Assembly (NCBI RefSeq): GCF_040267685.1
Contig: NZ_CP158367.1
Location: 2,790,001-2,854,000 of the forward strand
Source: Proteinivorax tanatarense
Lineage (GTDB): Bacteria > Bacillota > Proteinivoracia > Proteinivoracales > Proteinivoracaceae
Direction: 5' to 3'
DNA: 64,000 bases
How positions within the stretch are numbered: position 1 is the stretch's first letter; each line of letters begins with the position of its first letter. The translations under genes were made by a program, and so were the position numbers. Positions 1 to 64,000 of this stretch are shown here, one piece after another. The notes beneath the pieces are model-generated. The model searched no databases. It was given only the letters and a program-made list of their open reading frames with translations, and was not told the DNA's origin.

Positions 1-446
1 GATGGGGTACAAGGTTAGCTTTGTTACTATGAACGACCTTATGCACTGTTTAAAAACCCAAGAGATATCAAGAAAAAGTAAAGGCAAAATAAATAAGGTT
101 TTGTCCTCTAGCTTACTAATCATCGATGAACTAGGTTACTTGCCGATATCTAGGGAAGAGTCTAACCTGTTTTTCCAACTCATAACGGCACTTCATGAAC
201 AAGCATCACTTATTATTACCTCAAATAAAGGTCTAGAAGACTGGACTGAACTATTGGGTGACCCAGCTTTAACTACAGCTGTTTTAGATAGAATCACTCA
301 TAGATGTGAGTTATTTAATATGTCAGGTAAAAGTTATAGATTAGCACACAGAGAATCATTTTTTGAAGAAAATTCTAGGTTTTAACTGGAAAAAGGATAG
401 GGAAAATTAATTGCCAAAATTTCTCCAATTCTACTTGCCAGTTACA
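1..446 (+). mobile_element. Right end of an IS21-family insertion sequence
   Basis: The 3' part of an istB gene is followed by about 60 noncoding bases. Read on the minus strand from 446, these start TGTAACTGGCAAGTAGAATT and carry repeated TGGCA/AATTGG words, the usual look of an IS21 terminus. The boundary at 446 is where the neighbouring regulator stops resembling its family. The left part of the element (istA, left end) lies outside the window, and the target duplication cannot be checked from one side. Confidence 0.75.
2..385 (+). CDS. istB: IS21 helper ATPase IstB, C-terminal part
   Basis: This is an AAA+ ATPase that assists the IstA transposase of IS21-family elements. Only the last 127 residues are in the window because the gene runs off the left edge. 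The Walker B segment LLIIDELGYLP is at about residues 38-48, followed by the sensor-like IITSNKGLEDW and the C-terminal DRITHRCELFNMSGKSYR that is typical of IstB. The Walker A motif would lie upstream and is not seen. The frame is intact to its stop. The stop lies 61 bases inside the inferred element end, so the element may still be complete on this side. Confidence 0.9.
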   Translation: MGYKVSFVTMNDLMHCLKTQEISRKSKGKINKVLSSSLLIIDELGYLPISREESNLFFQLITALHEQASLIITSNKGLEDWTELLGDPALTTAVLDRITHRCELFNMSGKSYRLAHRESFFEENSRF

Positions 447-983
447 TTTATCTATATCACCCTTTCTTTTGATATTTATAGCAATGTTGTTGATTAACAC
501 AACTTCATCTTGGGTTAACAGCTCATCTTGTAGGTTCTCGATATCAATATTACTTTTAGTCAACGCTAAGGCTCTTTCAAAATTGTGTAGCAACTGTGAT
601 TCGTTTGCCCCATTTATCCTTTGGATAAAAGAGTGATGAAGCATAATGAATTGTTTAATTGCTGGCTCTTTTGGGAGAGCCATTTTTTTTAATTTATCCA
701 AAGCTTCTTTATGCTTATCAAATTCCTTAATTGCATAATATCGCCGAACACTATACTTTAGGTTATCTATTTCAAACTCAAGACGAGTTTTATAGTTAGT
801 ATATCTGCTTACATTTTTACCCAAACGTTGCATAAGTCTTTCAATTACTTCATTGCTAGGATTGGAAGATCCCGACTCTATTCGGGATAAATAGCTAGGC
901 GTACAAATACCTTCACTAAGCTTCTCTTGTGAAACTTCCTGTTTAAATCTTTCATTTTTGATTAACTCCCCTATAGTTAACAT
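375..983 (-). CDS. XRE-family regulator with TPR-like domain, truncated by IS21
   Basis: An N-terminal helix-turn-helix (about residues 5-58, with SQEKLSEGICTPSYLSRIES) is followed by alpha-helical TPR-like sequence, the plan of PlcR/Rgg-like RNPP receptors. Those receptors usually have about 280-300 residues and this product has 202. Native sequence ends at residue 179 (...NIKRKGDIDK), in the middle of a TPR helix. Residues 180-202 and the stop are read from the IS21 end (bases 446-375). The start ATG has GGAGGAG seven bases upstream. The fragment keeps its DNA-binding domain but has lost the C-terminal TPRs that would bind peptide or dimerise, so it is probably non-functional or constitutive. 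It lies just beyond the left end of the peptide/ABC array, as a related intact regulator does on the right. Confidence 0.75.
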   Translation of the reverse strand: MLTIGELIKNERFKQEVSQEKLSEGICTPSYLSRIESGSSNPSNEVIERLMQRLGKNVSRYTNYKTRLEFEIDNLKYSVRRYYAIKEFDKHKEALDKLKKMALPKEPAIKQFIMLHHSFIQRINGANESQLLHNFERALALTKSNIDIENLQDELLTQDEVVLINNIAINIKRKGDIDKCNWQVELEKFWQLIFPILFPVKT

Positions 984-1028
984 TCTACACTCCTCCTTAG
1001 CAATTTCTTAAAAATTCTGATTTACTAC

Positions 1029-1057
1029 ATTATACCATAATTTAGGTAGTTTGTATG
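1029..1057 (-). promoter_or_regulatory. Possible sigma-A promoter of the truncated regulator
   Basis: On the minus strand a perfect TATAAT (1034-1029) lies 46 bases before the start codon. Seventeen bases upstream of it is CATACA, a weak -35. This rests on consensus matching only. Confidence 0.4.
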
Positions 1058-1113
1058 GATATGTTATATTGCTTAAAGGCTCTGCTAAAAGGGAAACAGC
1101 ATATAGAAAGCAC

Positions 1114-1157
1114 AAAAAGGTCTATAACTCTAATAAAAATAGTTATAGACCTTTTTA
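1114..1157. terminator. Strong bidirectional hairpin
   Basis: AAAAAGGTCTATAACT pairs with AGTTATAGACCTTTTT across an 11-base loop. A/T tails on both sides allow termination on either strand. It lies between the truncated regulator and the lipoprotein gene in a stretch (984-1382) that has no gene. A segment at about 1240-1285 resembles the promoter blocks of the ABC array in a decayed form. Confidence 0.6.
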
Positions 1158-1315
1158 GAAGAATCGGCTGATAATGAGGATTGTTAAAGCTTTTTAACAA
1201 ACTATTAATTTTTTTACCAATTCCCCTCTCATCTCTTGCACAATTATCTTTTGTATATATAAGCGTAAAAAAGTTAACAGTTTTAGTTTTGGCAAAATGC
1301 TAAATATAACGGCAT

Positions 1316-1357
1316 AAAGACCTTACCATTTCAGTAACGCTAGTAGGTAAGGCTTTT
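1316..1357 (-). terminator. Terminator after the lipoprotein gene
   Basis: CCTTACC (1321-1327) pairs with GGTAAGG (1346-1352). On the minus strand the stem is followed by TCTTT, just downstream of the lipoprotein stop. Confidence 0.5.
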
Positions 1358-1382
1358 GTTATCCATGCTATCACTTTTGTGC

Positions 1383-1896
1383 TTACTCTAAGAGCAGCTC
1401 CTTAACACTTACACCTTCAAACTCTTTAGCTAAGGAATCTAATTTTTCAGGTACTCTTACTTCCACTATTTCTTGATCATCAACTATCCCATACCACGGC
1501 ATAGCAGCGCCTGAATAATAATCTCCAAACTCAGACAAAAATAAAATTACATTCTCACCTACATTTGCCTCTATTTGTAGCTTATGATCTACGAATCGAT
1601 CGCCAGCCTTGTTTTCTTTTAATAATATAATATCAACAAACTCTCTATTATCATTATCTACTACTAAATAATCACTTACTCTAACTCGATAAACCTGCCC
1701 TCTGTAATCATTTACCGTTGCATAGTCTAATTTTTCTTCTATTTCTCCAATCAAAACTAAGTCGGAAACCTTTTTAAGATATTCATAATCCTGTGCAATA
1801 TGAGGATCCTGAGCTATAGTAACCTCTTCTTTACCAATACAACCTGCAATAAGGAAAAAACTCAATAAAACTACAAAAAGTGTATTTTTTTTTCAT
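1383..1896 (-). pseudogene. Lipoprotein of unknown function, frameshifted in its signal peptide
   Basis: The main frame encodes about 160 residues beginning ...SFFLIAGCIGKEE, a lipobox (IAGC), then an acidic soluble domain with no family I recognise. No good start codon lies in that frame. An ATG at 1896-1894 with GGAAGG seven bases upstream leads into nine A residues (complement of 1885-1893). With eight A's the reading would be M-K-K-N-T-L-F-V-V-L-L-S-F-F-L-I-A-G-C, a textbook lipoprotein signal peptide. The gene is therefore one base out of frame as given. This could be a sequencing error, a recent mutation, or slippage-based on/off switching. A TTG at 1865 would give a shorter start but lacks the charged n-region. 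Confidence 0.6.
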
Positions 1897-1977
1897 GTAA
1901 TCACCTTCCAAATTAATTTATGATTCGTTTACTGAAGTGGGGCTTACAGCCAGTTAATCTGCGACAAATTACAAATT

Positions 1978-2046
1978 ATCGTAACCGGTCAAATAGTTGT
2001 ACAGCACAGAGTTATCCTGCATGTATGATATTTCTTTAAAGATGGC
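1978..2046 (-). pseudogene. Relic of an array ABC ATPase gene (middle part)
   Basis: Translated on the minus strand this reads IFKEISYMQDNSVLYNYLTG YD. That is almost identical to residues about 70-92 of both intact 290-residue ATPases in the window, with D changed to N in one place. Sequence on both sides is unrelated, so only about 69 bases survive. It shows that an ATPase gene once lay at the left end of the array. Confidence 0.8.
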
Positions 2047-2202
2047 TTTTTTCTATCAACCTCAAATTATTTACTCTAATTGCATACTCTTTTAAGTTTA
2101 CTACCCCCGTTATTACCATAAATCTAAAAAAGACGACTAAAATATCCACCCTTTCTTTAAGTATGTAATTTCAATATAGGAGCAAGATTAAGTTTTGTCT
2201 AT

Positions 2203-2238
2203 AAACTCTCAAGAAAGTTTTCTTTCCCTGAGCTCTAA
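2203..2238. repeat. Degenerate copy of the CTCAGGAAAG hairpin
   Basis: ACTCTCAAGAAAGTTTTCTT followed by TCCCTGAG resembles the intact hairpins at 3600 and 29942, with several mismatches in the right arm. Confidence 0.5.
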
Positions 2239-2423
2239 AGCTGTTTGTGATGCTTCTTGCTTCACTACAGATAACATACTCAGCAAAAAATAAAATTCTA
2301 TCATTCCATATTGTACCATATAACTACAGTTATGATAGTGGTATGAGTCCTATTATTTCCCACTATGAAAGCTAATGGAAGAAGGGAACGCATAAGGAAA
2401 ATATAAAGCAATTCTTGTATGAA

Positions 2424-2463
2424 AGAACCCCACAGATTCTTGAGTTGAATCTGTGGGGTCTTA
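2424..2463. terminator. Terminator-like hairpin
   Basis: CCCCACAGATTC (2428-2439) pairs perfectly with GAATCTGTGGGG (2447-2458) across seven bases, flanked by AAGA and TCTT. It could end transcription from the secreted-protein unit at 2835 on the minus strand. Confidence 0.55.
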
Positions 2464-2761
2464 GTTACTAGTATTCCTGCCCTTTTGGGTGGCAACAACC
2501 TACTTCTGTATTCGTCTGAACAGTTATTAATGTCTTATTTGATTTATGATATAATTACACTGTGATTAATTCAACCCATTTTAAGTTAGGGTATTCGACA
2601 AAAAGAGTAACTTTAGTAGCTAAATCTAATCCATGAGGCATTAGACCCTTTAAAACATTGCCCACTGTAAAACGCACGCACAGTTTAAAAGCCGGCTAAT
2701 AAGGATTCGCCATTGTCATCCTAATAAGGTAATAAGGCAGGTCTTTTATATTTTGGGTACT

Positions 2762-2842
2762 TTATAAAACTCTTATTATAAAACTTAAAATAAAACCCAC
2801 AATTAACCCTAAAATAAAGATTATTACTAGGTTTTTATTCAT
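2762..2842 (-). CDS. Predicted 26-residue membrane peptide, translationally coupled
   Basis: The frame reads M-N-K-N-L-V-I-I-F-I-L-G-L-I-V-G-F-I-L-S-F-I-I-R-V-L, one hydrophobic helix with a basic residue near each end. Its ATG (2842-2840) overlaps the last codons and stop of the secreted-protein gene upstream by eight bases, which suggests translational coupling. The other three secreted-protein genes have no such partner. It could be an immunity or accessory peptide, but no family is recognised and the product has no independent support beyond frame, coupling and composition. Confidence 0.45.
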   Translation of the reverse strand: MNKNLVIIFILGLIVGFILSFIIRVL

Positions 2843-3263
2843 AAGCTAATTCCTTTTTTTCTAAACTGAATGGGCACATAGAATGACCATCGGGAGTAAC
2901 TCTACATCCTTGAGAAGTAAAACCGTGGGATATATTGTCTTGGTCCTCTAAATGCATTGAATCAAGAGTAGGGAATTGGGTAATAAAATCAAAAGCATCT
3001 GCCACCCATTCTCCTCCACTTTGTCCTGTGGTATGGATTATTACACCATCTATTACATAAGCTACTACTACGCCTGAAAGGAAAACAGTAATTTTTACAC
3101 CACTAATAGAATCTGGTTCATCTAAATAGACGTCGTTTGAAATATGTTTAATAGAGTCATCAACATACAGAGGCTCCTCTGCAGCATGCACGGGCATTCC
3201 CGCAAAGAAAAGCAATCCCCCTAATACCAATGCTGTAACCATCATCAATCTTTTCTTAAGCAT
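2835..3263 (-). CDS. Secreted polypeptide 1 of the array (conserved signal, unique mature part)
   Basis: The product has 142 residues. Residues 1-27 (MLKKRLMMVTALVLGG, then ...MPVHA) form a Sec signal peptide nearly identical to that of three other small proteins in the array. The mature part of about 115 residues is unique. It is acidic at first, then has a hydrophobic stretch (about residues 56-75, VKITVFLSGVVVAYVIDGVI) and a C-terminal segment with two cysteines (QGCRVTPDGHSMC) that could form a disulfide. A good RBS (AGGGGAG, seven bases from the ATG) is present. The gene follows the 846-residue permease, separated by a terminator and the conserved upstream block. I recognise no family. 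By context it may be a bacteriocin-like or signalling polypeptide. Confidence 0.75.
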   Translation of the reverse strand: MLKKRLMMVTALVLGGLLFFAGMPVHAAEEPLYVDDSIKHISNDVYLDEPDSISGVKITVFLSGVVVAYVIDGVIIHTTGQSGGEWVADAFDFITQFPTLDSMHLEDQDNISHGFTSQGCRVTPDGHSMCPFSLEKKELAYE

Positions 3264-3289
3264 TTAAATCATCTCCCCTTTATTTTTTT

Positions 3290-3430
3290 ATCTCCCTAGT
3301 ACAACAACTCTTCTCTCTGGTAAGAAGATTATCATTTACAGTCCCAGAACTATGTAAATGCTGTTTTGTAGGGAAAATTACTTGTACAATGAAGAATTTT
3401 TAGGATATTTTTTTATATTATGTCGCTTGT
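3290..3430 (-). promoter_or_regulatory. Conserved upstream block of secreted polypeptide 1
   Basis: About 140 bases are nearly identical in front of all four secreted-protein genes. On the minus strand the block has CATTTAC...GTAAATG arms (an inverted repeat), then GATAATC, a small hairpin TCTTCT/AGAAGA, TACTAGGGAGATAA and the RBS. TTTACA and GATAAT inside it could be -35 and -10, but their spacing varies between copies (18-20), so the conserved feature may instead be an operator or a structured leader. Confidence 0.6.
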
Positions 3431-3599
3431 TTTTGATATAAATAAAACTTAATATGGCTATCATATAATCATAATTTCATAAAAAAGATTAAAGACTAAC
3501 TACTTATGCTTACTTAACCAACATTTTCTTGTATTGTGTAAAGCCTGTATCTATAGCAATGATTCATTTAACTAAATAATATATTAAATTTTACAAAAA

Positions 3600-3643
3600 G
3601 TCCATTAACTCTCAGGAAAGTTTTTCTTTCCTGAGAGTTAATG
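3600..3643. repeat. CTCAGGAAAG hairpin repeat, intact copy
   Basis: TTAACTCTCAGGAAAG (3605-3620) pairs perfectly with CTTTCCTGAGAGTTAA (3626-3641). The same element recurs at 29942 (intact), at 13976 and 17585 (right arm lost) and at 2203 (degenerate). Bases 3431-3881 contain no gene. They match the corresponding stretches at 13811-14177 and 17416-17786 for much of their length. Confidence 0.7.
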
Positions 3644-3825
3644 AAAATAGTCCAATTTTCCCTTTTAGAAAAACTTGTCAACTTTTTTCAAACCCAAAAA
3701 CATTGACTATCTTCCACTATTTTTTTCATTTATTTATGTCAAGCCACTCTAAATTTAAAATGCAACCTAGCTTTCCTAGCCTATACATTCGCTCAATAAT
3801 CACATATATTTTGCTGGCTATTCTT

Positions 3826-3868
3826 AAAAAGCCCACTAACTTGTTTTTAAATGGTTAATGGGCTTTTG
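3826..3868 (-). terminator. Intrinsic terminator after the 846-residue permease
   Basis: On the minus strand AAAAGCCCATTAAC pairs with GTTAGTGGGC and is followed by TTTTT. Near-identical hairpins follow all six permease genes of the array. Confidence 0.85.
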
Positions 3869-3881
3869 TTCTACTATATCG

Positions 3882-6422
3882 TTATAAATTACTATTTAAC
3901 TCTTCTGTTGCTTGATTTTTATTGGTCACCGCATTTTTCCTGCCGGAGATAAAATATCCTGCTAGCACTAAACCTGCTGTCACCGTTAGCAGTACTGCTA
4001 TCCCTGTTTGTAGGTTTACGCTGGGGTTGTTTAGTGTTGTGGCTATCTCTCCGTTTATTATCTTGGGTATGTTTAGATAAGTGAAGGGAGATAGATGGGC
4101 CATTTCTGTTAGCCCTTGGCTTAGAGCAAATCCTGTTACTCCTATTAATGCTGTGGTTGCCAATACGCTCATTTCTCTTTTTAAAAATAGTGATATAAAT
4201 ATCGATAGTGTTATAAAAAACATCGCTACAAAACTAAATAGCACTATGCTTTCTATAAGAAATCTGCCTAAGTTCATAAAGTGAAATCCTACAGTAAAAT
4301 CTTCTATATCCACTTTATGCCCATCATAGTCTGAAGCTTCTACCTCCGCTATGCTATCGTAGTTTAAGATTGGATATTGCCAATCGCCAAAGCGTTCAAA
4401 AACTGTTCCCACTAATACTACTACTAAAAATATAGATATACAGCTTAGCACTGCCACCACTTTGGCATTAAATAATTTTCCTAAAAACAATTTGCTCTCA
4501 GCTATAGGTTGGGTTTTGAGGAAATTTAGGGTGTTCTTTTTACCTTGTTCAGCAGCTAAGCCTCCCCCTAGCAGAAACAGGAATATAACCAGCGGAACAA
4601 AGTAAATGTATCTTTCAAAGTACAGGTATAAGGAAAACAGTCCGCTGTTGTCTATTTTGGTGTTTTGTTCAACAAATAACTGTTCATATACTTCTTTATC
4701 CCAACGTGAATACATAGTTGAAGGTATAAATTCTCCACTGTAAACTGGCTTAACTTTATTTTCTATTAACCATTTTTTCTCTTCTATACTAGCTATAGCT
4801 GTAAACTTATTTCCATCATATCCCACGCCTTTTTCCAAGGTCTGAAGATAATTTTTATTTCGTAAAAGCTGATAATTATATAATGTCTGCCAATTATTTT
4901 TTTCATATCCTTCTAATGTATCTTCTAGTTTATCTAAAAGTCGTTTGTCATTATCAATTATTTCTAACCAACTTTTCTTTATAAGATCATAATTTTCATC
5001 TTCGTTTTCTTCTGCTCGCTCTAAATCCATAGCCATTCTTTCTTTATTAACATTTAAGCTTTCCTGCAAATTATATCTGCTATCCTCTAACCCTCCAATA
5101 TAACTAGATTCTCGATATTCTTTTTGTTGGGCAACTAAAGAGTAAAAAAACATGATAAAAAGCAGCAGTATTGTAAGTATTTTTGGTAGCATTGTTTTTC
5201 TTTTTAACTTTCTCCATTCAAATCGCTTTATACTCAATAGCATCATAGCCTCTTTTTTTGTTTTCCCATCATTAAACGGCTTTTCCGTCTGAGATAAATA
5301 ACGCAAATTGATATTACTTTCAGGTATAATCCCATTTAATGCAATACAGAGTATACTCCACCCAAAAGCAATTAACGGATAATACAAAAAATTTGATTGT
5401 GGCTGTTGTAATATTTCAGAAAACCTTAAATGAGCAAAAGGATTAATTACAGATTGGGACGCAGGCAAAATTTCTGTAATAAATAAGCCCGTTGACAGTA
5501 CAAAGACTGTAACTATCAGTACTGTAAATGTATTTTTTCCCCATCTTGTTATAAGCATCACTACGCTAAACGCAAAGGAGCTTACTCCTAAGAATAGTAT
5601 TGAAGACTTTATCAAATATACAATGGTTGATATAATGCTAAATTCTTTATCAGCAATCAGCACTTGAGGATAGTTCATATTTATTTTGCCATCCCCCAAT
5701 AGATATGGAATCATTAACCCCACTATCAATGTCATTAAAATATAAATTAAAGTAACCACCACTAAACTAATAAATTTTGCCACAATTATTTTCCAGATAG
5801 TGATAGGCTGTGTCTTTATAGTAGCCCAAGTGTTTTCTTCTTTTTCCTCAGTAATGGTGCCTCCAAAAAACAACGTTAAAATTAACAACCCTAAAATTCC
5901 TAAAAGAAAGTCTGATGCTTCAGTTAGTAATAGATGTGGTGTTTGAGGATAAACTTCATCCTCATAATATAGCTGATTATCTATAAGCCAAGCATTTTTT
6001 TCGATAACTATATCTTTTTGTATACCCTCCAAACTGCTCAAAGGTGTACCACCTTGCTCTTCAAACTGTGTTAGTTGTTGCAAAAACTGCTTTTCGTAGC
6101 CCAAGGCCTCTTTAAATTGTCTGCTTTCAAGTTGGCTATTCCATCTTGTTAGAGAAAGTAACATCTCTTGAGTTAGTTTATACTGGTTATCTTGGTTTTC
6201 ATCAAGGCCTATTTCTTCTTTTAAATTTATTAATTTATCCTGTACCTCACCTATTTCACTCATATATAATTGAATTCTATCCCTTTCATCTTCCTTTATG
6301 TTGGAGTACTGAGATACATTGAACTGATATAAGCCAACAGAAATCAATGAAATTATAACTAAAAGCCACAAAAGCTTCTTTTGTTTAAATACCTTTTTAA
6401 GCTCAAACTTTAATAACCCCAT
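3882..6422 (-). CDS. Array permease 1: large double ABC-2-type permease, 846 residues
   Basis: This is the membrane component of an ABC transporter, built as two ABC-2-like halves in one chain. The first half has a basic start (MGLLKFELKKVFKQKK), a membrane helix at about 17-36, an extracytoplasmic coiled region to about 165, then five or six helices. The second half begins at FEWRKLKRK (about 400), with a helix, an extracytoplasmic domain of about 180 residues and six more helices. It lies 10 bases after the ATPase gene ending at 6433, so the two are surely co-translated. The last 250 residues, including KIINGEIATTLNNPSVN and YFISGRKNAVTNKN, are almost identical to those of permeases at 14178 and 17787, while the extracytoplasmic parts diverge. 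The substrate is unknown; the adjacent secreted polypeptide is the obvious candidate. Confidence 0.85.
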   Translation of the reverse strand: MGLLKFELKKVFKQKKLLWLLVIISLISVGLYQFNVSQYSNIKEDERDRIQLYMSEIGEVQDKLINLKEEIGLDENQDNQYKLTQEMLLSLTRWNSQLESRQFKEALGYEKQFLQQLTQFEEQGGTPLSSLEGIQKDIVIEKNAWLIDNQLYYEDEVYPQTPHLLLTEASDFLLGILGLLILTLFFGGTITEEKEENTWATIKTQPITIWKIIVAKFISLVVVTLIYILMTLIVGLMIPYLLGDGKINMNYPQVLIADKEFSIISTIVYLIKSSILFLGVSSFAFSVVMLITRWGKNTFTVLIVTVFVLSTGLFITEILPASQSVINPFAHLRFSEILQQPQSNFLYYPLIAFGWSILCIALNGIIPESNINLRYLSQTEKPFNDGKTKKEAMMLLSIKRFEWRKLKRKTMLPKILTILLLFIMFFYSLVAQQKEYRESSYIGGLEDSRYNLQESLNVNKERMAMDLERAEENEDENYDLIKKSWLEIIDNDKRLLDKLEDTLEGYEKNNWQTLYNYQLLRNKNYLQTLEKGVGYDGNKFTAIASIEEKKWLIENKVKPVYSGEFIPSTMYSRWDKEVYEQLFVEQNTKIDNSGLFSLYLYFERYIYFVPLVIFLFLLGGGLAAEQGKKNTLNFLKTQPIAESKLFLGKLFNAKVVAVLSCISIFLVVVLVGTVFERFGDWQYPILNYDSIAEVEASDYDGHKVDIEDFTVGFHFMNLGRFLIESIVLFSFVAMFFITLSIFISLFLKREMSVLATTALIGVTGFALSQGLTEMAHLSPFTYLNIPKIINGEIATTLNNPSVNLQTGIAVLLTVTAGLVLAGYFISGRKNAVTNKNQATEELNSNL

Positions 6423-6432
6423 AAATTATCAC

Positions 6433-7305
6433 TTACCCCCCAACAAATATCTTTTTGTACCGCTCCTCTGAGCCCCATATTTTTTTATCTATGTCCAATA
6501 GCTTTATTTTTTCTGCGTCTAAGATATGAAACACTTTATCTAAGGATGCTCCTTCTACATACACTCGTAGGCTTTCGTCTAATATTTCTGTCGGTATGTC
6601 CTGCTGCTTGAGCGCTTTTTCTCCTTTTTCTATGTTGTCTAGCTTTAGATCGTAGCAGGCTTTTTCATATTTGGAGATGTCTTCTTTGATTAGGTTTCCG
6701 TCTTTTAAAAACAATATTTGGGATGTTACTCTATCTATTTCTGCTAGGTTGTGGGAGGATAGCAATATGGCGGTGCCGCTATTGTATATCTCTAGCAGTA
6801 GGTTTCTGACCTTTATGGCGCTGGTGGGGTCTAGTCCGTTTAACGGCTCATCTAGTATTAGGAGTTTGGGGTTGTTTAAAATTGCCATGGTCAGCAGAAG
6901 GTGTTGTTTCATGCCCAAGGAATATTTGCCTACCTTTTTGTTGATGTACGAGTCTATCCCCACCCTTTTTGCTGTGCTCATTATCTCTTTTTTTGATATT
7001 CCCTGGACATCGCCTATGAACTGTAGGTGATCGTAGCCGGTCAAATAGTCGTACAGTACAGAGTTGTCCTGCATGTATGATATTTCTTTAAAAATGTTAG
7101 GGTCTTTGTTGCTTTTTCCCAGCACGGTAACTTCACCTTCGTCGGCAGGCAGCAGGTTGTTGATGACGTTTAGCAAGGTTGATTTACCGGAGCCATTTGG
7201 GCCAACTAAAGCTAATATCTGTGGCTGAGTCATTTCTAAAGAGATACCTTTTAGTACCTTCTCCTTGCCATAGGATTTGTGGATGTTTTTTACTGATAAA
7301 ATCAT
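6433..7305 (-). CDS. Array ABC ATPase A (290 residues)
   Basis: A cytoplasmic ATPase energising an array permease. Visible motifs are Walker A GPNGSGKST (about 36-44), Q-loop YMQDN, a signature in the variant form YSLGMKQ, Walker B LLILDEPLNGLDP and the H-loop SSHNLAE. A C-terminal extension of about 80 residues is usual for ABC-2 exporters of the CcmA/YhaQ/EcsA type. It differs from the second array ATPase (20353-21225) at only five of 290 positions, by eye. The start ATG has AGGGGG upstream, and a candidate promoter with a palindromic CTGAAACTTTTCAG lies 60 bases further on. With permease genes on both sides it may serve several of them. Confidence 0.93.
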   Translation of the reverse strand: MILSVKNIHKSYGKEKVLKGISLEMTQPQILALVGPNGSGKSTLLNVINNLLPADEGEVTVLGKSNKDPNIFKEISYMQDNSVLYDYLTGYDHLQFIGDVQGISKKEIMSTAKRVGIDSYINKKVGKYSLGMKQHLLLTMAILNNPKLLILDEPLNGLDPTSAIKVRNLLLEIYNSGTAILLSSHNLAEIDRVTSQILFLKDGNLIKEDISKYEKACYDLKLDNIEKGEKALKQQDIPTEILDESLRVYVEGASLDKVFHILDAEKIKLLDIDKKIWGSEERYKKIFVGG

Positions 7306-7374
7306 TTTTACATACCCCCTGTTTATTTTTTCTTTGTTATATATATAGACGTGAAAAAAGCTGAAAAGTTTCAG
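7306..7374 (-). promoter_or_regulatory. Promoter/operator in front of ATPase A
   Basis: On the minus strand the perfect palindrome CTGAAACTTTTCAG (7374-7361) supplies a -35-like TTTCAG. TATATA follows 17 bases later, and AGGGGG sits just before the ATG. The same palindrome, spacing and -10 occur at 10225 and 21303. The palindrome overlapping the -35 suggests an operator. Confidence 0.6.
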
Positions 7375-7472
7375 TTTACTGAAATAACTTTTTCAAAAAC
7401 AAAACTATAGCCAATGGAAGCTTTACTTATCCACTGACTGTTACATCACCAAGTCCAGTTTTGCTGTTTGTC

Positions 7473-7513
7473 AAAAGCCCATTGAATTATTTTAAAATGG
7501 TTAATGGGCTTTT
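7473..7513 (-). terminator. Intrinsic terminator after permease 2
   Basis: GCCCATT pairs with AATGGGC and, on the minus strand, is followed by a run of T's. It belongs to the permease-terminator family of the array. Confidence 0.8.
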
Positions 7514-7527
7514 GTTCTGCTATGTCG

Positions 7528-10104
7528 TTATAACTTATTATTTAACTCTTCTGTTGCTTGATTTTTATTAGTCACCGCATTTTTCCTGCCGGAGATAAAA
7601 TATCCTGCTAGCACTAAAACTGCCGTCACCGTTAGCAGTACTGCTATCCCTGTTTGCAGGTTTACGCTGGGGTTGTTTAGTGTTGTGGCTATCTCTCCGT
7701 TTATTACTTTAGGTATGTTTAAATAGGTGAATGGGGACAGATGGGCCATTTCTGTTAGCCCTTGGCTTAGGGCAACCCCTGCCGCTCCTGCCATCGCTGT
7801 GATAGCTAATACACCCATCTTTTTCTGTATAAATATAGATAAAAATATGGCTATGGTTGTTAAAAACATTGCTACAAATCCTAGCAAAGCGGTGCTTTCT
7901 AGTAAATATCTTCCTAGGTTTATAAAGTGAAACCCTTGGTTTGTATTTTCTACTTTATGTCCAGTGTAGTTTGAAGATATTACTTCAGCTTCACTATCAT
8001 AATTTAGTATAGGATATTGCCAGTCTCCAAAACGGTTAAATACAGTCCCTACTAAGATGACTAAAAGAAATACTGCTATACAACTTAGTACGGTTACAAT
8101 TTTTGCATTAAATAGCTTGCCTAAGAAAAGTTTACTTTCAGAAACAGGTTGAGTCTTTAAAAAGTTTAAGGTGTTTTTTTTACCCCTTTCCGTCGCCAAA
8201 CCTCCGCCAAGTAGAGATAAAAGTAACGCTAGTGGTATAAAGTGCAGATGTTTTTCAAAGTAAATATATAAAGTAAATAGACCGCTGTTATCTACTTTTG
8301 TGTTTTCTTCTACCCATATTTCTTTAGCTTCTGTGTCATGTTCCCAATTGCCGTAAAAAGTGGTAGGCTTAGGTATAAACATCCCTGAAAAAACTGGCTG
8401 AACACCCCTCTCTAACATCCATTCTTTTTCTGCTATAGATGCCTCCAAAGTAAACCTACCGAATGTTTCTTGTGTCCCTGACTGCTCAGCAACAAAACCA
8501 GTATCAAGTTCATTATTATAGAATCTATTTTTAAAGAGATGGTAGTTATGAATTGACTGCCAGTCTTTACTATCAAAGCCCGATATTGCTGCTTCCAGTT
8601 TATCAATCCTGGTATTAATATGTCTAAGTCCTTTCTCATACCTTAATAGCGTTCTCTCATACGATTCTTGCCCATAATGTTCTTCTGCTCGTTTCAGTTC
8701 TATTTGCCTACCTTCTTTTCCTCGCAATAATGCATCTTTTTCCCAAACTAAATCTTGCTCTAACCTTGCAATATAAGCGGTCTCTCTTTGATAAGTTTGA
8801 TCTGATACTACCGAATAACCAAATAGTACAAGCAAAGCCAAGATAGCATATACCTTAAGTAGTAGACCTTGTCTTTTTATTTTCCTCCATTCAAATGTGC
8901 TTATATTCCAAAGGGTTAAGGGACTTTTTTGAGTTAATCCTCCTTTATAAGGTTGCTTGATGTCTGAACTAAAAAGCATGTTTATTTTTCTTTCCGGAAT
9001 AAAAGCTGCCATGCTGGTAAGTGCAATACCCCATATTATCCCTACTAACGGATATAACCAGTTTACTGTTGGAGAAGTTTGATTTAATATCTCAGAGAAG
9101 CGAAGCTGAATAAAGGGATTTGCTATCGTTTGTAGCGGTAAGTACATTTCGGTAATTGCATATCCCATTATAACTGTAAATATCGATAGTAACGTAACGG
9201 TAAAAGGATTTTTTGCCCATCTACTTAATAGCAAAGCTATACTGAATGTAAAAATACTTGCTCCTAAAAAAAGCATTGCAGCTCTTGCTATATATTCAGA
9301 TGTTGAGATGATTGTAATGTGGTCACCTTCGATCATTATTTGTGGGTACTGAAAATCTGCAGTGTGTTCTCCTAAAACATATGGAATGGCTATCCCTACT
9401 GTTATCACCAGTAGTATAAATAAAATAGAGGTCAACACTAGACATATATATTTTGCCCCTATTATCTGCCAATTGGATATAGGTTGTGTTTTTAGAAGTT
9501 GCCATGTTTTTTCTTCTTTTTCTTCGATGAGTGTGTTTCCAAAAAACAATAGTAAAAGTATGATACCTAGAAGGCTAAATAAAAAACTTGAGCTTTCCTT
9601 TAATAATAAATGTACAGAGTTAGGTATTTCTTCATCTTCGTGAAAAAGATTGTGTTCATTAAGCCACTTATGCTTAGCTTCTGCTATTTCTTTTTCTAAT
9701 CCTTGAAAAGTCACCAACTGCCCTTCCAACTCTTCATACGCTGTTAGATTAGCTAAAAATTCCCCCTCATATTGCATTGCCTCTCTTAGCTGCCTATTTT
9801 CTAAAGCCCCTCTCCATTGTACTAAGCTAACCCATATATCTTGAATAGCGTCTAGCTGTCTTGCTTGTAAAGGATCTAATCCTACTTCTTCCTCCAACTC
9901 TGTTAGCAGCCTTTGTTGCTCTCCCACTTCATTCATATATGTTTCGTTAATTTTTCCTAGAGCTTGCTGTATATAGCAAGAATGCTGAGAAGAATAGTAC
10001 AAATAAGTAGCAGCTGTAAATAAAATAACTACAGTTAAAAGCCAAATAAGATTTTTCTTTTTAAATAGTTTCTTTACTTCAAATTTCAAAAGTCCTAACC
10101 CCAC
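7528..10104 (-). CDS. Array permease 2: large double ABC-2-type permease, about 858 residues
   Basis: It has the same two-half layout as permease 1 but belongs to a distinct subgroup that starts GLGLLKFEVKKLFKKKNLIW. Its closest relative is the permease at 21457, to which most of the first 440 residues are nearly identical. I place the start at GTG 10104, nine bases after AAAGG. An earlier in-frame GTG at 10113 directly abuts that RBS. The second extracytoplasmic part (about 450-620) diverges from the paralogue. A 222-base gap with a terminator separates it from ATPase A downstream. Its own upstream region keeps the promoter, RBS and first codons of a deleted ATPase gene. Confidence 0.85.
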   Translation of the reverse strand: MGLGLLKFEVKKLFKKKNLIWLLTVVILFTAATYLYYSSQHSCYIQQALGKINETYMNEVGEQQRLLTELEEEVGLDPLQARQLDAIQDIWVSLVQWRGALENRQLREAMQYEGEFLANLTAYEELEGQLVTFQGLEKEIAEAKHKWLNEHNLFHEDEEIPNSVHLLLKESSSFLFSLLGIILLLLFFGNTLIEEKEEKTWQLLKTQPISNWQIIGAKYICLVLTSILFILLVITVGIAIPYVLGEHTADFQYPQIMIEGDHITIISTSEYIARAAMLFLGASIFTFSIALLLSRWAKNPFTVTLLSIFTVIMGYAITEMYLPLQTIANPFIQLRFSEILNQTSPTVNWLYPLVGIIWGIALTSMAAFIPERKINMLFSSDIKQPYKGGLTQKSPLTLWNISTFEWRKIKRQGLLLKVYAILALLVLFGYSVVSDQTYQRETAYIARLEQDLVWEKDALLRGKEGRQIELKRAEEHYGQESYERTLLRYEKGLRHINTRIDKLEAAISGFDSKDWQSIHNYHLFKNRFYNNELDTGFVAEQSGTQETFGRFTLEASIAEKEWMLERGVQPVFSGMFIPKPTTFYGNWEHDTEAKEIWVEENTKVDNSGLFTLYIYFEKHLHFIPLALLLSLLGGGLATERGKKNTLNFLKTQPVSESKLFLGKLFNAKIVTVLSCIAVFLLVILVGTVFNRFGDWQYPILNYDSEAEVISSNYTGHKVENTNQGFHFINLGRYLLESTALLGFVAMFLTTIAIFLSIFIQKKMGVLAITAMAGAAGVALSQGLTEMAHLSPFTYLNIPKVINGEIATTLNNPSVNLQTGIAVLLTVTAVLVLAGYFISGRKNAVTNKNQATEELNNKL

Positions 10105-10145
10105 TCTTTTCACCCTTTCTTAGGTATTTCTTTTTATTTATGTTA

Positions 10146-10225
10146 AAATAAAATCATTTTTGCATACCCCCTGTTTATTTTTCATTGTTATATAAATAGA
10201 CGTGAAATAAACTGAAAAGTTTCAG
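10146..10225 (-). promoter_or_regulatory. Promoter/operator with relic start of a deleted ATPase gene
   Basis: CTGAAACTTTTCAG (10225-10212), TATATA 17 bases on, and CCCCCTG/GGGGG before ATG-ATT-TTA match the ATPase A and B leaders almost base for base. The reading frame stops after M-I-L-F because the rest of the ATPase gene is gone. The permease at 10104 presumably now uses this promoter. Confidence 0.65.
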
Positions 10226-10284
10226 ATTTTTAAAACAAAATCCTAAAAGTGATATTGCAATCGATGAAGGCTTCCTTTTTTTAT

Positions 10285-10324
10285 AAAAAGCCCACTAACA
10301 TTTAAAATAGTTAATGGGCTTTTG
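10285..10324 (-). terminator. Intrinsic terminator after permease 3
   Basis: AAAAGCCCATTAAC pairs with GTTAGTGGGC and is followed by TTTTT on the minus strand. It is the same terminator family as after the other permeases. Confidence 0.85.
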
Positions 10325-10334
10325 TTATGATGTA

Positions 10335-12851
10335 TCATTGTGACTTGCTTTTTAATTCAGCTGTTATTGGATTTTTATTAGTAACCGCATTTTTCCTGCC
10401 GGAGATAAAATATCCTGCTAGCACTAAGACTGCTGTCACTGTTAGCAGTACTGCTATCCCTGTTCGAAAATTTACGCTGGGGTTGTTTAGTGTTGTGGCT
10501 ATCTCTCCGTTTATTATCTTGGGTATGTTTAAATAGGTGAATGGGGACAGATGGGCCATTTTTGAACTATTGGTTATAGCATAGCCAACTGCACTAATAA
10601 ATACTGTTGATGCACAAACACTTACCTGTCGTTTTGTAAACAATGACAAAAATATAGATAAGCTTATTAAAAACATAGTCACAACACTAAATAATATAAT
10701 ACTTTTAATTAAATACTTACCTAAGTTGATAAAGTGAAACCCAACTGTATAATCTAAAAGTTTTACTCTTTGACCTGTATAGTCTTCTACCGCTGCTTCG
10801 CTTATACTATCATAATGTAGTACTGGATACTGCCAGTCACCAAATCTATTTAAACTAGTTGCAATAATAATAACCAGTAAAAATATGATTAAGCAACTTA
10901 ACAACGTTATAATGTTGCCATTTATAAACTTACTCAAATAAATCTTTTTTTCTGCAACAGGTTGTGTTTTTAAAAAATTTAGAGTGATCCTCTTCCCTTT
11001 TTCTTCTGCTACCCCTCCTCCTAATAAAAACAAGAACATAAGCATTGGTAAAAAGTAAAAGTATTTTCTAAAATAAATATATAGCAAGTACAATCCACTG
11101 TTATCTACTCTTGTATGTAGCTCTAAAAAATCTTCTTTTTGTTCATCCCGTAAGTTTGAGTGCAAAACTGTGGGATTAGGGCGATTAGGAAAAACCGGAT
11201 GGATTTCCTTTTCTGCCATCCACTTTTGTTCAGCAAAACTTACATCAATACTAAATTGACTATGGTCTTCTTTCCAATAAGTATCTAATACACCAGTATC
11301 AAGCTCGCCATTAATAAATCTTAAATGAAATATTTCATACCCATAAATTGGTGCCCAATCTTCTGCTTTGTACCCGTCAACTGCTGAGTTTAATTTATCC
11401 ATCTTTATATGATAATGCTCGATAGTTTCTTCTAAACGCTCTTTTTCTGTTCCTTCCTCACTATCCGATAATTGTTTTAAATTTGGTATAAAACTATTTT
11501 TAATTTGGGTTATAGACCTGTTCATGCTTTCTATGCGCTGTTCTTCTTTTTGTATAGCCTGTTGGGAGAATATAGCATATCCAAATAACACTAAAACAGT
11601 TAAAATCACATAGGTTTTTAATAGCAACCCTTTTCTACATTGTTTTCTTAACTCAAATCTAACTACATTTAAAAGCCCTCCTGTATTGCTAGTGTTGCCA
11701 TTGTTAAAAGGTATTTTCCTATCTGAGCTATAAATAAGATTTATTTGTTTCTCTGCTTTAAAAGCAGCTAAAGACACAAACAAAATTGTCCATAGCAAAC
11801 AAACACCTGGGTATCCCCAGCTAATATGATCTAAAGGCTGCTCTAACATTGGCAACTGTAAATGATAAAAAGGATTTATTATAGTTTGTAGGGGTATGTA
11901 TATATCAGTTAAAAAGTAGCCTATTAACAAAGTTATAGATGATATAGCTAGCACTGTATAAGTGTTCTTTGCCCATCCATTAAGTGCAAGACAAAAAGCC
12001 ATAACAAAAAGAACTACGCTTGTAAAATATACTGCAGCTCTTAATATATAAGCTGTTGTAGAAATTATTACGTAGTCTTCTTCAGCTAACAAAATCTGGG
12101 GATAGTTTAAGTTCAATTCATGTTCCCCTAGTAGAGAAGGTATTAATATTCCTATTATAACTACCATAATTATGAATGCTAACAAAATTATAACTAATGC
12201 CAAAAATTTCATAATCATTATTTTTTCATTTATAAGAGGTTGAGTCCTTAGTGTTAACCATGTTTTCTCTTCTTTTTCCTTTGTAACTATGTTGCCAAAC
12301 AAAAGAATCAGTATCACAACACTTAGTATGCTAAATAGAAAAATGGAACTTTCTTTTAGCAAGAGATGAGGAGAATGGGGAATTGTTTCATCTTCATAAT
12401 AAAGTTCGTGTTCTATAAGCCATGCATTTCTTTCAGTTGCCAGTTCTCTTTTATGATTAGGAAATGAGTCCAATGGCTGCCCACCTAGTTCTTCATATGT
12501 TTCAAGATGGGCCAAAAATTTTTGTTCATATATTAAAGCATCTTCGTTCCGATTCCTTTCCACAGCTCGGGCCCAGTTTCGTAAATAGTCTAGCATCTCC
12601 CCTGTATATTGATATTGCTGTTTTTGATTATTAGATAGATTATCACCTTGTTTTATAGTCCTAAGTTGATTATGATTTAATTCAACTTGAGGTATATAAA
12701 TATCTCTAATGTTTGCTGAGGATTGAAGATTAGGTTGTTGATTTATGAAGTGATTATATATACCATAAGTACATATGCATACCACTATTAAAAGCCATAA
12801 AAGCTTCTTTTGTTTAAAAATCTTCTTAAGTTCAAATCTTAATAACCCCAT
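10335..12851 (-). CDS. Array permease 3: large double ABC-2-type permease, 838 residues
   Basis: This is the most divergent of the six permeases. The start MGLLRFELKKIFKQKKLLWLL matches the group, but the middle and even the helices at about 690-770 (KRQVSVCASTVFISAVGY) differ from the rest. Only the last 65 or so residues (MAHLSPFTYLNIPKI onward) return to near identity, as if a common 3' end had been copied in. Its tail AELKSKSQ matches the tail of permease 6. It has no ATPase of its own; a short ATPase relic lies upstream at 12889-12931. It presumably borrows ATPase A or B. Secreted polypeptide 2 lies upstream. Confidence 0.85.
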   Translation of the reverse strand: MGLLRFELKKIFKQKKLLWLLIVVCICTYGIYNHFINQQPNLQSSANIRDIYIPQVELNHNQLRTIKQGDNLSNNQKQQYQYTGEMLDYLRNWARAVERNRNEDALIYEQKFLAHLETYEELGGQPLDSFPNHKRELATERNAWLIEHELYYEDETIPHSPHLLLKESSIFLFSILSVVILILLFGNIVTKEKEEKTWLTLRTQPLINEKIMIMKFLALVIILLAFIIMVVIIGILIPSLLGEHELNLNYPQILLAEEDYVIISTTAYILRAAVYFTSVVLFVMAFCLALNGWAKNTYTVLAISSITLLIGYFLTDIYIPLQTIINPFYHLQLPMLEQPLDHISWGYPGVCLLWTILFVSLAAFKAEKQINLIYSSDRKIPFNNGNTSNTGGLLNVVRFELRKQCRKGLLLKTYVILTVLVLFGYAIFSQQAIQKEEQRIESMNRSITQIKNSFIPNLKQLSDSEEGTEKERLEETIEHYHIKMDKLNSAVDGYKAEDWAPIYGYEIFHLRFINGELDTGVLDTYWKEDHSQFSIDVSFAEQKWMAEKEIHPVFPNRPNPTVLHSNLRDEQKEDFLELHTRVDNSGLYLLYIYFRKYFYFLPMLMFLFLLGGGVAEEKGKRITLNFLKTQPVAEKKIYLSKFINGNIITLLSCLIIFLLVIIIATSLNRFGDWQYPVLHYDSISEAAVEDYTGQRVKLLDYTVGFHFINLGKYLIKSIILFSVVTMFLISLSIFLSLFTKRQVSVCASTVFISAVGYAITNSSKMAHLSPFTYLNIPKIINGEIATTLNNPSVNFRTGIAVLLTVTAVLVLAGYFISGRKNAVTNKNPITAELKSKSQ

Positions 12852-12888
12852 AAATTGTCATACTCCTCCCATATATCATCTCAAAAAA

Positions 12889-12931
12889 CACCTTTAGCGC
12901 CTTCTATCTACCATAAGACTTGTGAAGGCTT
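12889..12931 (-). pseudogene. Relic of an ATPase gene 5' end
   Basis: On the minus strand this reads S-L-H-K-S-Y-G-R-stop-K-A-L-K, which aligns with N-I-H-K-S-Y-G-K-E-K-V-L-K near the start of ATPases A and B. Most bases match over about 40 positions, with an internal stop. It sits where an ATPase would be expected in front of permease 3. Confidence 0.6.
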
Positions 12932-13269
12932 TCTATATACTTTTTACGACAAACCTAACATAAACCTATTTCTTATAAAAACCTAAGAAAATCAAAATTT
13001 TTATGGCCAGTGACCATGTCCTAGTGGCAAAGGCACTCTAATAAAGCTACTTTACAGATAACCCTTAAACACTAATACCTTATTCATTAGTAGAAATTAT
13101 TACTAAATTCCTATTTTAACAATGTTGGCTAGTCTATGTTCATCATTTTTTTACAATAGTAAAAAGTTGGAGCATTAATCTGAGCTTTTTTTACCTTTTT
13201 CCTCTATTGTAATTTTACTAAACAAAATATGAATCTTGTTAAAACAAGTAGTTAAGTACGGTGACTCTA
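12932..13269. other. Intergenic region without a gene
   Basis: No gene is seen. A long imperfect hairpin at about 13146-13206 (TACAATAG with CTATTGTA as outer arms) may be an old terminator or small repeat. Confidence 0.3.
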
Positions 13270-13310
13270 ACACCCAAATAAGCTCTTAAACACGAGCTTA
13301 TTTGGGTGCT
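13270..13310 (-). terminator. Hairpin after secreted polypeptide 2
   Basis: CACCCAAATAAGCTC pairs perfectly with GAGCTTATTTGGGTG across eight bases. The T-run is weak, so termination efficiency is uncertain. Confidence 0.6.
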
Positions 13311-13318
13311 TACTAAGC

Positions 13319-13648
13319 CTACCTACAGCAACCACAAGGACCAGGATTAGGATAAAAACCTAAGTCAGTTCGATATAAAGATCCTGCATATAGGTATTCA
13401 TTGTTAGAATTCTGTTCTCCTTGGAAACTAAGATATCCTTGATAACTTGTACCACAACAAGCACACCGCACAGTTACATACTTAAAACAACTTGTGTCCC
13501 TATACCATCTAGCAAAATATTTTGGCGATCTTGCTAAGGCAGTTTCATCTTGTTCTGCATTTTCCACAGCCTCCACAGGCATTGCTCCAAGGAAAAACAA
13601 TCCTCCTAACACCAATGCCGTAACCATCATCAATCTTTTCTTAAGCAT
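13319..13648 (-). CDS. Secreted polypeptide 2 of the array, cysteine-rich
   Basis: The product has 109 residues with the common signal peptide (residues 1-27, ending MPVEA). The mature part of about 82 residues has seven cysteines: one in DTSCFKY, three in VRCACCG and three in the C-terminal PCGCCR. Between them lies GTSYQGYLSFQG...YAGSLYRTDLGFYP, which loosely resembles secreted polypeptide 4 (GEWYHGYVSG...HVSLGYPPSP). Several disulfides or metal binding are possible. The gene stands between permeases 3 and 4 and has the conserved upstream block. It is not recognised as a known bacteriocin family; an extracellular toxin or signal is an inference from context only. Confidence 0.75.
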   Translation of the reverse strand: MLKKRLMMVTALVLGGLFFLGAMPVEAVENAEQDETALARSPKYFARWYRDTSCFKYVTVRCACCGTSYQGYLSFQGEQNSNNEYLYAGSLYRTDLGFYPNPGPCGCCR

Positions 13649-13673
13649 CTTATTCTTACCCCTCTTACTTTTT

Positions 13674-13810
13674 ATCTCCCTAGCACAATAACTCTTCTCT
13701 CTGGTAAGAAGATTATCATTTACGTCCCAGAGCTATGTAAATGCTGTTTTGTAGGGAAAATTAGTTACAAAATGAAGAATTTTTAGTATATTTTTATATT
13801 ATGTCGCTTG
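13674..13810 (-). promoter_or_regulatory. Conserved upstream block of secreted polypeptide 2
   Basis: This is the same block as in front of polypeptide 1: CATTTAC/GTAAATG arms, GATAATC, the TCTTCT/AGAAGA hairpin and the CTAGGGAGATAA stretch. One base is missing between the arms, giving an 18-base TTTACA-GATAAT distance. Confidence 0.6.
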
Positions 13811-13975
13811 TTTTTGCTATAAATAAGACTTATAGATCTTCATATAATCATAACTTTATAAAGGAAATCAAAAAATGTCGTACTTATGCCTACTTAAGCA
13901 ACATTTTCATATTTTGTGTAAGGCCTGCATCTAAGCAATGATTCTAACTAGACAATATATTAAATTTTGCAAATA

Positions 13976-14008
13976 GTCCATTAACTCTCAGGAAAGTTTT
14001 TCTTTCCT
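13976..14008. repeat. Half copy of the CTCAGGAAAG hairpin
   Basis: The left arm TTAACTCTCAGGAAAG and the loop are intact. The right arm stops after CTTTCC and continues with unrelated sequence. Bases 13811-14121 otherwise hold no gene and parallel 3431-3825. Confidence 0.6.
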
Positions 14009-14121
14009 TTCAAATATTTTTTCATTTCTCTATGTCTAATCACCCTAAAATAAGAATGCAAACTAACTTTCCTAGCCTATATATTCGCTCAATAATCACA
14101 CAATATTTTGCTGGTTATCTT

Positions 14122-14164
14122 AAAAAGCCCACTAACTTGTTTTTAAATGGTTAATGGGCTTTTG
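14122..14164 (-). terminator. Intrinsic terminator after permease 4
   Basis: This hairpin is identical in its stem to the terminator at 3826, with five T's following on the minus strand. Confidence 0.85.
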
Positions 14165-14177
14165 TTCTGCTATGTCG

Positions 14178-16724
14178 TTATAACCTACTATTTAACTCTT
14201 CTGTTGCTTGATTTTTATTAGTAACCGCATTTTTCCTGCCGGAGATAAAATATCCTGCTAGCACTAAACCTGCTGTCACAGCTAACAGTATCACTATCCC
14301 TGTTTGCAGGTTTACGCTGGGGTTGTTTAGTGTTGTGGCTATTTCTCCGTTTATTATCTTGGGTATGTTTAGATAAGTGAAGGGAGATAGATGGGCCATT
14401 TCTGTTAGCCCTTGGCTTAGAGCAAATCCTGCTGCTCCTATTAATGCTGTGGTTGCCAATACGCTCATTTCTCTTTTTAAAAATAGTGATATAAATATCG
14501 ATAGTGTTATAAAAAACATCGCTACAAAACTAAATAGCACTATACTTTCTATAAGAAATCTGCCTAAGTTCATAAAGTGAAATCCTACGGTAAAGTCTTC
14601 TATATCCACTTTATGCCCATCATAGTCTGAAGCTTCTACCTCCGCTATGCTGTCGTAGTTTAAGATTGGATATTGCCAATCGCCAAAGCGTTCAAAGACT
14701 GTTCCTACTAATACTACTACTAAAAATATCGCTATACAACTTGCCACCGCCACTATTTTAGCGTTAAATAACTTTCCTAAAAACAATTTGTTCTCAGCTA
14801 TAGGCTGGGTTTTGAGCAGATTTAATGTGTTCTTTTTATTTCGCTCGGAAGCTAAGCCGCCTCCTAGGAGAAACAGAAATATTGCTAGAGGCACAAAGTA
14901 AATGTATCTTTCAAAGTACAAGTATAAGGAGAACAGTCCGCTGTTGTCTATTTTGGTGTTTCTTTCCACCCATTCTTCGTTTGCCCTTGAAAACATAGTT
15001 GTAGGAATTAGCTCACCAGCTAACACTGGCTGGATGTCTTTTTCCATCAACCATTTCTTCTCCTCAATACTTGCTATCAAAAGCAACTGACCAAAAGAAC
15101 GCCCATCATAATCAATAGAACCTGTATCAAACTCTTGATTCCACATTCTAACCCAAAAGATCTGATATTCGTAAAAAGGCTCCCATTGTCCTTGCTTATA
15201 GCCTTTTACAGCGGATTCTTTTTTTTCTAAACGTTTCTTTATATGATTAAAAGCCTTTTTATAAGCTTCTTTATTACTTTTTAGGCCTTCATTTTCTGGC
15301 TGTTCTTTAAGTCTAGCTGTAGTACTTTCGACAAATTCTTCCCAAGTAGATAGTTGGCTTTCTAAAAAATAAGTATCTTTTAGTTGACCGATATACTCCT
15401 CTTCTTTTTGTTGTGTCTGGTGGGAAATTATATAATGGCCGAAAATAACTAAACATGCCAGCATTGCAAAAGCTTTTAACAGCAATCCTTTTCTTTTTAG
15501 CTTTCTCCATTCAAACACGTTTATTTTCCAAAAGCTTAGGCCCTTTTTCGTGTCTCCTCGTCTGTATGGCTTTTTAATGTAGGAATAGTGCAGTAAGCTT
15601 AGCTCCCTTTCTGGAACAAATGCTGCTACACCTAATATAATTAAACTCCAAGCTGTTGCTACAAAGGGGTATAGCCAATCTGTGTTTTGAGGAACCTTGC
15701 TTAGAATTTCTGCAAATTGTAAGTGATAAAATGGATTGAACACCGATTGCATAACGGAAAATATATCTGTGACAAAGTAACCGATAACCGTAATAAGACC
15801 TGTCATCATTATTACTGTAAAAGAGTTTTTCCCCCACCTGTTTACAAGTATGCTTATACTAAATACAAACATTGCCGCTCCTAAAAACAATATTGACGCC
15901 CGCATTAAATATTCAAAAGTGGATATTATTGCAAAGTCATCTTGTTGTTCTAATACTTGAGGGTATTGGAAATTCATTATTGGATAACCCCATTGTTCCT
16001 CTACAAACATATAAGGAATTGCTGTTGCCGCCACTAATATCATTATCACAAACAGTACTGTCACCAGTATTAAACTAATATATTTTACTCCCATAAGCTT
16101 CCATTCAGCTATTGGCTGAGTTTTTAGTGTTTGCCAAGTGTTTTCTTCTTTTTCCTCGGTAATTGTGCTTCCAAAAAACAACAACAGTATAAAAATTCCT
16201 AGTACGCCTAACAAAAATAATGCGTTTTCTTTTGCAAGAAGGTGAATAGATTGTGGGTTGATTTCATTCTCGTAATAAAGCTCATTTTCTATAAGCCAGG
16301 CATTTTTTTCTATAACTTTTTCTTTCTCTACCCCCATGATACTAGGGATAGGCTCCCCTCCCTGTTGTTCATATTGCTGTAATAACTCTAAAAAATTTCT
16401 TTCAAACTCTAAAGCATTATTATATCTGTGTGCTCCTAAGTTTTGCCATCTAATAAGTATATTAACCATATCTCTAGAACGTTCATATTGTTTAGCTTGC
16501 TTATCATCAAGGTCAGAATTCTCTTTCATTGTTGATAGTGTTTCCTGAATGTCTGTTACATCTCCAAAATAACTTTCAATTCTATCATCTTGGTCTTGCA
16601 TTATGTTTCCCTGCTGGGAACCAAACTGGTAGTACACTCCTGCAGTTATTAATATCGTTATACCTAAAAGCCATAAAAGCTTTTGTTTGAACACCTTTTT
16701 AAGCTCAAATTTTAATAGTCCCAT
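14178..16724 (-). CDS. Array permease 4: large double ABC-2-type permease, 848 residues
   Basis: The N-terminus is MGLLKFELKKVFKQKLLWLL, one lysine shorter than its relatives. First-half helices follow an extracytoplasmic segment that is its own. A short insertion (MFVEEQWGYPIMNFQYP, about 240-256) is absent from the other five. From about residue 600 to the end it is nearly identical to permeases 1 and 5 apart from IVILLAVTA near the C-terminus. There is no ATPase next to it; only a possible fragment of an ATPase start remains upstream. Secreted polypeptide 3 is its upstream neighbour and polypeptide 2 lies downstream. Confidence 0.85.
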   Translation of the reverse strand: MGLLKFELKKVFKQKLLWLLGITILITAGVYYQFGSQQGNIMQDQDDRIESYFGDVTDIQETLSTMKENSDLDDKQAKQYERSRDMVNILIRWQNLGAHRYNNALEFERNFLELLQQYEQQGGEPIPSIMGVEKEKVIEKNAWLIENELYYENEINPQSIHLLAKENALFLLGVLGIFILLLFFGSTITEEKEENTWQTLKTQPIAEWKLMGVKYISLILVTVLFVIMILVAATAIPYMFVEEQWGYPIMNFQYPQVLEQQDDFAIISTFEYLMRASILFLGAAMFVFSISILVNRWGKNSFTVIMMTGLITVIGYFVTDIFSVMQSVFNPFYHLQFAEILSKVPQNTDWLYPFVATAWSLIILGVAAFVPERELSLLHYSYIKKPYRRGDTKKGLSFWKINVFEWRKLKRKGLLLKAFAMLACLVIFGHYIISHQTQQKEEEYIGQLKDTYFLESQLSTWEEFVESTTARLKEQPENEGLKSNKEAYKKAFNHIKKRLEKKESAVKGYKQGQWEPFYEYQIFWVRMWNQEFDTGSIDYDGRSFGQLLLIASIEEKKWLMEKDIQPVLAGELIPTTMFSRANEEWVERNTKIDNSGLFSLYLYFERYIYFVPLAIFLFLLGGGLASERNKKNTLNLLKTQPIAENKLFLGKLFNAKIVAVASCIAIFLVVVLVGTVFERFGDWQYPILNYDSIAEVEASDYDGHKVDIEDFTVGFHFMNLGRFLIESIVLFSFVAMFFITLSIFISLFLKREMSVLATTALIGAAGFALSQGLTEMAHLSPFTYLNIPKIINGEIATTLNNPSVNLQTGIVILLAVTAGLVLAGYFISGRKNAVTNKNQATEELNSRL

Positions 16725-16756
16725 TAATTCACCTAGCTCCCCACCTGTATAATCTC

Positions 16757-16785
16757 AGATAAAATGACTTTTAAAATTTTTCTTT
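16757..16785 (-). pseudogene. Possible relic of an ATPase start region
   Basis: On the minus strand GTC-ATT-TTA-TCT echoes ATG-ATT-TTA-TCA of the intact ATPases, followed upstream by T-rich sequence and TTTACATCTATAAAC, reminiscent of their promoters. The match is short, so this is tentative. Confidence 0.3.
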
Positions 16786-16868
16786 TCTGTTAGGTTTATA
16801 GATGTAAAACCCGTAAACTAACCCAAAAGACTTTACATTGTCATCTAGTTCACTTAATAAATAGGTAT

Positions 16869-16912
16869 AAGCTTTTTACCATTTTAAAATAATCTAAAAA
16901 GGTAAAAAGCTT
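16869..16912 (-). terminator. Hairpin after secreted polypeptide 3
   Basis: AAGCTTTTTACC pairs with GGTAAAAAGCTT across a 20-base loop. The T-rich arm can serve as the terminator tail. Confidence 0.5.
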
Positions 16913-16932
16913 AAATCAGTCAAGCTTGACAT

Positions 16933-17250
16933 TTATTCTTTAGCCAGTTCCTCCGTCAAACCAAATGGGGCTGGGCCATTTACATCCGAGGAGACTAACC
17001 CTCTATAAGTATAAGGTGCAGGTTGATTATTACCTCCTACACGGTGAAGAACCCCATGCCATAACCCATCGTTGTAGTACCATGTTTCGCCTCTGTTTAC
17101 GGGCTGCTCAATTTCAACAGCCTTTAGGTCAAGCAAGGCATTTTCTTCCACTCGAACAGGCTCCTCAACAGCCTCCACAGGCATAGCTCCAAAGAAAAAC
17201 AATCCTCCTAACACCAATGCCGTAACCATCATCAATCTTTTCTTAAGCAT
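16933..17250 (-). CDS. Secreted polypeptide 3 of the array, aromatic-rich
   Basis: The product has 105 residues. Residues 1-27 are the shared signal peptide, ending MPVEA. The mature part of about 78 residues has no cysteine. It begins with an acidic stretch (VEEPVRVEENALLDLKAVEIE), then an aromatic core RGETWYYNDGLWHGVLHRVGG and APYTYRGLVSS. The W/Y/G-rich core recalls lactococcin-972-like bacteriocins in a vague way, but I cannot claim membership. The RBS (GGGGG) and the conserved upstream block are present. It lies between permeases 4 and 5. Confidence 0.75.
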   Translation of the reverse strand: MLKKRLMMVTALVLGGLFFFGAMPVEAVEEPVRVEENALLDLKAVEIEQPVNRGETWYYNDGLWHGVLHRVGGNNQPAPYTYRGLVSSDVNGPAPFGLTEELAKE

Positions 17251-17277
17251 CTTATTTTTCCCCCTTTTATATTTTTT

Positions 17278-17415
17278 ATCTCCCTAGTACAACAACTCTT
17301 CTCTCTGGTCAGAAGATTATCATTTACATTCCCAGAGCTTATGTAAATGCTGTTTTGTAGGGAAAATTAGTTGCAAAATGAAGAATTTTTAATATATTTT
17401 TATGTTATGTCGCTT
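17278..17415 (-). promoter_or_regulatory. Conserved upstream block of secreted polypeptide 3
   Basis: The common block is present with one changed base in the hairpin (CTCTGGTCAG) and a 20-base TTTACA-GATAAT distance. The CATTTAC/GTAAATG arms are intact. Confidence 0.6.
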
Positions 17416-17584
17416 GTTCTTGCTATAGATAAGACTTATAGATCTTCATATAATCATAACTTTATAAAGGAAATCAAAAAATGTCGTACTTATGCCTACT
17501 TAAGCAACATTTTCATATTTTGTGTAAGGCCTGCATCTAAGCAATGATTCATTTAACTAGATAATATATTAAATTTTGCAAAAA

Positions 17585-17618
17585 GTCCATTAACTCTCAG
17601 GAAAGTTTTTCTTTCCTC
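17585..17618. repeat. Half copy of the CTCAGGAAAG hairpin
   Basis: Only the left arm and loop remain, with the same break point as the copy at 13976. The two units therefore descend from one already damaged copy. Bases 17416-17730 hold no gene. Confidence 0.6.
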
Positions 17619-17730
17619 TCAAATATTTTTTCATTTCTCTATGTCTAATCACCCTAAAATAAGAATGCAACCTAACTTTCTTAGCCTATATATTCGCTCA
17701 ATAATCACACAATATTTTGCTGGTTATCTT

Positions 17731-17773
17731 AAAAAGCCCACTAACTTGTTTTTAAATGGTTAATGGGCTTTTG
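17731..17773 (-). terminator. Intrinsic terminator after permease 5
   Basis: The stem is identical to those at 3826 and 14122, with a T-run on the minus strand. Confidence 0.85.
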
Positions 17774-17786
17774 TTCTGCTATGTCG

Positions 17787-20342
17787 TTATAACTTATTAT
17801 TTAACTCTTCTGTTGCTTGATTTTTATTAGTCACCGCATTTTTCCTGCCGGAGATAAAATATCCTGCTAGCACTAAAACTGCTGTCACCGTTAGCAGTAC
17901 CGCTATCCCTGTTTGCAGGTTTACGCTGGGGTTGTTTAGTGTTGTGGCTATCTCTCCGTTTATTATCTTGGGTATGTTTAGATAAGTGAAGGGAGATAGA
18001 TGGGCCATTTCTGTTAGCTCTTGACTTAGAGCAAACCCTGCTGCTCCTATTAGTGCTGTGGTTGCCAATACGCTCATTTCTCTTTTTAAAAATAGTGATA
18101 TAAATATCGATAGGCTTATAAAAAACAACGCTACAAAACTAAATAGCACTATGCTTTCTATAAGAAATCTGCCTAAGTTCATAAAGTGAAATCCTACGGT
18201 AAAGTCTTCTATATCCACTTTATGCCCATCATAGTCTGAAGCTTCTACCTCCGCTATGCTGTCGTAGTTTAAGATTGGATATTGCCAATCGCCAAAGCGT
18301 TCAAAGACTGTTCCCACTAAAATCACCAATAAAAATATAGCTATACAGCTTGCCACCGCCACTATTTTAGCGTTAAATAACTTTCCTAAAAACAATTTGT
18401 TCTCAGCTATAGGTTGGGTTTTGAGCAGATTTAATGTGTTCTTTTTACCTTGTTCAGCGGCTAAGCCTCCTCCTAGGAGAAACAGGAATATACCCAGCGG
18501 AACAAAGTAAATGTATCTTTCAAAGTACAAGTATAAGGAGAACAGTCCGCTGTTGTCTATTTTGGTGTTTCTTTCCACCCATCTCTCTTCACCCTCATCT
18601 GAGACCCAGTTAGAATACATAGTTGTTGGTATATATATACCGGAGCACACTGGCTGTATGTCATTTTTCATTAGCCATTTCTTTTCCTCTATACTAACGG
18701 CTCTGGCGAATTGACCTACATAATCATCTCCACCTCTCCTATAACCTTCGAACTCTTCGTTATCAGCCCTATTACGAAAAAGCTGATATTCATATAAAGC
18801 TTGCCAATCTCCTTTTTTGTACCCTTTTACGGCAGCATTTAATTTCTCTAGTTCTCTATTACGAAAAGCTAACCTTTTTTTCTGTTCTTCTAGATTTTTT
18901 TGGGCCCATATATTATCTGGCTCCTCTTTCAACTCTTCTTTATACCTTTCTATCATCTCTTCAGCACTTGGAATTAAACTATTTTCTCTATGGTAGATAT
19001 AACTTTCCAAGTTTTCAATGTAATCTGCTTCTTTTTTCTGGGTTTGTTGAGTTACTATAGTATGCCCGAAAAAAACCATAAATGCTAACAGTATATAAAC
19101 CTTTATTACCAATCCTTTTCTTATAAGCTTTCGCCATTCAAATGTGTTTATGTTCCAAAGGCTTTGCTTTTTAGAAGTTTGACCGTTTTTAAATGGTTTT
19201 TTATACTGTGAAGTATAAATCAAGTTTATTTCCCGCTCTGGTATTAAAATTGTAAATGCCAAGATTATTATACTCCAGATTAAAGACATAGCAGGATATA
19301 ACCAGTCTGTACTTTGGGGAAGTTGAGATAAAATAACAGAAAAGTTTAGGTGATAAAATGGGTTAAATACTGTTTGCAATGGGCTAAACAAATGGGTGAT
19401 AAAATACCCTGTAAATACTGAAAAAACTGTCATCATTAACACAGAAAAGGAGTTTTCTGACCATCTATTTAAAAACAAGGCTACGCTAAACACAAATATA
19501 CTGGCACCTAAAAAAAGTGTTGATAACCTTAATAGGTGTTCGAATGTAGAGATAGTTGTAAAGCTATCTTCTTGAGTTAAAACTTGGGGATATTGAAAGC
19601 CCATTGGATGATCCCCAAGTATGCTGGGAAGGGTTATTCCCACTCCTAGTACAATAACTATAAAGACCGCACTAACTAATATCAAGCTAATATACTTTGA
19701 AATTATAAGCTTCCAATTAGTTATAGGCTGAGTTTTCAATGTTCGCCAAGTATTTTCTTCCTTCTCCTCTGTAAGCGTACTTCCAAAGAAAAGAAGTAAG
19801 GTTAACATCCCCACAAGTCCCAATAAAAAGGTGGAAGTCTCTTTTGTTAAAAGGTGGATAGATTGGGGAATGCTTTCATCTTCATAGTAAAGACCATGGT
19901 CAATTAGCCAAGCATTTTTTTCTATGGTTATATGCTTTTCCAATCCTGCTAGTGTCGAAAGGGGCTGCCCCCCTTGCTCTTTATATAGCTGTAATTCAGC
20001 AAGAAACTGTTTTTCGTTTGATAATGCATCATCAAATTGTCTGCTCTCTATAGAGCTTCTCCATTGTACTGATGAAAGCAACATTTGCTGTAGATGATCA
20101 TATTGCTTTTGTTGCATGTCGTTAAGACCGGTGTTTTCTTCAATGTTTATTAGCAAATCCTGAACTATACCTATTTCTTCGATATATCCCTTTACCCTAT
20201 CTTTTTCGTCTTCTATTATATTAGTGTGTTGAGATATATTTTTATAGTATATACCGGATGTGGCTAAAATAGCTATAACTAAAAGCCATAAAAGCTTCTT
20301 TTGTCTAAATACCTTTTTAAGCTCAAACTTTAATAATCCCAT
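17787..20342 (-). CDS. Array permease 5: large double ABC-2-type permease, 851 residues
   Basis: It pairs with ATPase B, whose gene ends 10 bases upstream, the same spacing as ATPase A and permease 1. The first extracytoplasmic segment (about 37-165) has its own sequence. The second (about 435-610) includes a long charged helix (ERYKEELKEEPDNIWAQKNL) predicted to form a coiled coil. Downstream of WVERNTKIDNSGLFSLY (about 600) it merges into the sequence shared with permeases 1 and 4. The 3' end differs from theirs by a handful of substitutions, such as SQELTEMAHL for SQGLTEMAHL. Confidence 0.85.
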   Translation of the reverse strand: MGLLKFELKKVFRQKKLLWLLVIAILATSGIYYKNISQHTNIIEDEKDRVKGYIEEIGIVQDLLINIEENTGLNDMQQKQYDHLQQMLLSSVQWRSSIESRQFDDALSNEKQFLAELQLYKEQGGQPLSTLAGLEKHITIEKNAWLIDHGLYYEDESIPQSIHLLTKETSTFLLGLVGMLTLLLFFGSTLTEEKEENTWRTLKTQPITNWKLIISKYISLILVSAVFIVIVLGVGITLPSILGDHPMGFQYPQVLTQEDSFTTISTFEHLLRLSTLFLGASIFVFSVALFLNRWSENSFSVLMMTVFSVFTGYFITHLFSPLQTVFNPFYHLNFSVILSQLPQSTDWLYPAMSLIWSIIILAFTILIPEREINLIYTSQYKKPFKNGQTSKKQSLWNINTFEWRKLIRKGLVIKVYILLAFMVFFGHTIVTQQTQKKEADYIENLESYIYHRENSLIPSAEEMIERYKEELKEEPDNIWAQKNLEEQKKRLAFRNRELEKLNAAVKGYKKGDWQALYEYQLFRNRADNEEFEGYRRGGDDYVGQFARAVSIEEKKWLMKNDIQPVCSGIYIPTTMYSNWVSDEGEERWVERNTKIDNSGLFSLYLYFERYIYFVPLGIFLFLLGGGLAAEQGKKNTLNLLKTQPIAENKLFLGKLFNAKIVAVASCIAIFLLVILVGTVFERFGDWQYPILNYDSIAEVEASDYDGHKVDIEDFTVGFHFMNLGRFLIESIVLFSFVALFFISLSIFISLFLKREMSVLATTALIGAAGFALSQELTEMAHLSPFTYLNIPKIINGEIATTLNNPSVNLQTGIAVLLTVTAVLVLAGYFISGRKNAVTNKNQATEELNNKL

Positions 20343-20352
20343 AAATTATCAC

Positions 20353-21225
20353 TTACCCCCCAACAAATATCTTTTTGTACCGCTCCTCTGAGCCCCATAT
20401 TTTTTTATCTATATCCAGCAGCTTTATTTTTTCTGCGTCTAAGATATGAAACACTTTATCTAAGGATGCTCCTTCTACATACACTCGTAGGCTTTCGTCT
20501 AATATTTCTGTCGGTATGTCCTGCTGCTTGAGCGCTTTTTCTCCTTTTTCTATGTTGTCTAGCTTTAGATCGTAGCAGGCTTTTTCATATTTGGAGATAT
20601 CTTCTTTGATTAGGTTTCCGTCTTTTAAAAATAATATTTGAGATGTTACTCTATCTATTTCTGCTAGGTTGTGGGAAGATAGCAATATGGCGGTGCCGCT
20701 TTTGTATATCTCTAAAAGGAGATTGCGCACCTTTATGGCGCTGGTGGGGTCTAGTCCGTTTAGCGGCTCATCTAGTATTAGGAGTTTGGGGTTGTTTAAA
20801 ATGGCCATTGTCAGCAGAAGGTGTTGTTTCATGCCCAATGAATATTTGCCTACCTTTTTGTTGATGTACGAGTCTATCCCCACCCTTTTTGCTGTGCTTA
20901 GTATCTCTTTTTTTGATATTCCCTGGACATCGCCTATAAATTGCAGGTGGTCGTAGCCGGTCAAGTAGTCGTACAGTACAGAGTTGTCCTGCATGTATGA
21001 TATTTCTTTAAAAATGTTAGGGTCTTTGTTGATCTTTCCCAGTACGGTAACTTCGCCTTCGTTGGCAGGCAGCAGGTTATTGATGACGTTTAGTAAGGTA
21101 GATTTACCGGAACCGTTTGGGCCTACTAAAGCTAATATCTGCGGCTGAGTCATTTCAAAAGAGATACCTTTTAGTACCTTCTCCTTGCCATAGGATTTGT
21201 GGATGTTTTTTACTGATAAAATCAT
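20353..21225 (-). CDS. Array ABC ATPase B (290 residues)
   Basis: It carries all motifs of a working ABC ATPase (GPNGSGKST, YSLGMKQ, LLILDEPLNGLDP, SSHNLAE). Against ATPase A it has F for L in GISFEMT, N for D in PANEGE, I for S in GKINKD, L for M in KEILST and K for N in EIYKSG. None touches a catalytic motif. It is the middle gene of a permease-ATPase-permease module (24030-17787) that duplicates the module at 10104-3882. The near identity of the ATPases, against clearly different permease loops, shows selection or gene conversion keeping the ATPase constant. Confidence 0.93.
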   Translation of the reverse strand: MILSVKNIHKSYGKEKVLKGISFEMTQPQILALVGPNGSGKSTLLNVINNLLPANEGEVTVLGKINKDPNIFKEISYMQDNSVLYDYLTGYDHLQFIGDVQGISKKEILSTAKRVGIDSYINKKVGKYSLGMKQHLLLTMAILNNPKLLILDEPLNGLDPTSAIKVRNLLLEIYKSGTAILLSSHNLAEIDRVTSQILFLKDGNLIKEDISKYEKACYDLKLDNIEKGEKALKQQDIPTEILDESLRVYVEGASLDKVFHILDAEKIKLLDIDKKIWGSEERYKKIFVGG

Positions 21226-21303
21226 TTTTACATACCCCCTGTTTTTTTTCTTTATTATTTCTTTGTTATATAAATAGACGTTAAATATACTGAAAAGTTT
21301 CAG
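21226..21303 (-). promoter_or_regulatory. Promoter/operator in front of ATPase B
   Basis: CTGAAACTTTTCAG (21303-21290) is followed 17 bases later by TATATA, then the CAGGGGG leader and the ATG. An 11-base T-rich insertion lies between the -10 and the RBS compared with ATPase A. Confidence 0.6.
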
Positions 21304-21406
21304 TTTATTGAAATAAATTCTTCAAAAACAAAACTATAGCCAGTGGAAGATTTACTTACCCCACTGATTGTTACATCACCGAGTCGTGTTTTGCTGATTG
21401 TTTGTC

Positions 21407-21448
21407 AAAAGCCCATTAACTTATTTTAAAATGGTTAATGGGCTTTTG
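21407..21448 (-). terminator. Intrinsic terminator after permease 6
   Basis: AAAAGCCCATTAAC pairs with GTTAATGGGCTTTT, followed on the minus strand by T-rich sequence. Same family as the other permease terminators. Confidence 0.8.
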
Positions 21449-21456
21449 TTTCTTTA

Positions 21457-24030
21457 TCATTGTGATTTGCTTTTTAAGTCAGCTGTTGTTTGAGTGCTCT
21501 TTGACACAGTGTTTCTTCTGCCGGATATAAAGTATCCCGCTAGCACTAAAGCTGCTGTCACTGTTAGCAGCACTGCTATCCCTGTTTGCAGGTTTACACC
21601 AGGATTGTTTAGTGTTGTGGCTATTTCTCCGTTTATTATCTTAGGTATGTTTAGATAAGTAAAAGGAGATAGATGGGCCATTTCTGTTAGATCTTGGCTT
21701 AAGGCAAACCCTGCTGCTCCTATTAGTGCTGTGGTTGCCAATACGCTCATCTTTTTTTGTATAAATACAGACAATAACATAGCCATCGATGTTATAAAGA
21801 TTGCTATAAATCCTAGCAGAGCGGTGCTTTCTAGTAAATATCTGCCTAAATTTATAAAGTGAAACCCTTGGTTTGTGTTTTCTATTTTATGTCCAGTGTA
21901 GTTTGAAGATATTACTTCAGCTTCACTATCATAATTTAGTATAGGATATTGCCAGTCTCCGAAACGGTTAAATACAGACCCTACTAAGATGACTAAAAAA
22001 AACACTGCTATACAGCTTAGTACCATTACAATTTTTGCATTAAATAGCTTGCCTAAGAAAAGTTTGCTTTCAGAAACAGGTTGAGTCTTTAAAAAGTTTA
22101 AGGTGTTTTTTTTGCCTCTTTCTGTCGCCAAACCACCACCTAGTAAGAATAAAAGTAACGCTAGTGGTATAAAGTGTAGATGTTTTTCAAAGTAAATATA
22201 TAAAGTAAATAGACCGCTGTTGTCTACTTTTGTGTTTTCTTCTACCCAAATTTCTTTTGCTTCTGTATCATTTTCCCATCCGCCGTAAAAGGTAGTAGGT
22301 ATATATATTCCTGAAAAAACTGGCTGAACACCCCTCTCTAACATCCATTCTTTTTCTGCAATGGATGCCTCTAGGGTAAACCTCCCTAATTTTTCTTGTT
22401 TAATTGACTGATCAGCAACATAGCCTGTATCAAATTCATTATTATAGAATCTATTTTTAAAGAGATGGTATTTATGCATTGACTGCCAGTCTTTACTTTC
22501 ATACCCTGATATCGCTGCATCCAGTTTATCAATCCAAGTTTTTAAATGCCTATGTCCCTTTTCACGCCTTAATAGCGTCCTCTCATATACCTCTTTGTCG
22601 TAATTTTCTTCTACATATTCTACTTCTCGTTGCATAGCTTCTTTAGTATTGTCCAGTCTTTCTTTTTCCCAACCTAAATTTTGCTCTAACCTTGCAATAT
22701 AAGCGGTCTCTCTTTGATAAGTTTGCTCTGATACTACTGTATAACCAAATAATACTAGCAAGGCTAGGATAGCATAGACCTTAAGTAGTAGACCTTGTCT
22801 TTTTATTTTCCTCCATTCAAAGGTGCTTATATTCCAAAATGTAAAGTGACTTTTTTGGGTTACTCCTCCTTTATAAGGTTGTTTTGTGTCTGAGGTAAAA
22901 AGTATGTTCATTTTCCCTTCCGGGATAAAAGCTGTCATGCTGGTAAGGGTAGTGCCCCATATTACCCCTGCTAAGGGGTATAACCAATCTGTTGGTTTAG
23001 GAGTTTGATTTAATATTTCAGAGAAACGAAGCTGAGCAAACGGGTTTGCCGCCGTTTGTAGCGGTACATACATTTCGGTGATTGCATATCCCATTATAAC
23101 TGTAAATATCGATAGCATTGTAACTGTAAAAGGATTTTTTGCCCATCTACTTAATAGCAAAGCTATACTGAATGCAAAAATGCTTGCTCCTAGAAAAAGT
23201 ATTGCAGCTCTTGTTATATATTCAGAGGTTGAGATGATTGTAAAATGGTCACCTTCGGTCAGTATTTGTGGGTATTGAAAGTTTATAGTATGGTCTCCTA
23301 GGACATATGGAATGCCTATCCCTACTGTTATCACCAGTAGTATAAATAAAATAGAGGTCAACACTAGGCATATATATTTTGCCCCTATTATCTGCCAATT
23401 GGATATAGGTTGTGTTTTTAGAAGTTGCCATGTTTTTTCTTCTTTTTCTTCGATGAGTGTGTTTCCAAAAAACAATAGTAAAAGTATGATACCTAGAAGG
23501 CTAAATAAAAAACTTGAGCTTTCCTTTAATAATAAATGTACAGAGTTAGGTATTTCTTCATCTTCGTGAAAAAGATTGTGTTCATTAAGCCACTTATGCT
23601 TAGCTTCTGCTATTTCTTTTTCTAAGCCTTGAAAAGTCACCAACTGCCCTTCCAACTCTTCGTACGCTGTTAGATTAGCTAAAAATTCCCCCTCATATTG
23701 CATTGCCTCTCTTAGCTGCCTATTTTCTAAAGCCCCTCTCCATTGTACTAAGCTAACCCATATATCTTGAATAGCGTCTAGCTGTCTTGCTTTTAAAGGA
23801 TCTAATCCTACTTCTTCCTCCAGCTCTGTTAGAAACCTTTGTTGTTCGCCCACTTCATTCATATATGTTTCGTTAATTTTTTCTAGAGTTTGCTGTATGT
23901 AGTTAGGGTGCTGGGAAGAGTACTGCCAATAAATAGCAGCTGTAAATAAAATAGCTACAGTTAAAAGCCATATAAGATTTTTCTTTTTAAATAGTTTCTT
24001 TACTTCAAATTTCAAAAGTCCTAACCCCAC
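21457..24030 (-). CDS. Array permease 6: large double ABC-2-type permease, about 857 residues
   Basis: It is the near twin of permease 2 in the first half, including the N-terminal GLGLLKFEVKKLFKKKNLIW and the helix-rich DPLKARQLDAIQDIWVSL. The start is taken as GTG 24030, nine bases after AAAGG. The segment around residues 470-560 (KERLDNTKEAMQREVEYVEE) has diverged from the twin. Its C-terminal tail is odd: GRRNTVSKSTQTTADLKSKSQ rather than GRKNAVTNKNQATEELN, ending like permease 3. The secreted polypeptide 4 gene lies 73 bases upstream, the shortest such gap in the array, with a terminator between. Confidence 0.85.
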   Translation of the reverse strand: MGLGLLKFEVKKLFKKKNLIWLLTVAILFTAAIYWQYSSQHPNYIQQTLEKINETYMNEVGEQQRFLTELEEEVGLDPLKARQLDAIQDIWVSLVQWRGALENRQLREAMQYEGEFLANLTAYEELEGQLVTFQGLEKEIAEAKHKWLNEHNLFHEDEEIPNSVHLLLKESSSFLFSLLGIILLLLFFGNTLIEEKEEKTWQLLKTQPISNWQIIGAKYICLVLTSILFILLVITVGIGIPYVLGDHTINFQYPQILTEGDHFTIISTSEYITRAAILFLGASIFAFSIALLLSRWAKNPFTVTMLSIFTVIMGYAITEMYVPLQTAANPFAQLRFSEILNQTPKPTDWLYPLAGVIWGTTLTSMTAFIPEGKMNILFTSDTKQPYKGGVTQKSHFTFWNISTFEWRKIKRQGLLLKVYAILALLVLFGYTVVSEQTYQRETAYIARLEQNLGWEKERLDNTKEAMQREVEYVEENYDKEVYERTLLRREKGHRHLKTWIDKLDAAISGYESKDWQSMHKYHLFKNRFYNNEFDTGYVADQSIKQEKLGRFTLEASIAEKEWMLERGVQPVFSGIYIPTTFYGGWENDTEAKEIWVEENTKVDNSGLFTLYIYFEKHLHFIPLALLLFLLGGGLATERGKKNTLNFLKTQPVSESKLFLGKLFNAKIVMVLSCIAVFFLVILVGSVFNRFGDWQYPILNYDSEAEVISSNYTGHKIENTNQGFHFINLGRYLLESTALLGFIAIFITSMAMLLSVFIQKKMSVLATTALIGAAGFALSQDLTEMAHLSPFTYLNIPKIINGEIATTLNNPGVNLQTGIAVLLTVTAALVLAGYFISGRRNTVSKSTQTTADLKSKSQ

Positions 24031-24066
24031 TCTTTTCACCCTTTCTTGTGTACTCTTTATTTATGT

Positions 24067-24100
24067 TAAAAAAGCTCTTCTAAAAAGAAGAGCTTTTTTA
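24067..24100. terminator. Terminator after secreted polypeptide 4
   Basis: AAAAAAGCTCTTC pairs perfectly with GAAGAGCTTTTTT across six bases. It can act on both strands and sits four bases past the stop codon. Confidence 0.85.
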
Positions 24101-24103
24101 AAT

Positions 24104-24382
24104 TTAATAATGTGGTGATGGTGGGTATCCAAGGGATACATGAAACAAGAGTCCGGAGTTTCCGGATACGTAACCATGGTACCATTCCCCAGTATTAGGG
24201 CAGCGGTATGTTGCATACCCATCGCTATTTATATTGTCATCTGGAATATTCTCAACCATTATCCTGAGTGGATACGACATAGTTTCCACAGGCTCCTCTG
24301 CAGCTTCCACAGGCATTGCTCCAAAGAAAAACAATCCCCCTAATACCAATGCTGTAACCATCATCAATCTTTTCTTAAACAT
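24104..24382 (-). CDS. Secreted polypeptide 4 of the array
   Basis: The product has 92 residues, the shortest of the four. The signal peptide (residues 1-27) begins MFKKRLMMVT instead of MLKKRLMMVT and ends MPVEA. The mature part of about 65 residues has a single cysteine (YRCPNTGEWYHGYVSGN) and ends SLGYPPSPHY. The GEWYHGY...SLGYPPSP portion is loosely alignable with polypeptide 2. As the first gene of the right-hand module it precedes permease 6. Export through the Sec pathway is clear from sequence. Any toxin or signal role is inferred. Confidence 0.75.
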   Translation of the reverse strand: MFKKRLMMVTALVLGGLFFFGAMPVEAAEEPVETMSYPLRIMVENIPDDNINSDGYATYRCPNTGEWYHGYVSGNSGLLFHVSLGYPPSPHY

Positions 24383-24407
24383 CTTATTTTCCCCCTCTTA
24401 TTTTTTA

Positions 24408-24500
24408 TCTCCCTAGTACAACAACTCTTCTCTCTGGTAAGAAGATTATCATTTACATTCCCAGAACTATGTAAATGCTGTTTTGTAGGGAAAGTTACTT
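24408..24500 (-). promoter_or_regulatory. Conserved upstream block of secreted polypeptide 4
   Basis: The block matches the other three from the CTAGGGAGATAA stretch to CTACAAAACAGC, then diverges at about 24500. The conserved core needed upstream of these genes is therefore no longer than about 95 bases. Confidence 0.6.
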
Positions 24501-24599
24501 ACATAAGAAGAATAATGTTCTTTAAGCCTAAGTGTTCTCTATTTGATACCGGCGTATTTTTATAACCATCTGTTGCTCGCTTGGTAAGCACTTTAAGGG

Positions 24600-24749
24600 C
24601 TAAAGAAGCTGATTACCAATTGTGTTCCATTCATATTCAGGTTCCTCATCTTCTACAATAATAATTTCGTTGTCTAGTTGCATAGCGTTTAAGCTGATGA
24701 AAGTAGCAAATGCCAAAGCAATCGAAAGTAATCCTAGTTTTGTTTTCAT
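24600..24749 (-). CDS. 49-residue secreted peptide next to a TPR regulator (candidate pheromone precursor)
   Basis: The frame starts ATG-AAA-ACA-AAA with GGGGGGAG seven bases upstream. It encodes MKTKLGLLSIALAFATFISL followed by NAMQLDNEII, an acidic middle (VEDEEPEYEW) and the tail NTIGNQLL. The first 22 or so residues form a signal peptide. Size and layout (signal, acidic linker, short C-terminal tail) fit Phr/PapR/NprX-type precursors. It lies next to and divergent from a XRE/TPR regulator, as such pairs do. Pheromone function is an inference. It could also be another small secreted effector of the array. Confidence 0.6.
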   Translation of the reverse strand: MKTKLGLLSIALAFATFISLNAMQLDNEIIIVEDEEPEYEWNTIGNQLL

Positions 24750-25031
24750 TTATAATCTCCCCCCCTTGCAAGTTACTCTTTTCACTCTTTAATGTTATAA
24801 TAATAAGTAAATTCAAAAATGTAAAATGCTTTAAAGTATCTTTTTCATATAATTGCAAAGTATCCTTAAAAAGCTCTGCTTAGGATAAGGTAGCCAAGTA
24901 TTGTTAAAGCTACTGCATCACTTTTCAGAAAACTCAAAGAAGGTGGGGTATATATATTTTTTGTGCATTATTTTTATCAGGCGCTCTAAGATTTTACTAT
25001 CGCTTTAAAGAGTTTTGAGGGAGGAAAGTTT

Positions 25032-25946
25032 ATGCCGTATGAGCTTCTTTTGTTTGGGGAAAAGGTCAGAGAGCTAAGAGAGCAACAGAAGTTAACCCAA
25101 TGTGAAGTTTCAGATTTATCAGGTGTTAATGTGGAAACTGTAAAAAGATTGGAGCAAGGAAAGGTTACACCTAAATTAGATACTTTAGAAAGTTTATCGC
25201 CTATATTAAAGTATGATTTAAGTAAACTGCTAGCTGAGTTTAGAGTGAAAGACTTTTCTAAGTATTCACAGACTAAACAAAAGGTGGAGTTAATGTTTGA
25301 TAGAAATGATTTAGACGGTCTAGAGTTGGAAATGGAGAATCTACAAAGGTTGCTGGATGATGTGAAAAACGATTTTTTTAAAAAGGAAATCATTCAACTT
25401 CTTCTGTTAGCTAAAGGAGTTCTTTTATATAAAAAAGATAAAAAATATAATAAAGGGCTAAAAGCATTGTGTGATGCCATGAAGGTTTTTACCCCTAGCT
25501 TTGTTTTGAAGGATTATAAGTTATGCCATTACTCCCAGCTGGAGATTAGAATTTTAATGAACATAGGTCTTGTATTACATAAGTTAAAAAGACAGCAAAA
25601 GTACGAAAACCTTATGAAGTTTTGTTTTGAAAAAGTGGATGAAACCAACAGTATGTATCCGCAAATATGCCATAACTCAGCCGGTGTTTATAGAAGAAAG
25701 AAAGATTATACAAAAGCATTGCACTACAGCCAATTGGGCATAGATTATTGTATAGAAACCAAAAACCTACAGGGTATATCCTTTTTATACTTTGGCAAAG
25801 GGGTAGCCCAGTATTATTTAGGAATCGAGGACTATAAAGAAGCTTTTGAAAAAGCGGTGTTTTTTTGTAAGTTTTTTGGAGAAAGAAACCTTGAAAAGTC
25901 AATGACTGAAAACTGCTACAAGTATTTTGGAGTGAAACTACAATAA
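25032..25946 (+). CDS. XRE-family regulator with TPR domain (RNPP-like), 304 residues
   Basis: The helix-turn-helix is at about residues 8-62 (LREQQKLTQCEVSDLSGVNV, then KRLEQGKVTP). The remaining 240 residues are helical repeats of TPR type, for example VYRRKKDYTKALHYSQLGID. Length and layout match PlcR/Rgg/AimR-like receptors that bind short peptides. The RBS GGGAGG lies upstream of the ATG. It is transcribed away from the array and is the only intact regulator near it, so control of the array is likely but unproven. A decayed relative of its 3' end lies at 30022-30197, and a truncated XRE/TPR regulator stands beyond the array's other end. Confidence 0.85.
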   Translation: MPYELLLFGEKVRELREQQKLTQCEVSDLSGVNVETVKRLEQGKVTPKLDTLESLSPILKYDLSKLLAEFRVKDFSKYSQTKQKVELMFDRNDLDGLELEMENLQRLLDDVKNDFFKKEIIQLLLLAKGVLLYKKDKKYNKGLKALCDAMKVFTPSFVLKDYKLCHYSQLEIRILMNIGLVLHKLKRQQKYENLMKFCFEKVDETNSMYPQICHNSAGVYRRKKDYTKALHYSQLGIDYCIETKNLQGISFLYFGKGVAQYYLGIEDYKEAFEKAVFFCKFFGERNLEKSMTENCYKYFGVKLQ

Positions 25947-25948
25947 AA

Positions 25949-25987
25949 AACAAGGGTATTTCTCAATGTAGGAAACACCCTTGTTTC
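25949..25987 (+). terminator. Terminator after the TPR regulator
   Basis: AACAAGGGT...TTTC pairs with GAAA...ACCCTTGTT, followed by TCTTTATTT. It begins three bases after the stop. Confidence 0.8.
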
Positions 25988-26032
25988 TTTATTTATCATT
26001 TTTATTATGAAGCCCGCCACTTTGGTTGAGAG

Positions 26033-26530
26033 GATTGGGATTGGCTTTCAGCTTCCTATCACATCCTGGGGAATGAATTCCCGATTGAGTAATGGGTAGT
26101 GTGAGGTTAGAGGTGGGAAAGTGCTTGAATCGTAGCAGGTAATTCATTGCCTGCGGTCATCATTTACTCTAATGGGACTGACTTTCGGCTCCTATCGTAT
26201 CCCGGAGAATGAATTCTCCTCTACGTCTGGAGTGGTAATTCAGTTGTTCTAGTTGGAGATGCTTACACTTATCAATCGTAGCGGTAATTCATTGCCTGCG
26301 ATCATCATTCGCTTTGACAGGTTCGGCTTTTATCACATTCCGGGGAATGAAATCCCGATTGAGTAATGGGTAGTGTAAAGTTGGAGGTGGGAAAGTGGTT
26401 GAATCGTAGCAGGTAATTCATTGCCTGCGGTCATCATTTACTCTAATGGGACTGACTTTCGGCTCCTACCGTATCCCGGAGAATGAATTCTCCTCTACGT
26501 TTTGAGTGATAGTTTGTTGTTCTAATTGGA
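26033..26530. repeat. REP-like array (GTAG + palindrome, AATTCATT family)
   Basis: Two hairpin types alternate in opposite orientation. Forward copies are GTAGCAGGTAATTCATTGCC (26132, a variant at 26277, 26406). Reverse copies read GTAGAGGAGAATTCATTCTC from about 26225 and 26500, with related GGGGAATGAA forms at about 26070 and 26343. A unit of about 274 bases is repeated nearly exactly (cgtagcagg at 26131 and 26405). The rest of 25988-26618 has no gene. Confidence 0.7.
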
Positions 26531-26618
26531 TTAGCCTCTGCTTTCTATCACGCTTGATATTATAGTCAATAAGAGAGTGGATACCATAAAAAGTTTCTTA
26601 AGCTTTTCATTAACTTAT

Positions 26619-27284
26619 TTAAATAATCATCCCATCTTTCATTTCTATTACTCTGTTACATGAATTAGCTATTTCTTTATCATGAGTTGCTATAATTACC
26701 GTTATACCTTGTTTGTTTAATCTTTTAAAGGTTTCGAGTATCTGTAATCCCGTTTGTTCATCTACAGCTCCTGTTGGTTCATCAGCAAGAATCACTGATG
26801 GTTTACAAGCTAAAGCTCTGCTTATAGCTACTCTTTGACATTGACCACCAGATATTTGAGTAGGGTAACTAGATGCTTTTTCTAGTATCTCCATTTCTTC
26901 TAAAATTTCCATAACAGTCCTTTTTATTTCTTTACTACTTTTTTTATTGTATTTTAACGGTAAAGCAACGTTTTCAAATACTGTCATATCGTTAATTAGC
27001 GCAAAATGTTGAACAATAAATCCAATATTTTCACTTCTAAATTTCGCCAGTTCATTAGTTTTAAGATTGCTAACTTTTTTATCTTTAAAGGTGTATTCCC
27101 CACTACTAGCGATATCTAATCCACCAATTATATTTAACAAAGTGGATTTTCCGCATCCACTTTTTCCTACAACTGAAATCAACTCACCTTGTTTTATGTT
27201 AAGTGATATGTTTTTAAGAGCTCCTACCTTTGCGTTATTTTTGCCGTAAACCTTGCTAATGTTATTTAACTTAATTATATCCAC
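26619..27284 (-). CDS. MacB/LolD-type ABC ATPase (221 residues)
   Basis: An ATPase for an FtsX-like exporter or extractor. Walker A is GKSGCGKST (about 38-46), the signature ISGGQCQRVAISRAL, Walker B VILADEPTGAVDEQ and the H-loop IATHDKEIA. The length is usual for the LolD/MacB/SalX group. The GTG start (27284) overlaps the stop of the permease gene before it by one base, with AAGGAGG upstream. It is the last gene of a three-gene operon. Transporters of this group handle lipoproteins, macrolides or antimicrobial peptides. The substrate cannot be told here. Confidence 0.9.
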   Translation of the reverse strand: MDIIKLNNISKVYGKNNAKVGALKNISLNIKQGELISVVGKSGCGKSTLLNIIGGLDIASSGEYTFKDKKVSNLKTNELAKFRSENIGFIVQHFALINDMTVFENVALPLKYNKKSSKEIKRTVMEILEEMEILEKASSYPTQISGGQCQRVAISRALACKPSVILADEPTGAVDEQTGLQILETFKRLNKQGITVIIATHDKEIANSCNRVIEMKDGMII

Positions 27285-28573
27285 TATTCTTTCCTCCTTA
27301 TTAGTTGACTTACCTTAATATTTTTTATGGCTATAAAAGCTGGCAGACTCACTAGTGCGCTGATTACCAAGGCAACAATAAAAACTATTAATTGTTGAAT
27401 TCCAAGACCTGTTAAAATTAAAGAAAAAGGTAATGATACAAAAAAAGCTGAAAAAATGATAAACAGTATTAGCCCAACCATTTCTACAAAAATGTAATCA
27501 GAAGTGGCACCACATATTAAGTGAACACCATAGCGATAATAGTTTTCTCTAATTCTAGATAAAATTGTTACAGTTATCCCTATTACAGTAAAGATGGTAA
27601 CTATAACAGAGACAATTGCTAACTTTTTTACTACTTCTCTGGATATATTAACTAAGTTAAAAAGCTGTGTTGAATCAATTGCATGGACTTCAAATTTTAA
27701 GGTTCCGTATTTATCAGAAAGGGAATTTACAAGCTTAGTTACATTTAGGTCTGGGTCATTTGAAACTATAACCCCATTTGACTGCTGCAATAACGCAAAC
27801 TGAGCAATATCCTGAAATTTTTCATAATTATATTCTTTAAATGCAGGAAGAACTACGTATCTATCCAAATACAAAATATTCCCATTTTGCAATATATATG
27901 TATCTTGGGGCAAAAAACCAGCCACTTCAAAATACATAGCTTCATCAGATAAGTAGTGACCTTCAAAAATATCTCCTACGCTAAAGATGTCTTTATACTC
28001 ACTTCCTAAAATGACACTTATCTTATTGTCCTCTAAAATATAATCTGTATCAGAAAACCCTCTCCCCGTATCTACTTCAACACCAAACTCCTTAAAGACA
28101 TTTTGCGATACTTGCACACTTTTAACATCAATATGTTTTATTCCATTTATTATCTCTGGTGAAATTGGACTTCCTTCTTCATATTGAAACATAAATTTAT
28201 CAGGTATATTATGCGATTGGATAGCAACAAGAATAGGCTGCCTAACAACGTTTATGAACTCAATACTCTCTAGGCTACGAAGCTCGTTAACAAATCCATA
28301 AAGCTTTTTATATTCCATTATTGAATTTTCATACTCTCCTAAAGACATACCGGTACCAACGTTATCAATAAGAACATACCTGTCTTTTTCAGCTACTTCT
28401 TTTAAGGGGTAAGTATCAAGGTGAGCAAAATAAGCATTGGCGACAACTATTGATAGCAAGGTAAAGCAAATAATACATTGTAAAATTAGCACAAAACTTA
28501 CAAACAGGTTTTTCTTAATGTCTCTAGCAATCTCTCTTATAGAAATTTTTAAGTCTATATTTAAAATTTTCAT
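27284..28573 (-). CDS. FtsX-like ABC permease, larger subunit (about 429 residues)
   Basis: One membrane helix near residues 22-45 is followed by an extracytoplasmic domain of about 240 residues. Three helices then lie at about 315-340, 360-385 and 395-420, the standard MacB/FtsX permease layout. The last part (IGITVTILSRIRENYYRYGV) is the FtsX-domain core. Its ATG overlaps the stop of the preceding permease by one base, so the two are coupled. With its partner it would form a heterodimeric exporter. No accessory membrane-fusion protein is encoded nearby. Confidence 0.85.
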   Translation of the reverse strand: MKILNIDLKISIREIARDIKKNLFVSFVLILQCIICFTLLSIVVANAYFAHLDTYPLKEVAEKDRYVLIDNVGTGMSLGEYENSIMEYKKLYGFVNELRSLESIEFINVVRQPILVAIQSHNIPDKFMFQYEEGSPISPEIINGIKHIDVKSVQVSQNVFKEFGVEVDTGRGFSDTDYILEDNKISVILGSEYKDIFSVGDIFEGHYLSDEAMYFEVAGFLPQDTYILQNGNILYLDRYVVLPAFKEYNYEKFQDIAQFALLQQSNGVIVSNDPDLNVTKLVNSLSDKYGTLKFEVHAIDSTQLFNLVNISREVVKKLAIVSVIVTIFTVIGITVTILSRIRENYYRYGVHLICGATSDYIFVEMVGLILFIIFSAFFVSLPFSLILTGLGIQQLIVFIVALVISALVSLPAFIAIKNIKVSQLIRRKE

Positions 28574-29589
28574 CACCTCATTACCTCATCTACTGAAATT
28601 GCAAGCATCTTTTTAGTTGGCGCTATAGTAGCTAACCAACCAAAAAGTATTTTTACTATAATAATTACTGCTAGGGTCTTTGGTGAAGTAAAATGTCCGT
28701 TATACAACCTCATGATAATTATCCCTAAAAGTGCCCCTATAAAGACAAACCCAAAATAACTTCTATAAATTGTTAACCTTAGTCTATTGTTACTCCAGCC
28801 AATCAATCGCATTACAGCTATATTTCGCCTCTGCTTGTTTATCCATTCATAAGATATAGTTATGCTGCAAACCACAAAAATTAGCATCAATAAACCATAA
28901 ATCAAGGTATTGCTAACTATTTGACTTATAATCCTATCAGTACCTTCAGATTCTATATCCATTTTTACTAACCCATCCCCCATTTTTGCAGATATTTCAT
29001 TAAAAATATCCAAAGAAGCATTTTCCTCTTCTTGAGAATGTGCGTCAATCATGTAAATAGAATTTTGCCTATAAAAATTAAAACTATCGGCATTTACAAC
29101 TACCATATCATCAAGTTGAGTATCAACCTTATATCCCATCACCCCAATAACTTTAAATAACCCAGCACCTTCTACTTCAATTTTTTTTCCTTTATCCGTT
29201 TCTACAACATAGTCTAATAAGTTTCTGCCAATCACAGCATACTTTTTGTCTTTAGCAAAATCAGTTTCTTTCAAGAATCGTCCTGATAGCATCGGCGGAT
29301 TATTGTACTTACCTTTTATATATATTTCCGTTAAGTTGTAGTCAATCTGATGTATCAAAGCAAAATTGCTTTGCTCTTGATTTTCAATAACATCAAATAG
29401 CTCTGTTATATCTTCAGTACCTGGATCAGTGAACATAAATTGAATTGCACTTTCACTAAATCCACCTCTGCTTACTCTATGTAGAATATTTTTTTCTTGT
29501 ATAGAAGTAACTAATGCAATAGACGTTACACATATAGCAGTAAAAATAACAATAATAAAAACTGACATAACATTTACTTTCATTTTCAT
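28573..29589 (-). CDS. FtsX-like ABC permease, smaller subunit (about 338 residues)
   Basis: The layout is a helix at about 8-30, an extracytoplasmic domain (about 35-210) and C-terminal helices at about 220-245, 270-290 and 300-325, with NKQRRNIAVMRLIGWSNNRL in the FtsX domain. The C-terminal helical region is shorter than in its partner. The start is set at ATG 29589. An upstream TTG at 29595 closer to GAGGG is possible. No array-type promoter palindrome is seen in front of it. Confidence 0.8.
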   Translation of the reverse strand: MKMKVNVMSVFIIVIFTAICVTSIALVTSIQEKNILHRVSRGGFSESAIQFMFTDPGTEDITELFDVIENQEQSNFALIHQIDYNLTEIYIKGKYNNPPMLSGRFLKETDFAKDKKYAVIGRNLLDYVVETDKGKKIEVEGAGLFKVIGVMGYKVDTQLDDMVVVNADSFNFYRQNSIYMIDAHSQEEENASLDIFNEISAKMGDGLVKMDIESEGTDRIISQIVSNTLIYGLLMLIFVVCSITISYEWINKQRRNIAVMRLIGWSNNRLRLTIYRSYFGFVFIGALLGIIIMRLYNGHFTSPKTLAVIIIVKILFGWLATIAPTKKMLAISVDEVMR

Positions 29590-29941
29590 TACCAATTATC
29601 CCTCATTTTTAATAAACTTTAATTTAATAGAATGCTTGTTAAATGATATAGTTGCAAAAAACTACTAAACACAAACACGCTTACTTTTTTCATAGAACTT
29701 ACAAATGTCCCCTCCTGTCAACTCACTTTCAACTCAGGAAAATTAAAAGTGTGTCAATAGGGAAAAATATCAACTAAATATAAACTTTATACATCAGCAA
29801 GAAATGCTAATTCAAGAATAGTATTATTTGTACCATTGGAACAGCTTATAAAAGTAGTTTTAAAAAAAATAATAAAGAAAATATTACTATTTTATAGTAG
29901 ATATTATGATTTAAATTCATAATATGTCAAATCATGAAAAA

Positions 29942-29984
29942 AGTCCATTAACTCTCAGGAAAGTTTTCTTTCCTGAGAGTTAAT
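29942..29984. repeat. CTCAGGAAAG hairpin repeat, intact copy
   Basis: TTAACTCTCAGGAAAG and CTTTCCTGAGAGTTAA form a perfect stem with a four-base loop. The stretch 29590-30021 otherwise shows no convincing gene. A 24-codon frame starting at about 29690 on the minus strand lacks a well placed RBS. Confidence 0.7.
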
Positions 29985-30021
29985 GTTAGTTTGAAGCCTT
30001 ATACAATTTTATATCTAAAAT

Positions 30022-30197
30022 TTAAAACTTACGGGGTATATTCTTTTTATACTACGGCAAAGGGGGTAGCTAAGTATCACCAAAATCGATGATTAAAGCG
30101 GCTTTTGAAAAAGTGGTGTTTTAACTTTTGAAGAAACAAGCTTGTAAAAGCATAAGTTGTAATCGCTACAAATATTATGGAGAAAAAACAAACTAAT
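30022..30197 (+). pseudogene. Relic of the 3' end of a second TPR regulator gene
   Basis: The sequence aligns with bases about 25764-25946 of the intact regulator gene. Shared words include GGGTATAT, TTTTTATACT, GGCAAAGGGG, GCTTTTGAAAAAG and the final CTACAA.TATT.TGGAG. Several single-base indels break the frame. Only the C-terminal 60 or so codons can be recognised. It shows that the regulator was once duplicated around the FtsX-type operon. Confidence 0.7.
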
Positions 30198-30221
30198 AAA
30201 ACACAGGCATATTAAACATGC

Positions 30222-30325
30222 CCCTGTCAAGTAGCAGGTAATTCATTGCCTGCTGACATGGTTGCCCTGATGGAATTGGTTTCGTCCTCCTATCGTATCC
30301 GGGGAATGAATTCCCCTCTACACTT
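30222..30325. repeat. REP-like pair of the AATTCATT family
   Basis: Forward GTAGCAGGTAATTCATTGCC at about 30225 is followed by reverse GTAGAGGGGAATTCATTCCC ending near 30321. This is one isolated pair of the same hairpins that form the array at 26033-26530. Confidence 0.7.
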
Positions 30326-30401
30326 GGGCTTGCATCTTTTCCTCAATCTTCCCACTTCCAAACTCCCATTACTCACTTCCAACTTCCCACCTCCAACTAC
30401 C

Positions 30402-30453
30402 GATCCAAACTAAAAAAAGGTGACCAAAAGGTCACCTTTTTTTAGTTTGGATC
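30402..30453. terminator. Perfect 24-bp inverted repeat, terminator of the Nif3-like gene
   Basis: Bases 30402-30425 are the exact reverse complement of 30430-30453 with an AAAA loop. The stem includes AAAAAAAGGTGACC. The stop codon and last codons of the Nif3-like gene lie inside the right arm. Confidence 0.85.
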
Positions 30454-31269
30454 TATTACCCCACTCATCCTAATAACCTCTACACCCTTATCTTCTAAGG
30501 CTTTGCAGATTTTGTTGATTCCTACTGAGTCGCTGGCCATGTGGCCTGCTACTAGGATGTTTCCTATGTTTTGTTCTTTAACAGCTTTGATTACATCTTC
30601 TGGCATGTGCATAGCTACTATTGTGCCTACACCTGCTTCGAAGTATGCTTTGTGTACATTTACTCCACCACCGGTTCCACCAGCCATGGTTACACATACT
30701 TTGCCAGCGTAATCGTCTTTTGCTCCTACGCGACAAACAGGTTTAGCTTCTGTTCTTTGGTACTCTGGCAGGGTTTCTAGGGCTTCGATTACGTCGCTAA
30801 GCTTCGCTTTTGGGTTGTCAGCTAACTTTTCGTCGATAAGCTCTTGTACTGTTCTTTCAGCTAAAATATCTGCAGGAGTGTGGATAGCCATGAATGGCAT
30901 TTTAAGTAGTTTGGCTGCGGAAACAGCTCTGTCATAGTTGGATACGTGAAGTCCTCTTTCTACTTGGCCCATTTTTTCTCCCAGGGCTTTTTGGGCTTTG
31001 TTGATTGGCACTCCCGCTCTTACCATGCTGTCGATTTGATTTTTCATTACTTTGTGTAGGTTGATGCGAGGAGCTCCACCGGATGGATGGTGAGTAATTA
31101 CAAGGTCTGCCCCTAGCTCTTTTGCTAGCATCATTTCCGAAAGTTCCATGTCTACACCGATAGCGATCTTTTTGATGTTTTCGCCTTCAACAATTATCCC
31201 GGAGTCCTCTGGAGTTTCTTCCAGCCCAGCTAGCTCTAGCGCTATGTCCATAACTTCTTTAGTATTCAT
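30442..31269 (-). CDS. Nif3-like dinuclear metal center protein (275 residues)
   Basis: A member of the NIF3/YbgI/YqfO family. These form a hexameric ring with a two-metal site; the cellular function is not settled. Metal-ligand motifs seen are LVITHHPSGG (about 57-66) and, near the C-terminus, NILVAGHMASDS, where the second histidine and an acidic residue are expected. The start has GGAGGAATATATTAC before the ATG. It is shorter than the three-domain YqfO form because the inserted PII-like domain is absent. It stands alone, 77 bases after tex in the direction of transcription. Confidence 0.85.
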   Translation of the reverse strand: MNTKEVMDIALELAGLEETPEDSGIIVEGENIKKIAIGVDMELSEMMLAKELGADLVITHHPSGGAPRINLHKVMKNQIDSMVRAGVPINKAQKALGEKMGQVERGLHVSNYDRAVSAAKLLKMPFMAIHTPADILAERTVQELIDEKLADNPKAKLSDVIEALETLPEYQRTEAKPVCRVGAKDDYAGKVCVTMAGGTGGGVNVHKAYFEAGVGTIVAMHMPEDVIKAVKEQNIGNILVAGHMASDSVGINKICKALEDKGVEVIRMSGVIDPN

Positions 31270-31346
31270 GTAATATATTCCTCCCTTTATTTTATCTTAT
31301 AGGCAGTTTGCCTAAATTTAGCTACTCTAAATACTTCTCTATTAGT

Positions 31347-33494
31347 CTATGAAACTCCTTTCAAACTTAGAGCAATTCTTCCTTTTTTTATGTCCACACC
31401 GATAATTTTTGCAGAAACTGTGTCGCCAACGGAGACAACCTCCAGCGGATGCTTTACGTAGCGCTCCGCCATTTCAGATATATGAACAAGTCCTGCTTGC
31501 TTTACTCCGATGTCTACAAAAGCGCCAAAGTCCACTACGTTTCTAACGACACCTTTTACTATCATTCCCTCTTCTAAATCTTCTATTTGCATAACTCCCG
31601 ATAAAAATAGCGGCTTTGCTAAATCTTCTCGCAGGTCAAGTCCCGGCTTTTGGAGGGCCTCTACGATATCTTTAAAGGTTGGCACGCCAATTTCTAGCTC
31701 GCCGGCTAGCTCTACAGTGTCTATACCTTTTAGCCTGTCGTTAATATCTGACAGCGAACCTTTTTCCGCCAGTTCTTCTAGGGAGTAGCCTAGCTTTTCC
31801 ATAAGCTTTTTAGCTGCAGCGTAGCTTTCCGGGTGGACGGAGGTGTTGTCTAGTGGGTTATCTCCATCTTTTATCCTCAAAAAGCCGGCACATTGTTTAA
31901 AGGTAGCATCCCCTAGGCGAGGCACTTTTTTAATTTGGTTTCTGTTTGTAAACTCACCATTTTCCTCTCGCATTTTAACGATCGCTTTGGCTTGTGCTTT
32001 TTTAATCCCGGCGATATATCCCAAAAGAGATGGACTAGCGGTGTTTAAGTCGGCGCCAACTTTGTTAACGCTGTCTTCTACAACTCCACCTAATAAAGAT
32101 GCTAGCTCTTTTTGGTCCATGTCATGTTGGTATTGGCCGACACCGATGGACTCTGGAGCTATTTTTACAAGCTCAGCTAGTGGATCTTGCAGCCTACGAG
32201 CGATGGAGATGGCGCTTCGCTCCGCTACGTCTAGGTCGGGAAACTCCTCTTTTGCTAGGGGAGATGCAGAGTAAACAGAAGCTCCTGCTTCATCCACTAT
32301 GGTGTAGGCGATCCCCTCTCGTTTTTGCACGATTTCCCCGATAAACTCTGCTGTTTCCCGGCTAGCGGTGCCATTTCCGATTGCGATTACGTTTATAGGG
32401 TGCTTATCTAAAAGCTGTTCCACTTTTTTGGTGGACTCTTTTATTTTCATATAAGGTTTTGTGGGGAAGATTTTGTCTATAGCCAAAACCTTTCCTGTAG
32501 GGTCCACTACTGTTAGCTTACAGCCTGTACGATATGCCGGGTCAACTCCCAGCACTGTGGCCCCTTTGGTTGGGGATTGAAGAAGTAAAGATTTTAAGTT
32601 GGCGGTAAATATTTTGTACGCTCCTTGGTGGGCTGTTTCTGTCAGCGATTTTCTAATATCTCGCTCCACAGCTGGAAGAAGGAGGCGGTTGATGCAATCT
32701 TTTAGTGATTCTTGCAAAACCTCTTTGTTGACATCTGGAGTATCTTGTAGGTTTTTTTGCCATAGCTTGTCAAAAAATCTATCTTTATCGGTCTCTAAAG
32801 TCACCTTTAAAAACTTCTCCTTCTCTCCACGGTTAATTGCCAATGTACGGTGGGGAGGAAGCTTTTTGATGGGTTCGGAATAATCGTAGTACATCTCATA
32901 GGGGGAGTCTTCCTCTGCCTTTTTAACCTTTGTGGTTTTTATAACTCCGTTATCGAACATGAAGCTTCTGCCAAACTTTCGGTTTTCTCCTTTGTCAGCT
33001 ATTTTTTCTGCAATTATGTCTAAGGCACCTTGTAGGGCGTCTTTTTCTGTCTCTACTTTTTCGTTTATGTATGCTGCGGCAAGTTCTTGCCATGGGGTAT
33101 TTTCTGAAAGCAGGCTGTCGGCTAGTGGCTCAAGGCCTAAGTCTTTAGCTTTAGAAGCGCGGGTGTTTCTTTTGGGCCTATATGGGCGGTAGATATCCTC
33201 TAGCTGCTGAAGCTTTGTGGATGCATAGATAGCTTCTTTAAGCTGCTCTGTCATTTTGCCTTGTTCTGTAATTAGTCTATGTACTTCTTCTTTTCTTTCA
33301 TGGAGGTTTCTTTGGTACTCTGTAACTTCGGCGATTTTACGGATTTCTTCCTCTGACAGACCTCCGGTCATTTCCTTACGATAACGGGCTATAAATGGTA
33401 CGGTGTTGCCATCATCTATCAGGGCTATGGTCTCTTTTACTGACTTTTTGGAAAGCCCTGTTTGCCCCACTACAATACTAATAATTTCTTCCAT
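31347..33494 (-). CDS. tex: RNA-binding transcription accessory protein Tex
   Basis: The product has 715 residues, full length for the family. The N-terminal helical Tex domain contains VPFIARYRKEMTGGLSEE (about 33-50). A YqgF/RuvX-like fold follows (about 320-450, VLGVDPAYRTGCKLTVVD), then a helix-hairpin-helix region (AIVKMREENGEFTNRNQI) and a C-terminal S1 RNA-binding domain (about 640-715, GMIVKGVVRNVVDFGAFVDI). It binds nucleic acid and affects transcription in other bacteria; the precise role is unclear. The gene follows the DUF362 gene by 16 bases and is probably co-transcribed with it. Confidence 0.96.
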   Translation of the reverse strand: MEEIISIVVGQTGLSKKSVKETIALIDDGNTVPFIARYRKEMTGGLSEEEIRKIAEVTEYQRNLHERKEEVHRLITEQGKMTEQLKEAIYASTKLQQLEDIYRPYRPKRNTRASKAKDLGLEPLADSLLSENTPWQELAAAYINEKVETEKDALQGALDIIAEKIADKGENRKFGRSFMFDNGVIKTTKVKKAEEDSPYEMYYDYSEPIKKLPPHRTLAINRGEKEKFLKVTLETDKDRFFDKLWQKNLQDTPDVNKEVLQESLKDCINRLLLPAVERDIRKSLTETAHQGAYKIFTANLKSLLLQSPTKGATVLGVDPAYRTGCKLTVVDPTGKVLAIDKIFPTKPYMKIKESTKKVEQLLDKHPINVIAIGNGTASRETAEFIGEIVQKREGIAYTIVDEAGASVYSASPLAKEEFPDLDVAERSAISIARRLQDPLAELVKIAPESIGVGQYQHDMDQKELASLLGGVVEDSVNKVGADLNTASPSLLGYIAGIKKAQAKAIVKMREENGEFTNRNQIKKVPRLGDATFKQCAGFLRIKDGDNPLDNTSVHPESYAAAKKLMEKLGYSLEELAEKGSLSDINDRLKGIDTVELAGELEIGVPTFKDIVEALQKPGLDLREDLAKPLFLSGVMQIEDLEEGMIVKGVVRNVVDFGAFVDIGVKQAGLVHISEMAERYVKHPLEVVSVGDTVSAKIIGVDIKKGRIALSLKGVS

Positions 33495-33510
33495 GTTATC
33501 AATCCTCTCT

Positions 33511-34671
33511 TTATAATCTTCTGTTAAGCAGTTTTGACACTAGTTTACCTAATCTATTGTTATGCCTAAGCTCTATAGTTTTTTGAGGGCAAAGCTCGTG
33601 ACAGCAGTAGCAGCTTATGCAATGGTCATAGTCGATTACCGCCTTTTTGTTTTCGCTAAGCTCCATAGCATCTACAGGGCAGCTGTTTATACAAAAAGAG
33701 CAGCCGGTGCAGCCTTCATCTTCTATGTCAGGGATAACCTGCATAAGGCTTACTGCCATTGAGGTCAAAAAGCCGGGCAGTTTTGACACCATTTTGGTGT
33801 TGGGAAGGACAAAGGGGGTTATACCTAATTCTTTGGGCTGGGTGCCTAAAATTTCAATATCCTCTAGTTTGCCCACACCTAGTCCTTTTTCCGCTCCGTA
33901 ACATGTTGTCAGCACATCTTTATATCCGCAGTTTAAAATATCTGCTAGCACTCTGTCAGCACTTATGGCATCTGGCGACATTACAATTGTACCGCAGTAT
34001 TTTGATTTTCCTGCAGAGGGGCCGTTTCCTTCCATAGCCATGATTCCGTCCACTACGGTAAAATGAGGCTTTACCGCTGAGTATAGCTCTACAAGTCCTC
34101 TGCAAAAGCTGTCGATTGTTTGAGCTTCTTTATGGTAGTTGGCCTTTTGCCGACCTGGTACTGCGCCAAACATGTTTTTGACTCCGCCGGTCATAAGGGT
34201 AAGGCCGTGGGTTTTAAACTTTGCCACCGAGATAACAACGTCCGCTTCTAGCACCGGCTTTGCTACATACAGCTTGGGAAATACATCGCCACCTTGTAAA
34301 ATTTCCACCCCTTGGTTGTCAAAGTTTATAAGCTTTGCTTTCTTTTCTTTAACAACATCGGCGATGCCGGTTATCTTAAGGGCTTTTTCGGTGGGGTTAC
34401 CCTCCACCATGTTGCCGCCGGAGCTGTCGCCAACTAAAACCTCGCAGCCGTGGTTGTGTAGTATGTCTATAAGCTGGCCGATAACCTGGGGATGGGTGGT
34501 TACGTTTTGCTCCGGCTTTTTGGCGCTTAGCACGTTAACCTTAAGGAGCACCTTTTGACCAGGCTTTATATATCTTTCTACACCACCTAGCAGCTCAAAT
34601 CCTTCTTCCATAGCTTGTTGGACGTTTTTAGGCTCATAGTCTGCCGACCTTGTAATAGCTACCTTAGACAT
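33511..34671 (-). CDS. DUF362 protein with C-terminal 2[4Fe-4S] ferredoxin domain
   Basis: The product has 386 residues. DUF362 covers about 30-240 (KPGQKVLLKVNVLSAK, FKTHGLTLMTGGVKNMFG). Two ferredoxin-type clusters are seen near the C-terminus: CTGCSFCINSCP (about 318-329) and CISCYCCHELCP (about 347-358). It is likely an iron-sulfur protein of anaerobic metabolism. Its substrate is unknown. The RBS GAGGTG is eight bases before the ATG. Heading an apparent operon with tex is common in Clostridia but has no obvious functional reason. Confidence 0.9.
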   Translation of the reverse strand: MSKVAITRSADYEPKNVQQAMEEGFELLGGVERYIKPGQKVLLKVNVLSAKKPEQNVTTHPQVIGQLIDILHNHGCEVLVGDSSGGNMVEGNPTEKALKITGIADVVKEKKAKLINFDNQGVEILQGGDVFPKLYVAKPVLEADVVISVAKFKTHGLTLMTGGVKNMFGAVPGRQKANYHKEAQTIDSFCRGLVELYSAVKPHFTVVDGIMAMEGNGPSAGKSKYCGTIVMSPDAISADRVLADILNCGYKDVLTTCYGAEKGLGVGKLEDIEILGTQPKELGITPFVLPNTKMVSKLPGFLTSMAVSLMQVIPDIEDEGCTGCSFCINSCPVDAMELSENKKAVIDYDHCISCYCCHELCPQKTIELRHNNRLGKLVSKLLNRRL

Positions 34672-34921
34672 TATGCATCACCTCAAATTATATAATGGCA
34701 AAAGCTACTGTAATTCCTTTATTATACCATTTTAGAATGGTTAGGGAAAGTTGGGGGGGGGGGAAGGGCTAGTTGGATAGAAGATGGTTGGATAGGAAAT
34801 GCTTAATTGTAGTCAGGTAAGTAGTTTATAAATACATACTGAAATGCTCAGTCGGACATAGGTAACACTTCGAAATAAGTTAACATCATTTATCCACTGT
34901 AAAAATCATATATCCCGTAAA

Positions 34922-34976
34922 ATTGTGCAGGACACTCGTAACCTCATTTCTTTTTTGGTTGATGAGTGCCCTACAA
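34922..34976 (-). repeat. Single REP-like hairpin
   Basis: On the minus strand GTAGGGCACTCATCAACC pairs with GGTTACGAGTGTCCTG across about 14 bases. This is the GTAG-plus-palindrome design of the arrays with a different core. The rest of 34672-35015 has no gene; it includes a run of nine G's near 34754. Confidence 0.5.
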
Positions 34977-35015
34977 CTACAAAACAAAGATTGTGTTTAT
35001 ATACTCCCAGCTAAA

Positions 35016-35534
35016 CTAAAAGTAAAAACTATGATTACCAATTTTCTTGGCAAGTTCTCTACCTTGTAAAAACTTTGGCAGCGCTACTACTTTATTTTCG
35101 TTTAAAAAAAATAATGTTCCATCTGGCACTGCCCAATATCCCTGGATGGCCTCATGGGTTGCTTTAAGACATTCTTCATTAGCCTTTATTTTGTTAAAGC
35201 TATTGTTGGCAATTGGAATAAATTGCCCTGGTTGATATATTACCTCTTCCACTGTGTTAGGAAAAAGTTCGCTGTTTACTCTGCTTAATACTACATTAGC
35301 TACAGCAATTTTTCCTTCAAAGGATTCACCTTCTGCTTCTGCCATAACTATTTTTGCTATTAAATCTACTTCTTTTTCTGTTAACTCTAATTCTGCGGAT
35401 TTATCATCGTTTTCTTTTTTGTGGTTTTTGTCAGCACTTATAGTGTCGGGATTTTTTGACTTATAACCTGTTTTTGAAGTTTCATTTGTTTTGTGTATCT
35501 TTCCGACTATATTTTTTAAACCAGTTATTTTCAT
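35016..35534 (-). CDS. SleB-type cell wall hydrolase (172 residues)
   Basis: A peptidoglycan hydrolase of the Hydrolase_2 family, the catalytic domain of the spore cortex-lytic enzyme SleB and of CwlJ. The domain covers about 55-172, with the catalytic glutamate in AKIVMAEAEGESFEGK and the family's NVVLSRVNS. The N-terminal 50 residues are charged and probably disordered. There is no signal peptide, as in CwlJ, so it may act as a spore-associated enzyme rather than being secreted by Sec. The start has GAGGGGG seven bases upstream. It is a single gene between repeat-rich stretches. Confidence 0.85.
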   Translation of the reverse strand: MKITGLKNIVGKIHKTNETSKTGYKSKNPDTISADKNHKKENDDKSAELELTEKEVDLIAKIVMAEAEGESFEGKIAVANVVLSRVNSELFPNTVEEVIYQPGQFIPIANNSFNKIKANEECLKATHEAIQGYWAVPDGTLFFLNENKVVALPKFLQGRELAKKIGNHSFYF

Positions 35535-35647
35535 TAAACACTCCCCCTCTACTTTTATTACATATTACTTTTATATCGCCCATATGATACAGTTTCTCAT
35601 TATTTTGTACAATTTATAGAGGTGATTTAGGAGTTCTCGATGAGTGA

Positions 35648-36830
35648 CAAGCTCATCTTGGGTTGTGGTCGGCACGGTGGCGCGACCACTACTTTGTAAA
35701 AGGTGGAGGATGTGTTCCTTATAGCGGGGTAGTGGGCGACCTCTGTGTCGCCCAGCATTTATGGTTGATAGTATATATTGGGCTGTCTGTCTAAATAGAG
35801 ATAGTAAGATGAAAGAGATGGTAAGTTTGTATAACTACCTTTGTGCTTAATTGGAGATATGTATTGTAAAATTAGCTGTTATTTCTGTATTTTTCCCCTT
35901 TTGGGCAAGCTCATCTTGGGTTGTGGTCGGCACGGTGGCGCGACCACTACTTTGTAAAAGGTGGAGGATGTGTTCCTTATAGCGGGGTAGTGGGCGAACT
36001 CTGTGTCGCCCAGCATTTATGGTTGATAGTATATATTGGGCTGTCTGTCTAAATAGAGATAGTAAGATGAAAGAGATGGTAAGTTTGTATAACTACCTTT
36101 GTGCTTAATTGGAGATATGTATTGTAAAATTAGCTGTTATTTCTGTATTTTTCCCCTTTTGGGCAAGCTCATCTTGGGTTGTGGTCGGCACGGTGGCGCG
36201 ACCACTACTTTGTAAAAGGTGGAGGATGTGTTCCTTATAGCGGGGTAGTGGGCGAACTCTGTGTCGCCCAGCATTTATGGTTGATAGTATATATTGGGCT
36301 GTCTGTCTAAATAGAGATAGTAAGATGAAAGAGATGGTAAGTTTGTATAACTACCTTTGTGCTTAATTGGAGATATGTATTGTAAAATTAGCTGTTATTT
36401 CTGTATTTTTCCCCTTTTGGGCAAGCTCATCTTGGGTAGTGGTCGGCACGGTGGCGCGACCACTACTTTGTAAAAGGTGGAGGATGTGTTCCTTATAGCG
36501 GGGTAGTGGGCGAACTCTGTGTCGCCCAGCATTTATGGTTGATAGTATATATTGGGCTGTCTGGGTAGAGGTAGTAAGTTGAAAGGGATGGTAAGTTTGT
36601 GTAACTACCTTTGTTCTTAATTGGAGAATATGTATTGTAAAATTAGCTGTTATTTCTATATTTATCATCTTTGGTAAGCTATATCTTGGGTTATGGTCGG
36701 CACGGTGGTGCGACCACTACCTTGTAAAAGGTGGAGGATAAGAGTTCCCCCATAGCGGGGTAGTGGGCGACCTCTGTGTCGCCCAGCATTTATGGTTGAT
36801 AGTGTATTGGGCTGGCTGAGTAGAGGTGAT
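35648..36830. repeat. Tandem array of a 258-bp unit built from paired REP-like hairpins
   Basis: CAAGCTCATCTTGGG recurs at 35648, 35906, 36164 and 36422 (exactly 258 apart), with a fifth, diverged unit from about 36675. Each unit has a reverse hairpin (minus strand GTAGTGGTCGCGCCACCGTG then CCGACCA) and a forward one (GTAGTGGGCGACCTCTGTGT then CGCCCA, first at 35729), so that the GTAG ends face each other. Units 1-4 are almost identical. Any open frames here are by-products of the repeat. Confidence 0.85.
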
Positions 36831-37538
36831 AAGTAATCTAAAAGTGGTAGGTTGAAATTTTTTTTGCCTTTCACCATCCTAAAAAACATAACAAAATTAG
36901 CCACATGCTCGGACAAGCTCTTTAATTGTTTTTTAGTGGGCATACCCTGTTTAAATATTATTATCTTGGTTTGGTAGGATATTTGGGTATTCATTCCCCT
37001 TAAAGTTTGGGTGTTTAGGTTAGAGAATTATAGTAATAAAACCACCTAATTAGGTGGTTTTAGTTATTTATGTCATTACTTAATAGTTTTAGGAAAAATT
37101 ACTTTACAAACCTCAGTAATATAACAAACAGTTATTAGTATTTATCTACTAGCCGCCCCTTGCGTTTAGTCTTTCACCAGAGTTTAAAATCATCGTAGAT
37201 GTGGAGGGTTCTAATATTTGTGCTTCAATTTTTGTATTAGCCATATGTTGACGGGTTAGCACAGCTACCTCTGCGAGGAAGATTAATAAAATATTGTATT
37301 TCCGTCCTTTAGCATAGCAAGGGGTAGTAAGTGTTTTTATGTTATTTTGAGTCGAAGTATCTTTTTAAAGATGGGCCTTGCCAAGGTTTATATGGCAGCT
37401 TAAAATCCTCTGCTTATGTTTTAATTAAGTTTCCGTCCTCACTATACTACTTAAACATAGTAGATTCTTAGACCAGAGCAGGAACGTGTAAAAATATGCA
37501 ACTGGTCTTGGTAGCCATTTTACAACAAAGATAAGTGT
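36831..37538. other. Region without a recognisable gene
   Basis: A minus-strand frame starting at 36994 (MNTQISYQTKIIIFKQG...) runs into the repeat array and has no well spaced RBS, so I do not call it. A terminator-like hairpin AAACCACCTAATTAGGTGGTTTT lies at about 37039-37061. The remaining 470 bases before the asparaginase gene show no frame or RNA fold I can name; GACCAG and CTGGTC near 37471-37507 could pair. Confidence 0.35.
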
Positions 37539-38564
37539 TTATAAGCTGTCTGACTTTAGCTTGAAAATAGGTTTTATTAGGCCTACAATGTCATCTCTGT
37601 GGTTTTTGTTTTCTTTCATGTGGTATTCTTTCAGCTCTTTTAGTTGTACTTCGCTTAAAGCTCCTAATTGTCTCAGAGTCTCCACTACTGCTGCTTGTCT
37701 TCCTCTTGGCATACCATCTTCCATTTTTACTGCTATGCCGCGCTTTTGGTCTTTTATTCCTACACAATAGACCCCTTCAGCTCCTGCTTTAGCAACTAAA
37801 TTTCCATTTCCAGCTTTCATTAAGTCAGTGCAAAACCTATCTGTCCCACCAACCATATCAGGATTTTCTATCATTGCATCTGTAATTGTTTGTATGACAT
37901 TTTCCTCTATTAGTTCATTTTCCTTAGGGTCAGCCAAATAACTATAGGCTAAGGCCCAGTTGAATATAGGCATCCCATATACCGGAACACCGCATCCATC
38001 TATGCCAATTACGATATCTTCTTTGGGGTATTTGCAAAATTTGGCAGATATTTCTAGTAGTTCCTGCTGCAAAGGATGGTTTAAAGAGGTATAATCATCA
38101 TTTTTTATATCATAACCCCTTTTCTTACAAAGAACTAACATTCCAGAGTGTTTACCGGAGCAGTTACAGTGTACATTAGTTTCTTTTTTATTGGAGTCCT
38201 TTAATTTTGCTGCAGCTTCTTTATTTAATGGAGGATGAGAACCACAATCTAACTCCTGCTCAGTAAACCCTAGTTTGTCCAATACGGAGAAAACTCCCTG
38301 TGTATGGATATCTTCCCCGGAATGTGATGAACAAAATAAAGCTAATTCACGTTTTGTTATTCCATATTCTTTCATAGCTCCACTATCCACCACCGGTATA
38401 ACCTGTATCGGTTTAGCCGATGAACGCCAATAGCTAACTAGTTGGGGATCCCCTACTGAATATTCAAGTTCTCCCTTGCTATTTACCACTGCAATATTTC
38501 CCCTGTGCTGACTTTCTGTTATAGTTCCTCTAGTTACTTCTACTAATACATTACCATTTCCCAT
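37539..38564 (-). CDS. L-asparaginase II family protein (PF06089 type)
   Basis: The product has 341 residues from ATG 38564, which is preceded by AGGGAGG at seven bases. It matches the Rhizobium-type asparaginase family, which differs from the E. coli AnsA/AnsB fold. Features are RSSAKPIQVIPVVDSGA (about 47-63), LALFCSSHSGED, HCNCSGKHSGML and IGIDGCGVPVYGMP. It would release ammonia from asparagine or a related amide. The gene starts 14 bases after the C26 amidase gene and is surely co-transcribed with it, suggesting joint use of amide or gamma-glutamyl substrates. Confidence 0.9.
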   Translation of the reverse strand: MGNGNVLVEVTRGTITESQHRGNIAVVNSKGELEYSVGDPQLVSYWRSSAKPIQVIPVVDSGAMKEYGITKRELALFCSSHSGEDIHTQGVFSVLDKLGFTEQELDCGSHPPLNKEAAAKLKDSNKKETNVHCNCSGKHSGMLVLCKKRGYDIKNDDYTSLNHPLQQELLEISAKFCKYPKEDIVIGIDGCGVPVYGMPIFNWALAYSYLADPKENELIEENVIQTITDAMIENPDMVGGTDRFCTDLMKAGNGNLVAKAGAEGVYCVGIKDQKRGIAVKMEDGMPRGRQAAVVETLRQLGALSEVQLKELKEYHMKENKNHRDDIVGLIKPIFKLKSDSL

Positions 38565-38578
38565 ATTTTTTGCCTCCC

Positions 38579-39277
38579 TTAGCAATTTGAAACCAGCCAG
38601 TTAAATAATTTTATATTTTCCTCGGTATTTTTCCATAAATTCTCTGGATGCCATTGAACTCCTAAGATTTGTTTTTCAGTATGTTCTAGTCCTTCTATTA
38701 AACCATCTTTGCTTCTACAGTTTATAATCAAGTCTTTACCAACCTTATCTACAGCTTGGTGATGAAAAGAGTTGGTATAAATTGTGTCTTTATCTATAAT
38801 ACTTCGCAACAAAGTATTTTCTTCTATGTCTACTGAATGACTAGCATAAGCCCGTGTCCCCTTTTGGCTATGACCAATCCATTCTCCTGTATGAGAAGGC
38901 AAGTCTTGAATTATAGTACCACCTAATACAATGTTAATTACTTGCAACCCTCGACAAATACCTAGAATAGGTTTGTCTGTTCTCATAAATTCTTTCGTCA
39001 ATGTAAGTTCCAAATTGTCTCTTAACGGGTCTACTATACCCATATCTGGCACCGGTTCTTGCGCAAAAGAAAGTGGATTAACATCATCACCACCCGAGAG
39101 TAACAGTCCATCTAAGTGATTAGCCAAAGCTAAAATCTGTTTATGTGGCAATGAAGATGGTATGACCACTGGTACCGCACCGCATTGACTAATAGCGGAG
39201 CAATAATCATCTCCTAACCAATGAACATTTTTATTATAGTCGTAAACTGAAGTAATGCCTATTAACGGGGCTTTCAT
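38579..39277 (-). CDS. Gamma-glutamyl-gamma-aminobutyrate hydrolase-like class I amidase (C26)
   Basis: A class I glutamine amidotransferase-like hydrolase of the PuuD group, cytoplasmic, cleaving gamma-glutamyl amides. The nucleophile elbow is ILGICRGLQVINIVLGG (Cys about 112), and the catalytic His-Glu is in GVQWHPENLW near the end. It has 232 residues from ATG 39277, seven bases after GGAG, usual for PuuD. No polyamine or GABA catabolic genes are near, so the natural substrate may be another gamma-glutamyl compound. Confidence 0.9.
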   Translation of the reverse strand: MKAPLIGITSVYDYNKNVHWLGDDYCSAISQCGAVPVVIPSSLPHKQILALANHLDGLLLSGGDDVNPLSFAQEPVPDMGIVDPLRDNLELTLTKEFMRTDKPILGICRGLQVINIVLGGTIIQDLPSHTGEWIGHSQKGTRAYASHSVDIEENTLLRSIIDKDTIYTNSFHHQAVDKVGKDLIINCRSKDGLIEGLEHTEKQILGVQWHPENLWKNTEENIKLFNWLVSNC

Positions 39278-39447
39278 ACAAACACTCCTCTCCAAAAAGT
39301 ATCTGTGCCGTAATCCCTAGACTAATTCAACTAGTAATATTATTTAGGTACTCTAAAGTTATATATTCTATAACTCACTGTTAAATTCCTTTGTAATGAA
39401 TTTGAATTAACATAAAATTAATGCTTTAGTAATTAAACTTAGACAGC

Positions 39448-39473
39448 AAAAAAGACGGATTATCCGCCTCTTT
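39448..39473 (-). terminator. Terminator after ndoA
   Basis: On the minus strand GGCGGA pairs with TCCGTC across three bases and is followed by TTTTTT, four bases past the ndoA stop. Confidence 0.85.
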
Positions 39474-39476
39474 AAA

Positions 39477-39827
39477 CTATTCTAAATTCAATAAGCCTAG
39501 ACTCACTTGTATAGCTCCATCTACCTTTACCATCATATCACTACCTAAATGAGCAACTTTTTCATTTAATCTCTGTTTATCTATTGTGCGGAGTTGTTCT
39601 AGCAGAATAACCGACTTTTTTTCCAGCCCAAACTCAACTCCTACCTCCACATGTGTAGGCAGCTTTGCCTTGCTAATTTGAGAAGTGATGGCAGCTACAA
39701 TAACAGTAGGACTGTATTTATTGCCTACGTCATTTTGTATAACCAATACAGGCCTTATTCCCCCCTGTTCAGAACCAACTACGGGACTTAAATCAGCGTA
39801 ATATACGTCTCCCCGTTTAACAGCCAT
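39477..39827 (-). CDS. ndoA: MazF/PemK-type endoribonuclease toxin NdoA (EndoA)
   Basis: The product has 116 residues from ATG 39827. It begins [20 protein letters not shown] with [12 protein letters not shown], the hallmark of MazF/Endo[15 protein letters not shown] and [13 protein letters not shown] are also as in Bacillus NdoA. It cleaves mRNA at short specific sites. The gene lies five bases after its antitoxin gene and at the end of the alr cluster, the usual chromosomal site in Firmicutes. The order supports a housekeeping stress role rather than a mobile module. Confidence 0.95.
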
Positions 39828-39832
39828 TTTTA

Positions 39833-40093
39833 CTACGCTCCGCAAACCATCTTTTCAGCTTCATTTTCCGCATCAAAAGCTTCATTTGCTAAAGACAAAT
39901 TAATCTCCGACATTTCAAGATATCCCCTTTGAAGTTTATCACGAAGTTGTCTTCTTTGCCTTTCACAAATATATAATTTTACTGCTTCTCTAATAAGCTG
40001 GCTCCGATCTAAGTTTTCTTTACCCACTAGAGCATCAAGTTCTTGAAGTAAGTTATCAGGAACACTTACTGTTATTTCCCGCGTTTCTGCCAT
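39833..40093 (-). CDS. ndoAI: Antitoxin NdoAI, ribbon-helix-helix (CopG-like)
   Basis: The product has 86 residues from ATG 40093, which has GGAGGTG upstream; longer in-frame readings upstream lack support. The N-terminal ribbon-helix-helix [18 protein letters not shown] and [12 protein letters not shown] (about 4-45) is followed by an acidic C-terminal tail expected to block the toxin's RNA groove. It neutralises NdoA and probably represses the pair. Confidence 0.9.
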
Positions 40094-40193
40094 GTAGGCA
40101 CCTCCTGTAACAATCAACTTTCTTCTATACAATATACACATATAGAAGTTATTATACATATAAATAGTAACTAATGCAATAAGTTTTGGGGGG

Positions 40194-41297
40194 TTATTTC
40201 TTGTAAATTCTTGGCACACGATTAGAAATTGAACAAACTACCTCGTAGTTAATAGTATTTACCATTTCTGCCACAGTATCCACACTAATACAGTTTTCTG
40301 ATACACCTCCCATCACATTTACTTCATCATCCAATGATATGCTTGGTATATTAGTAACATCCACCATTATATAGTCCATACATACGCTGCCTAAAACAGG
40401 AGCCTTAAAGCCCTTTATTTCCACCCAGGCTTTGTTAGATAGCAATCGAGAGTAACCATCAGCATAACCTATAGGCAGTGTAGCAACTTTAGTTGTGCAA
40501 GGGGTTTTGTATGTTAATCCGTAGCTGATGGGGGCCCCCTCCTCAACTTGTTTTATAGAGGCTACTTTTGTTTTTAGTTTCATAGCTGGTTTTAGGTTTA
40601 CTTTATCCAACTGGAGCTGGGATGGATAAAGCCCGTACAAAACAATGCCTAAACGAATCATGTTGCATTTGGGTATGCAACTCAAACCTTCTATCACCCC
40701 TGCACTATTAGATATGTGTCTTATGGGAATATTATACGGCAAATTTTCGATAACCTCCAAAAACCTTTGCCTTTGCACATTGGAGTAATTGCTGTTGTTG
40801 TCATCAGCGTTGGAATAGTGGCTAAAAATTCCTTCTACTTGTATATTTTTAAGTTCTTTTAAACGATGTAGAAAAGAATTAATTTCATTCCACAACACTC
40901 CTAGACGATGCATACCTGTATCTACTTTAACGTGAACAGCTACGGATTTATTAACTCTTTTATTTAGCTCTTCAGCAATTTTTAAATCATATATTGTGGA
41001 AGTAAGACTATACTCAATTAATGCTGATGCACTGCTAACAGGGACAAGTCCCAAAATTAAAATTGGCTCTTTTATACCATTTTTTCTTAAAGTTATGCCC
41101 TCTTCAACAGTTGCAACGGCCAAATCTGTAGCTCCTGCTTTTATAGCCGCTTTAGATACTTCGACGCTGCCGTGCCCATACCCATCAGCTTTTACAACAG
41201 CCATAACTCTAGTGTCGGGTTGTAGGTTTTTTGTCAGTTCTGTTAAGTTATAACTAATATTTTTTAAATCTATCTCTACATAGGTTGGCCTATACAA
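40194..41297 (-). CDS. alr: Alanine racemase
   Basis: This PLP enzyme interconverts L- and D-alanine for peptidoglycan. It has 367 residues from a TTG start that has AGGAGG six bases upstream. The PLP lysine is in VMAVVKADGYGHGSVEV (about residue 36). The barrel continues with VKVDTGMHRLG, and the C-terminal beta domain has the second catalytic tyrosine region GAPISYGLTYKT and VCMDYIMVDV. It lies downstream of the GerS-like gene, with a terminator-like hairpin between, a gene order seen in other spore-forming Clostridia. Confidence 0.97.
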   Translation of the reverse strand: MYRPTYVEIDLKNISYNLTELTKNLQPDTRVMAVVKADGYGHGSVEVSKAAIKAGATDLAVATVEEGITLRKNGIKEPILILGLVPVSSASALIEYSLTSTIYDLKIAEELNKRVNKSVAVHVKVDTGMHRLGVLWNEINSFLHRLKELKNIQVEGIFSHYSNADDNNSNYSNVQRQRFLEVIENLPYNIPIRHISNSAGVIEGLSCIPKCNMIRLGIVLYGLYPSQLQLDKVNLKPAMKLKTKVASIKQVEEGAPISYGLTYKTPCTTKVATLPIGYADGYSRLLSNKAWVEIKGFKAPVLGSVCMDYIMVDVTNIPSISLDDEVNVMGGVSENCISVDTVAEMVNTINYEVVCSISNRVPRIYKK

Positions 41298-41410
41298 TAA
41301 AACACCTCCTAATCAAAACAGTATTTTACAATTATTAAATCAATTCGTCATTTTTGTTAATTTTCCTCCTTATTTGACAGAAATATAACAAATATATTTC
41401 AACATCAACT

Positions 41411-41447
41411 AAAAATAAAGAAACTCAACACTTAGGTGTCGAGCTTC
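41411..41447 (-). terminator. Hairpin after the GerS-like gene
   Basis: CTCGACAC pairs with GTGTTGAG across four bases, followed by TTTCTTT on the minus strand. Confidence 0.65.
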
Positions 41448-41961
41448 AATTTACTATCAGCTTTTGAAATTCTAACTTATACTCCTTACCACCCCAATTT
41501 AGTTCAATAGCTTGAACCGAGCGTTTGTCAAAGTAAACTTTGCCTTCTTGATTTTCTCCAAATATAGCTACATTTGGTTGAGTATCATCTACATGATTAA
41601 GCAAGCTGGACAAAGCTTTCACTGTCTTTACATAAGTGTATTGGGGGGTATCAAAGTCGTTTATATGCACCTTTTTTGTAAATTCAGCTGGATAAAAAGA
41701 AATAGTAACCTCATCACTTTTCCTTTCGATAATCTGTTTCTGTCTTTCAGGAAATATAACGACAATTTTGTGATAGTTACCGCTATCCTGGTAGCTTTCT
41801 ATGACCTTAAATTTTTGCCCATTTTCTGTTAAAGTATACTCTGCTTCATATTCTTCCATGTCTTTTACATGTTCATCTATGAGATGAGATATATCATCGG
41901 CGTCAAAAGAGCATCCTGGCAGCGCTAGTAACACAACTACCATTAACAGGGTCAATTTCAA
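41446..41961 (-). CDS. GerS-like lipoprotein (LolA-fold family candidate)
   Basis: The product has 171 residues with a lipoprotein signal peptide (LLMVVVLLALPGC, Cys at about 17). The start is TTG, eight bases after AGGAGG. The mature part (about 150 residues) begins with a helix (DDISHLIDEHVKDMEEYEAE) and then alternating beta strands such as YTLTENGQKFKVIESYQ, as expected for a LolA-like half barrel. Clostridial GerS proteins, needed for cortex hydrolysis in germination, have this size and sit beside an alr gene. I infer membership from position and layout, not from a specific motif. Confidence 0.65.
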   Translation of the reverse strand: MKLTLLMVVVLLALPGCSFDADDISHLIDEHVKDMEEYEAEYTLTENGQKFKVIESYQDSGNYHKIVVIFPERQKQIIERKSDEVTISFYPAEFTKKVHINDFDTPQYTYVKTVKALSSLLNHVDDTQPNVAIFGENQEGKVYFDKRSVQAIELNWGGKEYKLEFQKLIVN

Positions 41962-41990
41962 CGGGTTTTTCCTCCTTGTTTAGGCTAGCC

Positions 41991-42437
41991 TCACTTTGCT
42001 AGACCTTTTAGAATGTCTCCCCTTGAAACAATCCCTACTAGCTTCTCCTCTTCTTCCACAGGTATTCTATTAAAGCCTTGCTCTACCATAAAACCCAAAA
42101 CTAATTGTACATCATCTTCAGGATTTACAGAAAAAACTGGGGTGCTCATCACATCTTCTATTGAAGATGATAGAGATTTTTTAAGTCTTTCATTTGCTCT
42201 TGTTGGATCTTCAAGGTAAACAAAAGCTCCTAAAATATCTACATAAGGTGGTGGAACAAACTCTTTATGCCTTGTCAGCAAATCTTTTTCTGTGATCATC
42301 CCCACTACTTTGTTTTCACCATCAACAACTGGCAATCCTCCTACTGACTTTTCTATCATAAGTTTTGTAGCCTCTTCCACTGAAGCGTCTTTACTAATTG
42401 ACACAACCTCTTTATTCATAACCTCTAAAACTTTCAT
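41991..42437 (-). CDS. Two-CBS-domain protein (148 residues)
   Basis: Two tandem CBS domains (about 1-58 and 85-148) make one Bateman module. Typical phrases are VEEATKLMIEKSVGGLPVVD and GFNRIPVEEEEKLVGIVSRG. Such modules bind adenine nucleotides and act as sensors, with no catalytic domain attached here. It is in the acpS-nnr-alr gene line with 50 bases to nnr. A second, unrelated copy of this type lies at 62486. Confidence 0.9.
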   Translation of the reverse strand: MKVLEVMNKEVVSISKDASVEEATKLMIEKSVGGLPVVDGENKVVGMITEKDLLTRHKEFVPPPYVDILGAFVYLEDPTRANERLKKSLSSSIEDVMSTPVFSVNPEDDVQLVLGFMVEQGFNRIPVEEEEKLVGIVSRGDILKGLAK

Positions 42438-42487
42438 GATTTGTCCCCCTTTTTTTAATTATAACTTATTTGTTTATAAATATTCGT

Positions 42488-44005
42488 TTATTGAGTTATA
42501 CTGTTAATTGCCTTAGGCAGATGGTTGGCCACATCCGAAGGCAGTATCCCTCTGTAATTTTGGCTTTCTAGTAATAAATCAGAACTTAACCCATGTATAT
42601 AAACACCAGATATAGCAGCTGCTAACGGTGTAGCTCCGGCGCAAATCAGCGATAGAATTACACCCGTCAAAACATCTCCACTTCCCCCTTTAGATAAGCT
42701 TTTGTTGCCAGAAGTATTGATAAAAGCTATGCCCTTTGGACTACAGATGACAGTACTAGCTCCTTTTAGCACTAATGTGCAGTTAAACTGTTTACTGTAG
42801 TGTTTACATACTTCAACTGGATTTTCTACAATGTCGCTAACTTCTAACCCCGTCAATCTTGACATTTCCTTAGGGTGAGGTGTTAACACCCAGTTGCTTT
42901 TAATAACTCCCTTGGGCAACTTTGAAAGTAAGTTTAAACCGTCTCCATCCACCACCAATGGTTTTTTGTAGCTTAAAATAAGTTTTTCAAAGAATTGGTC
43001 ATTACTTTTTGTGCCCATACCCATCCCTAATGCCATGGCATCTGACTTTGTTAAAACTTTTGCGGTATCATTTAAAGAGCTTCGGCTTTTGGAATAGTCT
43101 ATTGCCCATGTAATATTTTCAGGCATATAGTTTTGAACAGTATTTTTTATTTCATTGGGAACTATTGTATGTAACACTCCTATACCCATTCTAACAGCGG
43201 CTAAAGAGGAAAGCTTCACTGCACCAGCCATATTTGTGTTTCCACCTAAAACAATACCTGTTCCATAATCACCTTTATGACTATCTTCCCTATGTTTAGG
43301 AAGTAGCTTTTTAACAAAGTTTGCTGTAACCTGATAGCTACTCGGTCTAACTCTATCCCTCACCATCTTTGGAATTCCAATATCTACCACATGTAGTTTT
43401 CCCACTACCTTTTTATGAGGATATATTAGCATATTTTCTTTGGGAAACTCCAAGGTGATTGTGTGATCGGCTTTTACTGTAGGCCATTTAGATAAAGATC
43501 CACAAGCCTTCAATCCAGAAGGAATATCAACACTAATTACTTTAGCATCTTTTTTTTGATTGATTAAATCAATAATTTCAGCATATATTCCTGTAACTTC
43601 CTTGTTTACACCTATGCCCAATAATGAATCAATTATAACTTCACTGGACCATAGGATTTTTTTGGCTTTCTCTAAGGTCTTAATTGTGTAGATTTCAACA
43701 TCCCTATAGGTTTTTAAAATATCATAGTTTGTTTGCCCATCCTTGGATAGGCTGGTTGAACATATCACTACATGTACTTTTTGGCACCCGTTATTTAGCA
43801 AATGTCTTGCAACGACTAAACCATCACCACCGTTATTTCCGCTTCCCACTAAAACACAAATTTTACTTTGTTTAGAAAAAAGCTGAGTCATTTTTTCCGC
43901 TATACTTCTACCGGCATTTTCCATTAAAACTATGGAAGGAGTATTGTGTTTATATTCAATTTCTTTATCTATAAACCTAATATTTTCTGAACTTGCTAAT
44001 TTCAT
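42488..44005 (-). CDS. nnr: Bifunctional NAD(P)HX epimerase / ADP-dependent NAD(P)HX dehydratase
   Basis: It repairs hydrated NAD(P)H. The N-terminal YjeF epimerase domain covers about 1-215 (LVGSGNNGGDGLVVARHL). The C-terminal ribokinase-like dehydratase covers about 225-505 (HKGDYGTGIVLGGNTNMAGA and KSLSKGGSGDVLTGVI with the catalytic aspartate). It has 505 residues from ATG 44005, with GAGGGG seven bases upstream. The gene starts four bases after the acpS stop, the classic acpS-nnr pairing. Confidence 0.95.
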   Translation of the reverse strand: MKLASSENIRFIDKEIEYKHNTPSIVLMENAGRSIAEKMTQLFSKQSKICVLVGSGNNGGDGLVVARHLLNNGCQKVHVVICSTSLSKDGQTNYDILKTYRDVEIYTIKTLEKAKKILWSSEVIIDSLLGIGVNKEVTGIYAEIIDLINQKKDAKVISVDIPSGLKACGSLSKWPTVKADHTITLEFPKENMLIYPHKKVVGKLHVVDIGIPKMVRDRVRPSSYQVTANFVKKLLPKHREDSHKGDYGTGIVLGGNTNMAGAVKLSSLAAVRMGIGVLHTIVPNEIKNTVQNYMPENITWAIDYSKSRSSLNDTAKVLTKSDAMALGMGMGTKSNDQFFEKLILSYKKPLVVDGDGLNLLSKLPKGVIKSNWVLTPHPKEMSRLTGLEVSDIVENPVEVCKHYSKQFNCTLVLKGASTVICSPKGIAFINTSGNKSLSKGGSGDVLTGVILSLICAGATPLAAAISGVYIHGLSSDLLLESQNYRGILPSDVANHLPKAINSITQ

Positions 44006-44009
44006 CAAA

Positions 44010-44375
44010 TCACCCCTCAGCAATTACATAAGCGATGGCATTTGATTTAGAATGGCTAATACTGAGATGTATTCGAGAAACTCCCAATGACCTTGCCCGT
44101 TTTTGGGCATTGCCTCTGAGATATACTCTAGGTTTCCCTAACCTATCTTTTATTATCTCAACATCTTTCCAGCTAACTAAACCAATACCCACTCCCAAAG
44201 CTTTTACAACCGCTTCTTTTGCTGCAAATCGTCCTGCTACAGTTGATACAGTTAAGTTCATGGAATCGATTTCTCGCTGCGTAAAAAGTCTTTTTAAAAT
44301 TTTAAGACCTCGTTTGTTATATACTTTTTTTATTCTTGATATTTCAATAATATCTGTACCCACTCCAAATATCAT
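44010..44375 (-). CDS. acpS: Holo-[acyl-carrier-protein] synthase
   Basis: It transfers phosphopantetheine from CoA to acyl carrier protein. The product has 121 residues from ATG 44375 (AGGAGGG upstream). Motifs are MIFGVGTDIIEI with the metal-binding Asp, GRFAAKEAVVKALGVG with the catalytic Glu, and SISHSKSNAIAYVIAE at the C-terminus. It is first gene of the alr-type cluster. Confidence 0.95.
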   Translation of the reverse strand: MIFGVGTDIIEISRIKKVYNKRGLKILKRLFTQREIDSMNLTVSTVAGRFAAKEAVVKALGVGIGLVSWKDVEIIKDRLGKPRVYLRGNAQKRARSLGVSRIHLSISHSKSNAIAYVIAEG

Positions 44376-44924
44376 TGCTTCCCTCCTTACAAAGTGAACT
44401 GAGATAGGCAATTACAAAGCTGCTCTGCAACTGTTTGATATAACAGCGTTTTTATAAATGATTTCAACCCCCGAAATACATAGCAAAAATCTTATCATCT
44501 GAGCCTAAAGCTAACAATCTTAAGTCGTTCTTTGAAAAATACTTTATCACATAATTACCTTTGACTCAAATAAAAGCATCTTTTTGTTAATATATAAGTA
44601 TGATATGTTAAATAAAAGAATTATATTTTAAAATGGGGAAATTCTTAATGTTAAATTTGAAACACTTTTGAATCAAGTGATTCTTTTTTGAATCGCACAG
44701 TTGGTTTTTATAACTAAAACTCGGCTTTGTCTTTAACTTTATGGTTATAATCTTAATAAAACAAAAATGGATAGGCCCTGTCATCCATAACAACCAGTAT
44801 TCTTTAACTAGTACAACTCATCTTCTTAAATGGCTTTGGAAAATTGGCAAAGTTTTTGCTAGAATATAATTGAAAGACAGTTTTTTAACGTGCTTTTTAT
44901 CAATTCTTTATAAAAGGAGTGGTT
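44376..44924. other. Divergent intergenic region
   Basis: No gene is seen. GAATCAAGTGATTCTTTTTT at about 44670 looks like a small terminator on the plus strand. TATAAT at about 44866, before the CoA-transferase genes, could be a -10, but the nearest TTGGCA is only 15 bases away, so the promoter is uncertain. Confidence 0.35.
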
Positions 44925-45575
44925 ATGTTGGGCAAGATGGTAAGTGTTGAGCAAGCTTTATCTAAACTAGATCATGGGCAAAGTTTTTTAATTGGTGGAT
45001 TCTTAAATGTTGGAACACCAGAAATGTTGGTTAGTGGCATCTTGGAAAAAGAATTAAAAGACTTAGAAATTATCGGAAATGATTCTGGTTTTCCAGATAG
45101 GGGTGTAGGAGAGCTAATTGCTAATAAAAGGGTGCGTAAGGTGGTAGCTACTCACATAGGTACAAATCCAGAGACTGGAAAACAAATGCATAGCGGTGAA
45201 ACTGAAGTTGTGTTAGTTCCTCAGGGAACACTAGCAGAACAGATTAGAGCTGGAGGCGCTGGACTGGGCGGCGTACTGACAGCTACAGGTATCGGCACTG
45301 TGGTGGAAAAAGACAAACAAGTTATAGAAGTAGACGGCAAAAAATTTCTGTTAGAAAAACCTATAACTGCTGATGTGGCTCTTATTAAAGCTTATAAAGC
45401 CGACAAGTATGGAAATTTAGTTTACCGTAAAGCTGCTAGAAATTTTAACCCTATTATGGCTACTGCAGGTAAGTTAGTGATTGCAGAAGCAGAAGAAATT
45501 GTAGAAGCAATTGATCCTGATGAAGTTATGACTCCAGGAGTATTTGTTGATATGGTTGTTAGGGGGGAAGAATAA
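44925..45575 (+). CDS. ctfA: Acetoacetate-type CoA-transferase, alpha subunit
   Basis: Small-molecule CoA-transferase subunit A (AtoD/CtfA/ScoA group), 216 residues from ATG 44925, five bases after AGGAG. The glycine-rich region FLIGGFLNVGTPE and the C-terminal RKAARNFNPIMATAGKLVIAEAEEIVE are typical. With the beta subunit it would move CoA between acetyl-, butyryl- or acetoacetyl-type acids in fermentation. Exact substrates cannot be read from sequence. The stop overlaps the next start by one base. Confidence 0.9.
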   Translation: MLGKMVSVEQALSKLDHGQSFLIGGFLNVGTPEMLVSGILEKELKDLEIIGNDSGFPDRGVGELIANKRVRKVVATHIGTNPETGKQMHSGETEVVLVPQGTLAEQIRAGGAGLGGVLTATGIGTVVEKDKQVIEVDGKKFLLEKPITADVALIKAYKADKYGNLVYRKAARNFNPIMATAGKLVIAEAEEIVEAIDPDEVMTPGVFVDMVVRGEE

Positions 45576-46237
45576 TGGATAAAAAACAACGTAGAGAGAT
45601 AATTGTAAAAAGGATAGCTAAGGAGTTTAAAGATGGGGATGTTGTTAACCTTGGTATCGGAATGCCTACTATGGTGGCAAATTACATCCCAGAAGAGATA
45701 GATATAGTGCTTCAGTCAGAAAATGGATTTGTAGGTCTTGGTTCTGCACCAATGGAGGGTGATGAAGATAAAGACTTAACTAATGCAGGTGGGCAACCAG
45801 TCACCATAAGAAAAGGAGGAGCCTTTTTTGATAGCGCCACATCTTTTACTATCATTCGAGGAGGACATGTAGATGCCACTGTTCTAGGAGCTTTAGAGGT
45901 AGATGAAAAAGGAAACCTAGCCAACTGGATGATTCCTGGAAAGATGGTTCCTGGCATGGGAGGTGCTATGGATTTGGTTTCTGGAGCGAAAAAAGTTATA
46001 CTTGCTATGGAACATGTGTCAAAAGATGGCAGTCCTAAAATATTGAAGAAATGCTCTTTACCTCTTACAGCAGCTGAAGAAGTTGATTTAATTGTTACCG
46101 ATATGGCGGTAATTAAAGTTACAGAGAAAGGGTTGCTTCTTAAAGAAATTGCCTTTAATACAACCGTGGAAGAAGTACAGAAAAACACCCAAGCCAAGTT
46201 GATTATTGACGAGGATTTAAAAACTTTTGGTGAGTAA
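45575..46237 (+). CDS. ctfB: Acetoacetate-type CoA-transferase, beta subunit
   Basis: Subunit B (AtoA/CtfB/ScoB group), 220 residues. The catalytic glutamate that forms the CoA thioester lies in VLQSENGFVGLGSAP (about residue 50). GGAFFDSATSFTIIRGGHVD is also characteristic. Translation is coupled to the alpha subunit through TAATG. The fermentation setting of the other genes (peptidases, asparaginase) suggests use in amino-acid-derived acid metabolism. Confidence 0.93.
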   Translation: MDKKQRREIIVKRIAKEFKDGDVVNLGIGMPTMVANYIPEEIDIVLQSENGFVGLGSAPMEGDEDKDLTNAGGQPVTIRKGGAFFDSATSFTIIRGGHVDATVLGALEVDEKGNLANWMIPGKMVPGMGGAMDLVSGAKKVILAMEHVSKDGSPKILKKCSLPLTAAEEVDLIVTDMAVIKVTEKGLLLKEIAFNTTVEEVQKNTQAKLIIDEDLKTFGE

Positions 46238-46275
46238 AGAAAAGGCATCGCCTAATAAGGTGATGCCTTTTCTTT
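46238..46275. terminator. Terminator after the CoA-transferase operon
   Basis: AAAGGCATCGCC pairs with GGTGATGCCTTT across six bases, followed by TCTTTATT. It may also end the opposing S9 peptidase transcript. Confidence 0.85.
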
Positions 46276-46344
46276 ATTGAACTAAAAGCAAAATTATAAA
46301 CGAATTATAATCACTTCTGATAATAAAGCCATGATCAAAAGTAT

Positions 46345-48432
46345 TTAGCTCTCTTCTATTTGATTGTTAGTTGACAGTTGTGACTCTTCCTTTTGCTCAC
46401 TAGTTTCATTTACTTCCCCTAAAGCTTTAAGCAAAAATGTATAAGTATCTGCTTGCTCCTCTATAATCTTGTAAATTGGTTTACCCATGCCGTGCCCGGC
46501 TTTTTCTTCCACCCTTAGCAAAATAGGATTATCTCCTTTATAATGATGTTTTAGCGTTGCAGCAAATTTGAGTGCATGGGCGGGAACCACTCTATCGTCC
46601 ACTTCCGCTGTTAAAATTAATGTCTTTGGATATTCTACGTTATCTTTTACATTATGAAGAGGGGAGTATTTATACATAAATTTAAAGTGTTCTTTGTTTT
46701 TTTCGGCGTTTCCATATTCACCGGTCCAATATCTTCCTACGGTAAACTTATGGAACCTTAGCATATCTAACACAGGTACACCACAAATAACCGCTCCAAA
46801 TAATTCTGGTCTTTGGGTCATACAAGCCCCCACCAGCAACCCTCCATTGCTACGGCCGGATATTGCCAACTTAGATGCGGAAGTGTAACCTTCTTCTATC
46901 AAGTATTCACCGGCTGCTATAAAGTCATCAAAAACATTTTGTTTATTTTCTAGCATTCCTGCTTTATGCCACTCTTCACCTAGCTCTCCTCCACCTCTTA
47001 AATTGGCTACAGCATGGATTCCACCTTTTTTGAGCCACATAATTTGCTGTGGTGCAAAGTTTGGGGTAATACTAATATTAAAGCCGCCATACCCCCAAAG
47101 AACAGTAGGATTTCTACCATCTAGTTCGATGCCTTTTTTATATGTGATAAACATAGGTACTTTAGTTCCGTCTTTAGAAGTATAAAAAACTTGTTTTGTT
47201 TCAAATTCCTTTGGGTTAAATTCTAGTTTTGGTGAATTAAACTCTATACTCTTTTGGCTATCTAAATCAAAAGAATATATTGTCATGGGAGTAAAAAATG
47301 AGGTAAAAGCGTAAAATACCTCTGAGGACTTTTGCCGACAAGACACACCGGCTACTGTCCCTATACTAGGCAACTTTATTTCATTATCTTTATGTCCTTT
47401 TAAGTTAAATAGTTCCAATAAATTTTGAGCTTTTTCCATATAAGTAACCAAAAAATTATCGCCTACCAATTTAACATCAGTCATAACTTTAGTGGAATGC
47501 TCTCCTATAATTTCTTCCCAATGTTCTTTCATTGGTTTTTGCAGGTTAATAGATATTAACCTTTCTTTCGGGGCATCGAGATTAGTTCGGATGTAGATAT
47601 TATCTCCATGGGTGGCAACAGGAAAATATGAGGCATCCGCTTTATCCAATAACTTAATAAACTTTTCACTGTTAATCTCTCTGATATAAATCCTATTATT
47701 TCTTTTAGTTCCTTCAGAAATATACAAAATTAAATATTTATTATCTTCTGTTACAAAGGGATGAAAACTAAGCTCTTTTTTATCGGGAAGTTGGAAAATT
47801 AGTTTATCTTCCTTTTGTCTCGTTCCTACTTTGTGAAAATAAACTTTATTGTGGTAGCTTTCCTGCCCAGGCTCCACAGTATTGGGATCTCTAAATCTGC
47901 TATAGTAGAACCCATTCCCATCTGGATGCCAAGCCATATTGGTAAACTTACACCATTTAAGTTTTTCTTGTGTATGCTCCATGTTGTTCAGGTTTTTGAT
48001 ATATATAGTCTGCCAATCACTTCCGCTTTTTGAAATTGTGTAAGCTATATATTCTTCGTCAGGGGATATGGTATAGTTTGTTAGAGCTGCAGTTCCGTCT
48101 TTCTCAATTGTGTTGGGGTTGAGAACTTCTTGTTTTTCTTTAGTTTCTTTGTTTACTTTATACAAAATTCCTTGATTTAAAAGCCCGGGGTTTTCGGTGT
48201 AAAAGTAGTAGTTTTTTGTTATAGTAGGTAGTGAAGTTTTACTATAATTATAAAGTTCTTTAAGTTCTTCTGTTATGTTTTGATGCAATGGACCCTTGAT
48301 GAATTTTTGAGTTTTTTTGTTTTCTTCTGAAATAAATTTTTTAGTTAATGGTTCTTCCGGATTTTCAAGATACCTGTACGGGTCATGGACCTCTGTTCCA
48401 AAAAAATTTTCTTTTACATTTTCCCTTTTCAT
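46345..48432 (-). CDS. Prolyl oligopeptidase family serine peptidase (S9A)
   Basis: The product has 695 residues, as usual for prolyl oligopeptidases. It has no signal peptide, so it acts on imported peptides in the cytoplasm. The N-terminus NFFGTEVHDPYRYLENPEEP and a seven-bladed propeller (about 70-400) precede the alpha/beta-hydrolase domain. The catalytic triad is visible: Ser about 528 in SGRSNGGLL, Asp about 612 in AEVDDRV and His about 647 in AGHGMG. The last 25 residues are a polar tail beyond the family's normal end. It stands alone beside a REP-like array. Confidence 0.95.
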   Translation of the reverse strand: MKRENVKENFFGTEVHDPYRYLENPEEPLTKKFISEENKKTQKFIKGPLHQNITEELKELYNYSKTSLPTITKNYYFYTENPGLLNQGILYKVNKETKEKQEVLNPNTIEKDGTAALTNYTISPDEEYIAYTISKSGSDWQTIYIKNLNNMEHTQEKLKWCKFTNMAWHPDGNGFYYSRFRDPNTVEPGQESYHNKVYFHKVGTRQKEDKLIFQLPDKKELSFHPFVTEDNKYLILYISEGTKRNNRIYIREINSEKFIKLLDKADASYFPVATHGDNIYIRTNLDAPKERLISINLQKPMKEHWEEIIGEHSTKVMTDVKLVGDNFLVTYMEKAQNLLELFNLKGHKDNEIKLPSIGTVAGVSCRQKSSEVFYAFTSFFTPMTIYSFDLDSQKSIEFNSPKLEFNPKEFETKQVFYTSKDGTKVPMFITYKKGIELDGRNPTVLWGYGGFNISITPNFAPQQIMWLKKGGIHAVANLRGGGELGEEWHKAGMLENKQNVFDDFIAAGEYLIEEGYTSASKLAISGRSNGGLLVGACMTQRPELFGAVICGVPVLDMLRFHKFTVGRYWTGEYGNAEKNKEHFKFMYKYSPLHNVKDNVEYPKTLILTAEVDDRVVPAHALKFAATLKHHYKGDNPILLRVEEKAGHGMGKPIYKIIEEQADTYTFLLKALGEVNETSEQKEESQLSTNNQIEES

Positions 48433-48524
48433 GTTTTCCCTCCTCTAAAATTTTACCATTAGGCGATTGCAAGCTTTACAATCCTTGACTTTTATATTTT
48501 AAAACCCCGTTAAATGCTTTAAAT

Positions 48525-49150
48525 GATGGCCGGCACAGTGACCGGCCACTACCCTATCGAGGGTTGGTTTTAGTTTTATATGGGGTTTGCCTCCTTATCC
48601 ACAAAGGGGTAGAGGTGACCTCTGTGTCAACCTTAGTAACACTGCTCTTTTTTCCTTTTGCTCTGCTTGGTTATATCCGACACAGCGACCAGTCGTTTCC
48701 CTATCGGTAGTTGATGTTGGTTTTATATGGGGTTTGCCTCCTTATCCACAAAGGGGTAGAGGTTGACCTCTGTGTCAACCTTAGTAACACTGCTCTTTTT
48801 TTCTTTTGCTCTGCTTGGTTATATCCGACACAGCGACCAGTCGTTTTCCTATCGGTAGTTGGTGTTAGTTTTATATGGGGTTGCTTCCTTATCCCCAAAG
48901 GGGTAGAGGTTGACCTCTGTGTCAACCTTTGCAACATCTGCTCTTTTTTCCTTTTGCTCTGCTTGGTTATATCCGACACAGCGACCAGTCGTTTTCCTAT
49001 CGGTAGTTGGTGTTAGTTTTATATGGGGTTGCTTCCTTATCCCCAAAGGGGTAGTGGTTGACCTCTGTGTCAACCTTTGCAACATCTGCTCTTTTTTCCT
49101 TTTGCTCTGCTTGGTTATATCCGACACAGCGACCGGTCGCTACTCTACCT
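48525..49150. repeat. REP-like array with a 148-bp unit
   Basis: Four to five units recur every 148 bases. Each has a forward hairpin GTAGAGGTTGACCTCTGTGT then CAACCT (at about 48607, 48756, 48904 and 49050). A reverse hairpin has core CGACTGGTCGCTGTGTCGG on the minus strand (at about 48676, 48824, 48972, 49120). The first reverse copy (48531) has a different core, GTAGTGGCCGGTCACTGTGC then CGGCCA. The array fills the gap between the S9 peptidase and the amidohydrolase. Confidence 0.8.
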
Positions 49151-49184
49151 GGGGTATTGAAAATTCTTGAAGTGTAGTTGGTTT

Positions 49185-50603
49185 TTAAATTAGACCTTCT
49201 TCCATTTTTTTAGATAATGTGGTGTTCATGTTTTTATAAAATTTTTCTGCTCTTTGTGCTATATTTTCAGCAGCTTTCTGACCTTCTAATATTGCCTGTT
49301 TTTCATTTGTTTTTGTTAGCCTTCTTTCTTCCATAACTATCTCTCCATCAATAATTACTGTTTCAACCTCACTACCATTTGCGGAATAAACTAAGTTTGG
49401 CACTATATTTCGTTGAGGTGTTTGTAAAGCTGGGAACATGGAAGGGCTATTTGTGTCCACTATAATAATATCTGCTTTTTTTCCTGGTGCAATTGAACCT
49501 ATTTCATCCTCCATACCAAGCGCTTTTGCTGCGTTGATGGTTGCCATTTTTAAAACTTCCCAAGCGGGGAATACTTTTGGATCATTTACTTTACACTTAT
49601 TCAAGATTGCTGTAAACTTCATTTCGTTAAACATGTTGTTACAGTTGTTACCCGGTGCTTGATCACTACCTAAAGCTAATTTGGAGCTATACTTTTTAAA
49701 TTCTGCTGCCGGCGGAACAATTCCATCTATTATACCTATACTACCGGAACAAAGTATCATAGAAGCTCCCCGTTGAGCTACAAGTTTTGTTTCCTCTGCA
49801 GTGGCTTCTGTTAAATGAACTGCCAGTAACATATCATCTAAATAGCCAATTTCATCAAGGTATTGAATAGACCTTTTACCATACCTTTTTTCCATCTGAT
49901 ATATTTCTCTATCCCCTTGAGCTACATGCATATGAATTTTTGTGTTATATCTCTTTGCAATTTCTTTAACCTCTAAAAGCAGTTCTTTTGACATCATATC
50001 GGGTCCTTGTGGTCCCATTAAACATCTTATTCGGCCGTCTTTGTAACCATGCCATTTTTCCATCAATTCTAAAGCGTTTCGTAACTTTTCTTGCCCAACT
50101 GACGGGTCTAGAGGATAAAGATCACCAACTTCAATATCACTTTTATCAGACATCTCGTTAACTGTATCAGCCAAAACTGCTCGAGAACCAACTTGAGCAT
50201 GATTGTTTGCAATCTTGCCCATCGGGTTATCATAATCGCAAAAAGTTGTAGTACCAGCTTTTAGACCCTCGATAATATTTACCATAGAGCCTTTTACTCG
50301 GCCTTCTTCATCTAAAGCTTTGACAAATGGCCATAGTCCCCCTTCCATCCAATTATCAACATCTTGTGAAAGACCTCTTAAAATACCTATCCCTGTATGA
50401 ATATGAGCATCTATAAGACCAGGCATAACTACTTTTTCTTCTACATCTATTTCCTTATGAGCTTTTTTCTGAGTAAAATTCCTTAATTGGCCCACTTCAG
50501 TAATTTTATTATCTTTTATAGAAACTGCCCCCTGCGGAATAATACCCAGTCCTTTACCTTCCATAGTTATCAATGTAGCATTTTTTATCAATATATCCAC
50601 CAT
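49185..50603 (-). CDS. Amidohydrolase of the SsnA/TrzA/MtaD group (nucleoside or purine deaminase-like)
   Basis: The product has 472 residues from ATG 50603, following GGGGG. Metal-binding motifs of the ATZ/TRZ-type amidohydrolases are present: MPGLIDAHIHTGIG (about 57-70), KIHMHVAQGDRE, LLAVHLTEAT and LGSDQAPGNNCNNMF with the catalytic aspartate. The usual HxxE glutamate after the third histidine motif appears as HVAQ, so substrate choice may differ from classic cytosine or guanine deaminases. Alternatives are S-adenosylhomocysteine/5'-deoxyadenosine deaminase or an aminohydrolase for another heterocycle. Confidence 0.8.
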   Translation of the reverse strand: MVDILIKNATLITMEGKGLGIIPQGAVSIKDNKITEVGQLRNFTQKKAHKEIDVEEKVVMPGLIDAHIHTGIGILRGLSQDVDNWMEGGLWPFVKALDEEGRVKGSMVNIIEGLKAGTTTFCDYDNPMGKIANNHAQVGSRAVLADTVNEMSDKSDIEVGDLYPLDPSVGQEKLRNALELMEKWHGYKDGRIRCLMGPQGPDMMSKELLLEVKEIAKRYNTKIHMHVAQGDREIYQMEKRYGKRSIQYLDEIGYLDDMLLAVHLTEATAEETKLVAQRGASMILCSGSIGIIDGIVPPAAEFKKYSSKLALGSDQAPGNNCNNMFNEMKFTAILNKCKVNDPKVFPAWEVLKMATINAAKALGMEDEIGSIAPGKKADIIIVDTNSPSMFPALQTPQRNIVPNLVYSANGSEVETVIIDGEIVMEERRLTKTNEKQAILEGQKAAENIAQRAEKFYKNMNTTLSKKMEEGLI

Positions 50604-50767
50604 AGTTTTTCCCCCTTTTTTAATATTTCGTAAGTCTAACTTTATAATTGTATTCAATAAAAATAATTAAAACCCTTTTCACTACATAAAATTTATTTCG
50701 ATAGCAGGATTTTTCTTATCTTTTGTACAATAAGTAAAAAACAACTAAATTTAAAGGAGTGTCTATA

Positions 50768-51904
50768 TTGCAAAAAAGAGCGTTGGGAAAACTAAATGCT
50801 AACTCTTCATTATTAGGTTTAGGATGTATGCGTTTTCCGATGAAAGGTGAGGGAGATAACTCCCAGGTTGATGAAAAAAAAGCTATTGACTTAATTCGAC
50901 ATTCCATCGATAGCGGTGTAAATTATATTGACACTGCTTATCCTTACCACGGGGGAGATAGCGAACCCATTGTAGGTAAAGCTCTTAAAGACGGGTATAG
51001 AGAGAAGGTTTATTTAGCGACAAAATCACCTGTCTGGAAAATGGAAAAAGAAGAGGATTTTGAAAAGTACTTAGATGAACAATTAGAAAAACTGCAAACT
51101 GACTATATTGATTTTTATCTTTTACATGCCTTAGATAAAGATCGTTGGGAAAAGGCTAAAAAATTAGGTGCGGAAAAGTTTCTAGAAAAAGCTATCGCGC
51201 AAGGCAAAATAAAGCATGCTTGTTTTTCCTTCCACGATAATTTTGAAATCTTCAAGGAAATCGTAGATGCTTATCCATGGAGCTTGTGTTTAATTCAACT
51301 AAATTACTTAGATGAAAATTATCAAGCTGGAGTAGAGGGTCTTAAATATGCATATGAAAAGGGGTTAGCCATAGCCATTATGGAACCATTAAGGGGAGGA
51401 AAACTGGCTAAAAATGTCCCCACCGATGTTCAAAAAGTTTGGGATAAGTATGATGTAAAAAGAACTCCAGCAGAATGGGCTTTTAAATGGCTAGCTAATT
51501 TCCCAGAAGTTTCTGTAATTTTAAGTGGTATGAACAGCAAAGAAGAGGTTAATGAAAATGTGAAAATCTTAGACAAAGCCAAACCTAACTCGCTAAGTAA
51601 AGAAGAAAAACAGCTTATAGAAGAGGCAAAAAGTATCTTTGAAGATAAAATTAAAATAACTTGTACCGAGTGTAATTACTGTATTCCGTGTCCCCATGAT
51701 GTAATGATTCCAACTTTGTTTAATGTTTATAACAGTGGGTATATGTTTGAAAACGTACAAGGGAGTAAAGATACTTATTTAAGAATAAAGAAAATGGAAA
51801 AAGACGCATCTAAGTGTGTAGAATGTGGTCTTTGTGAAAAGGAATGTCCGCAAAATCTTCCTATCATAGAACACCTTAAAAAAATTGAAGAAGAGTTAGG
51901 ATAG
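50768..51904 (+). CDS. Aldo/keto reductase with C-terminal ferredoxin domain
   Basis: The aldo/keto reductase barrel covers about 1-285, with the catalytic Asp-Tyr in YIDTAYPYHGGDSEP. A two-cluster ferredoxin-like end follows: CTECNYCIPCPHD (about 299-311) and CVECGLCEKECP (about 353-364). I choose TTG 50768 as start because AAAGGAG lies eight bases upstream and homologues begin with MQKR-type residues. A GTG at 50759 overlaps that RBS. Family members occur widely in anaerobes and are probably electron-transfer-linked oxidoreductases. The substrate is unknown. Confidence 0.9.
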   Translation: MQKRALGKLNANSSLLGLGCMRFPMKGEGDNSQVDEKKAIDLIRHSIDSGVNYIDTAYPYHGGDSEPIVGKALKDGYREKVYLATKSPVWKMEKEEDFEKYLDEQLEKLQTDYIDFYLLHALDKDRWEKAKKLGAEKFLEKAIAQGKIKHACFSFHDNFEIFKEIVDAYPWSLCLIQLNYLDENYQAGVEGLKYAYEKGLAIAIMEPLRGGKLAKNVPTDVQKVWDKYDVKRTPAEWAFKWLANFPEVSVILSGMNSKEEVNENVKILDKAKPNSLSKEEKQLIEEAKSIFEDKIKITCTECNYCIPCPHDVMIPTLFNVYNSGYMFENVQGSKDTYLRIKKMEKDASKCVECGLCEKECPQNLPIIEHLKKIEEELG

Positions 51905-52039
51905 TAACTCTGCTGGGCTACTAAGCACAACAAGATTTTTAATTGAAAGTAGGGGTGGCTGTTCTCTGTAGTTTTAACTATGTTTCTAACCCCAAAGTTC
52001 TTAGTAAACGATTTTTAACACAGGAGGTGAGCTCAGCTT

Positions 52040-52780
52040 ATGAGGATTATTGTTTCACCTGCTAAAAAAATGAAAGAAGACATGGACTTAGAATATAATA
52101 ATCTTCCTCAGTTTATAAGTGAGGCGGAAAAACTACTATCTTTTTTAAAAAAGCAAGACTACGATAAACTTAAGTCTATATGGAAGTGCAGTGATAAAAT
52201 TGCTACTCTCAACCACCAAAGAATACAAAGTATGGATTTATATAAAAAATTAACACCGGCTATTCTTGCCTATGAGGGAATTCAGTATAAATATATGGCA
52301 CCAGGTGTGTTAGAAAACAAAGAGTTAGATTTTATTGAAAAACATTTACGTATCCTTTCTGGATTTTATGGCGTGTTGAGACCCTTTGATGGGGTTGTTC
52401 CCTATAGGTTAGAAATGCAAGCAAAGCTTGGTGGAGAACATCTAAATTCCCTTTATGATTTTTGGAGAAAAAAGCTTGCTAATCAACTTTTTTCTGAAAG
52501 TAATTGCATTGTTAACCTAGCATCTAAGGAGTACAGTAAATGTATCTCTGAATATCTTACCAAGGATATAAATTTTGTTACTTGTGTTTTCGGTGAAATG
52601 GTTAATGGAAAAGTTAAAGAGAAGGGAACTCAAGTAAAGATGGCACGTGGAGAGATGGTACGGTTTATGGCACAAAATCATATTGAAAATATCGACAAAA
52701 TAAAACAATTTAATAGGCTTGGTTATAGCTTTGCAAAGGAGCTATCTGATGAAAGTAATTTTGTGTTTATAAAAAGTTAA
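52040..52780 (+). CDS. yaaA: YaaA family peroxide stress protein
   Basis: The product has 246 residues. It starts MRIIVSPAKKMKED, the defining N-terminus of the family, and continues with MDLYKKLTPAILAYEGIQYK and LASKEYSKC near the middle. E. coli YaaA lowers intracellular iron-dependent oxidative damage and binds DNA. AGGAGG lies 12 bases before the ATG, which is rather far. It is a single gene with its own terminator. Confidence 0.93.
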   Translation: MRIIVSPAKKMKEDMDLEYNNLPQFISEAEKLLSFLKKQDYDKLKSIWKCSDKIATLNHQRIQSMDLYKKLTPAILAYEGIQYKYMAPGVLENKELDFIEKHLRILSGFYGVLRPFDGVVPYRLEMQAKLGGEHLNSLYDFWRKKLANQLFSESNCIVNLASKEYSKCISEYLTKDINFVTCVFGEMVNGKVKEKGTQVKMARGEMVRFMAQNHIENIDKIKQFNRLGYSFAKELSDESNFVFIKS

Positions 52781-52829
52781 GATGTATCTGAGACGGTTAT
52801 GAACAATAACTTAAAGGATATTATGTATT

Positions 52830-52863
52830 AAAAAAGCTGGGACTAATGCTCCAGCTTTTTTTC
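52830..52863. terminator. Terminator between yaaA and the M55 peptidase
   Basis: AAAAAGCTGG pairs with CCAGCTTTTTTT. With A's on one side and T's on the other it serves both converging genes. Confidence 0.85.
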
Positions 52864-52882
52864 TGTCTTATTTTTAAGTATT

Positions 52883-53689
52883 TTATTCTGCTGCGCTCAA
52901 TACAGCGTTTAGTGTTTTAAATAACTGTAAAAAATCAGTATTTTGAATTTCCACCGTCTTGTTACCCACTTTTGTCACTGTGGGAATTCTTTCTGCAAGA
53001 CTCGGCCCCTGACTTGTCAAAAATTCTACCTCTAAAATAAAAGGACCCTCTTCCGCTAATACTTTTCCTTCAAAATTAAGTGCTTCTTTAATTTTGCTTT
53101 TGTACCCATCCTTTAGCTGTTCATAGCTTATATTATGTGCTGATGAACGATTTATAGACTCTTTAACCGCCAAAGTTGGTATATTACCAATTTCTTCTTC
53201 TACCTGTTGAGTCAACATCGTATCGCCGGATACAAATACCACAGGTACAGAATAATATCCTGCTAGTCTAGCGTTCATCCCCGCTTCACCTATAGGATCA
53301 CCGTTCAGTTTCACAGAAGCAAGCAAGCTACTGTTATATGTGTGGTCAAAAGCTGAAAAAGATGACCCCGCTCTGGAGTGATAACCGATAAACATAGCTT
53401 TATCATATCCTTTTTCTATGCCCTGCATCATACTTAAAGGTTTAGGACTCCCTGATATAAGTTGCACCCTTGAATTAAGCTGTTCTATAAATAAATTGTC
53501 CATAGGTCCGTGGGAGTCATTTATAACAATCTCCTCTACCCCGTTTTCAAATAAAGCTTTACAAACTAAGTTAACTTCTTTGGTCATAAGCTCCCGACCC
53601 CGTGTATAGTCAGGGTTTTCTCCAATAATTTGCTTTCGAGAAACAACACCCCATATCCCTTCAATATCAGCAGATATATATATTTTCAT
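52883..53689 (-). CDS. dppA: M55 family D-aminopeptidase, copy 1
   Basis: A zinc-dependent DppA-type peptidase that removes N-terminal D-amino acids, probably from cell-wall peptides. The product has 268 residues. The expected zinc ligands are visible: Asp8 and Glu10 in ISADIEGIWG, His in INDSHGPMDN (about 60), His in GYHSRAG (about 104) and Glu in GEAGMNARLAGYYSVP (about 133). No dpp transporter genes are next to it. A very similar second copy lies 3.3 kb away on the same strand, with REP-like arrays and a RAYT gene between them. Confidence 0.93.
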   Translation of the reverse strand: MKIYISADIEGIWGVVSRKQIIGENPDYTRGRELMTKEVNLVCKALFENGVEEIVINDSHGPMDNLFIEQLNSRVQLISGSPKPLSMMQGIEKGYDKAMFIGYHSRAGSSFSAFDHTYNSSLLASVKLNGDPIGEAGMNARLAGYYSVPVVFVSGDTMLTQQVEEEIGNIPTLAVKESINRSSAHNISYEQLKDGYKSKIKEALNFEGKVLAEEGPFILEVEFLTSQGPSLAERIPTVTKVGNKTVEIQNTDFLQLFKTLNAVLSAAE

Positions 53690-53769
53690 TGTTAAAACAC
53701 CTCCTGTATAAAAATATTCTGTGTATTAAAGTTAATTCCTGCAATTTTCACAAAAAACGATATTTTTAT

Positions 53770-55080
53770 TCCCCCATCAAGGGGTATGAATTGACCTCTG
53801 TATCAACCTTACAGTAACTGGATACAGTTTTGGATGCTTTATATACATTTTCGATTAAATTGCCAAATGCGGTTATGGTCGGCACGGTGGCGCGACCACT
53901 ACCTCTGGGAGGGAAGGAAGAGACAGAAGCACTATTAAAAATATATTTTTTTCTCTCCCATCAAGGGTAGGAATTAACCTCCAACCCTACAGTAACTGGA
54001 TACAGTTTTGGTGTTTATATACATTGTCGCTTAGATTGCCAAATACGGTTATGGTCGGCACGGTGGCACGACCACTACCTCTGGGAGGGAAGGAAGAGAC
54101 AGAAGCACTATTAAAAATATATTTTTTTCTCTCCCGCAAGTAGGGGTTGACCTCTCAACCCTACAGTAGCTGGACACAGCTCCGGCTGTTTTATATACAT
54201 TGTCGCTTAGATTGCCAAATACGGTTATGGTCGGCACGGTGGCGCGACCACTACCTCTGGGAGGAAGGAAAAAAATTGAAGCACTATTGCTACTGTACTT
54301 TTCTCTCTCCCGCAAGGATAGGGGTTGACCTCTGTGTCAACCCTGCAGTAACTGGATACAGTTTTGCGTGTTTTATATACATTGTCGCTTAGATTGCCAA
54401 ATACGGTTATGGTCGGCACGGTGGCACGACCACTACCTCTGGGAGGGAAGGAAGAGACAGAAGCACTATTAAAAATATATTTTTTTCTCTCCCGCAAGTA
54501 GGGGTTGACCTCTCAACCCTACAGTAGCTGGACACAGCTCCGGCTGTTTTATATACATTGTCGCTTAGATTGCCAAATACGGTTATGGTCGGCACGGTGG
54601 CGCGACCACTACCTCTGGGAGGAAGGAAAAAAATTGAAGCACTATTGCTACTGTACTTTTCTCTCTCCCGCAAGGATAGGGGTTGACCTCTGTGTCAACC
54701 CTGCAGTAACTGGATACAGTTTTGCGTGTTTTATATACATTGTCGCTTAGATTGCCAAATACGGTTATGGTCGGCACGGTGGCACGACCACTACCTCTGG
54801 GAGGGAAGGAAGAGACAGAAGCACTATTAAAAATATATTTTTTTCTCTCCCGCAAGTAGGGGTTGACCTCTCAACCCTACAGTAGCTGGACACAGCTCCG
54901 GCTGTTTTATATACATTGTCGCTTAGATTGCCAAATACGGTTATGGTCGGCACGGTGGCGCGACCACTACCTCTGGGAGGAAGGAAAAAAATTGAAGCAC
55001 TATTGCTACTGTACTTTTCTCTCTCCCGCAAGGGTAGGGGTTGACCTCTGTGTCAACCCTGCAGTAACTGGATACATTTT
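53770..55080. repeat. REP-like array, left part, with a 358-bp higher-order unit
   Basis: A basic unit of about 175-183 bases contains a reverse hairpin (GGTCGGCACGGTGGCGCGAC then CACTAC on the plus strand) at 53877, 54053, 54229, 54411, 54587, 54769 and 54945. It also has a forward hairpin (GTAGGGGTTGACCTCTGTGT then CAACCC, or a shorter GTAGGGGTTGACCTCTCAAC form). From about 54049 the two forms alternate as a 358-base dimer repeated almost exactly three times. Frames within are repeat artefacts. Confidence 0.85.
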
Positions 55081-55200
55081 TGAGTTTTTTGATCATAATT
55101 TCAGTTTATTTTCCTTAATTTTTAAAATAATTCAATTATTAAAAAGGTTTTTTCTGCTTATTTTAGAATACTTCTTTAAAATGTTAAGGAGGTAAATAAT

Positions 55201-55683
55201 ATGAGTCGTAAAAAAATTCGACTAAGTAATTTTAATTACTCAGCTACTGGTGCCTATTTTATCACTATATGTACACAACACAAAATCCCATACTTAGGAA
55301 ATAAGCAGACCCTGAAGAAGAATAAATTTGGCGAAATTGTATTAAGAAGTTGGATAGATATTGAAAAAATTTATAACAACACAGCGATAGATTACTTTGT
55401 TATTATGCCAAATCATATCCATGGAATTATTTTTTTATATAATGATTCTGAGGAAAATCAAAACAAAAACAACATAATAACGATTATAAAAAATTTTAAG
55501 TCCTACACCACTAATCAATACGGCACCCTTGTAAAACAAGATGGTTGGAAGCCTTATAAAACCAGGTTATGGCAACGAGGATATTATGAGCATGTTATCA
55601 GAAATGAACATTCCTTAAATAAACTTCGAAACTATATAATAAACAACCCCTTAAAATGGAAATTAGATAGGCATTATGTCTAA
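55201..55683 (+). CDS. REP-associated tyrosine transposase (RAYT, TnpA-REP)
   Basis: An IS200/IS605-like Y1 HUH transposase domain of 160 residues, a common RAYT length. The HUH pair is in IMPNHIHGII (His72, His74). The C-terminal part LWQRGYYEHVIRNE and LRNYIINNPLKW is the RAYT signature, with candidate catalytic tyrosines at 128/129 and 145. The N-terminus NFNYSATGAYFITICTQHK is also typical. AGGAGG lies nine bases upstream. The gene stands alone inside a large array of GTAG hairpins, the arrangement expected of a RAYT with the REPs it mobilises. Intact frame and motifs suggest activity. Confidence 0.95.
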   Translation: MSRKKIRLSNFNYSATGAYFITICTQHKIPYLGNKQTLKKNKFGEIVLRSWIDIEKIYNNTAIDYFVIMPNHIHGIIFLYNDSEENQNKNNIITIIKNFKSYTTNQYGTLVKQDGWKPYKTRLWQRGYYEHVIRNEHSLNKLRNYIINNPLKWKLDRHYV

Positions 55684-55714
55684 AAGAAAGGGATGGAAAG
55701 TTATTTGTCTACTG

Positions 55715-56870
55715 TAGTTACCTTCCCTCCCACAAGGGTAGGGGTGACCTCTGTGTCAACCCTACAGTAACCGGATACAGTTTTGGGTGTTTATATACAT
55801 TGTCGCTTAGATTGCCAAATGCGGTTATGGTCGGCACGGTGGCGCGACCACTACCTCTGGGAGGGAAGGAAGAGACAGAAGCACTATTGCTATTATACTT
55901 TTCTCTCTCCCGCAAGGGTAGGGGTTGACCTCTGTGTCAACCATACAGTAGCTGGACACAGCTCGGGCTGTTTTTATATACATTGTCACTTAGATTGGCA
56001 AATACGTTATGGTCGGCACGGTGGCGCGACCACTACCTCTGGGAGGGAAGGAAGAGACAGAAGCACTATTGCTATTATACTTTTCTCTCTCCCCGCAAGG
56101 GTAGGGGTTGACCTCTGTGTCAACCCTGCAGTAGTTGCATACAGTTTTGGATGCTTTATATACATTTTCGATTAAATTGCCAAATGCGGTTATGGTCGGC
56201 ACGGTGGCGCGACCACTACCTCTGGGAGGGAAGGAAGAGACAGAAGCACTATTGCTATTATACTTTCTCTCTCCCGCAAGGGTAGGGGTTGACCTCTGTG
56301 TCAACCCTGCAGTAGCTGGACACAGTTTTGGGTGTTTATATACATTGTCGCTTAGATTGCCAAATACGGTTATGGTCGGCACGGTGGCGCGACCACTACC
56401 TCTGGGAGGGAAGGAAGAGACAGAAGCACTATTGCTATTATACTTTCTCTCTCCCGTAAGGGTAGGGGTTGACCTCTGTGTCAACCCTGCAGTAGCTGGA
56501 CACAGTTTTGGGTGTTTATATACATTGGTCGCTTAGATTGCCAAATACGGTTATGGTCGGCACGGTGGCGCGACCACTACCTCTGGGAGGAAGGGGAAAA
56601 AATTGAAGCACTATTGCTACTGTACTTTTCTCTCTCCCGCAAGGGTAGGGGTGACCTCTGTGTCAACCCTGCAGTAGTTGCATACAGTTTTGGATGCTTT
56701 ATATACATTTTAGCTTAAATTGCCAAATGCGGTTATGGTCGGCACGGCGGCGCGACCACTACCTCTGGGAGGAAGAGGAAAAAATTGAAGCACTATTGCT
56801 ACTGTACTTTTCTCTCTCCCATCAAGGGTAGGGGGTGACCTCTCAACCCTGCAGTAGCTGGACACAGTTT
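55715..56870. repeat. REP-like array, right part
   Basis: The same unit as left of the RAYT continues, with reverse hairpins at 55829, 56010, 56192, 56372, 56552 and 56733. Forward hairpins have the full GTAGGGGTTGACCTCTGTGT form. Spacing is 179-182 bases. CTCTGGGAGGGAAGGAAGAG and CTCTCTCCC between the hairpins can also pair, so one whole unit could fold as a long cruciform. Confidence 0.85.
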
Positions 56871-56931
56871 TGATTTTTATCCAGGTATAATTGGGGTAAA
56901 AAGTACACTTATAGATTTAAACTAATATATT

Positions 56932-56970
56932 AACATAAATGAGCTGGCAGATAGCCAGCTCATTTATGTT
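56932..56970. terminator. 17-bp perfect inverted repeat at the end of M55 copy 2
   Basis: AACATAAATGAGCTGGC pairs with GCCAGCTCATTTATGTT across five bases. The stop codon of the peptidase gene is inside the right arm. Confidence 0.75.
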
Positions 56971-57778
56971 ATTTTCCTGCTACACTTATCACCGCATTTA
57001 AGGTCTTAAATATTTCTAAAAAATCGTCACTTTTTATTTCTATTGTTTTTGCTCCTGTTTGGGTTACTGTGGGGATCCTGGGTGCTAAATTTGCTCCTTG
57101 ACTTGTTAAAAATTCTACTTCAATAACGTAAGGACCCTGGGGATTTAGTGGTTCAATGTTTAATTCTACGGCTTCCTTTATTTTATCTTTATATCCTTGT
57201 TCAAGTTGTGAATAGCTTAGATTAACCGCTGAGGTTCGGTTAATTGATTCTTTTACTGCCAAAGTTGTTATGCTACCTATCTCTTCTTCAACCTGCTCTG
57301 TCAATGATTTATCTCCCGAAACAAACACCACTGGCACAGAATAGTACCCTGCTAGGCGAGCATTTAGTCCAGATTCACCAAAGGAAGTCCCGTTTAATTT
57401 GATAGATGAAATTATTCCTCCGTGATACGTATGGTCAAAGTTGGATCTTGAAGATCCCGCTCGTGAATGATACCCGATAAACATCGCTTTGTCATAGCCT
57501 TTTTCGATTCCTTGCATCATACTTAAAGGTTTAGGGCTTCCTGATATAAGTTGAACATTAGGATTAAGGTTTTCTATCAAAATATTATCCATCGGTCCGT
57601 GAGAGTCATTAACTGTTATATCTGTAACTCCATTTTCTAACAATGCTTCACAAGCTAGGTTAACCTCTGTGGTCATTAGCTCTCTAGCCCTAGAATAATC
57701 TGCACCGGCACTCATAACCTGTTTTTTTGAAACCACGCCCCATATTCCTTCAATGTCAGCAGAAATATACACTTTCAT
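56969..57778 (-). CDS. dppA: M55 family D-aminopeptidase, copy 2
   Basis: The product has 269 residues and keeps every zinc ligand seen in copy 1 (Asp8, Glu10, the His of VNDSHGPMDN, the His of GYHSRAG, the Glu of GESGLNARLAGYY). Roughly seven of ten residues match copy 1. Changes are spread along the chain, with the greatest drift near 210-235 (VELNIEPLNPQGPYVIE). The two are therefore an older duplication, not a recent array-driven copy. An AAGGTGG RBS precedes the ATG. Confidence 0.92.
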   Translation of the reverse strand: MKVYISADIEGIWGVVSKKQVMSAGADYSRARELMTTEVNLACEALLENGVTDITVNDSHGPMDNILIENLNPNVQLISGSPKPLSMMQGIEKGYDKAMFIGYHSRAGSSRSNFDHTYHGGIISSIKLNGTSFGESGLNARLAGYYSVPVVFVSGDKSLTEQVEEEIGSITTLAVKESINRTSAVNLSYSQLEQGYKDKIKEAVELNIEPLNPQGPYVIEVEFLTSQGANLAPRIPTVTQTGAKTIEIKSDDFLEIFKTLNAVISVAGK

Positions 57779-57889
57779 AAATTAAGCACCACCTTATAAT
57801 ATTATTTAGTTATACCATGATAAATTTATAAAGCTTCTTACTTTTAAAATTCATTATAGTAGTTTTATAACACGCTAGGGTTAAAAGGC

Positions 57890-58232
57890 TAGCTCTGTGT
57901 TAACCCTATAGCAACTAAATTGCTAGTATCTTACATGCTAATTATTACTTAGAGCTATGGTCGGCACGGTGGCGCGACCACTACCTTTGGGAGGGAAGAG
58001 ACAGAAGCTATTGCTACTATACTTTTTTCTTTCCCGCAAGGGTAGAGGTTGACCTTGTGTCAACCCTGCAGTAGCTGGACACAGCTCCGGCTGTTTTATA
58101 TACATTGTCGCTTAGATTGCCAAATACGTCTATGGTCGGCACGGTGGCGCGACCACTACCTCTGGAGGAAGGAAAAAAATAAAGCACTATTGCTATTATA
58201 CTTTTCTCTCTCCAGCAAGGGTAGGGGTTGAG
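57890..58232. repeat. Two further REP-like units
   Basis: Reverse hairpins GGTCGGCACGGTGGCGCGAC occur at 57959 and 58134, with a forward GTAGAGGTTGACC copy between them and a degenerate GGGTTAACAC pair near 57895. They continue the neighbouring array on the far side of the M55 gene and end at the stop of the acetyltransferase gene. Confidence 0.8.
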
Positions 58233-58233
58233 A

Positions 58234-58728
58234 TTATTGACAGCTTAAGTCTTTATGGAAAATCAAATCATCTATATATCGGCCCTCTTTTTCATTCCAC
58301 TGTAGTTTATGAACTGTCCCTGAGCAAGTAAATCCACATGATAACAGAGAGGCCACAGATGCTTTGTTGTAACTATAAACATATGCCCTAATCATCCAAA
58401 TTCCTTCCTGTTTAAGATGTCCTAAGGCGTAATCCATCAACTTTTGACTTATACCTTTTCCTCTACATGCTTTTGTAAATGCCGCTGCTATATGGCAAGA
58501 ATGTCGTTTATTGCCTTTCCCTCTTCTAGCAGAAAATGCCCCAATTAATTGTTCTTTCTCAAATGCTCCAAATAAGTAGATATCAGGATCTTCTAGCATT
58601 TTCTCTATGTCTTCTTTGCTATCAATGCTTACAAAATGAACTCCCGCCTTTTCCTCTTTTAGTTCCAAAGACAGGTCCCAAAGTTGTTCTATATGGTTTT
58701 GGTTAATAACCCTAAATTCAAAGTTCAT
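58234..58728 (-). CDS. GNAT family N-acetyltransferase
   Basis: The product has 164 residues with one GNAT domain. The acetyl-CoA loop is AFTKACRGKGISQKLMDYAL (about 92-111), followed by IRAYVYSYNKASVASLLSCG, the usual late strand-helix of the family. The substrate is unknown. AGGAGG lies seven bases before the ATG. The last codon is directly followed by a REP-like repeat, so the array insertion came very close to the frame. Confidence 0.9.
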   Translation of the reverse strand: MNFEFRVINQNHIEQLWDLSLELKEEKAGVHFVSIDSKEDIEKMLEDPDIYLFGAFEKEQLIGAFSARRGKGNKRHSCHIAAAFTKACRGKGISQKLMDYALGHLKQEGIWMIRAYVYSYNKASVASLLSCGFTCSGTVHKLQWNEKEGRYIDDLIFHKDLSCQ

Positions 58729-58925
58729 AATGTTTCCTCCTCCCAGTTTATTTATTTCGTCCTACTAAATATATTATCACTTTTTTTGTAAAAGTAAATA
58801 TTTTTGCAAATACTCGTTGTAAGTTAGCGAATAGAGTTATCCTTTAGTCCAATATCATGATTCCACTCTAGCAATATAATATTGCTTTTTTAGCTCAGCA
58901 CATCAATTTTCCTTCTACATAGCAT

Positions 58926-59010
58926 TTAATAAACGTAAAGTCTTTGACCTTCGACTAAAGCGAGTTTCAGCTGCTCCTTAGTGAACTGCCCATCTTTCCA
59001 AAATACAATT
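58926..59010 (-). pseudogene. Possible 3' fragment of a gene
   Basis: A short minus-strand frame reads SKEQIVFWKDGQFTKEQLKL, then ALVEGQRLYVY and a stop. It has a protein-like, amphipathic composition but is preceded by a stop codon and has no start. No family is recognised. The rest of 58729-59270 has no gene. Confidence 0.25.
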
Positions 59011-59076
59011 TGTTCTTTACTTCAACTAATAATAGAGGCAACATATATTTTATACCTTTGTCTATATCTAAGATAT

Positions 59077-59102
59077 GGGTCAGCTAAACAGCTGACCCTT
59101 GA
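59077..59102. terminator. Small hairpin
   Basis: GGGTCAGCT pairs with AGCTGACCC across four bases. Only short T-tracts follow, so its role is uncertain. Confidence 0.35.
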
Positions 59103-59216
59103 ACTGAGTACTACTATCTTTTAAATATAATAAGCCATATTATAACTTGCAACTTCCAATTAGTAAGCTCTGCTAATCTTCATCTTGGTAACATCAAATT
59201 TTATTTAATTATATAT

Positions 59217-59252
59217 AAAGAGAGTATAGCATTTTCAGCTATACTCTCTTTA
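59217..59252. terminator. Terminator after the small lipoprotein gene
   Basis: AAAGAGAGTATAGC pairs perfectly with GCTATACTCTCTTT across seven bases, and A/T tails lie on both sides. Confidence 0.8.
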
Positions 59253-59270
59253 TTACTAAATATTTAACTT

Positions 59271-59408
59271 TTACTCTTCGTCTTCAACGCCGCCGTTTTC
59301 TTCAACTGGTGGTTGCTCGTCCAAATCAACATCTTGATCTCCGCCACAACCTACAAGTACAGCCATTGAAAACATTAGCACAAAAAATAAACTTAATAGT
59401 TTTTTCAT
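59271..59408 (-). CDS. Small acidic lipoprotein (45 residues)
   Basis: The frame begins M-K-K-L-L-S-L-F-F-V-L-M-F-S-M-A-V-L-V-G-C with GGGGAGGG upstream, a clear lipoprotein signal (LVGC, Cys 21). The mature part is only 25 residues: GGDQDVDLDEQPPVEENGGV then EDEE, strongly acidic and presumably unstructured. No family is recognised. A strong terminator follows. It is probably a real surface lipopeptide of unknown role. Confidence 0.65.
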   Translation of the reverse strand: MKKLLSLFFVLMFSMAVLVGCGGDQDVDLDEQPPVEENGGVEDEE

Positions 59409-59683
59409 AACTTTTACCCTCCCCAAAGCAATTTCCTAAACAATTGCTTAAAACAATTATTTAGGATTGATTGTATTCTACCAATTATAACCTGTTTTGT
59501 AAAATGCCAAATATTATTATTTATTGCTATACAGTCTAATGATGCGTCATCTATTTAAAATATATGCTTCTATGTATATATTAATAAATATTTTGGCTTT
59601 TTCCTCTCTTTTAAGGCGTTCCCCCTTACCTAACACCTTTAAATCACTCTTACTTTACTAGTAATTTAACCCACTTATTTTTC

Positions 59684-59710
59684 ACGTCTTTAAACTAATA
59701 TCATATACTA
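59684..59710 (+). promoter_or_regulatory. Candidate sigma-K promoter of the LysM genes
   Basis: AC (59684-59685), 16 bases, then CATATACTA (59702-59710) fits the sigma-K pattern AC-N16/17-CATANNNTA. It lies 65 bases before the first LysM start. The rest of 59409-59774 holds nothing else I can name. Confidence 0.5.
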
Positions 59711-59774
59711 TTTGTGAAACCACCGATAACAGATAATAAAATTAAGCTTTAATTAAAGATAAAGGAGGAATAAA

Positions 59775-60359
59775 ATGACTACAAAAGGAAGAGTACCCTC
59801 AACCTGCCCCCATAATTTTCAGGGTCGTTATACAGTGCAAAGAGGGGATACCATGTTTCTTATTGCAAAGCGTTTTAGGGTTAGCTTGCAAAGCCTAATA
59901 AACGCCAATCCCCATATAGCGAACCCTAATGCTATCTTTCCAGGAGACGTATTGTGCGTTCCAAAGGTTACTCCACCCCATCCGCCAAGAGTACCAACCG
60001 ATTGCCCCCCTGGTTTTAAAAGAAGATATACAGTTACTAGTAGCGACACCATGTTTTTGATAGCAAAAAGATTTGGAGTAAGCTTGCAAGCCCTTATCAA
60101 TGCCAATCCTCACATTCCAAATCCTAACGTAATTTTTCCTGGTGATGTGCTTTGTGTACCAGGTAAAGAACCATCCGGTAGGATTCCTCAAACTTGTCCT
60201 CCCAACTTTCAGGGAAGATATACCGTTCGCACAGGAGAGACAATGTTTTTAATAGCTCAAAAGTTCGGAGTATCGTTACAAGCCCTTATTAACGCTAATC
60301 CACACATTCCTAACCCAAATCAACTTGTTCCTGGCGACGTACTTTGTGTGCCAGAATAA
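59775..60359 (+). CDS. Three-LysM protein, likely spore surface
   Basis: The product has 194 residues and consists of three near-identical LysM modules (about 12-66, 76-130 and 140-194). Each starts with a CP..F..RYTV motif and ends DVLCVP, so each carries a conserved pair of cysteines. Typical core words are GDTMFLIAKRFRVSLQSLIN and NANPHIPNP. LysM binds peptidoglycan. There is no signal peptide, which fits a mother-cell-made spore coat or cortex protein such as SafA rather than a secreted wall protein. The sigma-K-like promoter supports this. Confidence 0.85.
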   Translation: MTTKGRVPSTCPHNFQGRYTVQRGDTMFLIAKRFRVSLQSLINANPHIANPNAIFPGDVLCVPKVTPPHPPRVPTDCPPGFKRRYTVTSSDTMFLIAKRFGVSLQALINANPHIPNPNVIFPGDVLCVPGKEPSGRIPQTCPPNFQGRYTVRTGETMFLIAQKFGVSLQALINANPHIPNPNQLVPGDVLCVPE

Positions 60360-60381
60360 TTTGAAAGGAGGTGAAATAAAA

Positions 60382-61158
60382 ATGTCAACAAGAGGTAGAG
60401 TTCCTGCTACTTGCCCACATGGTTTTCAAGGCAGATACACAGTTGTTTCTGGTGATACTATGTTTTTTATTGCTAGAAGATTCGGTGTTAGCCTACAAGC
60501 TCTTATAAACGCTAACCCCCATATCCATGACCCTAACTTAATCTTCCCAGGCGATGTTCTTTGTGTACCGGGACCACCTAAGCCACCTAAGCCACCTAAA
60601 CCAAGAGTTCCTAAAAAGTGTCCACCTGGTTTCCAAGGAAGATATACAGTACAGCCAGGTGATACTATGTTTTTTATTGCTCAAAGATTTGGTGTATCTT
60701 TACAAGCTTTGATAAATGCTAACCCTCATATAACAAATCCAGACCTGATATTCCCAGGAGATGTTCTTTGTGTTCCTGAAGAAGAGCCAGAACCCACCTT
60801 CCCATGCGCCGTTGTTTTAAATCCTACTAGAGAGGCTCGCAGGTTCGATATTTGGGGTTCGGTAATTCTGAACAGCATCAATGATTTCGCTGTAACATTT
60901 GTAGGAGTTAATCTGCCACATCCACGTAGATTTGGTAAATATAATAGTTATATTGGAATTCACAATCTTGCCAAACCTAGAAGAGAATTCAGAGTGGAAC
61001 TGGAACTGGTAGAAAACGAGATAGACACTTGGGTTGGCACTAGAACAGTACCAAGAGCTACTCCAAAGGACACCCTAGAAATTAGACCATACAATACCCA
61101 CACTGATGAAGTTGGGCCAGTTATTTTAAGAGGAAGAGTAGCAGACTGCTGCAATTAA
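60382..61158 (+). CDS. Two-LysM protein with a novel C-terminal domain
   Basis: The product has 258 residues from ATG 60382 (AAAGGAGG upstream), 22 bases after the first LysM gene. Two LysM modules with the same cysteine pattern are joined by a proline hinge (PPKPPKPPKPR, about 62-75). A C-terminal domain of about 120 residues (from FPCAVVLNPTREARRFD) is rich in beta strands, ends VADCCN and has no family I recognise. No signal peptide is present. The two proteins probably form part of the same spore layer, the second presenting its extra domain. Confidence 0.85.
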   Translation: MSTRGRVPATCPHGFQGRYTVVSGDTMFFIARRFGVSLQALINANPHIHDPNLIFPGDVLCVPGPPKPPKPPKPRVPKKCPPGFQGRYTVQPGDTMFFIAQRFGVSLQALINANPHITNPDLIFPGDVLCVPEEEPEPTFPCAVVLNPTREARRFDIWGSVILNSINDFAVTFVGVNLPHPRRFGKYNSYIGIHNLAKPRREFRVELELVENEIDTWVGTRTVPRATPKDTLEIRPYNTHTDEVGPVILRGRVADCCN

Positions 61159-61166
61159 CCAATATA

Positions 61167-61213
61167 AAAGAGCTGTCTCAAATTACCATAAGGTAATTTG
61201 AGCAGCTCTTTTT
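61167..61213. terminator. Terminator between the LysM genes and dut
   Basis: AAGAGCTG..CTCAAATTACC pairs with GGTAATTTGAG.CAGCTCTT across four bases, followed by TTTTT. It is long enough to serve both converging units. Confidence 0.9.
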
Positions 61214-61265
61214 GCAAATTCGAGGCTCTGTCCTTTAGCGATTATTGTTAAATCACCTTTATTTT

Positions 61266-61700
61266 TTAAATCTTGCCAGTTGAACCAAACCCTCCTTCTC
61301 CCCTATCCGTTGGAGACAAGTCTTCTACTTCTACGGTTTTAACAGGATAAACTGGCTTTATTACCATTTGTGCAATTCTCATATTTTTTTGCACTTTAAA
61401 TTTTTTTGTTCCATGATTAATAAGAATGACTTTGACTTCTCCTCTATAACCTGAGTCTATGGTTCCCGGTGTATTTAACACCGTAACTGAATGCTTTAAA
61501 GCGAGGCCACTGCGAGGGCGAACTTGTGCCTCGGTATCATAGGGAAGTTCCATAGAAAGCCCAGTTGAAATCAAAGCGCTTTCTCCTGGTTTTATTTCTA
61601 TATCTTGATCGGCATAAATATCCAGTCCTGCGTCGTTTGTGTTCTGCCTTTTGGGGATAATTGCTGTATTTGTTATCTTTTTAAATTTTACCTCAATCAC
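61266..61700 (-). CDS. dut: dUTP diphosphatase
   Basis: It hydrolyses dUTP to dUMP, keeping uracil out of DNA. The product has 144 residues with the five trimeric dUTPase motifs: [45 protein letters not shown] and the C-terminal [11 protein letters not shown]. The GTG start overlaps the end of ung (ATGTGA region), so the two uracil-related genes are translationally coupled, a sensible functional pair. Confidence 0.96.
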
Positions 61701-62386
61701 ATCTCCACCTCATTTCTCTCAGTAATTTTCCAATCAATTGGTAGCTCATTATTTTTTAGCAAAAATCTGTTGACTTTAGAAAATGGAGCGCTTCCAAAAA
61801 AACCTCTTCTAGCAGAAAAAGGACTGGGATGAGGAGACTCCAAGATTAAATGATTAGAATTGGTAACTAGTTTCTTTTTTAGCTGGGCATTTTTGCCCCA
61901 CAAAACAAAAACCACTGGCTTACTTTTCTCATTTAAAAGATGTATTGCCTTGTCTGTAAATTGCTCCCAACCCATGTTTTTATGGGAGTTGGGCTGCCCT
62001 TTTTTAACTGTTAACACACTATTTAAAAGTAGCACACCTTGCTTTGCCCACTGGATTAAACAACCGTGATTAGGGTAAGAAATATCTAAATCCCGTTGCA
62101 GCTCCTTGTAAATATTTTTTAATGATGGCGGAATGGAGACATGGGGTTGAACGGAAAAACTTAATCCATGAGCTTGTCCATGACCATGATAAGGATCCTG
62201 CCCCAATATTACCACCTTTGTTTTGGAGAATTTTGTTATGTTAAAAGCATCAAAAACCTGCTCAGGAGGAGGGTAGATGGTATTTTTTTTATATTCTTCT
62301 TTTAAAAAAGTTATTAAGTTTTTATAGTAACATTTGTTTTGCTCTTCTTTTAACAGCTCTGCCCAATCATTATGTAGTGAAAACAC
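61697..62386 (-). CDS. ung: Uracil-DNA glycosylase, family 1
   Basis: It removes uracil from DNA. The product has about 229 residues. The water-activating motif is [20 protein letters not shown] (about 60-79), and the DNA-intercalation loop is [20 protein letters not shown] near the C-terminus. I take GTG 62386 as the start (GAGG eight bases upstream). GTG 62395 would overlap that RBS. It forms an operon with dut. Confidence 0.95.
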
Positions 62387-62485
62387 CCATCTCACCTCAT
62401 TTAAGTTAATTGTAAAAACATCTAAATGATAATAACAGAAAAATAGAGTTGAGCTTACACACTCATCTCTATTTTAACATTGATA

Positions 62486-62911
62486 TTATGCTTTTTGTTT
62501 TCCATCCTTTTTAACATACTGATTATAACAGTAGTTTATAATGTCACTTCTCTTTATAATTCCGATAAAAATTTCTTTGTCATCTACTACCGGCACAAAA
62601 TTTTGACTAGTAGCAAGATCGATTAAATCCTCAATATCTGAGTTTATTGACACTGTTTTGTTTACCATATGTTTTGGTATGTCTTTAAGATAAATATTTT
62701 CCGTTTCGTTTAAGCTAATTTGTGGTAAACTTTTTAATTTCCAAAGTAAATCCCCTTCTGTAACAGTATCCACATATTTACCATCGTCATCAATAACTGG
62801 TATAGCAGTGTAACGATGGTATTCCATTCTTTCTAAAGCTTGCCTCATAGTAGAGTTTGGTTTTTCAAAAATAATATCTGTTTTAGGCGTAAGAAAAAAT
62901 GCTATGTTCAT
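62486..62911 (-). CDS. Two-CBS-domain protein (141 residues)
   Basis: One Bateman module: CBS 1 at about 8-65 (MRQALERMEYHRYTAIPVID) and CBS 2 at about 80-138 (FVPVVDDKEIFIGIIKRSDI). There is no effector domain. It differs in length and sequence from the CBS protein at 41991. AGGAGGGG lies before the ATG. It probably senses adenine nucleotides; its partner is unknown. Confidence 0.88.
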   Translation of the reverse strand: MNIAFFLTPKTDIIFEKPNSTMRQALERMEYHRYTAIPVIDDDGKYVDTVTEGDLLWKLKSLPQISLNETENIYLKDIPKHMVNKTVSINSDIEDLIDLATSQNFVPVVDDKEIFIGIIKRSDIINYCYNQYVKKDGKQKA

Positions 62912-63012
62912 TAAATACCCCTCCTAAAATTTGCGATACCCCCAACACCCATATTTATTATATCACAAATTCAGGCAAAGTTTTAGGTAAAAACTTTCTT
63001 TTAAAAGTAGAT

Positions 63013-63774
63013 TCAATTCTCTGGGACTATACTATTAAGTTCATTTTTGGTTATAAACCCTTTTTCTAGCATTCTGTTAAGCACTATCTGTCTTTGGTCC
63101 ATAGCAACCTCTGTATTTGCTAGGACCGCAGGGCCATAAACATTAGGAGCTTGTATTATACCTGCTAACATTGCAGCCTGTTCTACATCTACTTCAGTTA
63201 CCGAAGTCCCTTTAAAATAACTTTGAGATGCTTTTTCTACTCCCCAGTTGCTTTTTCCAAAATAAATTTGATTTAAATACATTTCCATTATTTCATCTTT
63301 CTCAAATTGTCTTTCTAACTCAAAGGCAATTGCTATTTCTAGCATTTTCCTTTCCGCCGTTTGTTCATGATTTAAAAATAAATTTCTAGCTAACTGTTGC
63401 GTTATTGTGCTTCCCCCCTGCTTTATCTCTCTATTTCTAACGTTAACAGTCAAAGCCCGCATCATCCCCTTTATATCAAAACCAGGATGATCATAAAATC
63501 TATTATCTTCTATAGCAATAAAGGCTTGAACTACGTGTGGAGGCATATCTTCAGTAGAAACAAAGTTAATATTATTCTCTTTGTACTCTCTTATTAATAC
63601 ATCTTCTACCATATATATCTTTCTATGGGTATCATAGATAGGTGCGGGGTCATCCCAATCGATATAACGGGGTGAAAAAGGAACCTTAATAGAAGCATAA
63701 GTATAGCCAAAAACTAATCCCATAACTAAAACAACACTAAGTACAGCTAATAGTGTATACCTTACAATTCTCAA
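63013..63774 (-). CDS. Monofunctional peptidoglycan glycosyltransferase (GT51)
   Basis: It polymerises lipid II into glycan strands at the outer face of the membrane. The product has 253 residues from TTG 63774 (AGGAGGGG upstream). One N-terminal membrane anchor (about 5-28) is followed by the GT51 domain with IAIEDNRFYDHPGFDIKG (catalytic Glu about 93), KQGGSTITQQLARNLFL and MYLNQIYFGKSNWGVEKAS. It ends where the glycosyltransferase domain ends (PEN). No penicillin-binding domain follows, so it is MtgA/SgtB-like in function rather than a class A PBP. Confidence 0.9.
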   Translation of the reverse strand: MRIVRYTLLAVLSVVLVMGLVFGYTYASIKVPFSPRYIDWDDPAPIYDTHRKIYMVEDVLIREYKENNINFVSTEDMPPHVVQAFIAIEDNRFYDHPGFDIKGMMRALTVNVRNREIKQGGSTITQQLARNLFLNHEQTAERKMLEIAIAFELERQFEKDEIMEMYLNQIYFGKSNWGVEKASQSYFKGTSVTEVDVEQAAMLAGIIQAPNVYGPAVLANTEVAMDQRQIVLNRMLEKGFITKNELNSIVPEN

Positions 63775-64000
63775 AAGACCCCTCCTTTCTTAACCTTAAT
63801 AGACAATTGTAAAACTCTACAACACCTTATATAACAGCATTTATAAATAATTTCAAAGAAGCCCCAAACAACCTAATGTTAATGTCATTTTGAGTCTAAA
63901 ACCGAAGAACCTTGATTTTGTTCTAATTGGCATGATTGTATATGAGGTAAAAACTTGACCATTTTACAATTACTATAACTTAATCTGCTGTTAATTTAAT
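63775..64000. other. Window end without a gene
   Basis: AT-rich sequence holds no frame or repeat I can name. TATAACAGCATTTATAAATAATTTCAA at about 63831 resembles a stretch near 44439 upstream of acpS, possibly a shared promoter-region relic. Confidence 0.3.

Follow-up and report, generated by a model that had tools for sequence, protein, structure and literature searches.

A RAYT transposase gene embedded in tandem REP arrays of Proteinivorax tanatarense

Described RAYT/REP systems and the layout of the locus

The biochemical and population literature that we located on REP-associated tyrosine transposases (RAYTs) and their REP hairpins deals almost wholly with gamma-proteobacteria. The GTAG-contacting residues of the E. 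coli protein are W94, Q95, E100/H101 and R104 (PMC6006769), and tandem BIMEs are usual (PMC8266576). In P. fluorescens SBW25, there are at most 12 REPs per array, and tandem arrays are oppositely oriented on opposite sides of the chromosome (PMC3116915). In subclass 2.4 REPtrons (Bertels group 4), REP inserts inside the transposase gene are predominant but not universal (PMC6006769). No description of REP/RAYT in Clostridia was found in the literature searched, a search that lay mostly outside the subscription journals.

The window considered here is a 64,000-nucleotide stretch (C1:2790001-2854000; 36% G+C) of the 3.09 Mb, single-contig genome of Proteinivorax tanatarense (G000). An earlier sequence-only reading had described an intact HUH/Y1 RAYT gene within 13 tandem units, two more units past an M55 gene, and GTAG followed by imperfect palindromes in face-to-face pairs, all of which was borne out. 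The unit is about 180 bp long (period 176–183 bp) and carries two imperfect hairpins in inverted orientation: HP1 (GTAGTGGTCGCGCCACCGTGCCGACCA), found on the minus strand in exactly 13 copies from 53876 to 56762, and HP2 (GTAGGGGTTGACCTCTGTGTCAACCC), which lies on the plus strand and alternates with HP1, so that the GTAG feet are opposed across about 65 bp. The left array (units 1-7; 53791-55082, no strand assigned, as for all arrays) was delimited by tandem-repeat rows (TRF) and REP model matches, and has HP1 (minus) at 53876, 54052, 54228, 54410, 54586, 54768 and 54944, with HP2 (plus) in between. The gene for RAYT1, a 160-aa Y1/HUH REP-associated tyrosine transposase (55201-55683, plus strand), sits between units 7 and 8, with seven units on one side and six on the other. 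In the right array (units 8-13; 55703-56872; TRF, REP model and unit identity), HP1 (minus) occurs at 55828, 56010, 56193, 56373, 56554 and 56736. The cassette is flanked by two minus-strand genes for M55 D-aminopeptidases (Pfam Peptidase_M55), copy a on the left (52883-53689) and copy b on the right (56969-57778; also by synteny). Units 14 and 15 (57858-58232), with HP1 at 57958 and 58133 and HP2 at 58042, lie between copy b and a GNAT gene, and are the most divergent (58–77% identity to the remaining units).

Identity is 99–100% among units 2, 4 and 6 and also between units 3 and 5, whereas neighbouring units in the stretch of units 2-6 differ by 16–18%; from these identities, a two-unit block of 358 bp appears to have been duplicated recently. 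Array growth of this sort needs only recombination or slippage, and does not require the RAYT. Two further arrays of REP1 hairpins, detected by TRF and the REP model, had been overlooked in the sequence-only reading. The second (35648-36818) has a 258-bp unit in 4.6 copies and contains a double-foot REP, GTAG...CTAC, at 36436-36466, and the third (48527-49143, or 48563-49139 when delimited more narrowly) has a 148-bp unit in about four copies. Since the three arrays differ in unit length and in spacers, the recurring element is the hairpin and not the 180-bp unit. The GI-GIII arrays of SBW25 are comparable in having two alternating REP types, a period of about 184 bp and REPIN clusters adjoining RAYT genes (PMC3116915), but come from another host phylum, with a different REP sequence and RAYT group, and in P. 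tanatarense the RAYT1 gene lies inside the array.

RAYT1 and its relatives

The RAYT1 reading frame is uninterrupted and matches Pfam Y1_Tnp at 27.7 bits (cut-off 23). Its score against the NCBIfam model REP_Tyr_transpos, 76.7 bits, falls narrowly below the curated cut-off of 80, and the match to the IS200 profile is far weaker (20.7 bits); by sequence, RAYT1 is closer to RAYTs than to IS200/IS605 transposases. In the alignment of 33 homologues, the HUH residues H72 and H74, together with Y145 and N149, are invariant. The segment W124-R134 reads WQRGYYEHVIR, in which the GTAG-contact residues W124, Q125, H131 and R134 are kept. A Foldseek search of the PDB with the AlphaFold model (pLDDT 89.6) ranked the E. 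coli RAYT-REP complex, 4ER8, first, and a profile search of the PDB also returned 4er8 on top (1.1e-10). A phmmer search of the PDB with RAYT1 alone placed copper-oxidase matches first, and these were discarded as due to chance; the profile recovered 4er8. In a protein search of the genome, RAYT1 was found as one copy, plus one paralogue of 34% identity. The likeness to the E. coli REPtron Ec (TnpA-REP, PDB 4ER8) and its BIMEs thus comprises the Y1/HUH fold, the GTAG-contact W, Q, H and R, and inverted REP pairs in tandem copies (PMC8266576), while the REP stem differs and identity over the fold alignment is only 18%.

Genome contigs from many phyla yielded 489 relatives of RAYT1, and the best 80 of these, Clostridia among them, have best-segment identities of 31–43%. 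Among hairpins no more than 1 kb away from 75 RAYT homologues, GTAG was the most frequent foot of the 256 tetranucleotides (99 occurrences, against a median of 6). A RAYT1 homologue is present in 7 of the 61 genomes searched, G000 counted, and the intact homologues of G002, G006, G029, G037 and G041 each lie beside their own GTAG hairpin sequence. The suggestion that such a locus is unusual in a low-GC Gram-positive is weakly favoured, but is not supported at the level of the gene family: of 299 genomes from the phylum, 144 have a RAYT-like Y1 protein (E<=0.001), with 48 above the NCBIfam cut-off, and this frequency makes mere presence not unusual. Many of these proteins are 250–350 aa long, in which they are like the class that lacks REPs.

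Subclass 2.4 provides the nearest described counterpart. Shared features are the GTAG foot, a long REP whose stem is closed at the base by G-C pairs, double-foot REPs, a scatter over many phyla and, in many homologues within RAYT1's fork of the tree, inserts between HUH and Y, of variable length as described for the subclass (PMC6006769). The differences are that in RAYT1 itself HUH and Y are not separated by such an insert, that its branch is long, that the host belongs to the Bacillota, and that the REP has an extra 5' mini-hairpin. Phyla are intermixed in the RAYT tree, and RAYT1 occupies a long, unsettled branch in an open fork; because RAYT1 lacks the typical insert and the tree was built without named 2.4 reference proteins, subclass 2.4 is given as nearest and not as firm membership.

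The REP1 hairpin, a second pair and comparison with related genomes

Within the window, 20 hairpins have a GTAG foot, compared with 0–2 for most permuted feet; the higher values for GGTA (16) and TAGG (9) come mostly from overlap with the GTAG motif itself. A covariance model, R1, was built from 12 window hairpins and detected REP1 in at least 84 copies in G000, at least 73 in the sister species (G001) and at least 18 in the same-family genome G002, all of them lower bounds since these whole-genome searches scored a limited number of candidates, 150 per genome (150 of 767 in G000). The hairpins are not confined to the locus. No REP1 was detected with R1 in G003 and G004, two same-family genomes without a RAYT match. 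Among 77 distinct aligned copies, 95.6% of stem cells were paired (79.2% when shuffled) and both-side stem changes numbered 118 against 36 expected, in an alignment that was fitted to R1 and is biased towards the structure. Sliding the stem register made pairing drop steeply, and every slid control was far lower. An Rfam search of the window matched nothing.

By simple ORF calls, dispersed REP1 copies are nearly all intergenic; many are single, inverted pairs being seen in the arrays, and most are oriented along the direction of adjacent genes. REP1 therefore shows the features of REPs and BIMEs, namely a GTAG foot with an imperfect palindrome, high copy number, intergenic location and inverted pairs. 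Clusters of a single orientation were aligned with the replication fork in 42 of 49 cases (14/16 in G000 and 28/33 in G001), but a coupling of REP1 to replication was dropped, as genes also follow the fork, 9 of 11 clusters were aligned outside co-directional gene settings (p = 0.065), and REP2 (described below), judged by eye, has no fork-orientation bias. One exception to the fork orientation is seen in G001, where the REP1 copies at 1.34-1.37 Mb run opposite to genes and skew.

Directly 5' of dispersed REP1 is a mini-hairpin, CCTC-nnn-GAGG, the final G of which is the first base of GTAG. All four pairs (G-U allowed) are formed in 61 of 94 copies, with a variable loop, and three copies have the alternative stem CCGC/GCGG. 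Under a stricter score, which requires 4 bp or more of Watson-Crick stem, 58 of 88 dispersed copies (G000 and G001) have it, against 232 of 5706 (about 4%) among all GTAG occurrences of these loci and 5 of 234 for hairpins near other RAYTs. A 3' tail near TCAGYAAATGG follows REP1 in 46 of 91 copies (0.5% at random positions). Since REP1 copies share descent, conservation alone is no proof of function. It is conceivable, though we consider it rather doubtful, that the REP unit of this genus is composite and about 65 bp long (mini-hairpin, main hairpin, tail ATCAGYAAATGG), and that the mini-hairpin could either mask the GTAG guide or expose it, so regulating or directing RAYT cutting. The mini-hairpin is possibly new, and as a recognition feature it would be one not encountered at the other RAYT loci tested.

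The paralogue, RAYT2 (464246-464617 of the genome; 34% identity to RAYT1), sits in an array of 156-bp period made of a separate hairpin, REP2 (GTAGCGGGGAATTCATTCCCCG). REP2 has 126 matches in G000 (64 and 62 by strand) and none in the reversed control, compared with three matches in G001, a genome without RAYT2. This difference is in favour of dependence on the cognate RAYT, as is the lack of REP1 in the two same-family genomes without a RAYT match. G002 carries a RAYT2 homologue with yet a different hairpin.

The 45.4-60.7 kb block of the window aligns to G001:2588000-2600000. Opposite the G000 REP arrays of 749, 3228 (the one holding the RAYT) and 432 bp, the alignment gaps of G001 are 77, 10 and 61 bp, and the 77-bp gap, opposite the third REP1 array, contains no REP. 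The reverse is also seen, with gaps of 408 and 1258 bp that carry REPs in G001 against 89 and 129 bp in G000. Of the REP-holding syntenic gaps examined, five have one in G000 only, seven in G001 only and five in both, a ratio that is not a rate because the gaps were picked for having REPs. REP sites thus turn over between lineages. In the orthologous block of G001 the RAYT cassette is missing and the M55 genes are adjacent (66 bp between protein matches). As G002, G003 and G004 each have a single good M55 match, the pair looks duplicated in this genus and adjacency is likelier to be ancestral; judged from this synteny, insertion of the cassette in G000 is more likely than loss from G001, though not proven.

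No intact REP-type RAYT was found in G001; it has a distant, stop-interrupted RAYT (34% identity, two TAA) and one 341-aa Y1 protein. Since this genome is rich in REP1 and no RAYT1 orthologue was found in it, REP1 numbers do not follow RAYT1 alone. The view of the sequence-only reading that the system is probably active is thus not supported. The sequence-only reading had held that hairpins equally abundant in relatives lacking any RAYT would speak against its proposal, and G001 goes half way towards that state. It shows that REP1 can be abundant where no intact REP-type RAYT is detected, either through recent loss or through mobilisation by another protein. Tandem REP1 copies spaced 522 bp apart, identical in appearance, also occur in G001.

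Origin of the hairpins and significance

We consider it very probable that the locus is a REPtron, made up of one single-copy RAYT, closest to subclass 2.4, and the cognate REP hairpins in which it is embedded and which it would spread. The proposal that the RAYT lies among its own REPs, made in the sequence-only reading, is supported by the REP model matches on both sides of RAYT1, the GTAG hairpins beside the intact homologues, the rank of GTAG near the 75 homologues, the stem covariation, the REP_Tyr_transpos score and the 4ER8 match. If RAYT1 works as the proteins studied in E. coli, Stenotrophomonas and Marinomonas do (PMC8266576), it would bind the hairpin in single-stranded form via its GTAG foot, would cleave at a CT close by through a 5'-phosphotyrosine, and would rejoin the ends, by which REPs and inverted REP pairs may be carried to other intergenic sites; the arrays would afterwards lengthen via whole-block duplication. 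Binding, cutting and mobilisation by RAYT1, and any function that it may have today, are inferred.

The hairpins might instead be relics of an older RAYT, lost or decayed, with RAYT1 a later arrival or bystander and the arrays growing by recombination or slippage only. The abundance of REP1 in G001 beside nothing better than an interrupted RAYT and the 341-aa Y1 protein would fit this, as would its 522-bp-spaced copies and the block duplication in the window, but RAYT1 lies within the densest REP1 array, the homologue in G002 (45% identity) is flanked by a hairpin that R1 recognises, REP2 is numerous with RAYT2 and nearly absent without it, and REP sites differ between the species, which together make such an origin unlikely.

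Intergenic position and the mostly gene-ward orientation of dispersed copies are also what transcription terminators or mRNA stabilisers under selection would show, the RAYT link then being incidental. The conserved GTAG foot, the family-specific hairpin beside each intact RAYT, the multi-copy arrays and the turnover at orthologous gaps make this improbable as the chief role. Less probable still, to the point of being scarcely credible, is an IS200/IS605-type insertion sequence with terminal hairpins in place of a domesticated RAYT system: the fold superfamily is held in common and the IS200 profile does match weakly, but RAYT is the best model, profile and fold match, RAYT1 is single-copy, where in such an element gene and two ends move together, and the hairpins have spread mostly without the gene, have GTAG feet and form inverted pairs in arrays.

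The locus, as a REPtron, is a good further example of a known RAYT/REP system and not a new kind. It offers two separate RAYT/REP pairs and long tandem arrays on a near-complete, single-contig Bacillota chromosome, together with a sister species whose orthologous sites lack REPs or have them at other positions. The spreading of REPs by a RAYT, the outliving of a RAYT by its REPs and the mode of array growth become testable questions in a new phylum and, if the reading of the mini-hairpin is true, it would add a recognition feature for regulating or directing RAYT cutting.

RAYT genes and their relatives

A second RAYT of P. tanatarense (RAYT2, G000:C1:464246-464617, L127) is embedded in long tandem arrays of its own hairpin, and this hairpin family, REP2, has 126 copies in the genome, the majority of which lie at 245-520 kb. 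The third Y1 protein of this species (G000:C1:2307045-2307371, L144) has an open frame of 356 aa and is of the long type; a 341-aa Y1 protein of the sister species, G001, is possibly its equivalent. Also found in G001 is a RAYT relative (G001:C1:215333-215803, corresponding to L125 5337-5807) whose reading frame is interrupted by two TAA stops; a GTAG hairpin lies inside this gene, at L125 5596. The minus-strand GTAG hairpin within the coding sequence of RAYT1, at window 55222-55247, is probably there by chance.

REP1 and M55 in the sister species

Hairpins of REP1, the GTAG-foot family of RAYT1, form a dense cluster at G001:C1:1241022-1366884 (L162-L166). Between 1.28 and 1.34 Mb their orientation switches, and those lying at 1.34-1.37 Mb are directed opposite to the genes and GC skew. 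Since the match to the second M55 (D-aminopeptidase) gene of G001 (G001:C1:2597157-2597959) is split into two separate pieces, this gene may be frameshifted.

Other repeats and mixed sites

REP-bearing inserts of G001 (L197 5900-8310) also contain an inverted repeat, GTCATTCTAAGCG...CTCAGAATGAC, which is a distinct repeat family. In G000, REP1 and REP2 occur at most about 60 bp apart at G000:C1:303625-303723, 307377-307467 and 836860-836936, and these sites resemble mixed elements of two hairpin families.
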